Virus record (IMG/VR): IMGVR_UViG_3300030419_005254
Coordinates: 1-27,671 of that record
Length of the DNA stretch: 27,671 nt
Direction: 5' to 3' (one strand)
Source: a virus
Shown: piece by piece, positions 1 to 27,671 of the stretch
How positions within the stretch are numbered: the stretch's first letter is position 1
How the letters are laid out: the number at the start of each line of letters is the position of its first letter
Program-made: the position numbers and the translations under genes
Notes under the pieces: model-generated
What the model saw: the letters and a program-made list of their open reading frames with translations, nothing else
Told to the model about the DNA's origin: nothing
Databases searched by the model: none

Positions 1-753
1 GTGTCCAGTGTGACCCATTACAGCACCAGAAGATGTTGATAGTGGGTCAAGGTATTTTCTCTCTCCCTCAAGAGTAACACCTATACCAGTTAAATAATCT
101 TCTTCGAAATGATGAAGTCCTTGTCGGTTTGGTGTGATTCTCATAATCATTGCATAATCAAAACTACCATCTTCTTTTGCAACACCAACAAAATCTCCAG
201 TAGCAAAACTTCCATGAACATCGTTAACTTCTAGTTTTGAATATTGTCTATCCCAACGATGAACAAGTGCTTTACTTTTAATTCCACCAGTGCCTGTTAC
301 ATCCGCATGAACTCTTCTTCCGAATACATCTTTGTTGGTTGTTGTTTTAATAATGGTGTCGTTTTTACCAAATGTAATTCCCACCATAACTGCATCATCA
401 CCAGTTCCATCGTGTGCGTCTACAAGAAACATTGCCTTGCCTGGATATTTTTTATCAATATAGTTTTCTAGAGCAACTGAACCTTTTGGCCATTCCTCAT
501 ATGGGTCAATAATGTCATTGAAAAGCAAAAACACCCAGTGATAGTAAGAGTTTCCATATATTCGGTCTGCAAGAATGTCTGGAGTTTCTCCATCCTTTAC
601 ATCGTATTCATAAAACAAAGAACCTTCGCTTTTAATTGATGAGTTAAAAGAAACCCGCTTTAAAATATTTCTCGCAAGAACGGTTAAATCATACAGTTTA
701 GAAATACTTTTAAAGTTTAGATAAGATGTAACAGGAAATTGTCGAAAATACAT
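1..753 (-). CDS. 53: Baseplate wedge protein gp53 (partial, C-terminus outside window)
   Basis: The start codon lies at 753-751 and the frame stays open to the window edge, giving 251 visible residues without the C-terminus. T4 gp53 joins neighbouring baseplate wedges. The N-terminus (MYFRQFPVTSY) and the block near residues 50-85, with VKDGETPDILADRIYG followed by HWVFLLFND, match how I know marine gp53 homologues; this block resembles the LysM-like part of gp53. The rest (about 100-250) is a beta-rich extension, and the visible part already exceeds T4 gp53 in length. The gene begins 2 bases after the stop of the gp48-like gene, so both are read from one minus-strand transcript. The family call is by recognition, not by a search. 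Confidence 0.8.
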   Translation of the reverse strand, partial: MYFRQFPVTSYLNFKSISKLYDLTVLARNILKRVSFNSSIKSEGSLFYEYDVKDGETPDILADRIYGNSYYHWVFLLFNDIIDPYEEWPKGSVALENYIDKKYPGKAMFLVDAHDGTGDDAVMVGITFGKNDTIIKTTTNKDVFGRRVHADVTGTGGIKSKALVHRWDRQYSKLEVNDVHGSFATGDFVGVAKEDGSFDYAMIMRITPNRQGLHHFEEDYLTGIGVTLEGERKYLDPLSTSSGAVMGHTGH

Positions 754-755
754 TA

Positions 756-2159
756 TTAATAACCTCGACTGATATGTTCTCTTGTAAGAAGTCTTGCTTC
801 GGAAAAGGTAAGTGTTAAGGTAACATGTGTTGGCGCGCCATTATCAAATGTCTGGAACGCGCCTGCTCCACTGTAGTCTACATTGATTTCTGTAAGAACA
901 CATCTCTCTGACTTGTTTAGGTAGTGATTTTGTACAGAAATTTCATTGCTATCTTTTCTATCAATGAATCGATATTCGAATTGGAATTCACTTGGCATAT
1001 CATAGAATGCTCGACCTGCAAGTCCTTGAGCAAAATCTTTTGCACCTTCTACAATCCCATCTTCATCACCAAATGGATTCTTAAATTCTGCTTGGGACAT
1101 CGAGGGATATGCATGAAACTTAAACAGTTGAATAATGTTACGAACCATGATTGATTCTTCTTCGTTTCTCGGAGCAAACTCAAAAGCAAATTCATACTTT
1201 CTTGGAGCAGGAGCATTAAACAACATTTCTTTTTGAGGATTGATTGAAACTCTACCATATGCCTTCAAAGCACTCATTGGATTTCCCATACCCAAAGAAG
1301 CAGTTGCATCACCAATTGCACCACCTATCTTTGTGACTGCCAACCCACCAAGGTCAGTTCCTGCTTTGAAGAGATTTCCTAAAAACGCACCACCATCTCC
1401 ATCGATTGCGGCGCCACCTGCTCCCATTAAACTTTCTAATGTTCCTCTTGCTTGTTGGACGGTTGACATATCTTCCATTTCATAATCAAGCATGTTCATG
1501 GAGTTAATTTTTTGTGGCATGTATAATACAACACTATCTTTGCTTCGAATGCTTGGTTCGTTTATTCTTGTTCCCATCGCCCCTTTCCCCCCAGACGATT
1601 TCCAAGCATTTGCAGATTGATATCTTCTTTGATTTGCCGCTAGAGCATCTTGATTATCAATTTCATTTTGAGTGTCTTGCATCAACACCGATTGTCTATT
1701 TGCGGCCGCACTATGTTCTGTTGCTTTGTTTTTAAGATAATCGGATGCATCCTTTGCCGCAGACCAATTAAACATATTTCCAAATGCTCCAACCAAATCA
1801 CCTAAAGCATTTGTTGTTGCCTCGGCACTTCTATACCTTGCATGATTATCAAATGCTTCACTAAATATATTTTCTCTCTCTCCAAACCACTCATCATCTT
1901 TTAATGTGACTCCACCTGTGCTTTGATATATGTGAAATATCATATAATGCGTTGCATCATTTCCGAGGTCTAAAGGATACTGAAAAAGTCTTTCTGCACC
2001 TTGTTTTGAGTTGGGAATATAACCAAACTCTGAACTTTTTGACAAATTTGTATTTGCCGTCTTTGTTACTGGATTACTTGCACCAATAATTCCCATTTGT
2101 TCAGCACCACGGCCTGGGGTATGGTTGTATTGATATCTTCTTGATGGTGACTCTGGCAT
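756..2159 (-). CDS. 48: Baseplate tail-tube cap protein gp48-like
   Basis: This 467-residue protein is likely the T4 gp48 homologue, which caps the baseplate hub and starts the tail tube. The diagnostic part is near residues 305-355: NPQKEMLF, then a KYEFAFEFAPRNEEES stretch and NIIQLFKFHAYPSMS, a pattern I associate with gp48 of marine T4-like phages. Residues about 90-220 form an Ala/Asp/Gln-rich, probably helical segment, followed by a Gly/Ala-rich linker (about 240-290). It is longer than T4 gp48 (364 residues). The start has a good ribosome site (AAAGGAAAG four bases before ATG). It is transcribed divergently from the gp4 gene at 2193, with only 33 bases between the two starts, so a shared regulatory region is expected. 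Confidence 0.68.
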   Translation of the reverse strand: MPESPSRRYQYNHTPGRGAEQMGIIGASNPVTKTANTNLSKSSEFGYIPNSKQGAERLFQYPLDLGNDATHYMIFHIYQSTGGVTLKDDEWFGERENIFSEAFDNHARYRSAEATTNALGDLVGAFGNMFNWSAAKDASDYLKNKATEHSAAANRQSVLMQDTQNEIDNQDALAANQRRYQSANAWKSSGGKGAMGTRINEPSIRSKDSVVLYMPQKINSMNMLDYEMEDMSTVQQARGTLESLMGAGGAAIDGDGGAFLGNLFKAGTDLGGLAVTKIGGAIGDATASLGMGNPMSALKAYGRVSINPQKEMLFNAPAPRKYEFAFEFAPRNEEESIMVRNIIQLFKFHAYPSMSQAEFKNPFGDEDGIVEGAKDFAQGLAGRAFYDMPSEFQFEYRFIDRKDSNEISVQNHYLNKSERCVLTEINVDYSGAGAFQTFDNGAPTHVTLTLTFSEARLLTREHISRGY

Positions 2160-2192
2160 AAAACTTTCCTTTAGTTGGTCTACATACTATGT

Positions 2193-2627
2193 ATGAGTTA
2201 TAAAGGCAAATACAAACCTCAAAATCCACAAAAATACAATGGCGACCCTACAAGAATTATATATCGAAGTTTGTGGGAGAGAAAGTTCATGAAGTTTTGT
2301 GATGAGAAAAAATCTGTCCTTCAATGGGGTTCAGAGGAGGTTGTTGTTCCATATCGCTCCCCCATCGACAATATGATGCATCGCTACTATGTTGATTTTA
2401 TAGTTACTCTCATCAACAAAAAAGGCATGAAAGAGACTTGTCTGATAGAAGTCAAACCAAAGAAGCAATGTAAACCACCAGAAAAGAAATCAAGAGTTAC
2501 TCGAAGATATCTCAACGAGGTAAAAACATGGGGAGTCAATTCTGCAAAGTGGAAAGCGGCAAGTGAGTATGCAGAAAATCGTGGTTGGAAATTTATGATA
2601 CTTACCGAAGACCATTTACTCATATAG
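2193..2627 (+). CDS. 4: Head completion nuclease-like protein gp4
   Basis: The 144-residue protein starts MSYKGKYKPQNPQKY and continues with RSLWERKFMKFCD, the hallmark opening of T4 gp4 (also called gp50), needed to finish DNA-filled heads before tail joining. The fold is a TnsA-like, PD-(D/E)XK-type nuclease: YYVDFIV supplies the Asp and LIEVKPKKQ the Glu-x-Lys pair. Length agrees with T4 gp4 (about 150). I chose the ATG at 2193 over the in-frame TTG at 2175 because the family begins at MSY. No clear Shine-Dalgarno sequence precedes it, so its start may lie close to the mRNA end. It heads the plus-strand structural cluster, divergent from gp48. Confidence 0.85.
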   Translation: MSYKGKYKPQNPQKYNGDPTRIIYRSLWERKFMKFCDEKKSVLQWGSEEVVVPYRSPIDNMMHRYYVDFIVTLINKKGMKETCLIEVKPKKQCKPPEKKSRVTRRYLNEVKTWGVNSAKWKAASEYAENRGWKFMILTEDHLLI

Positions 2628-2641
2628 GCATACATATTTAC

Positions 2642-3460
2642 ATGGCCAAAAAGACCCCCAAAATTCCAGATGATTCATCTCCAAGGAATTACCTATCTGC
2701 TGAAACTGTAATTGCCGAACGAATGCTTTTTCAAAAAGATTTACAAGAGGCAATTCTTGAAGAAGAGAAAAGAATGACTCTTGCAGGGATTGCAAAGGCA
2801 GATTATTCTGATATGAACATCAATCTCTTTGATAATATGAATCAATACATGAACGAGGCAGGAATTGCGACTAAAGGTTTGTTTGCAATGACATGGATGA
2901 AAAATGCGATTCAAGAACTATATGATGTGTCTGAAGAACTATCTGTTGAGGAAAAGTTCTTTAGAGATTCAAAAAGAATACAAACAAGAAGGGCAATGAA
3001 GAAACCTGGCGAGTTATTTTTGTTTAACTATAACCCAACAAACAAGTCAAAATTGCCGTACTATGATACTTTTCCTTTGGTTTTTATTATTGAGAACTAT
3101 ACCGATGGGTTCTTAGGCATGAATCTACACTATCTTCCAATTCCTCTTAGAGAGAGATTGTTTTTGAATTTGTTACCCTACGCAACAGGGGATGTTGATG
3201 TTTCTAAGGAGGGTGTAGCAACCGACCAAACAAGAATCAAATTAACCTATGATTTGCTGAACAAAACAAGTAAGTTAAGATTTTTTAGACCCTGTGTGAG
3301 GCGTTATAAATATAACAGGATTGATTCTAGACTTTTAAAAATACCATCAGCAGACTGGATGATTGCAATATATCTTCCAATTGAGAGATTTGTAAAGAAA
3401 AAACGAGGCAGAGTTTGGGTAGAATCTAGAAGAGCAATTGCTAAACGAATGAAGGATTAA
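2642..3460 (+). CDS. Conserved T4-like phage protein, possible gp2-like DNA end protector
   Basis: This is a 272-residue protein with an acidic, helical N-terminal third (about 1-115) and a compact C-terminal domain. That domain opens with PGELFLFNYNP, runs through LPYYDTFPLVFIIE and GFLGMNLHYLPIPLRERL (about 118-180) and ends in a basic tail (KKKRGRVWVESRRAI). I know the LPYYDxFPLV plus GFLGxNLHYL combination from marine T4-like phages, where I believe it is often called hypothetical or a DNA end protector. In T4, gene 2 lies next to gene 4 and gp2 has 274 residues, so position and length fit gp2, but I cannot confirm the homology. The start at 2642 gives MAKKTPKIP. It lies 3 bases upstream of the tail-tube-like gene. 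Confidence 0.4.
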   Translation: MAKKTPKIPDDSSPRNYLSAETVIAERMLFQKDLQEAILEEEKRMTLAGIAKADYSDMNINLFDNMNQYMNEAGIATKGLFAMTWMKNAIQELYDVSEELSVEEKFFRDSKRIQTRRAMKKPGELFLFNYNPTNKSKLPYYDTFPLVFIIENYTDGFLGMNLHYLPIPLRERLFLNLLPYATGDVDVSKEGVATDQTRIKLTYDLLNKTSKLRFFRPCVRRYKYNRIDSRLLKIPSADWMIAIYLPIERFVKKKRGRVWVESRRAIAKRMKD

Positions 3461-3462
3461 AA

Positions 3463-4209
3463 ATGATAGACCTTATAAAACTCATACAAAATAAGTTTAA
3501 CCCATTTGCATCAACATATAAACTTCCAAACAACACTCAGGGGTATCAAGTAACCGATGCTCCTCTTGTTAGTTCTAGAGGACAGAGTACGATACCATCA
3601 ATAGAAAGAGTATTCGCTTCAGTTGTCAACACAGGTCACCTTTCACCCGCAAGATATGAAGTTACAGTAAACTGTCCTGCATTGGATACAATCATAAGAC
3701 TTAGAAGAAATTTAACACTACGCGGTGAGAATGTAAACGAACGGTTAAGTGTCTCGTGTGAATCAGTATCTATGCCCGGCAGAAGTGTGAGTTCACAACC
3801 CAATAAAATTTACGGTCCTGTCAGAGAGATGCCTTATGAAAAACTATACTCTGGTGATTTGGATATGGAGTTTAGAGTTGGTAAAGATATGTTTGAAAGA
3901 TTGTATTTTGAACAATGGATGGATTTGGTGACTTTTCAGGGAAATCATCATATGAACTATATGGATAACTATGCAGGGACTGTCACTATTGCACAACTAG
4001 ACCACGATGACGATATCGTATATCAAATAGAACTTTTTGAAGTATATCCGAAAACTATAAACCCAATTTCATATGGTTACGGAAATGTTGACGATTATGT
4101 CAAACAATCTGTATCCTTACACTTTAGACACTACAATGTTATTAACTACACTCAAACTCTTCCCGATGTGCCTAGAGATGCATCTGGAGTTCTACCGCTT
4201 GACCTATAA
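3463..4209 (+). CDS. Tail-tube fold protein, probably baseplate tube initiator gp54-like
   Basis: The 248-residue protein has the features of the T4 tail-tube family (gp19, gp48/gp54 and hub tube domains): RYEVTVNCP, a CESVSMPGRSVSS segment, KIYGPVREMPYEKLY, a FRVGKDMFERLYFEQWMDLV stretch and a final NPISYGYGNVDDYVKQSVSLHFRHY. Such proteins form hexameric beta-barrel rings. Since a gp48-like gene is next door and the other neighbours are baseplate genes, the most likely role is the tube initiator (gp54 position) rather than the main tube protein. T4 gp54 is longer (320), so a further tube paralogue is possible. AAGGA lies just before the ATG, and the gene follows its upstream neighbour by 2 bases. 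Confidence 0.6.
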   Translation: MIDLIKLIQNKFNPFASTYKLPNNTQGYQVTDAPLVSSRGQSTIPSIERVFASVVNTGHLSPARYEVTVNCPALDTIIRLRRNLTLRGENVNERLSVSCESVSMPGRSVSSQPNKIYGPVREMPYEKLYSGDLDMEFRVGKDMFERLYFEQWMDLVTFQGNHHMNYMDNYAGTVTIAQLDHDDDIVYQIELFEVYPKTINPISYGYGNVDDYVKQSVSLHFRHYNVINYTQTLPDVPRDASGVLPLDL

Positions 4210-4220
4210 AGGAATTTATT

Positions 4221-4937
4221 ATGAGTTTACCGACAACTACAGTACCATCGTTTAGTGTTGAAATTCCATCAACCAAAGAAACGATTCGAATGAGACCATT
4301 CTTAGTCAAAGAGGAAAAAATTCTTCTCATGGCACTAGAAAGTGAAAATGACAATGAAATAAAAAATGCAACATTGCAGATATTGTCAAATTGTATAATG
4401 ACCGAGGGGGTTGATTGTTTTAACCTTCCCATCTTTGATATTGAATATCTTTTTCTTCAACTTCGAGCAAAGTCTGTGAGTGAGATTGCTGACCCGTATA
4501 TTGTGTGTGAAGAGTGTTCTAAACCAATTGAGATTCGTATCGACTTATCGAAAGTTAAAGTTGACTATTCCGAGGAAGAAAAACACACAAACAATATCTT
4601 GCTAGAAGATGACGGGAAAATTGGAATTATACTTAAGTATCCCACACTAAAAACGGCATTTGAAAACAACATAGTCGATAATCTGGATGGTTCTTTTGAA
4701 ATTTTAGTTTCGTGTATCGACTCAATCTACACAGAAGAAGAAGTGTTTGCCGCTAGCGACCATACACAAGAAGAACTAATAGAATTTGTAGAAAATCTTA
4801 CAAGCGACCAATTTGAAAAAATCCTTTCTTTTTATAAGAACATGCCCTCTGTGCGTCATGTTGAAGATTGTGAGTGTAGTGAATGTGGTCACAAATTTAA
4901 AGTGGAGGTACGAGGAATCAAAGATTTTTTTACATAA
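4221..4937 (+). CDS. 26: Baseplate hub assembly protein, gp26/T4_baseplate family
   Basis: The N-terminal half carries the signature of the T4 baseplate protein family (gp26 and gp51 relatives): IRMRPFLVKEEKILLMALES, a helical ILSNCIMTEGVD region, and LPIFDIEYLFLQLRAKSVSE (residues about 22-90). Members help assemble the central hub of the baseplate. The 238-residue length fits (T4 gp26 has 208). It has two CxxC pairs, C96/C99 in VCEEC and C219/C222 in CSEC, which together could bind a zinc ion and bring the two ends of the domain together. The start is preceded by AAAGGAA, 11 bases after the tube-like gene, so it is part of the same operon. Confidence 0.85.
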   Translation: MSLPTTTVPSFSVEIPSTKETIRMRPFLVKEEKILLMALESENDNEIKNATLQILSNCIMTEGVDCFNLPIFDIEYLFLQLRAKSVSEIADPYIVCEECSKPIEIRIDLSKVKVDYSEEEKHTNNILLEDDGKIGIILKYPTLKTAFENNIVDNLDGSFEILVSCIDSIYTEEEVFAASDHTQEELIEFVENLTSDQFEKILSFYKNMPSVRHVEDCECSECGHKFKVEVRGIKDFFT

Positions 4938-4957
4938 GTCTCTGTCACAATAGTCTT

Positions 4958-5116
4958 ATGGCGTATTATCAATTGAACTTTGCGATGATGCAACATCATA
5001 AATACAGTTTGACAGAGATTGAAGAAATGCTACCTTGGGAAAGAAAAATATATGTTGCTTTATTGAAACAACACATAGAGGAAGAGAATCAAAAAATGTT
5101 ACAACAAAGAGGATAG
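4958..5116 (+). CDS. Small helical protein between hub and tape-measure genes
   Basis: This is a 52-residue reading frame starting MAYYQLNFAMMQHHKYS and containing a TEIEEMLPWERKIYVALL segment followed by a charged, Gln/Glu-rich helix. The LPWER(K/D)IYVALL pattern is one I associate with very small proteins found after hub genes in T4-like phages, possibly tail assembly chaperones, but the role is unknown. It fills the gap exactly between gp26 (20 bases upstream) and the tape-measure candidate (6 bases downstream), which supports it as a real gene. A ribosome site before its ATG is weak. Function is inferred from position only. Confidence 0.6.
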   Translation: MAYYQLNFAMMQHHKYSLTEIEEMLPWERKIYVALLKQHIEEENQKMLQQRG

Positions 5117-5122
5117 AAATAG

Positions 5123-7153
5123 ATGGCAGATAAAAGTCCACTCCTACACGCACTAGAAAAGAACACCAAAGCACTTGAACGGGTTTCGAAGATGACAAAA
5201 AAGAAACCCGCAAGTGATTCTGCACCTACAACAAAAAAAGATACTACCCCAATAGAAGCATTGACACTAGCAGGAGCGGCCGGACAACAACTTACCAAAA
5301 GAAAAGAAGCGATTAAACAATCAATAGGTAGTAGAATATCTGCCGCATCAAGTTTTGTTCGTGGAGGATTCCTTAGAAAAATACCCTCTCTTGGTGTTGG
5401 TGGGTTTCTTGCTGATACTCTAGAAACTAGAAGAGAATCTATTCAGGCAAAGAAAGAACAAGACAAAAAGAATAAAGATACGATACAAACTCGTCTGCAA
5501 ACGATTAAGGGCATGAAAGAGGAAAACCCCGACATGACCACCGCAGAAGCATTGGCGCAAATACGAGGAGGGGGAGGAGAAGAGAAAAAAGAGTCCGAAG
5601 ATAAAGAAAAAGAATCTGAAAAATCATCTAGTATGCTCGATGAATTAAAGGTCATTTCAGAGGGTATATTATCTCTTGTAGAATTATTAAAACCTGACAA
5701 GGCAGAAGATAGAGAAAAAACTCTCGAAGAAGGAAGAAAGAAAAAACCAGGCGATGACGGTCAGATGGAACTGTTTCCTGATGATGAAGATGCGGCCAGT
5801 GTTGCAGGGGGTAGTTTTCTAGGCAGTCTTCTGGGTACAGGTGGATTGAAAAAAATGTTTGCAAGAATGATGCCTGCTTTGGGTGGTGCATTAGCAGGCG
5901 CCGTTAAATTCCTAGGACCCGTAGCATTACTTGCGGGTGGTGCAATGGCGGGATATGCCGCAGGTACTTGGATTTTCGATAACATTGTTGGTCCTGCAAT
6001 GGACAAATATGAAAAAGAAAAACAAGACGAAATGAACCGAGCGAGAGTAACCGAACACAAAGCAACTATGGTTAAGGGAACACAAGAGCAAGCAGTCCAG
6101 TTAGACACTGGTGAAGTTGTAACCAAGTCCCAAGCAATTGCGGCCGCCGGTAGTAAAGAAGCATATGACGCACAGGTTGAATCGGGGGCATTTAGGGAGA
6201 TGACTCACCAAGTAAATAAAGAAACTGGCGATGTCATGTTTGGACAGCAGGAAATAGAAGCAGGACTTGGTGAAAAAGAAAGATTCGATGCACTCAAAAA
6301 GTCTGAGGCGATTCGTACTGGTATGGGTCGAATGGACTTTGAAACTGGTGAGATGCGAGAAGCAACCGAAGATGAAGCAAAACTTGAAGCATACCACAAA
6401 GAAAAACGAGCAATCGAAATATTCCTCAACAAAGCACACCTCTCACAAGTTGCGATGTTACAAAAAGCAAAAGCAATGACCGATGAGACTGGATATGTAG
6501 ATGCAAACAAATTAGACAACGCATATAGGAGAGAGATGTTTAAATATGGTGAATTGATAGATTCAATGCACGCCGATAGTAGAATATCACCAGAAGCAAA
6601 AGATAGACTTGAAGATTTGATAGACCCATTTGTTGTATCCAGAACTGCATGGCATAATTATAGAGCAAGGAGTTTGTTCAATCAGAAAGATAACTGGAAT
6701 GAGTTGCTTCATGGACCTCAAGGAATCCACACATCATCATATGTAAAGTCCCCTCTGTGGCCACCAACACCTTGGTGGGATACCATCCAAACAGGCACAA
6801 ACAACACATGGATGCAACCATTGTCGTTTAGAAAAGGCGGTTTGATTCGAGCAGGTGGTGGAAAACTTGCAATGTTGCATGGAGATGAGGCAATTATTCC
6901 TTTGTCACAGTTAGCAAATGGTGCAGGGTTGGGCGGAGTGCATCCAGCAAACAAAGCAATGCTAATGCAACTTGCTGAAAATGCCACAGGAAAAATGACC
7001 ACCAGTAGAGGTGGTGGTGGAAGTCCTATTGTTGTAAGTGCGCCTGTTGCAAACAACACAACCATACGAAGAGAAAAGAAAATCATATCATCAACATCGG
7101 TTAGAAGTGTTGAAAATTCTCTCCTTCTAGCAGAAAGAGGAATTATCTCTTAA
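5123..7153 (+). CDS. Probable tail tape-measure/hub protein (gp29-like role)
   Basis: This 676-residue protein begins with a highly charged Lys/Glu-rich region (about 1-225) likely to form long helices. A hydrophobic Gly/Ala-rich stretch (about 227-296, with KFLGPVALLAGGAMAGYAAG) could span a membrane. Another long helical region (about 300-500) follows. Near the end, GGLIRAGGGKLAMLHGDEAI is followed by IPL; a GGL-x-GDEAIIPL motif is typical near the C-terminus of tape-measure proteins. Tape-measure proteins set tail length and can insert in the host membrane. At about 0.15 nm per residue it would specify a tail near 100 nm, similar to T4. It has a good ribosome site (AGAGGA) and closes the operon before a terminator. 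Sequence similarity to gp29 was not tested. Confidence 0.6.
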   Translation: MADKSPLLHALEKNTKALERVSKMTKKKPASDSAPTTKKDTTPIEALTLAGAAGQQLTKRKEAIKQSIGSRISAASSFVRGGFLRKIPSLGVGGFLADTLETRRESIQAKKEQDKKNKDTIQTRLQTIKGMKEENPDMTTAEALAQIRGGGGEEKKESEDKEKESEKSSSMLDELKVISEGILSLVELLKPDKAEDREKTLEEGRKKKPGDDGQMELFPDDEDAASVAGGSFLGSLLGTGGLKKMFARMMPALGGALAGAVKFLGPVALLAGGAMAGYAAGTWIFDNIVGPAMDKYEKEKQDEMNRARVTEHKATMVKGTQEQAVQLDTGEVVTKSQAIAAAGSKEAYDAQVESGAFREMTHQVNKETGDVMFGQQEIEAGLGEKERFDALKKSEAIRTGMGRMDFETGEMREATEDEAKLEAYHKEKRAIEIFLNKAHLSQVAMLQKAKAMTDETGYVDANKLDNAYRREMFKYGELIDSMHADSRISPEAKDRLEDLIDPFVVSRTAWHNYRARSLFNQKDNWNELLHGPQGIHTSSYVKSPLWPPTPWWDTIQTGTNNTWMQPLSFRKGGLIRAGGGKLAMLHGDEAIIPLSQLANGAGLGGVHPANKAMLMQLAENATGKMTTSRGGGGSPIVVSAPVANNTTIRREKKIISSTSVRSVENSLLLAERGIIS

Positions 7154-7173
7154 ACAAAATTTAAATACTAATA

Positions 7174-7201
7174 AAAAGAGCGACCCGAAGGTCGCTCTTT
7201 T
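7174..7201. terminator. Bidirectional intrinsic terminator
   Basis: A perfect stem AAAAGAGCGACC / GGTCGCTCTTTT closes a CGAA loop. On the minus strand the loop reads C-UUCG-G, an exceptionally stable tetraloop. A and T runs at the two ends provide a U-tract in both directions. It sits between the converging tape-measure and gene 32 transcripts and should stop both. Confidence 0.93.
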
Positions 7202-7233
7202 CGTTGACTGATAACTAGAATCACTCGAATGAC

Positions 7234-8127
7234 TTAATCATCATTTGCCAACTTTTCAAAGTAAGACAGAGCATCATCACTGTCATCAGAATCATCAGAA
7301 GATGTAGATGCATTAGAGTTGTTGTCCCACTTTTCATCCATGTCTTCATCTGCGGCGGTAGATTTCACTGCACTTTCTGTGCTACGGATATCATCACCAA
7401 TTACCACCTGAAGACGAGTCTTCAATTCATCATATGATTTGAAGTTGGAAGGGTCTGTAAATTCTGAAAGAGAATATTGTGTCTTCCAGAGTTCTTCGAG
7501 TTTGGCATCATCACCATCGAAGAGTTCAGATTGTGAATCAAATTCACTCTTGTCATAGTTGATGAACCCTGCAACCTTACGAACCTTCAACTTAAAGTTC
7601 GCACCACTCCAAAAATCGAATGGGTTAATTGGAGTTTCATCTTCAAACTCAGGTTGCATTGCTTCGTTAATCTTGTCGAAAATCTTCTTTCCATACTTGT
7701 AGAGGAAAACCTTACCTTCGTTCTGGGGGTTTGCAGGGTCGCTCACTACAAGAATATTTGAGATGTAATTCAAACGGCGCTTTCGCTTACGAGCAATATC
7801 TTTGTCACTTTCGATACCACTGTTCCAGAGTTGAGTATTCATTTCTGAAACAGGGTCTTTTTCACCAAGAGTGGTACGAGAATTTTCAATATACCATCCG
7901 CCTGGTCCTTGGAAACCGTGAGAGAAAAGTCTTGCCCAAGGCAAGTCTTCTCCGCTTGGTGCCGGGAGGAATCGAATAACAGCAAAACCGTTACTGGACT
8001 TGTCCAATTCTGGACGCCAGAAACGGTCATCTTTATATGATTCCGACTTCTTGTTAATCTTATCTGCTTGTGCAGTAAGGTCGCTGATACTAGAGCGTGA
8101 ACTCTTCTTTAAATCTGAAAAACTCAT
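7234..8127 (-). CDS. 32: Single-stranded DNA-binding protein gp32
   Basis: The 297-residue protein matches T4 gp32 (301 residues) in order and length. The basic N-terminal region (about 1-25) serves cooperative binding. The core has GFAVIRFLPAPSGEDLPWAR, LFSHGF, YISNILVVSDPANPQNEGKV, LYKYGKKIFDKINE and WSGANFKLKVRKVAGFINYD. The tail is acidic and Ser/Asp-rich, ending ALSYFEKLANDD. gp32 coats ssDNA during replication, recombination and repair and recruits partner proteins through the acidic tail. Oddly, the three zinc-binding cysteines of T4 gp32 are absent; the protein has no cysteine at all, although the histidine of SHGF (H70) remains. The ribosome site is strong (AAGGAGGAAAACC before ATG). 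It lies downstream of gp33 and has its own promoter. Confidence 0.95.
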   Translation of the reverse strand: MSFSDLKKSSRSSISDLTAQADKINKKSESYKDDRFWRPELDKSSNGFAVIRFLPAPSGEDLPWARLFSHGFQGPGGWYIENSRTTLGEKDPVSEMNTQLWNSGIESDKDIARKRKRRLNYISNILVVSDPANPQNEGKVFLYKYGKKIFDKINEAMQPEFEDETPINPFDFWSGANFKLKVRKVAGFINYDKSEFDSQSELFDGDDAKLEELWKTQYSLSEFTDPSNFKSYDELKTRLQVVIGDDIRSTESAVKSTAADEDMDEKWDNNSNASTSSDDSDDSDDALSYFEKLANDD

Positions 8128-8186
8128 AGGTTTTCCTCCTTGTTAAATGTGTACGCAATATACGCTGTGTACGGTTTATTTCTTGT

Positions 8187-8214
8187 ATTATACATATATT
8201 TGTAGTTAAGTCAA
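8187..8214 (-). promoter_or_regulatory. Sigma70-type promoter of gene 32
   Basis: On the minus strand TTGACT (8214-8209) and TATAAT (8192-8187) are separated by 16 bases. This is close to the consensus of the host housekeeping sigma factor. Transcription should start near 8180, leaving a leader of about 50 bases that ends in the strong ribosome site of gene 32. The -35 box lies inside an inverted repeat. Confidence 0.72.
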
Positions 8215-8221
8215 CTACAAA
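8199..8221. repeat. Inverted repeat overlapping the gene 32 -35 box
   Basis: Nine-base arms TTTGTAGTT and AACTACAAA flank a 5-base centre (8208-8212). The repeat covers the -35 box of the gene 32 promoter and lies 10 bases after the gp33 stop codon. It could be an operator for a dimeric regulator or a hairpin at the end of the gp33 message. There is no long U run right after it, so a plain terminator is less likely. Confidence 0.6.
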
Positions 8222-8230
8222 ATGTTTATT

Positions 8231-8452
8231 TTATATTGGAAGTTTTGCCTTTTTGGGGAGTAAATTAAATGACCGACCTTCAGATTCTATCTTTTCGATA
8301 ATGGGTTTACTCAAATGTTTTGCGGCAATTTCAGGTTCAATTTCATGCTCTTCACACAGACCTAATATCGTGTCGATATATGAACCCTCGTATTTTGATA
8401 TATTTTGTTCCACCTGATTCGAGAAAGTATTACCAACTTCACTAAACAACAT
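8231..8452 (-). CDS. 33: Late transcription co-activator gp33
   Basis: The 73-residue protein contains SYIDTILGLCEEHEIEPEIA and ends IESEGRSFNLLPKKAKLPI, closely following the pattern of T4 gp33 (SYMDAIV-x-CEENxIExE, then LNxIPKxARLPI). gp33 binds the beta flap of host RNA polymerase and links it to the sliding clamp, so that late promoters fire on replicating DNA. It is shorter than T4 gp33 (112 residues), lacking part of the N-terminal extension, but the flap-binding core is complete. AAAGGAAT precedes the ATG. It lies upstream of gene 32 on the same strand, embedded between two blocks of plus-strand structural genes. Confidence 0.88.
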   Translation of the reverse strand: MLFSEVGNTFSNQVEQNISKYEGSYIDTILGLCEEHEIEPEIAAKHLSKPIIEKIESEGRSFNLLPKKAKLPI

Positions 8453-8565
8453 AACTAATTCCTTTATACATAAACATGGTAATTGACTTACTTATATATA
8501 GTATCATACCAACAGTTCGAAAGAAAACAAGTAAAAACTACACCATTCGATGGAGAATATTCTAG

Positions 8566-11271
8566 ATGAGCGACACAGACCGTGATGTAAAACTAAATCC
8601 AGGCACAGGGGGCGCCCAAATTGCAACAGAGTTTACGCAACTTGGAGGCATAACTGCTCACTTTCAGTTAATTAAACCTGTTCATGGAGCAAGCGGAACT
8701 ATTAATTTCGTTGGAGATGATGCCCCTTGGCCATCTATTCTTCGTGGTGGAGCAAGCAATAACAAACTAACAACAACACTTCTAAGTGGTAGCAATGACA
8801 CACTAGATGTCAACCTTAGAGGTAATTCTGGAGCGAACTTCCTCACTGTCGATATTCGAAAGTTTGCAGGAATTTCTTTAGGATTACAACACGGTTTACC
8901 AATCGCAAATGTAGGAAGAACTGGTGGTATATTCCTTGCAGTTGCGGGTGACGAAGCAGGCGCACCAATTACAGTAACAGGTGGTACTGGTGGTTTTTAT
9001 ATTCGAAATCTTGATGGTGGTACAGCAGGTTTTACTTACGACAATACAGCAAACCTTGACTTTGTATTGGTTCAGGGTGTAACTGGAGCATTCCCTGTAG
9101 GTATTACAGCAGGAACTCCTCTTCTAGTAAAATTCCCATCTGGGGAAGGATTATCAGCAGGAGCGCCTGGTGCAGTACAAGGGGCACCGCACTCTGTTGC
9201 AGTTCAGGGTATGTCTGGTGCATTTGCTGTGGGTGTTACCGCAGGTAGCACTGTTACGGGCGGTTTGATGATTCGTGGACTCACAAGTTCATATGACAGC
9301 ATAACTGTGCATGGGTATGATGGTGCAGTTCCTGTTGGAGTAACGGCAGGTGCAGGCGGATTTAATATTCGTGGACTCACAACAGGTGGTGATAACGGAG
9401 TTCTTGGAGACCATGTCATTGTTCATTCGTTGATGGCGGATGGTTCTACAGGAAACACTCTTGACACTCGTAGACTTTTAAGTACAACAGATACTGTGGG
9501 TGTTACGGGAATGGGCAAATATGGTTCAATCAACACACAACTGACCGGCAGTGGTGGTAATATGGTTGGTGTGTCTGGAGATGCACTTAAAGTTTCCGTA
9601 ATAGATGCAACAATTGCCGCTACCGTTAATGTAGGAACTGAAATTGAAGTCAGCAACGATGCTGGAAATGGTTTATATGTTCAAGGAACAACAACAGGAA
9701 ACCCATTAACAATCACAGCGGCGTCTGGTGCAACATTTACTTGTATAGCAACAAATTTTGACATTCGAAATCTTGAACCCGCACTTGATGCTGTGAGAAT
9801 TGTAGGAACGACCGGTTCGTATAATGTTGGTGTTACAGCAGGTGCGCCAGGTCCTTATAATGGATTAAATATTCGAAGGTTAGATGGTGGTACAGCAGGA
9901 TTTACTGGTAGTCTAAATGATGGAAACCCAGACACGGGTTATGTCAACATTGATACTGTTGCCATTCAAGGTATGTGTGGTGGATACCATGTAACCGTTG
10001 GTGCAACTGCCGGTGGATTTGGTATTCGAACAATCACAAGTGCAACAGACTCAATTAGAGTAGTTGGTAACACAGGTTCATATGACATTGGTATTACAGC
10101 AGGTTCACAAATTTCTGGAAATCCTGGTCTTAATGTTCGTAGGTTATACGGTGGTACAGCAGGATTTACTGGCAGTCTAAATGACGGTACACCTGATACT
10201 GGTTATATTAATATTGATACGGTGGCCATTCAAGGAATTTGTGGTGCATATCCGATTGGGGTTACGACAGGTTCGAACCCACTTATGGTTACATCAAGCA
10301 TTACAGACCCAATTGCTGTAACTGGTGCAGGAAATGATGGTAGACTTGGTGTTAATATCTTTGGTTCTACAGGTGGTATAGTTGGTGTATCAGGAGATGC
10401 TCTAAGAGTTTCTGTGAGTGATGCCATCATCAATGCAACCGTCAGCGTAGCAACAGATGTTGAAATCAACAACGATGGTGGAAACCCAATTCCAATTGCA
10501 GGTGGAAATACTGCCGCAGTTAGAATTGAAGGGTCTAGTGCAGACGGCGTATACTCAAATGTATTCCCCGTTATGATTGCGGGTTCAACTGGATATGATT
10601 CGATTCCAGTAAGAGTTGCGGGTGTAACGGGCGGAACTCCACTACGGATTGCAACCGATTCGGAGAATCCAGTTAACATCACAAACATTTCTGGTACAGT
10701 TTCACTTCCAACTGGTGCGGCAACCGATGCTACTCTCAGTGCATACTTTGCAGATTTGGGTAACACTCTCGGATTGCTCGGTGCAACTTTGGACATGTTA
10801 ATTAACAAGTTCCCCGGCGGTGTGGATAATGTTGATAATACCGACTCCAATTACATCGTTCCGAGTTTCTCACAGATGAGTGGTGTTGCAAACGATATAA
10901 ACTCTTCAAAGTCAAACCTAGACTCGATTAAGAACAGTAGCACATCACTTGCATCTGCTGTCTCTGATAATACACTTAAAGTTACAATTGATGCAGGTTC
11001 TGCAAAGAATCCATCATCGTTTACGACTGGACAGGTTTCCGTGGATGCTTCATCAACGGTTATTGCCTCCAGTACTCCACTTCTAAGTGGTGTAAATATT
11101 AAGGGACACCCAAGAAATGAAGACCACATCTTTATTGAAAACAATACCGATGCGGATGGTGGATACCCACTTGGTGCAGGAGAGGAAGTGTTTGTGGATG
11201 TTGACAATCTTAACTTGATTTATGCTTATGCAGACCAATCAGGATTAACACTGTGTTATTTTGCAAGATAA
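8566..11271 (+). CDS. Glycine-rich repeat structural protein, probable tail or virion decoration protein
   Basis: This 901-residue protein is dominated by degenerate repeats rich in Gly, Thr, Val and Ala. The common unit has the form V-x-I/V-x-G-x-x-G-x-(Y/F)-x-(V/I)-G-(V/I)-T-A-G, followed by an I-R-x-L segment. About ten units occur between residues 90 and 640. A larger unit of 88 residues is duplicated (from residue 433 and again from 521), and a VGVSGDAL(K/R)VSV unit occurs near 335 and 608. Such repeats suggest a long beta-solenoid or stacked beta fibre. The final 200 residues are Ser/Asn-rich and end in a separate domain (about 840-901). No enzymatic motif is seen. A weak GGAGA lies about 9 bases before the ATG. 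Its neighbours are structural, so a virion role is inferred. Confidence 0.6.
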   Translation: MSDTDRDVKLNPGTGGAQIATEFTQLGGITAHFQLIKPVHGASGTINFVGDDAPWPSILRGGASNNKLTTTLLSGSNDTLDVNLRGNSGANFLTVDIRKFAGISLGLQHGLPIANVGRTGGIFLAVAGDEAGAPITVTGGTGGFYIRNLDGGTAGFTYDNTANLDFVLVQGVTGAFPVGITAGTPLLVKFPSGEGLSAGAPGAVQGAPHSVAVQGMSGAFAVGVTAGSTVTGGLMIRGLTSSYDSITVHGYDGAVPVGVTAGAGGFNIRGLTTGGDNGVLGDHVIVHSLMADGSTGNTLDTRRLLSTTDTVGVTGMGKYGSINTQLTGSGGNMVGVSGDALKVSVIDATIAATVNVGTEIEVSNDAGNGLYVQGTTTGNPLTITAASGATFTCIATNFDIRNLEPALDAVRIVGTTGSYNVGVTAGAPGPYNGLNIRRLDGGTAGFTGSLNDGNPDTGYVNIDTVAIQGMCGGYHVTVGATAGGFGIRTITSATDSIRVVGNTGSYDIGITAGSQISGNPGLNVRRLYGGTAGFTGSLNDGTPDTGYINIDTVAIQGICGAYPIGVTTGSNPLMVTSSITDPIAVTGAGNDGRLGVNIFGSTGGIVGVSGDALRVSVSDAIINATVSVATDVEINNDGGNPIPIAGGNTAAVRIEGSSADGVYSNVFPVMIAGSTGYDSIPVRVAGVTGGTPLRIATDSENPVNITNISGTVSLPTGAATDATLSAYFADLGNTLGLLGATLDMLINKFPGGVDNVDNTDSNYIVPSFSQMSGVANDINSSKSNLDSIKNSSTSLASAVSDNTLKVTIDAGSAKNPSSFTTGQVSVDASSTVIASSTPLLSGVNIKGHPRNEDHIFIENNTDADGGYPLGAGEEVFVDVDNLNLIYAYADQSGLTLCYFAR
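9862..10251. repeat. 88-codon internal duplication (copies at 9862-9987 and 10126-10251)
   Basis: Two 126-base copies lie exactly 264 bases apart in the repeat protein gene. Both encode GLN-(I/V)-RRL-x-GGTAGFTGSLNDG followed by PDTGY-(V/I)-NIDTVAIQG. They differ mostly at third codon positions, which points to an old in-frame duplication kept by selection on the protein. Confidence 0.85.
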
Positions 11272-11311
11272 GGATAAAAACAAATTCTTTATTGAATTGT
11301 AATACAAGAAT

Positions 11312-14300
11312 ATGGCAGGATTTAGAAAACATCTTACAAAGAATAGAAAACCTAGATTAGATTCAAAAAGAAGAAAATCTAAAACTCTATCCTTTGTCGG
11401 CAACCCTCGAATTATAGACACAACTGCACGAAAGTATACTGACACCGCCGAAGGTGACCAAATCGACACCATGCCCTATCTTGATGTAGGAACTAAATGG
11501 AATCCAGATAGAGATAGAGTAGAATATAGTCGTTGCTTTATACAGGTTAACATGGGCGAAACAGCACCTTATGGTGGGTTGGCGGGGGCGACATTTGATA
11601 ACCTTCCTAAAAATTCCACAATCAATGAAGCATTACTCACACTCCATTGCAGGGAAAAACCCCAAATCGATAGTGTATATGAAATTGGAATGCTCCCACC
11701 AGAAACACTTGTTGACAAAGCAAACTGGAATCATTATCAAGCAGGTTTTACAGCAACTGGTGAACCAAACAAATCATTCAAGTGGGTCGGAGATGATGAT
11801 AGCGACCTTGTTTCTACTGCACTTGACGATGAAGTTTATAAATTAATTCCCTCGATATCTCATCACTCTGGTATTCAATCAGAACCAAGAGTTTTCATCA
11901 ATGGCTCCTACGACTGGAATTGGCCATATGGTTTCAATACCTTCATTGAAAGTACCACAGACGGTGATGTGATTACCCAAGAAAATGAACTTCCACCCCC
12001 CGAACGATACAACTGGCCAAATTATTATACAGAGGAGGGGCGTGCAACCATTGAATATGTTAAAATGACAAAGTGGAACGAGTATGGCGACAACCCAGAA
12101 AACAAAACACACTTTGAAATCAAAATGACCCCAGTTGATGATGATTATAGTTGGCAAGAGGGTGACGGTATCGAACAATCTTTTTATAAGATGATGGGTA
12201 TTGGACCAGAGGATTCTTTAATTTTTGGAGTTTCTCGTGTTCAGGGTGGCAATCCAATTTATTCTTATGAGTATGAAGTTCCTGTATCAGAATTGAGTTA
12301 TCATACACCCCCAGACAATGATACTTGGGTAATTATAAGTTCGGAAAATTCACAACACGCAACACATACTTCACTCAGTGAAATTTTACCGCCTGACCCT
12401 AATGGAGTTCCTGACCTCCCTCAATCAGAACAAGACATAGATGATTTCAGAGAATTAATTAGTCGTGACCCTAACACTGATACCTTAGAACCAGTAACTA
12501 TTCGTGTTTTGGTAAAAAGAAAAGTTGGTGGATTTGTTGGTAGATTTGACGGTTATGGAAGTGACGGATACTGGCCTTTTAGTTCGGGCATTTTATATAA
12601 AGCAAAAGATGAGAGTGAAGTAGGATACAACGCGGGCACCGGCCGTGCAACCTTGCTTCCTTTGATTCCACTTGATGATGACAGTGGAACAGATTTTGAA
12701 TTACACTCAATGGAATTTCAAAGCAGTCAAACAAACCCCAGAGGTTCTCTTCAAATTTTCCACAACAATAGTTACGGTGACAACTTTGTCGCCGCGTGGA
12801 CAGACTTTTTTAAGGTGTTCGGTTTAGATTATGAAACTGTTGAACAAAACCCAGGCAAGTTTAAACTGATTATGACGGTTCAAAACAGTCAAGATGATTC
12901 TGTACACGAATACACATATCCGTTGGGGTATGGCGAATATGGTTCGGACCAATTTAGACCACAGGTTGGTAGTGGACAATATGGAGCGGGCGGTAGATTT
13001 ATTTTTAGAGGTAGTAACTGGACGCCAAACATTCCTCAAGAAGGCGATGGTTCTGAAGTTCTTGCTTTGTGGGGTCCTGACCCTGTAATTGCTTTTACTC
13101 TTAAACAAGTAGAGCCACTGGAAGGTGAACAGGATACTCATCTTGCACTTACTACTCTAGACCATGACACTCTCAATGAAGACGGTAAAGCATATGAAGA
13201 ATTAACTCAGAATGATTTTGTACCGTTTACACTTACAACCGATATGGAAGTTAATGATGAAATTACCATTGATGTTACTCAATTTGCACAAAGGGCACAG
13301 ACCCTATATGGCGGTCACTTAAAACTAATCATAAGAGAAAAATATTGGCCAGGCGAAGTTGAGAATGAAGGTGTTGAAGCAAGAGTCCTCACAGAAGAGC
13401 CAGGGGAGTTTCCTAGATATCTTCACTTCGAAGAAGGAGATTTCGGAAACCACAATGCTTCTTCAGGATATCTAAGAATGTGGAGAGTAAGACAAGGACA
13501 CCCAGAAGATAATAGACTTAGAATAGGAATTCCTAAAAGGGGAGGAAACCCCACCGCAACAACAGATTTCTCTTCTATTATGAATATATCAAACCCAGAC
13601 ACATACTTCTGGGATGTTAATAGTGCAAATCTACCGTTCAATATGGGTCTTGTAAAAACTCAAGTGTCTGATACAGGTGAAGCAGGCCTGCTGGCCAACG
13701 GCAACGCAAACACTAATCCTATGGCCACTTTGAACAGTCTTCTCATGTGGATAGACCCCAACACCGGCGATTTTCAAATTGCCGATTTTGAGTGGATGAG
13801 AACACCGAATCATCCCGAACCATATCCTGAGTCAAGTGAAATGCGTCATACAGTCGTAGAAATTACTCAAGACCAATTCTGGGTTTACTTTACTTTTGAT
13901 GAACCAAATGGATATTTACTCTACCAGACTCTGGAAGTTCCCGTCTACGGTGCAGTGCCTGGAGTGTGGACTCCACCTGAAGGTTGGTTTGATGGTACTA
14001 TTCCAGAGGCAAATGACCCAAATGGTGCTAAAACAATTGATGGAGACATTTTATTTCAAGTAGATAACAGCAGAGGTTATGTTCATCTTGGAGATAGTGT
14101 TAACATAACTGAAACTCCTAGTTTCCACTCTACAGAAAATTCAGGAGAAGACGAAAATTCAGTTGAAGATATGGGGATTAAATTTACAAGTGAAAATGGC
14201 TATTCGCTTTCCGTTGAATCTTCCTCCAATGAATATCTTGCTCTGCACAATTCTGTTGCAATTCCAGGCACATCCATCACTGGTAGTAGAATAGAATTTG

Positions 14301-14992
14301 GTAATGTAAATATTCCAAACTGGTTCTTTAATGAAAGATACGATGAGGTTGGTGGTCGACAGTTTAAACTAGTAAACACAAACTTTATTATTGGAGATGA
14401 TGAATATAACTTTGATGGGACATATACGATTAACACAACGGAAATTATAAACGGTGTATTTAACATATATGTTGACGAAACAGACAGTTGTTTTCTTCTT
14501 AGGGCAGACGGCAATCAAACGGATGTCGTGTATGATTTTGATGCTCTCGGACCTGCTTCTTGTGGAGGTGGAACTGATGGTTGGGAAGCGGTATATCCTG
14601 CTTCACCGACCCATGCTGTTTTAAACGGACAGAGAATAATTGACATTTCGGATGTGTCCCAAGATTATCCAAACCGCTTAAATTTTGGTATAGACATCGC
14701 CGACGGCGTTGGCGCCGGAGATGTTTTTGAGGTTGATGGAACAATCGAACTGGAATATGTGTTCGATGCATTCGGAACTGGAACAAATGCTGGTTTCTAT
14801 AAAATTGAAAAGATAGAAAGAGGCCAGAACAACAACTGGAAATTCTATGTAGAGAAAGATGATGGTAAAAGAATCAATGCTGAGTCTAATTTTGGTGGAG
14901 CAAAGATGCCAAGATTAAAGTCACACATTCTTAGTCCAAAACTTGATGTAACATTTACATACTCCGAAGAGTTTAGAGGAAATAACACTTAA
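11312..14992 (+). CDS. Large probable tail fibre or virion surface protein
   Basis: This 1226-residue protein has a very basic N-terminus (RKHLTKNRKPRLDSKRRKSK, residues 5-24) followed by a long acidic, beta-rich body with many Tyr, Trp, Asn and Asp residues. Residues about 60-190 (SRCFIQVNM, INEALLTLHC, ANWNHYQAG) and about 655-690 (ITIDVTQFAQRAQTLYGG, then LKLIIREKYW) resemble the two halves of DNRLRE-type surface modules, which I suggest only tentatively. The C-terminal part (about 920-1226) contains repeated beta segments such as GDILFQVDNSRGYVHLGDSV and FNIYVDETDSCFLLRADG. The length, composition and position between two structural genes suggest a receptor-binding fibre or other exposed tail protein. 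No clear enzymatic site is seen. The start is preceded only by a weak AAG-rich leader. Confidence 0.55.
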   Translation: MAGFRKHLTKNRKPRLDSKRRKSKTLSFVGNPRIIDTTARKYTDTAEGDQIDTMPYLDVGTKWNPDRDRVEYSRCFIQVNMGETAPYGGLAGATFDNLPKNSTINEALLTLHCREKPQIDSVYEIGMLPPETLVDKANWNHYQAGFTATGEPNKSFKWVGDDDSDLVSTALDDEVYKLIPSISHHSGIQSEPRVFINGSYDWNWPYGFNTFIESTTDGDVITQENELPPPERYNWPNYYTEEGRATIEYVKMTKWNEYGDNPENKTHFEIKMTPVDDDYSWQEGDGIEQSFYKMMGIGPEDSLIFGVSRVQGGNPIYSYEYEVPVSELSYHTPPDNDTWVIISSENSQHATHTSLSEILPPDPNGVPDLPQSEQDIDDFRELISRDPNTDTLEPVTIRVLVKRKVGGFVGRFDGYGSDGYWPFSSGILYKAKDESEVGYNAGTGRATLLPLIPLDDDSGTDFELHSMEFQSSQTNPRGSLQIFHNNSYGDNFVAAWTDFFKVFGLDYETVEQNPGKFKLIMTVQNSQDDSVHEYTYPLGYGEYGSDQFRPQVGSGQYGAGGRFIFRGSNWTPNIPQEGDGSEVLALWGPDPVIAFTLKQVEPLEGEQDTHLALTTLDHDTLNEDGKAYEELTQNDFVPFTLTTDMEVNDEITIDVTQFAQRAQTLYGGHLKLIIREKYWPGEVENEGVEARVLTEEPGEFPRYLHFEEGDFGNHNASSGYLRMWRVRQGHPEDNRLRIGIPKRGGNPTATTDFSSIMNISNPDTYFWDVNSANLPFNMGLVKTQVSDTGEAGLLANGNANTNPMATLNSLLMWIDPNTGDFQIADFEWMRTPNHPEPYPESSEMRHTVVEITQDQFWVYFTFDEPNGYLLYQTLEVPVYGAVPGVWTPPEGWFDGTIPEANDPNGAKTIDGDILFQVDNSRGYVHLGDSVNITETPSFHSTENSGEDENSVEDMGIKFTSENGYSLSVESSSNEYLALHNSVAIPGTSITGSRIEFGNVNIPNWFFNERYDEVGGRQFKLVNTNFIIGDDEYNFDGTYTINTTEIINGVFNIYVDETDSCFLLRADGNQTDVVYDFDALGPASCGGGTDGWEAVYPASPTHAVLNGQRIIDISDVSQDYPNRLNFGIDIADGVGAGDVFEVDGTIELEYVFDAFGTGTNAGFYKIEKIERGQNNNWKFYVEKDDGKRINAESNFGGAKMPRLKSHILSPKLDVTFTYSEEFRGNNT

Positions 14993-15003
14993 GGGGAATT
15001 GTA

Positions 15004-16467
15004 ATGGCAGAACTTTCAGAATTCACAACGATGGGTTGTTTACATTTCACTAACACAGAACTTGATAAGTTCACAAAAAGTGAAGAAGGTATGCAAGACC
15101 TTGCCAGTCAAATATGGGAACTGGGAAAGAAAAATGTTATTAACTGGGGTAAAAACACTGAGTCTGCTGAAAAACAGGGAATGTTGAAAAAATTAGGTGG
15201 TTCGAATAAAGGATTCGAGGGTGCAAATCTCGTAGCACAAACAAACCTTGCGATGGGAATCTCTGGCGCAAAAGCAATTCGAAAGTGGTTATCTTCCCAC
15301 CACGGAAAAACCCGTGTTAAACTTACGGGGGAGAATAAGAAGGGATACATGACAGGGGGTTCATGGTCAACAGATATTGAACACTTTAAATTTGACCACC
15401 TTGGAATGAAAGATTATAACTCTTCTGATATTATTTTACAATTAGGTGCAAAAGAATTTTATGGAATATCATTGAAGAAGAAGGGAATGGGTCCGTCTGC
15501 TCAAGACCCTACAATTCTTAATAAAGCATTTGATACAATATTAAATGCTAAACAAACCGCAGACATTAAGAAACTTCAAGCAGACATGGAGTTAATGAGA
15601 ATTAAGTTCTTTGCAGATGTTATGAGAAAGGCACACAAAGAAAAAAGAATTGACCTTGGTCCACTTGAGGGTGCTACTGATTTAGAACTGTTTAAGGCAA
15701 AAGTACCACAGGAACAAATAAAAAAATATGGTGGAGACAAAGGTGGAAAACCAAAAAGGTTTATTAATGTAAAGGGTGCTTTAAAACCATTCAAAGGTAA
15801 GGTATTTGAAAAGGGAGGCGAAGCAGGATATAATGACCCTGGCAAACCAAAAGGTAACAATGACTTCAGAGCGTTTGTCCTTGACCAATTAAATCCCAAA
15901 ACAACAGGAGATAAAAACATTTACAAGTTGTTGTATGATGCTATCTCCGACAAACATGCTAACTTCTTTGGTGAAACATTAGTAAACCTTGTTCTTAAGA
16001 AAGACCTTCTTACCGAGAGGGGAGGACTTGGAACAAAGCAATTTGATGTTCTTAACCACATGGAAGATTATACATTCGGATTTTCTCTTTGTACGATGGC
16101 GGGTGCGGTAACATCTAATAAGTCTGGATATAATGTCAGAGTAGGAAATGGTATATGTTACGAACAAGCATCTGTTATGTGTGCGATTGCACATTTTAAG
16201 GGCGTAAAGAAAACAAACAAATACTCCATCAAAGGACCATTCTTAGTTAGGTCATATAGTAGATTAACCGAAGCAGAGAAAAAGAATCAAGAAGCAAATG
16301 TAGCGGCCGCAAAAATTTGGTTTGAGATTTACTTAGGAAAGAATTATATTTTGGATTTGGAACTTAGGTACAAAGGCGAGTACGGCAGTCAACCACAGTT
16401 CTTCGGATATATTAGCGATGACTTTAAAGAGGTTGTCAATGGTATTTGTGAAAATATAAAAGACTAA
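15004..16467 (+). CDS. Virion-region protein with a PD-(D/E)XK-nuclease-like motif
   Basis: This is a 487-residue, Lys-rich protein. Near residues 141-160 it has SSDIILQLGAKEFYGISLKKK: an Asp in a beta strand (D142), then a second strand ending in S-L-K-K-K (K158). This arrangement resembles the core of restriction-endonuclease-like folds (D, then (D/E/S)-x-K). It is followed by DPTILNKAFDTIL, which I associate with a family common in T4-like marine phages. The remainder is helical and charged, with a C-terminal domain (about 340-487) containing NHMEDYTFGFSLCTMAG and NVRVGNGICYEQASV. AAGGGG precedes the ATG. It is the last gene of the plus-strand block, 11 bases after the fibre gene. A nuclease role is a hypothesis; it could be purely structural. 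Confidence 0.5.
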   Translation: MAELSEFTTMGCLHFTNTELDKFTKSEEGMQDLASQIWELGKKNVINWGKNTESAEKQGMLKKLGGSNKGFEGANLVAQTNLAMGISGAKAIRKWLSSHHGKTRVKLTGENKKGYMTGGSWSTDIEHFKFDHLGMKDYNSSDIILQLGAKEFYGISLKKKGMGPSAQDPTILNKAFDTILNAKQTADIKKLQADMELMRIKFFADVMRKAHKEKRIDLGPLEGATDLELFKAKVPQEQIKKYGGDKGGKPKRFINVKGALKPFKGKVFEKGGEAGYNDPGKPKGNNDFRAFVLDQLNPKTTGDKNIYKLLYDAISDKHANFFGETLVNLVLKKDLLTERGGLGTKQFDVLNHMEDYTFGFSLCTMAGAVTSNKSGYNVRVGNGICYEQASVMCAIAHFKGVKKTNKYSIKGPFLVRSYSRLTEAEKKNQEANVAAAKIWFEIYLGKNYILDLELRYKGEYGSQPQFFGYISDDFKEVVNGICENIKD

Positions 16468-16473
16468 TAAAAT
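16446..16473 (+). promoter_or_regulatory. Possible promoter ahead of the 23S-like element
   Basis: TTGTGA (16446-16451) and TAAAAT (16468-16473) are 16 bases apart on the plus strand, a fair sigma70-type match overlapping the end of the preceding gene. An alternative is the T4-late-like TATAAAAG at 16455-16462. Either would start an RNA just before the hairpin at 16491. In such AT-rich sequence this match could be chance. Confidence 0.3.
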
Positions 16474-16490
16474 TATACATAAAAAAAGAC

Positions 16491-16514
16491 AACTCTCAAG
16501 TTTCCTTGAGAGTT
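16491..16514 (-). terminator. Intrinsic terminator for minus-strand transcripts, or 5' hairpin of the rRNA-like RNA
   Basis: A perfect 10-base stem (AACTCTCAAG with CTTGAGAGTT) closes a 4-base loop. On the minus strand the loop is GAAA and the stem is followed by GTCTTTTTTTAT, a classic U-tract, so it should end leftward transcription coming from the hsp20 side. On the plus strand there is no U-tract after the stem, so rightward transcription would continue into the 23S-like segment with this hairpin near its 5' end. Confidence 0.8.
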
Positions 16515-16628
16515 ATCCACTATGAAGGTCGAAAGGTAGCGAAGTTCCTTAGTTAGAGTTTGATAGACTCTTTCTGCACATGGATGGAGTAACGACTGGC
16601 GCACTGTCCATCTGCTCGACACTTGAAA
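16515..16628 (+). ncRNA. 23S rRNA domain IV-like RNA segment (helix 69 loop to beyond helix 71)
   Basis: This gene-free segment reads like a divergent piece of bacterial 23S rRNA. 16519-16550 aligns without gaps to E. coli 23S 1913-1944 (recalled from memory) with 27 of 32 bases equal, including the helix 69 loop bases ACUAU and the AGGTAGCGAA core with U1939. Helix 71 follows as AGAGT / ACTCT (16555-16559 with 16567-16571) around a 7-base loop: different bases from GUCGG / CCGAC in E. coli but the same stem and loop size. Then come CTGCAC (16574-16579, containing the C1962 equivalent), ATGG-x-GTAACGA (16585-16595) and CACTGTC (16602-16608), in the same order as in 23S. Small insertions of 4, 2 and 2 bases separate the blocks. 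TGGATGGA (16581-16588) can pair with TCCATCTG (16607-16614), giving the piece its own closing stem. No open frame covers it. Its role is unknown. Confidence 0.75.
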
Positions 16629-16630
16629 AT

Positions 16631-16660
16631 AACGGCGATGCCCTGCAAGGCACCGCCGTT
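16631..16660. terminator. GC-rich hairpin, probable terminator in the convergent gap
   Basis: AACGGCGATGCC and GGCACCGCCGTT form a 12-position stem with a 6-base loop; the single mismatch on the plus strand becomes a G-U pair on the minus strand. GTTTGTT follows on the plus strand and ATTTTC on the minus strand, so both U-tracts are moderate. It probably ends the plus-strand transcript that carries the 23S-like segment and may also serve hsp20. Confidence 0.65.
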
Positions 16661-16711
16661 GTTTGTTAGATAGTTTATGTTGTTTAGTGTATTAATCTTC
16701 ACTAATACTAT

Positions 16712-17191
16712 TTATTCATCGGCATCATTCAAATTGACATTTTCTGCATCTTCGACTAAAAATTGTTTATCAGATACAATGCTAATTTTCTTTGGTTTTA
16801 GGTCTTCTGGGACGATTCGTTCCAGATAAACACGCAAGATACCACAATCAACCGATGCACCATTTACTTCAATGTGGTCTGCAAGACCAAATGTTCTTGT
16901 AAAATTACGATAGGCAATACCTTTGTGCTGATATTTTGCATCATCGGGTTTTACTTCTCGATTACCACTAATTGTAAGTTTATTATTTTCCACCTCAATA
17001 TCCAAGTCATGTTCATTAAAACCGGCAACCGCCAACTCAATAATTGACTGGGTATCACTCTCTTGAATAATGTTGTAGGGTGGGTAGTTTCCTGTGTTTG
17101 AAACATCTGCGATTCTTGTAAATCTGTCAAACATATCATCAAATCCAATTCCAAGACTCATGGGAAACGATAGGGAATACATATTGTCCAT
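16712..17191 (-). CDS. hsp20: Small heat-shock protein, Hsp20/alpha-crystallin family
   Basis: The 159-residue protein is an IbpA-like chaperone that holds unfolding proteins. The alpha-crystallin domain spans about residues 37-140: YNIIQESD, IELAVAGFNEHDLDIEVENN, LTISGNRE, then GIAYRNFTRTFGLADHIEV (91-109) and the G-x-L strand at GILRV (117-121). Residues 1-35 resemble the N-terminal arm that places F and M residues for substrate binding, and the tail is acidic. Such genes are common in marine T4-like phages, where they may aid head or tail folding or keep host photosystem or other proteins stable; that is inference. A strong ribosome site (AAGGAG) precedes the ATG. It is the first gene met when entering the minus-strand cluster from the convergent gap. 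Confidence 0.95.
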   Translation of the reverse strand: MDNMYSLSFPMSLGIGFDDMFDRFTRIADVSNTGNYPPYNIIQESDTQSIIELAVAGFNEHDLDIEVENNKLTISGNREVKPDDAKYQHKGIAYRNFTRTFGLADHIEVNGASVDCGILRVYLERIVPEDLKPKKISIVSDKQFLVEDAENVNLNDADE

Positions 17192-17238
17192 TTTTAGTTC
17201 TCCTTATATAAGCAAGACCTGTATTCAATTGTGAGTCC

Positions 17239-17424
17239 CTACTCAGGCGACTCTTCTTCGGTATTATATATTCTACTTTTTCTTGTATCAAGCAAATCTT
17301 TTACAATAAATTTCATAACCTCTGTGAGCATTTCCCCCGATTCCATATTCATGCTTTTTGCTTCGGCATGTATTTCTTCATACTGCTCATCTGTAAATTT
17401 AAATCCAATTGTTATTGTTTTCAT
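17239..17424 (-). CDS. Small hypothetical protein, helical
   Basis: This 61-residue protein starts MKTITIGFKFTDEQYEEIHAEAK, with one N-terminal beta strand followed by two probable helices and an acidic tail ending EEESPE. The strand-helix-helix pattern hints at a ribbon-helix-helix-like DNA-binding protein (TITIGFKFTDEQYEEI), but the match is weak. I chose the ATG at 17424 because a longer frame would run into the tRNA-Leu gene. The ribosome site is poor (GGGGGC about 12 bases ahead). It lies between tRNA-Leu and hsp20. Confidence 0.6.
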   Translation of the reverse strand: MKTITIGFKFTDEQYEEIHAEAKSMNMESGEMLTEVMKFIVKDLLDTRKSRIYNTEEESPE

Positions 17425-17481
17425 TGCTATGTACTGCCCCCGTGCGTACCACACTTTATGTATAATTATGCCTTGTTTGAA

Positions 17482-17565
17482 TACGGTCGGTGGGACTCGA
17501 ACCCACATGTCCTAACGGACAACAGATTTTAAGTCTGTCGCGTATGCCAATTCCGCCACGACCGC
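17482..17565 (-). tRNA. tRNA-Leu (anticodon UAA)
   Basis: The minus strand folds into a full class II tRNA of 84 bases: acceptor stem GCGGTCG / CGACCGT, D stem GCG / CGC, anticodon stem ACAGA / TCTGT with loop CTTAAAA (anticodon TAA), a long variable arm and T arm TGGGTTCGAGTCCCA. CCA is not encoded. The outermost acceptor pair is G-U. It reads UUA codons. Confidence 0.95.
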
Positions 17566-17569
17566 AGAA

Positions 17570-17890
17570 TTACTTCCTTAATCGTTTATGAAATTCCTCT
17601 GCACTTTCAAACAGAGAAACTCCATTCATTAGAATTCTTTTAACACACATTACTTCAATTGCTGTGCAAATAAAAGAAACAGAAACGGCAAGTATTGCAA
17701 GATACTTAGGAAACCCCAACATAAGGTCAGTAACAATCAAAACAATAGCAATGACATTTTGTGCAGTGATAACACCGAGCATATGATGTGCAAACATTGC
17801 CTTTGATTCGTTTGTCAAATCAAACAACATGCTTGTTGCAAACTTGTAACAGATATATGTTGTGATGGGAATTCCTATAATTGCAATCAT
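17570..17890 (-). CDS. Small membrane protein, three predicted transmembrane segments
   Basis: This 106-residue protein is mostly hydrophobic. MIAIIGIPITTYICYKFATS (1-20) can span the membrane, and VITAQNVIAIVLIVTDLMLG plus YLAILAVSVSFICTAIEVM (about 40-80) give two more segments. The C-terminal 25 residues are charged (ESAEEFHKRLRK) and probably cytoplasmic. No family is recognised. It starts directly after the stop of the zinc-finger gene (TAAATG) and ends 4 bases before tRNA-Leu, so it belongs to the same small-gene operon. Phage membrane proteins of this type may act in superinfection exclusion or host envelope changes, but nothing in the sequence shows which. Confidence 0.7.
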   Translation of the reverse strand: MIAIIGIPITTYICYKFATSMLFDLTNESKAMFAHHMLGVITAQNVIAIVLIVTDLMLGFPKYLAILAVSVSFICTAIEVMCVKRILMNGVSLFESAEEFHKRLRK

Positions 17891-18100
17891 TTATCTCGCC
17901 CTTGCATATTCACGGTTCAACCTACGAATGTTTTCTCTACCCCTTGCAACGATAACTTCACCCGCAGTCTTATGATTGTAAATCATTCGACCAACCATAG
18001 GTTCTGTGTGTTTATCCGCACACCGAACACAATACTCTGTGTCGGGCATTACTTGAATTCTTGCCGCCGGAATAGTAGTACCACAATCGAAACACTTCAC
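17891..18100 (-). CDS. DksA/TraR-like zinc-finger protein
   Basis: The 69-residue protein has a four-cysteine finger, C3-x2-C6 and C24-x2-C27, with CFDCGTTIPAARIQ and YCVRCADKH. The CxxCGxxIPxxR...CxxC spacing is that of the DksA/TraR zinc finger. The coiled coil that DksA pushes into the RNA polymerase channel is missing, so binding to polymerase is uncertain. The C-terminal half is basic (RGRENIRRLNREYARAR) and may bind nucleic acid. It overlaps the upstream gene by 4 bases (ATGA), which means translational coupling. Confidence 0.72.
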   Translation of the reverse strand: MKCFDCGTTIPAARIQVMPDTEYCVRCADKHTEPMVGRMIYNHKTAGEVIVARGRENIRRLNREYARAR

Positions 18101-18279
18101 TTGAATACTCCCATACGATTTACGATTCGATTAGTTTGAATCTCACCACCACGCTTGTGCATGTTGCGTTGCTTGGTAATTCCCTTACCCCAACCACGCC
18201 GGATGACGGTGTGACCTTTGATTGCGTTGCCTTCTCGCTCTGCTTCAAGGTCAAATTTGTCAAGCACTCTTTTAGGCAT
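18097..18279 (-). CDS. Small basic hypothetical protein
   Basis: The 60-residue protein starts MPKRVLDKFDLEAEREGNAI and is very rich in Arg and Lys (IRRGWGKGITKQRNMHKRGG), suggesting nucleic-acid binding. No family is recognised. It overlaps its upstream neighbour, the deaminase-like gene, by 8 bases and its downstream neighbour by 4 bases. A ribosome site (TAGGAGAAAC) lies inside the end of the upstream gene. The tight packing supports a real gene. Confidence 0.7.
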   Translation of the reverse strand: MPKRVLDKFDLEAEREGNAIKGHTVIRRGWGKGITKQRNMHKRGGEIQTNRIVNRMGVFK

Positions 18280-18655
18280 AATCTGTTTCTCCTAATTTAA
18301 TTATTCCTGAGTTGGTAGTATACCATATGTCATCGAACAATGCAACACACCAAGGTAAACATTTACAACAAGGTTTGCTTATTCTCATATCGCCGAATCG
18401 GTTGTACCGAAAGTTTATCAGTTTTAGATTATCTTTCGGTCCTCTATAACGCAAAAGTGCATCCAATTCTGAATGCACTTCGTCAAATCTATATCCTAGT
18501 TCCTTTGCCTTCGGATGCGTCCGAAAATTGTTCGTGCCAATAGAAACAATCTCGTTCTTCCGAACGATGATTGAGACATGCTTTTTCGGCCGAGCAATTT
18601 CCACTGCGACAGGCATAGCAATGTTACTAATTTTTGAAATCCGAGTGGGAGTCAT
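18272..18655 (-). CDS. Cytidine/deoxycytidylate deaminase-like protein
   Basis: The 127-residue protein has the two zinc motifs of the deaminase superfamily: HSELDAL (H61, E63), where the Glu would shuttle the proton, and PCCKC (P95-C96-x-x-C99), with the usual spacing of about 30 residues. The preceding strand IVSIGTNNFRTHPKA also fits the fold, with the substrate-facing N and the start of the first helix. The substrate cannot be told from the sequence; dCMP, free nucleosides, or bases in RNA or DNA are all possible. It is shorter than T4 dCMP deaminase (193 residues). It starts one base after the stop of the preceding gene and overlaps the next by 8 bases. Confidence 0.7.
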   Translation of the reverse strand: MTPTRISKISNIAMPVAVEIARPKKHVSIIVRKNEIVSIGTNNFRTHPKAKELGYRFDEVHSELDALLRYRGPKDNLKLINFRYNRFGDMRISKPCCKCLPWCVALFDDIWYTTNSGIIKLGETDYA

Positions 18656-18940
18656 TTAATATTTTGTAAAAAGTCTAAACTGACCAGGCATACCGATTTG
18701 AACATCATACTTTGCACTACGGCAAAGTTGTTGCATCTGCTTCTTATCGAGTCGATGACCTGGTGTATATTCAACTGTATTTTCAACGGTAATAATTTCC
18801 CACGCCTTCGGGTTTTTTACCTTGAATGACTCATATTTGTAAGGACGACCCCTACCCTTCTTGGTGTTGTCAAGAGGAACACGCTTCTGTTCCTTAAGAC
18901 ATGCTTCATCATATTCAATTGTAATCTTTGATTTCTTCAT
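18656..18940 (-). CDS. Hypothetical protein
   Basis: This 94-residue basic protein begins MKKSKITIEYDEACLKEQKR and contains KKGRGRPYKYESFKVK, an AT-hook-like GRGRP core at about residue 29-33, followed by a mixed domain ending GQFRLFTKY. The GRGRP core could contact AT-rich DNA in the minor groove, but one such core is weak evidence. A ribosome site AAGGATATATT lies ahead of the ATG, just downstream of tRNA-Arg. It is directly followed by the deaminase-like gene, so the two are probably co-translated. Confidence 0.6.
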   Translation of the reverse strand: MKKSKITIEYDEACLKEQKRVPLDNTKKGRGRPYKYESFKVKNPKAWEIITVENTVEYTPGHRLDKKQMQQLCRSAKYDVQIGMPGQFRLFTKY

Positions 18941-18956
18941 AATATATCCTTCATAA

Positions 18957-19029
18957 CACCCGTGGCAGGATTCGAACCTGCGACTGCCGGATTAGAAATC
19001 CGATACTCTATCCACTGAGTTACACGGGC
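18957..19029 (-). tRNA. tRNA-Arg (anticodon UCU)
   Basis: The minus strand gives a complete 73-base cloverleaf: acceptor GCCCGTG / CACGGGT, D arm ACTC-AGTGGATA-GAGT, anticodon arm TCGGA-TTTCTAA-TCCGG with anticodon TCT, and T arm GCAGG-TTCGAAT-CCTGC. CCA is not encoded, and the outermost acceptor pair is G-U. It reads AGA, a codon used heavily in this window. It lies 2 bases after the stop of its upstream neighbour. Confidence 0.96.
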
Positions 19030-19031
19030 AG

Positions 19032-19379
19032 TTAGTCCGTGAGTTTCAATGCAGGTGCATCAGAACCCATCGGTCCTCCTGCACCAACAACATCAGAAGC
19101 GGGAACAACAAGTCCACTACCAAATGCAGTGCTGTATTCGTTTCTTAGTTCGTTCGATGGGTCAAAAGTAAATGCAACAAAACTTTCTTTTACCTTAACA
19201 CCGTCTGTACCGATATCACCGTAACCCAACCAAGGCATGAGTCCAATCTGTCCCTGTCCTGTAGGAATAATGATACAAGGTTTCTTTAGAATGTAGAAAG
19301 AACCATCTGGACTTTCATCAAATTCCAAATCACAGATAATTTCTTCGCCACTGTTTAGTCGTGCAATCTTTGTACTCAT
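19032..19379 (-). CDS. Conserved phage beta-barrel protein, possibly Sm-like
   Basis: The 115-residue protein opens MSTKIARLNSGEEIICDLEF and continues with YILKKPCIIIPTGQGQIGLM and ESFVAFTFDPSNELRNEY, ending in a Gly/Pro-rich tail. I know this pattern from many marine T4-like phages, where it is of unknown function. The short alternating strands (KIARLNSGEEIICDLE) recall an Sm/SH3-like small barrel, but that is a guess. It is the last of three tightly coupled genes: its ATG overlaps the stop of the previous gene (ATGA). Confidence 0.75.
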   Translation of the reverse strand: MSTKIARLNSGEEIICDLEFDESPDGSFYILKKPCIIIPTGQGQIGLMPWLGYGDIGTDGVKVKESFVAFTFDPSNELRNEYSTAFGSGLVVPASDVVGAGGPMGSDAPALKLTD

Positions 19380-19510
19380 TTTTTCTTGTCCTTGTTAATT
19401 TGTTTGGTTTGTTTTTTGTTTTTTCCGAAGGCCTTTTCCCAACCTTCATCCCATTTCTTTTGGTCTACAGGGCGATACTTATCACCTTTTCCTGCTCCTT
19501 GACCCTTCAT
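19376..19510 (-). CDS. Small basic conserved protein (KGDKYRPVD type)
   Basis: This 44-residue frame has GKGDKYRPVDQKKWDEGWEK in the first half and a very Lys-rich end (KNKKQTKQINKDKKK). The GKGDxxRPV...WDxxW pattern occurs in small phage and bacterial proteins of unknown function, as far as I remember. It overlaps its neighbours by 4 bases on both sides (ATGA in each case), which is strong evidence that it is translated. Its AAGGAGCAGG-like sequences lie inside the gene, so initiation probably depends on coupling with the upstream gene. Confidence 0.72.
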   Translation of the reverse strand: MKGQGAGKGDKYRPVDQKKWDEGWEKAFGKNKKQTKQINKDKKK

Positions 19511-19638
19511 CGTAGTTTCTTCCCACTACCACACCGTGCAGTTCTTGAAGGTGCGTTGCCTTTCTTTTTCTTTGACCTTCTTGGTGAACCAACCTTGATT
19601 CTGTTTTGAACTGATGGGTCATATCCTTTTTTTGCCAT
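19507..19638 (-). CDS. Very small basic protein
   Basis: This 43-residue protein starts MAKKGYDPSVQNRIKVGSPR and is one-third Lys/Arg, so it probably binds nucleic acid or the ribosome. A good ribosome site (GGAG seven bases ahead) supports the ATG at 19638. An in-frame ATG at 19731 would add 31 residues (MDGLHWERINYNALSNMRGH and on) and also has an AGGA ahead of it, so the longer form cannot be excluded. It leads a coupled three-gene unit with the next two genes. No family is recognised. Confidence 0.6.
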   Translation of the reverse strand: MAKKGYDPSVQNRIKVGSPRRSKKKKGNAPSRTARCGSGKKLR

Positions 19639-20033
19639 CTTGTCTCTCCATAAAAGAAAACTTTGTAGTCCATGCCCTCGCATATTCGAAAGGGCATTGT
19701 AGTTTATTCGTTCCCAGTGGAGGCCATCCACTCTTGTCCTAATGAATCTTACATCATCTTCACACCGAAGGTGTCGCCAAAGGCCTTGTACTGGAAGGAA
19801 CGAGTTATTCGTGGACGGGAAGGATTAACATTTACCTTCAACTTTCGGGGTTATCTAGTTTGATATTCCCTACTCGCACTACGACTGAATCAGTTAAATT
19901 CTGCTAGACTCATTTGAGCATTCACATCCCACTACAGGAAATCGCATACATTATTTTCAATAACAAAAAATTGTTCTGTCACCGTCCTATGCCGAGGTAA
20001 TTAATCCCGACACATTATATATTCACTTTTTAA
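19639..20033. other. Gene-poor stretch
   Basis: No well-supported gene lies here, apart from a possible 31-codon extension of the neighbouring small gene up to 19731. An open frame on the plus strand at 19672-19863 is against the direction of all neighbours and lacks a convincing ribosome site. The stretch leads into the structured element at 20034-20081. I see no tRNA, repeat array or rRNA-like segment in it. Confidence 0.5.
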
Positions 20034-20081
20034 AACCTTGTGTGGGGTTTTCACCCACTACAGTGGTCGAACCACCAAGGT
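20034..20081 (-). ncRNA. Compact three-way-junction RNA element
   Basis: A closing stem ACCTTG / CAAGGT (20035-20040 with 20076-20081) encloses two perfect hairpins: GTGGG / CCCAC (20042-20046 with 20054-20058, 7-base loop) and GTGG / CCAC (20063-20066 with 20072-20075, 5-base loop). Only one base and a four-base TACA linker are unpaired at the junction. Read on the minus strand, the direction of the genes here, the closing stem is followed by TTTTAAAAAG. It may be an elaborate terminator after the helix-turn-helix gene or a small structured RNA. One hairpin resembles a tRNA T arm, but no tRNA is present. A separate hairpin (20088-20106, TGAACAG / CTGTTCA) lies just upstream and overlaps the stop codon of that gene. 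Confidence 0.5.
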
Positions 20082-20103
20082 GCAGTTTGAACAGTCAATC
20101 TGT

Positions 20104-20370
20104 TCAGAGCATGTAGCGGTTTCCGTTCTTATCGAAACCGAACTTGCGGACGCCTGGGTGGGTGTCCATCATAAAGTAACGACTTGCGCCACTCTTAGTT
20201 TCTTCGGAAACGATTTCCCAGTTACCGAATGCTTCAACCGTGTTACGGATGTCGCTGATAGTTGCACGAAGATTGCTTACGCCGTATCGTGACTTTGCTT
20301 CGTTTGCAGTAAGACCCTTACCGCTTGCAAGGTAGTTGATTACCTTACGCTTCTTGCTCATAGTAGCCAT
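20104..20370 (-). CDS. Helix-turn-helix DNA-binding protein
   Basis: This 88-residue protein carries a winged-helix-like motif in the first half: KVINYLASGKGLTANEAKSR, then YGVSNLRATISDIRNTVEAF (about 9-48), with TANEAKSRYGV as the turn and LRATISDIRN as the recognition helix. The second half (YFMMDTHPGVRKFGFDKNGN) is a small beta domain. The pattern is common in marine phages and probably regulates transcription or binds phage DNA. I chose the ATG at 20370 because AGGAG lies 8 bases ahead; an upstream in-frame start is less likely. A consensus-like promoter at 20453-20480 should drive it, so it may be an early gene. Confidence 0.78.
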   Translation of the reverse strand: MATMSKKRKVINYLASGKGLTANEAKSRYGVSNLRATISDIRNTVEAFGNWEIVSEETKSGASRYFMMDTHPGVRKFGFDKNGNRYML

Positions 20371-20452
20371 ATGAACTTCTCCTAACAAAATGGTGCTTTC
20401 AAAAATTTAGTCTGGTTGTCTGCACCAAAGACAGTTCGACTTACAGATTTGT

Positions 20453-20480
20453 ATTGTACCTTATATTCGCACAATGTCAA
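20453..20480 (-). promoter_or_regulatory. Sigma70-type promoter of the helix-turn-helix gene
   Basis: On the minus strand TTGACA (20480-20475) and TACAAT (20458-20453) are 16 bases apart. Transcription would start near 20446 and read a 75-base leader into the helix-turn-helix gene. The exact consensus -35 box makes this one of the best promoters in the window. Confidence 0.72.
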
Positions 20481-20489
20481 CAATAAAAT

Positions 20490-20885
20490 TCAGTTTTTGT
20501 TTCGGTGTCCACCAATTTTATTTGAAAGACCTTGGTATCCTGTTTCGGTCTTTTGTGACTCGATGACTTCTGTTCCTGTTTCAGTAATAGTACCGTCAGG
20601 ATTTAGAACTCGGCGTGTAGTTGACCGAGAACGAGTCTGTCCGTTACCTTGTATCTGATTGTTTTGTTGGTTTGCTTTGTCTACTTCGTTGCCAAGAATG
20701 TATCCTGCAACAGCACCAACACCCGCACCAATGAGCGTGGATTCTGTATCGTGTCCAATTGCTTGTCCTGCAAGGGCACCGATACCTCCACCCGCTAGTC
20801 CTCCTGTCTGTGCGGTGTTTGCACAACCGCCAAGAGTGATGAGGGACAATCCGATTCCGATATAATTCAAAGTGTTTTTATTCAT
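20490..20885 (-). CDS. Outer-membrane-type lipoprotein with glycine zipper
   Basis: The 131-residue protein has a lipoprotein signal: NKNTLNYIG, a hydrophobic stretch IGLSLIT and the lipobox LGGC with the acylated cysteine at residue 21. Residues about 27-66 form a glycine zipper (GGLAGGGIGALAGQAIGHD, then LIGAGVGAVAGYILGNEVD) like that of SlyB, 17-kDa antigen and similar envelope proteins, which inserts two helices in a membrane. The rest is polar and Gln/Thr/Asn-rich. Phage lipoproteins can block further infections or alter the envelope, but the sequence does not show which applies. AAGGAACACA precedes the ATG. It stands alone between tRNA-Lys and a promoter, so it may be expressed separately as a moron-like gene. 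Confidence 0.85.
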   Translation of the reverse strand: MNKNTLNYIGIGLSLITLGGCANTAQTGGLAGGGIGALAGQAIGHDTESTLIGAGVGAVAGYILGNEVDKANQQNNQIQGNGQTRSRSTTRRVLNPDGTITETGTEVIESQKTETGYQGLSNKIGGHRNKN

Positions 20886-20918
20886 TGTGTTCCTTCTTGT
20901 GTGTTTCGTTTTCGCAAG

Positions 20919-20991
20919 TGCCTTGAGTGGGACTCGAACCCACGACTTACGGTTTAAAAGACCGCTACTCTACCAACTGAGTTATCAAGGC
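20919..20991 (-). tRNA. tRNA-Lys (anticodon UUU)
   Basis: The minus strand folds into a complete 73-base cloverleaf with acceptor GCCTTGA / TCAAGGC, D arm ACTC-AGTTGGTA-GAGT, anticodon arm GCGGT-CTTTTAA-ACCGT with anticodon TTT, and T arm GTGGG-TTCGAGT-CCCAC. CCA is not encoded. It reads AAA and AAG. Confidence 0.96.
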
Positions 20992-21049
20992 AGAGGCGGA
21001 TAGCGAATCCCGCTTACGCTTTGGTTATGTGTTGATACTCAACCACGAG

Positions 21050-21178
21050 TTAAGTTCGAACTCTTTGTTGACAAGGAGACACCGTAAAACTCTTGTGCAA
21101 CGCATCCAGTTTTGACTGATGAATGCAGTGTTCATAAAAACCTATAAATCCTATATCTTTATGTTTTTCACCTATCAT
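21050..21178 (-). CDS. Very small hypothetical protein
   Basis: This 42-residue frame starts MIGEKHKDIGFIGFYEHCIH and ends SFTVSPCQQRVRT. It has one of the best ribosome sites in the cluster (AAAGGAGAAACC before ATG), which is the main reason for calling it. It contains two Cys and several His residues (H6, H17, H20) that might bind a metal. No family is recognised. It sits between the MNIFVVD-type gene (21277) and tRNA-Lys. Confidence 0.5.
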   Translation of the reverse strand: MIGEKHKDIGFIGFYEHCIHQSKLDALHKSFTVSPCQQRVRT

Positions 21179-21276
21179 TTTGGTTTCTCCTTTCAGTAGG
21201 GGTTTTGTTTATGTGTGTATTATACTGTGGTTGTTATGCCGGAGCAAGGGTAGAACAGATATTTTACAAATTTCTT

Positions 21277-21828
21277 TTAGGTCTTTAGACACATTTCTAA
21301 AAACCAATATGGTACTTCGGCGTTTTTCCATTTGGCGATTTCTACTTTTTCGCCTAAGTAATAATTACGATACGATTGAACGGCATTATTCTCTTTGTAC
21401 TCGTCCGGCATCGCCATCGCAAATGGTGTCTGTGTACCCTTGTGAATATTTTTTGGCAAGTGATATTCACAATATTCAATAACCTCTTGTGATTTATGTA
21501 CCCTACCATATCTTCTAGTATACTCTCGACACAATTCCATTGCATGTTCAGTGTGCCACAAATAATTTGAGTGTGACTGCATTGTCCATTTAGTACACGG
21601 ATGTCCCATGAAGGATGCTTTGTATAAAAGACCCTCTCTCTCGTCATCCAATCTCCACCGTCTAATTCGCCTGTTGTTGGCAGAAAGTTCAGTATACTCT
21701 GTTCCGTCCAATACTCGATGTGCAGTAGAAAGCATCTGTGCAGATTCCACTGGCATCTTTACAATGTGCTTGTCACACAAAGAACGAGCGGCATCTACTG
21801 GATTGTTATCTACTACAAAAATATTCAT
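21277..21828 (-). CDS. Widely conserved phage protein of unknown function
   Basis: This 183-residue protein begins MNIFVVDNNPVDAARSLCDK and has HIVKMPVESAQMLSTAHRVL, GHPCTKWTMQSHSNYLWHTE and MPDEYKENNAVQSYRNYYLG. I recognise the pattern, with CDKHVVKM, ESAQMLSTAHR, NHPCxxWARxSxxNY and MPDEYKxxDxxxAYRNYYxxEK, from many unrelated phages, but know of no established function. The conserved Cys, His, Asp and Glu residues suggest an enzyme. The length is normal for the family, so it appears intact. It overlaps the stop of the upstream HNH-like gene by 4 bases (ATGA) and has only a weak ribosome site, so coupling is likely. Confidence 0.75.
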   Translation of the reverse strand: MNIFVVDNNPVDAARSLCDKHIVKMPVESAQMLSTAHRVLDGTEYTELSANNRRIRRWRLDDEREGLLYKASFMGHPCTKWTMQSHSNYLWHTEHAMELCREYTRRYGRVHKSQEVIEYCEYHLPKNIHKGTQTPFAMAMPDEYKENNAVQSYRNYYLGEKVEIAKWKNAEVPYWFLEMCLKT

Positions 21829-22202
21829 TGGTTTCTCATTTCAATTAATTGGTTTAGTCTCTCTTTAAAATCAGAACCTTCATATGCTCCTCTTCCGCGA
21901 TTTGCGAGTCGAACGGTAAGAACAACATTACCCTGAACATATCCATTTTTATTTACTAGTCTATCCACCGATGGTGCAAATGGAGAATGTGCAACAAAAA
22001 GACCATCGGGGTCCATGGGAACATCTAACCAATAGCACAATCCATTTTGTTTATCCCACAGTTCTTTAAGATAGTCGATTGTAATTTCGAGGTCTCTTGA
22101 CTCCCAATCTATACACGCCAATGCTCGTCTTCCACCCTTTGCTCCATACTTTGCAGAGAGTTTAACATTATCGTAAAGTTGTTTCCAATGTTTATGTTCC
22201 AT
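21825..22202 (-). CDS. HNH-like endonuclease-type protein
   Basis: This 125-residue protein has LWDKQNGLCYWLDVPMD in the middle and, after a spacer, PFAPSVDRLVNKNGYVQGNV followed by VLTVRLANRGRG. The GxCYWxxxPM...PSVDRxxxxxGYxxGNV pattern is known from phage HNH-type nucleases with a reduced zinc site; only one Cys of the usual pairs is kept. Whether it still cuts DNA is open. I chose the ATG at 22202 because the longer frame reads through the tRNA-Ile gene. The start is only 8 bases from the end of that tRNA and has no clear ribosome site, which is odd. It may be a homing-type or accessory nuclease. Confidence 0.68.
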   Translation of the reverse strand: MEHKHWKQLYDNVKLSAKYGAKGGRRALACIDWESRDLEITIDYLKELWDKQNGLCYWLDVPMDPDGLFVAHSPFAPSVDRLVNKNGYVQGNVVLTVRLANRGRGAYEGSDFKERLNQLIEMRNQ

Positions 22203-22210
22203 ACTGCTAA

Positions 22211-22283
22211 TAGGGCAGGCGGGACTCGAACCCGCGAGGATACCGTTATAAGCGGTACTGCTAATGCCATCCGCGTCTGCCCC
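22211..22283 (-). tRNA. tRNA-Ile-like (anticodon UAU), unusual D arm
   Basis: The minus strand has a good acceptor stem (GGGGCAG / CTGCCCT, outermost pair G-U), anticodon arm TACCG-CTTATAA-CGGTA with anticodon TAT, a 5-base variable loop and a good T arm GCGGG-TTCGAGT-CCCGC. The D region (about 16 bases) contains a GG pair but forms at most a two-base stem, and position 8 is A instead of U. It may read AUA, or it may be decaying. CCA is not encoded. Confidence 0.8.
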
Positions 22284-22288
22284 AGATG

Positions 22289-22534
22289 TCATAAGGATAT
22301 CCTACTCTTTTTATTACTTACATGTCCATTACCATTTTTATCCAAGTAGTTTGACTTTTGGCGGTCTTCGTCATGACCAAGTCGATAGTTTACCTGCTCG
22401 ACTCCGTGGCGTTTCATCTTTTCTACTTGCAGTCGGTCATCTTTAAAACAATACTGCATAAGAAGTTCAGAGATTTCTGTTGCAGAATCTTCGTCTTCAC
22501 TGAGTGGAATGTCAATGTGCAACCTGTAAGGCAT
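22289..22534 (-). CDS. Small hypothetical protein
   Basis: This 81-residue protein starts MPYRLHIDIPLSEDEDSATE and carries a helical middle (ISELLMQYCFKDDRLQVEKM) and a basic, Asn-rich end. The family is unknown. I preferred the ATG at 22534 to a TTG at 22546 inside the previous gene. GGTGA ahead is a modest ribosome site. Its ATG lies 1 base after the stop of the upstream gene, indicating co-translation. Only 5 bases separate it from tRNA-Ile downstream. Confidence 0.62.
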   Translation of the reverse strand: MPYRLHIDIPLSEDEDSATEISELLMQYCFKDDRLQVEKMKRHGVEQVNYRLGHDEDRQKSNYLDKNGNGHVSNKKSRISL

Positions 22535-22535
22535 G

Positions 22536-22787
22536 TTAGTCACCAAACTCTAGAGACATTTGATTATTGTTTACGACCAATTCGTTTTGCATTTGCATTG
22601 CTTTGTTGATAGCGCCGACAATCGAATACATTTCACTAACAGTAAAACCATCGTGGACTTCACGAGAGTCAAAGTTACTAAAGTATACGCAAGGCGTCCC
22701 TTCATGATTGTTTCGAATCTCCAGTACTGGCAGAGGCCATCCACTTCCATAATTTAAATTTTCTACTTCAATCTTCTGTGTCGTCAT
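22536..22787 (-). CDS. Small hypothetical protein
   Basis: The 83-residue protein runs from MTTQKIEVENLNYGSGWPLP to VVNNNQMSLEFGD, with a beta-rich first half (PVLEIRNNHEGTPCVYFSNF) and a helical second half (VSEMYSIVGAINKAMQMQNE). No family is recognised. Three consecutive ATG codons follow a GGAG; the last, at 22787, has the best spacing. It overlaps the acidic upstream gene by 20 bases, which indicates coupled translation. It is followed immediately by the next small gene. Confidence 0.62.
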   Translation of the reverse strand: MTTQKIEVENLNYGSGWPLPVLEIRNNHEGTPCVYFSNFDSREVHDGFTVSEMYSIVGAINKAMQMQNELVVNNNQMSLEFGD

Positions 22788-23163
22788 CATCATCTCCATT
22801 TTCTTCTTGAGCAAATTCTTCTTCAATTGCTCGAATGATTTTGTCTAACATCATCTGAGTTATGCCATCTTCCCAATCAATCTCATCATCCTCGCCCAGA
22901 TTATGGATGTCAACTAGTTTTTGTTGTGCATCCAGAGTTAAGATTTCATTGATTGCATCAGGAATGTACAATTCATCATCATCACCAAACTGATTCATGC
23001 ACCACTTAAGTGCATTTCCTGCCGAGTCTGTTTTGTAGATAATCTCATACTCGTTGTCTTCCATTGCATCCTCAATGTCATCTTCAAATTCTAAAACAAC
23101 ATATGAAGTTTGACCGTCTTCGATTAAAAGGTCGATACAAATTTTACGATTATCTTCAAACAT
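22768..23163 (-). CDS. Very acidic hypothetical protein
   Basis: The 131-residue protein has 44 Asp/Glu against 7 Lys/Arg, ending in EENGDDDDDTED. Such charge is seen in DNA-mimic proteins like Ocr and in some chaperone-like proteins, but no specific family is recognised. It has an ordered first half with beta strands (KICIDLLIEDGQTSYVVLEF) and a helical second half. It lies 9 bases after the WYL_2-like gene on the same strand. The ribosome site is weak (AAGGCG). It is likely expressed early with its neighbours. Confidence 0.65.
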   Translation of the reverse strand: MFEDNRKICIDLLIEDGQTSYVVLEFEDDIEDAMEDNEYEIIYKTDSAGNALKWCMNQFGDDDELYIPDAINEILTLDAQQKLVDIHNLGEDDEIDWEDGITQMMLDKIIRAIEEEFAQEENGDDDDDTED

Positions 23164-23172
23164 GATTCGCCT

Positions 23173-23436
23173 TTATCCATTTAGTAGTTGCGGCGACTTG
23201 AACTCGATGATACTTTCAATTCTGAAGGAACGCCAAGAATCAAAATCAGTATCCCATACAGCAATAGCATCAGGGTTCTTGTTTTTGTTTGTTTGTTCCT
23301 GTAGGTTCTGTGGCATACTTGGTGCATACGCAGAGTTTAGTGTACAATGCATGGTTCTCTCTGAACCATCTGTCTTTGTAAAGAAGACTGTGCATACTCC
23401 CTTGTGTAGTTGTTCTACAATTTGTTCACGATTCAT
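23173..23436 (-). CDS. WYL_2/SH3-like phage protein
   Basis: This 87-residue protein starts MNREQIVEQLHKGVCTVFFT and has KTDGSERTMHCTLNSAYAP and NPDAIAVWDTDFDSWRSFRI, then IESIIEF. KGVxTVxFTKxDGxxRxMxCTL followed by a W-RSFR-x-(D/E)S-(I/V) strand is the pattern of the WYL_2 (Sm-like SH3 barrel) family of marine phages. Members are thought to bind nucleic acids or modulate transcription, but this is not settled. The start at 23436 follows AAAGGAAAAC; a longer form is less likely. It overlaps the tiny upstream gene by 11 bases. Confidence 0.8.
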   Translation of the reverse strand: MNREQIVEQLHKGVCTVFFTKTDGSERTMHCTLNSAYAPSMPQNLQEQTNKNKNPDAIAVWDTDFDSWRSFRIESIIEFKSPQLLNG

Positions 23437-23533
23437 GGTTGTTTTCCTTTCGAATGATTTCCTGTTTGATTGCTTCCTTTGCAAGTGCAGGAAGGTTTAG
23501 TTTTCCGACTTCTTTAATTGTCATCTTGTTCAT
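23426..23533 (-). CDS. Very small protein overlapping the WYL_2 gene
   Basis: This 35-residue frame reads MNKMTIKEVGKLNLPALAKE and continues with a helical, basic part AIKQEIIRKENNHES. It has a good ribosome site (AAAGGTAATATA before ATG). Its end overlaps the start of the WYL_2-like gene by 11 bases, so it could act as a leader peptide or coupled partner. No family is recognised. Confidence 0.5.
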   Translation of the reverse strand: MNKMTIKEVGKLNLPALAKEAIKQEIIRKENNHES

Positions 23534-23556
23534 TATATTACCTTTGCGATTGTTAT

Positions 23557-23910
23557 TCAAGAGTTTAATCGTGCTTTTCTCAAGTCTTTTTCAGACACTT
23601 CATGAACTAGAATTGTGGCACGACCCATCATGTATGCTTTACTCAGTCGATGACATCCATCAATGATAATACCTTCATCATTAACAAGAATGGGATAAGA
23701 CAAATCAGCATTCTTAATTCGACTCCAGTGCCGACTATGCTTCTTTCGATTTCGTATCACATCCATCGGTCGCATTGACCATACCTTTTCTTTTAGATGC
23801 CACTCAAGTGGTTTTATTTTTCTTCTTGTTGGGGTTCTTCGACTTACCAAACTCCAAAGTCGTTCGGTATCATACACTTTTTTACCATCGTAAAAAACAT
23901 TGTTAGTCAA
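23557..23910 (-). CDS. ParB-like nuclease-domain protein
   Basis: The protein has a ParB/sulfiredoxin-like domain near its C-terminus: SYPILVNDEGIIIDGCHRLS, then KAYMMGRATILVHEVSE. The DGxHR box is the phosphate-binding motif of ParB-type CTPase or nuclease domains. The first 65 residues are basic and Trp-rich (RRTPTRRKIKPLEWHLKEKV) and probably bind nucleic acid. The start is unclear: I chose the TTG at 23910, 8 bases after AAGGA, giving 117 residues. An ATG at 23958 would add 16 residues but overlap the upstream gene by about 55 bases. The function is unknown; such domains occur in phage DNA modification and partition-like proteins. Confidence 0.72.
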   Translation of the reverse strand: MTNNVFYDGKKVYDTERLWSLVSRRTPTRRKIKPLEWHLKEKVWSMRPMDVIRNRKKHSRHWSRIKNADLSYPILVNDEGIIIDGCHRLSKAYMMGRATILVHEVSEKDLRKARLNS

Positions 23911-24223
23911 CGATATTTTCCTTATCAAGCATATTGAAATTAGAATCGTGGTCTTCATGAATATGCATATATGCATCTAGAGTTTCTCTTGCAGGCAACT
24001 CTTCTATCTTCTCCCAAGTGCCGCCAAAGAATTCCTTGTACGCATTCAGTCTGCGTTCGGGAACATTCATGTTCTCCACACCGTAATCTCCAAATACAAG
24101 ACCATTGATGACACTCTTATCGAGAGCATTCCACCACTCGGTAATTTCTTCTCCTGTTTCAAACGGAGCATACCAGATATAATCTGCATATCCGTATTCT
24201 TCTTCTACCCATACTTTAATCAT
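23903..24223 (-). CDS. Hypothetical protein
   Basis: The 106-residue protein starts MIKVWVEEEYGYADYIWYAP and is acidic and rich in aromatic residues (EITEWWNALDKSVINGLVFG). The ending IHEDHDSNFNMLDKENIVD is helical. No family is recognised. AAGGAAACTATT precedes the ATG. Its last codons contain the ribosome site and possible TTG start of the ParB-like gene, so the two are likely coupled. Confidence 0.65.
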   Translation of the reverse strand: MIKVWVEEEYGYADYIWYAPFETGEEITEWWNALDKSVINGLVFGDYGVENMNVPERRLNAYKEFFGGTWEKIEELPARETLDAYMHIHEDHDSNFNMLDKENIVD

Positions 24224-24234
24224 AATAGTTTCCT

Positions 24235-24738
24235 TTACGCATTTAGTGCGTATGTGTCAATATCCTTTAAATATTCATCATATACATCTAAATATTCATC
24301 ATATACATCTTTTTTCTTCAACATGTATTGCGGGTGTGTTTTCATTTTTTGTCTGTATAAGACCTTTGCTTGGAGTTCCTTTGCCTCCCTGTAAGGCGAC
24401 CTTTTAGACTTTCCTTCTTTTCGCCTCCCATAGTCCATGAATTCTTCGGAGTCCCACTGAACACAACTGTTCACAAACACCCAACCCTCCTGTAGAAGTC
24501 TGTTCCATGTATCTCTGGCATCTTGTCGTTTCACAGAATCGTAACGACCCGCCGGACAGTTGATGTCATTTCCCTTCCCATCAGGGGAAGAACCAAACCT
24601 GAAACGAATGTAGTCACCACCCGAATCACGAAACTCGGCAGTCTCATGCTTACCTTTGTTTCGTCCAAAAGATATCGGTTTGGCACTCCTAAGAGTCCAA
24701 ACAGTCTCAGTTTTTCTTGTCTTCGGGTCGGTGTTCAT
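24235..24738 (-). CDS. Hypothetical protein
   Basis: This 167-residue protein opens MNTDPKTRKTETVWTLRSAK and has a beta-rich middle (AEFRDSGGDYIRFRFGSSPD) and WNRLLQEGWVFVNSCVQWDS, followed by a basic, helical part with YREAKELQAKVLYRQKMK. The end contains the duplicated heptapeptide VYDEYLD / VYDEYLK. No family is recognised. Its ATG overlaps the stop of the upstream gene by one base (TAATG). Only 11 bases separate it from the next gene. Confidence 0.65.
   Translation of the reverse strand: MNTDPKTRKTETVWTLRSAKPISFGRNKGKHETAEFRDSGGDYIRFRFGSSPDGKGNDINCPAGRYDSVKRQDARDTWNRLLQEGWVFVNSCVQWDSEEFMDYGRRKEGKSKRSPYREAKELQAKVLYRQKMKTHPQYMLKKKDVYDEYLDVYDEYLKDIDTYALNA
24269..24310. repeat. 21-base tandem duplication inside a coding gene
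   Basis: AAATATTCATCATATACATC plus T is repeated twice in direct succession (24269-24289 and 24290-24310). It is in frame and duplicates seven residues (DVYDEYL), so it probably arose by slippage and is tolerated in the protein tail. Confidence 0.88.
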
Positions 24739-24935
24739 TAACTCTCCAACATTAGTTTACTCGCGGCATCTGCCGGTGTTGTGTCTGCATAGTAAAACTC
24801 AAGCATATCAGTAGGTTCGATATTCTTGTAGTCTCCATGCAAAAGGTCTAGTTCCATAAGGAACATTTCAAACCACACCATTAGTGGTTTTGGTTCTTCG
24901 GGTTCTGTTACTTTTGTATTTGATTCTAAATCCAT
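24738..24935 (-). CDS. Small acidic hypothetical protein
   Basis: This 65-residue protein runs from MDLESNTKVTEPEEPKPLMV to PADAASKLMLES and is acidic with a helical middle (WFEMFLMELDLLHGDY). The start at 24935 has AAGGA with correct spacing; an upstream in-frame ATG would overlap the previous gene. The family is unknown. It ends in a one-base overlap with the next gene. Confidence 0.62.
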   Translation of the reverse strand: MDLESNTKVTEPEEPKPLMVWFEMFLMELDLLHGDYKNIEPTDMLEFYYADTTPADAASKLMLES

Positions 24936-24951
24936 AATTTCCTTTAGGCAT

Positions 24952-25131
24952 TTAGTGATAGAAATCACCATGAATGCGAAGTCCGTTTTCATCATACTCG
25001 GATTTTACTCCGCACCAATTGTCAATATTATACCCTATCTCTACTAGTTTATCGACTGTATTCATATAAAACTTTAGTGTTTTTTTCGAAATCCAAACAA
25101 TAAAATCGATACAGGCATGTGGGTTCATCAT
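24952..25131 (-). CDS. Small hypothetical protein
   Basis: This 59-residue protein starts MMNPHACIDFIVWISKKTLK and ends YDENGLRIHGDFYH. A hydrophobic first helix (CIDFIVWISKKTLKFYMNTV) is followed by a short mixed domain. No family is recognised. The ATG at 25131 overlaps the metalloprotease-like gene stop by 4 bases (ATGA), indicating coupling. Confidence 0.6.
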   Translation of the reverse strand: MMNPHACIDFIVWISKKTLKFYMNTVDKLVEIGYNIDNWCGVKSEYDENGLRIHGDFYH

Positions 25132-25469
25132 ATAATGCCGCCTTTCCAAAGTTTATCAGTGATTGTAAATTGGAGGCGATTTGCCTCTCGTTCACCATCT
25201 CCACTCCAACGACCGGTCTCCCACTGTTTTACATGAACCAACTCGTGGACGACCGTTGCGACAAAGTTACGAATGCTTTGATTCTTTGCCACAAAGATTC
25301 GATATGTGTTCGGCATTCTACCCTCTTCGCATTCGCCCCAACAGTTCACATAATCCTTCAATCGAAAGTAACACTCGGCGTTATAAAGACCAAAGTGCTT
25401 GATAAACCATTCGCCAACTGCGATTACGATTTCTTTTTGTTGTCGAGTTCCACCCGTCACACGAATCAA
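25128..25469 (-). CDS. Metalloprotease-like protein with HExxH motif
   Basis: The 113-residue protein has VVHELVHVKQW, with H75, E76 and H79 as the zinc and catalytic residues of an HExxH protease, and a downstream E93/E95 in GEREANRLQF as possible third ligand. The arrangement resembles SprT-like or other small phage metallopeptidases. The start is not an ATG: the best fit is TTG at 25469, which overlaps the stop of the membrane gene by 4 bases and has GGAGG 10 bases ahead. The longer frame reads through that gene in another frame and is unlikely. Its substrate is unknown. Confidence 0.7.
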   Translation of the reverse strand: MIRVTGGTRQQKEIVIAVGEWFIKHFGLYNAECYFRLKDYVNCWGECEEGRMPNTYRIFVAKNQSIRNFVATVVHELVHVKQWETGRWSGDGEREANRLQFTITDKLWKGGII

Positions 25470-25636
25470 GATGATTTGCCTCCCATTGCGGCAAGTACAA
25501 GTCCTATGTTTGCAAGTGCATAGGAAATCCAAACAAGTCCCCATGCATATTCCTTCTTGAACAGATATCCAAACCCAACGACCGCATAGAGAACGGCCGC
25601 AATAAGTGGACAAAGTTTTACAAGTGTATCAATCAT
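25466..25636 (-). CDS. Small membrane protein, two transmembrane segments
   Basis: This 56-residue frame reads MIDTLVKLCPLIAAVLYAVV, GFGYLFKKEYAWGLVWISYA, LANIGLVLAAMGGKSS. Two hydrophobic helices (about 7-25 and 31-51) are joined by a charged loop (FKKEYAW). A very good ribosome site (GGAGG seven bases ahead) and the one-base overlap with the ligase stop (TGATG) support it. A holin-like role is conceivable from size and topology, but no lysis enzyme is seen next to it. The family is unknown. Confidence 0.72.
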   Translation of the reverse strand: MIDTLVKLCPLIAAVLYAVVGFGYLFKKEYAWGLVWISYALANIGLVLAAMGGKSS

Positions 25637-26748
25637 CACATATCCTCCGTAAGTCGAATACCCAATCCCACAGGGAATCGTGGAATACCATCATCGGTGA
25701 GTTCAAAGAATTTCACCTTGAGCATACGACCGATATGCTTCTTTGCATTGTCGTACAATTCCTTGCGTTCTTCCATAGACCCTTGCGGAACGACTTTAAA
25801 TTCTTCTCCGTTCTCGGTCACGCAAATCCATACAATGCATCCCTCAAACTTGCCGACGCCGGTCGTGAAATTCACAATCTCGTATTCCTCGTCCATAAAG
25901 TTCTTGACTTTCAACAGACTACGAGAGCGATATCCGAATCGGTATTCGCCGTCCAATGCACGAACGATTGCACCCTCGTATCCTTCTTCAAGGAAATCAG
26001 ATTGGAGTTTATATACATCTTCCTCGTTCTTTGCCTCATAGGAGGTAACGGTCACAACCGACTTGCAGTTCTTCAGAAGTTCCCATAGTTCTTCAGACAG
26101 AATATCGAATCGTTGCTCCCAAGTAGCATCCTCAGGCATATTCTCCCATCTCGGCACATCATACACATGGTACTCCACATTCTCCGATTCTTTCCGCGAT
26201 TTTTTGACGAGTTTGGTAATCTCCTGAAAGGTCGCGCCATGAATGTACAGTTCGCCATCGAGGACAGAACCCTTCGGCAGAACCTCTTCAAGTTCTCTCT
26301 GAATATGCTCACAGCAGTTCCAAGATTTACCGTTTCGACTCATCAGACGCACGGAGTCCCCTTCCCAATATGCCATGCATCGAACGCCATCGAGTTTCGG
26401 TTGCACATCCATAGGATAATCAACACTGTGCTTTCTCTTATCGAAGGAAGTTGCCAGCATGGGAAGAAAGATTTCCTTCTGTGCTTCTTCAATCGTTTCA
26501 GAATACTTTCGGTCGAGTTTAAACTTGTGCATTGCAGTTGCTTCAAGTATCGCCTGCTCTTTCGGTGAGGTTTCGTTCGACCGACCGACATTCTTTGCCG
26601 TTGCAGTCTTACGAGCAATCTGCTTCTTGCCGTCAATCTGTCCGTATAGGGTTACAATGTCTGCACCTTCCGTCCAGATGTTCCATGAATAAATCGCACC
26701 AGACTTGCCGGTGTGATACAGTGTAGAAAATTGTTGAACTTTTATCAT
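25636..26748 (-). CDS. ATP-dependent DNA ligase
   Basis: The protein joins nicks in DNA with ATP. All adenylyltransferase motifs are visible: motif I PKLDGVRC with the AMP-accepting Lys, motif III SVLDGELY, motif IIIa YHVYDV, motif IV EGAIVR and motif V LLKVKNF. A C-terminal OB-like part (EYEIVNFTTGVGKFEGCIV) follows. The N-terminal 90 residues (YSWNIWTEGADIVTLYGQID) resemble a WGR-like DNA-binding domain found in related phage ligases. I chose the ATG at 26748 (370 residues); an ATG at 26790 would add 14 residues and lies only about 8 bases from the predicted transcription start. Neither start has a clear ribosome site. A good promoter lies upstream at 26805-26833. T4 has its own, unrelated-looking ligase (gp30), so this type differs from T4. 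Confidence 0.93.
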   Translation of the reverse strand: MIKVQQFSTLYHTGKSGAIYSWNIWTEGADIVTLYGQIDGKKQIARKTATAKNVGRSNETSPKEQAILEATAMHKFKLDRKYSETIEEAQKEIFLPMLATSFDKRKHSVDYPMDVQPKLDGVRCMAYWEGDSVRLMSRNGKSWNCCEHIQRELEEVLPKGSVLDGELYIHGATFQEITKLVKKSRKESENVEYHVYDVPRWENMPEDATWEQRFDILSEELWELLKNCKSVVTVTSYEAKNEEDVYKLQSDFLEEGYEGAIVRALDGEYRFGYRSRSLLKVKNFMDEEYEIVNFTTGVGKFEGCIVWICVTENGEEFKVVPQGSMEERKELYDNAKKHIGRMLKVKFFELTDDGIPRFPVGLGIRLTEDM

Positions 26749-26804
26749 CGTGTTGTTTGGTATATCTCTGTGAAATTTACTTTGTCTCATTGCGTAGGAG
26801 TCCC

Positions 26805-26833
26805 ATTATAACATATTCGGAGTATCTTGTCTA
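26805..26833 (-). promoter_or_regulatory. Sigma70-type promoter of the ligase gene
   Basis: On the minus strand TAGACA (26833-26828) and TATAAT (26810-26805) are 17 bases apart, the ideal spacing. Transcription would start near 26798, inside the repeat GGGACTCCTA. It lies partly within the end of the upstream gene. Confidence 0.72.
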
Positions 26834-27061
26834 GGAGTCCCTAATCGGCAAATCCATTGCGATATCCATGAGGTGATTCATTGGAATCAACTTCTGACCT
26901 AACTCTGAAATCTCCGTAAGAAGTACAGATGCCGAACCCTCACCCTCTCGCACGACATCCTCATTCTCATCGATGTACTGATAGAAGTACACACCGAGAG
27001 GATGGTCATAACCGTATGCGAAAGTCTCGTTATTGCCAAGTTGTACTTGATGCCGACTCAT
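26831..27061 (-). CDS. Small hypothetical protein
   Basis: The 76-residue protein runs from MSRHQVQLGNNETFAYGYDH to MDIAMDLPIRDS, with beta strands first (GVYFYQYIDENEDVVREGEG) and a helix later (SVLLTEISELGQKLIP). No family is recognised. Its ATG overlaps the upstream stop by 4 bases (ATGA) and AAGGGG lies ahead. Its last codons overlap the -35 box of the ligase promoter. Confidence 0.7.
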   Translation of the reverse strand: MSRHQVQLGNNETFAYGYDHPLGVYFYQYIDENEDVVREGEGSASVLLTEISELGQKLIPMNHLMDIAMDLPIRDS

Positions 27062-27330
27062 TCGTAGGAGTCCCCTTCTTGCTGTGACAGTAGAATATCA
27101 TGTGAGACACTCTCTGCCTTTTTCGTTACTTGAAACATCAGTTTGATTTCTTCGTCCGTGAACATAGAGTCCGTAGTCGTATCCGTGATATATGTGACTA
27201 GGATTCCTACATTCGTAATCGTTTCCAACAGTTGCTCAATCGGAGTCCATGAAGATTCGTTGAGAACGGAGTCCCATTCTCGTAAACGGTCGATTGCTTC
27301 TGAGTAAGTTGTAGTTGAGGTTTTATGCAT
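27058..27330 (-). CDS. Small hypothetical protein
   Basis: The 90-residue protein starts MHKTSTTTYSEAIDRLREWD and is mainly helical and acidic, ending KKAESVSHDILLSQQEGDSY. No family is recognised. AAGGAAAC lies about 10 bases ahead of the ATG. It leads a coupled pair with the next gene. Confidence 0.65.
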   Translation of the reverse strand: MHKTSTTTYSEAIDRLREWDSVLNESSWTPIEQLLETITNVGILVTYITDTTTDSMFTDEEIKLMFQVTKKAESVSHDILLSQQEGDSYE

Positions 27331-27423
27331 TAATTCTTGTTTCCTTAAAAATGAGTCTCATCTGCTAGCACCCTGTTTGGGGTAGGAGTCCCTTTTGCTA
27401 TACACTGTTCAGAGACGGTGAGA

Positions 27424-27450
27424 GGGGTGGGGTAGTTGTTCCCGCACCCC
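27424..27450. other. GC-rich hairpin in the intergenic gap
   Basis: GGGGTG / CACCCC and GGG / CCC pair with one bulged G around an 8-base loop. Neither side has a U-tract, so it is either a Rho-independent terminator of poor quality or another structured leader element. The gap from 27331 to 27473 otherwise holds one TAGGAGTCCC copy and no gene. Confidence 0.5.
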
Positions 27451-27473
27451 GCACACCATCCACGGACACAGAG

Positions 27474-27671
27474 TTAAACACTCTGTAGTTCTGCAACAGC
27501 ATCAGCATCCACATCACCGACCACATGTTCAGTGCCGGTAGTTTCATTCAACACCACAGTGGTATCAGTTGCGGGAGGAGTTTTGATTTGAGTGACTTCA
27601 CCAATCTCAGGTACATCATAATACCCGCGTCCATTCCTTCGTCCCTGCTCCTTCACAATCCATGCAGGAGG
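27474..27671 (-). CDS. Hypothetical protein, C-terminal part (5' end outside window)
   Basis: The frame is open to the window edge and gives 65 visible residues ending DVDADAVAELQSV. A GTG at 27656 could start it, but the frame continues upstream (PPAWIVKEQGRRNGRGYYDV), so truncation is likelier. The visible part is basic first and acidic, Thr/Val-rich later (TDTTVVLNETTGTEHVVGDV). No family is recognised. The stop codon lies in the loop of a small hairpin (27468-27486). Confidence 0.5.
   Translation of the reverse strand, partial: PPAWIVKEQGRRNGRGYYDVPEIGEVTQIKTPPATDTTVVLNETTGTEHVVGDVDADAVAELQSV

Follow-up and report, generated by a model that had tools for sequence, protein, structure and literature searches.

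Proteins and tRNAs are known means by which phages gain control of host translation. The phage RNA described here has its nearest precedents in plasmid antisense RNAs, in guide RNAs for rRNA and in CfrI, a cis-antisense RNA. In the plasmid systems CopA/CopT and RNAI/RNAII, an exposed loop of the antisense RNA meets a loop of its target, and the antisense RNA has its own promoter and terminator, and imperfections in its stems keep RNase III cleavage in check. Archaea and eukaryotes have small guide RNAs, of the C/D and H/ACA types, whose antisense elements are directed at conserved rRNA; to our knowledge none is known in bacteria or phages. The Rfam 23S-methyl RNA motif is a cis-regulatory element found upstream of methyltransferase genes. 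CfrI of cyanophage S-PM2 is described, as cited in PMC5931967, as a cis-antisense RNA to the phage's own psbA.

The element analyzed here lies in an uncultured virus record of IMG/VR (IMGVR_UViG_3300030419_005254, positions 1–27,671); that whole stretch of 27,671 nucleotides is referred to as the window. The predicted RNA resembles CopA/CopT and RNAI/RNAII in its stem-loops, exposed target-complementary loop, own promoter and terminator, and imperfect stems. However, those RNAs act on the mRNA or primer of their own locus, while the phage RNA is viral and would target host 23S rRNA in trans. With the C/D and H/ACA guides it shares small size and antisense elements to conserved rRNA; box C (RTGATGA) occurs in none of 31 members, and the element does not belong to the box C/D guide RNAs. 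Like CfrI, in the account cited above, it is an antisense RNA in the genome of a T4-like marine phage, but CfrI is there said to target psbA in cis, not host rRNA. The 23S-methyl RNA motif is likewise tied to 23S rRNA, through its methylation, but is cis-regulatory, and no family in Rfam 15 matches the window element or its relatives.

The element occupies a gene-free gap of 244 bases (16468–16711) between two convergent genes, as the first-pass annotation, made from the letters of the sequence, had described it. The features of the gap and its borders are:

15004–16467, plus strand: left neighbor gene, PHROG 3060
16480–16518, minus strand: intrinsic terminator of the antisense RNA, a 14-pair hairpin (16518–16487) followed by seven T
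16519–16550, minus strand: antisense block I, complement of 23S 1913–1944 (H69 loop to 5’ side of H71), 27 of 32 positions
16528–16532, minus strand: 3’ strand of helix P1 (TCGAC on this strand), predicted from sequence to pair with 16616–16620
16553–16574, minus strand: hairpin P3, standing where 23S has helix 71 but unrelated to it in sequence; missing in the "small" subgroups
16575–16595, minus strand: antisense block II, complement of 23S about 1964–1981, includes the 3’ strand of helix P2
16583–16588, minus strand: 3’ strand of P2, predicted from sequence to pair with 16607–16612
16601–16609, minus strand: antisense block III, GGACAGTGC on this strand, complement of 23S GCACTGTC(T/C) at about 1987–1995
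16616–16620, minus strand: 5’ strand of P1, predicted from sequence
16631–16660, minus strand: another GC-rich hairpin, on the 5’ side of the antisense core; "large" subgroup only
16709–16716, minus strand: putative late promoter AATAAATA (T4 TATAAATA, cyanophage NATAAATA); overlaps the stop codon of Hsp20
16712–17191, minus strand: right neighbor gene, Hsp20

The predicted transcript of the window runs from about 16700 to 16480. The hairpin at 16631–16660, which is terminator-like on the minus strand in the window and in members L018, L033 and L037, is probably either the terminator of the Hsp20 transcript or a 5’ hairpin of the RNA. No conserved neighbor gene of the element was found – the flanking proteins differ among members and mostly have no PHROG match. 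Elsewhere in the window, two large proteins of 676 and 1226 aa (5123–7153 and 11312–14992, both plus strand) have no PHROG match at all. Four tRNA genes (Leu-TAA, Arg-TCT, Lys-TTT, Ile-TAT) lie among small phage genes at 17481–22284 (minus strand), and this tRNA-rich region also contains a manA RNA (RF01745) at 19809–20012 (minus strand; 57.6 bits, gathering threshold 55.2).

The resemblance to 23S rRNA had been proposed in the first-pass annotation, and alignment to the Salmonella 23S gene reproduced it. Positions 16519–16550 are identical to 23S 1913–1944 (E. coli numbering) at 27 of 32 positions without gaps, and the blocks TGCAC, ATGG..GTAACGA and CACTGTC follow in the 23S order. Chance is excluded as the source of the match, since its local-alignment score was 49, compared to a mean of 21.4 and a maximum of 38 in 2,000 dinucleotide-preserving shuffles of the sequence. 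An Rfam cmscan of the window region, the covariance-model check that had been suggested, gave no match to LSU rRNA, either at gathering thresholds or at E values up to 10, and the region thus has no gathering-score match to bacterial LSU rRNA (RF02541). The rRNA sites that had been listed as kept were present in part: equivalents of the H69 loop and U1939 are found in the sense sequence, while the C1962 region, in helix 71, is deleted or replaced in the family.

Scans of IMG/VR with patterns derived from the window and its relatives found the element in about 50 viral contigs. The set consists of 41 distinct versions of the element from earlier scans, plus L177 and L183. Ten of ten tested phage records had one strong model match each. 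The T4 major capsid protein, gp23, was encoded in 8 of the 9 element-bearing contigs larger than 100 kb; judged by this protein, the uncultured phages carrying the element appear to be mostly T4-like where the contig is long enough for testing. The nearest named relatives of three capsid proteins searched (pelagiphage HTVC008M, Methylophilales phage Melnitz, cyanophages) have about 53–57% identity, and gp23 identity among members falls to 52–53%. Thirteen named T4-like phages, among them pelagiphages, Methylophilales phages and cyanophages, lacked the element apart from weak matches at chance level; the strongest of these matches (S-8S55, E 0.035) lies within apparent protein-coding sequence and looks like chance. 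Host contamination was rejected – phage genes flank the element, and gp23 is present on the large contigs. A coding function, as mRNA or small-protein gene, was also rejected: the longest ATG-started ORF in the RNA has 34 aa in one member and 0–29 in the others, and these short ORFs are not conserved.

Some matches outside the family are of a different kind. Those in genome_contigs (L074–L085) are genuine rRNA genes, and several low-scoring LSU copies among them look mitochondrial. Two near-identical 23S-bearing contigs were binned in a Rickettsiales MAG (L081) and a Flavobacteriales MAG (L084); they are probably mis-binned, given their low LSU score (1606 bits) and mitochondrial look. Many of the GenBank "phage" records H3–H23 (Staphylococcus, Listeria, Salmonella, Escherichia, Klebsiella) match 23S in this region, several being annotated as 23S, and these matches are most likely host sequence.

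The transcribed strand is indicated by several signals across the family. A late promoter, [TC]ATAAATA, precedes the RNA on the minus strand in 26 of 39 members (expectation from shuffles 1.25, maximum 4), and on the plus strand one lies upstream of the element in 1 of 39. The cyanophage late promoter consensus is NATAAATA (PMC2984593); the window has the form with A at −13, which is also found among T4 late promoters (PMC2988020). A terminal GC-rich hairpin followed by a U-run is present on the minus strand in 32 of 39 members and on the plus strand in 1 of 39, and the hairpin at 16518–16487 is the sole terminator found within 16400–16800 of the window. The hand-defined P1 and P2 helices have 34 G-U pairs when read on the minus strand and 3 on the plus strand, a comparison whose p-value should not be read literally because the helices were picked by reading the minus strand and the members are related. 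The consensus fold is more stable on the minus strand in four of five subgroups, for example subgroup B (−66.9 versus −53.2 kcal/mol) and subgroup D (−75.8 versus −62.1 kcal/mol). The window alone folds slightly better on the plus strand (−55.2 versus −49.4), and the strand call therefore rests on the family. The hairpin CGAAC..GTTCG on the sense strand, which has some plus-strand G-U pairs, seemed initially to favor the plus strand; this reading was dropped because only the minus strand accounts for the toggles of P1 and P2 in several subgroups. The element thus has, in silico, its own transcription unit with late promoter and terminator on the antisense strand. Transcription of the 23S-sense strand, as in RF02541 and in the first-pass annotation, is disfavored by promoter, terminator and wobble pairs; these point to the minus strand, so the RNA is predicted to have the sequence of 23S rRNA in reverse complement.

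The complementarity to 23S domain IV is extended, as in trans-acting antisense RNAs, and consists of three antiparallel blocks within 23S 1912–1997: about 1913–1944 (I), 1964–1978 (II) and 1987–1997 (III). In block III, the motif RGRCAG is present in 22 of 36 members (2.0 expected). Helix 71 (1945–1963) has no counterpart in the small subgroups; the large subgroup, which includes the window, has an unrelated hairpin in its place. With a covariance model of 46 positions for which 28 phage sequences were the sole source, bacterial 23S genes score 44–58 bits on their reverse strand; Salmonella 23S scores 51 bits (E 1.5e-10) and the window 55 bits. The invariance of GGTAGCGAARTTCC in the alignment is partly due to ascertainment, since most members were found with patterns containing it; it is kept in six of six members found with patterns lacking it (L109, L110, L112, L113, L177 and L183).

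Mismatches to 23S recur at particular sites. Compared to the 23S of all 12 bacteria examined, A1918 faces C in 34 of 36 members and A1938 faces C in 27 of 36. C1967 faces A in 25 of 33 members, with one exception among the 12 bacteria. A mismatch at C1925/U1926 is also recurrent, but was partly fixed by the search patterns. In most members, pairing with 23S rRNA runs for no more than about 11 bp without interruption. The recurrent mismatches are unexpected in a purely antisense RNA and may reflect avoidance of RNase III, internal pairing, or an unusual host.

In the predicted fold, helix P1 closes the RNA and has compensatory variation across the family. Helix P2 is formed by a variable 5’ arm paired with a near-constant strand, UACGCYRUUCRUGC. 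In hand-chosen segments, identity among subgroups is 92% for the 3’ strand of P2, which is complementary to 23S, and 26% for its intramolecular partner. Such asymmetry is expected if an RNA outside the molecule fixes one strand, and 23S rRNA is an outside RNA of matching sequence. The segment GGAAYUUCGCUA is predicted to be unpaired, in the loop of a short AAGG/CCUU hairpin; in subgroup D, L177 and L183 it lies, partly as judged by eye, between P2 and a longer P1. The sequence GCGAAC in the P2 loop (e.g. L051, L045, L047, L055) is kept in 26 of 36 members and is complementary to UUCGC of the antisense loop. To judge from this complementarity, the two may form an internal pseudoknot or inhibit the RNA from within.

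The explanation that best fits these observations, given about an even chance, is that the element is a late minus-strand gene for a small, self-terminated phage RNA that would pair with host 23S rRNA and block subunit joining or 50S maturation. The RNA is predicted to be about 110–220 nt long. The exposed GGAAYUUCGCUA would make the first contact with the complementary 23S 1931–1942, in the manner of classical antisense RNA kissing, and pairing would then extend to either side of helix 71. The site of pairing would be the free 50S subunit (its interface face, in the area of bridges B2a/B3) or pre-50S particles, and subunit joining or 50S maturation would be blocked late in infection. Of the functions put forward in the first-pass annotation, a ribosome-targeting regulator is retained in modified form, as an RNA antisense to 23S and not as a 23S-sense RNA.

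A structured phage RNA of unrelated function, such as a protein scaffold or a regulator of phage mRNA, could also have arisen from an inverted 23S capture, with its sequence serving its own fold, including the GCGAAC/UUCGC pseudoknot, and not rRNA pairing. The potential pairing of GCGAAC with the loop UUCGC in 26 of 36 members and the recurrence of mismatches to 23S agree with this, but UUCGC is kept in subgroup A and L177, which lack GCGAAC, and the three 23S-complementary blocks are kept while their intramolecular partner strands change; this explanation is considered rather unlikely. Transcription of the 23S-like strand would give a mimic, a decoy for proteins that bind H69–H71 (RluD, RlmD/RumA, RlmI, TlyA, ribosome recycling factor). 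A decoy for rRNA-modifying enzymes had been suggested for this locus, and such an RNA would keep the U1939 and H69-loop equivalents, would not be harmed by the recurrent A-to-G and C-to-U departures, and would suit the slightly better plus-strand fold of the window. A decoy needs 23S-sense transcription, however, and with plus-strand promoters and terminators in 1 of 39 members each, wobble pairs favoring the minus strand 34:3, and the C1962 region absent from most members, it is improbable.

Pairing with 23S rRNA might instead offer host rRNA, as a duplex substrate, to RNase III or another nuclease, and its degradation would supply nucleotides late in infection. The late promoter and the long complementarity are consistent with this, but in most members mismatches break the duplex into stretches of no more than about 11 bp and would hinder RNase III, which makes degradation very improbable. 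That the element is a chance match, a host contaminant or a relic without function would account for the window's lack of an Rfam LSU match and is hardly credible – already refuted by the shuffles, by the position of the element between phage genes in about 50 viral contigs, several with gp23, and by the covarying helices with a dedicated promoter and terminator. A 23S attachment or homing site was rejected, as it leaves these helices, promoter and terminator unexplained. The captured host relic proposed earlier is acceptable as to origin, which is likely a piece of 23S captured in inverted orientation, but not as to relic status, because the 23S-complementary blocks were kept while capsid proteins diverged to about 53% identity.

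In the literature searched, mainly open-access papers, no phage RNA was described as antisense to rRNA. On the sequence evidence it is proposed, tentatively and at somewhat less than an even chance, that these elements are a new phage RNA family that attacks or reprograms the host ribosome through base pairing with the universally conserved domain IV of 23S rRNA, and the first natural virus-encoded anti-rRNA antisense RNA. If true, ribosomes would be controlled in a new way, by RNA antisense to the functional core of the large subunit, and a site in rRNA that can be reached and targeted would come to light. Should the function be another, the element would still represent a widespread RNA family, so far undescribed and equipped with a late promoter of its own, and its likely origin by inverted capture of a piece of 23S would itself be unusual.
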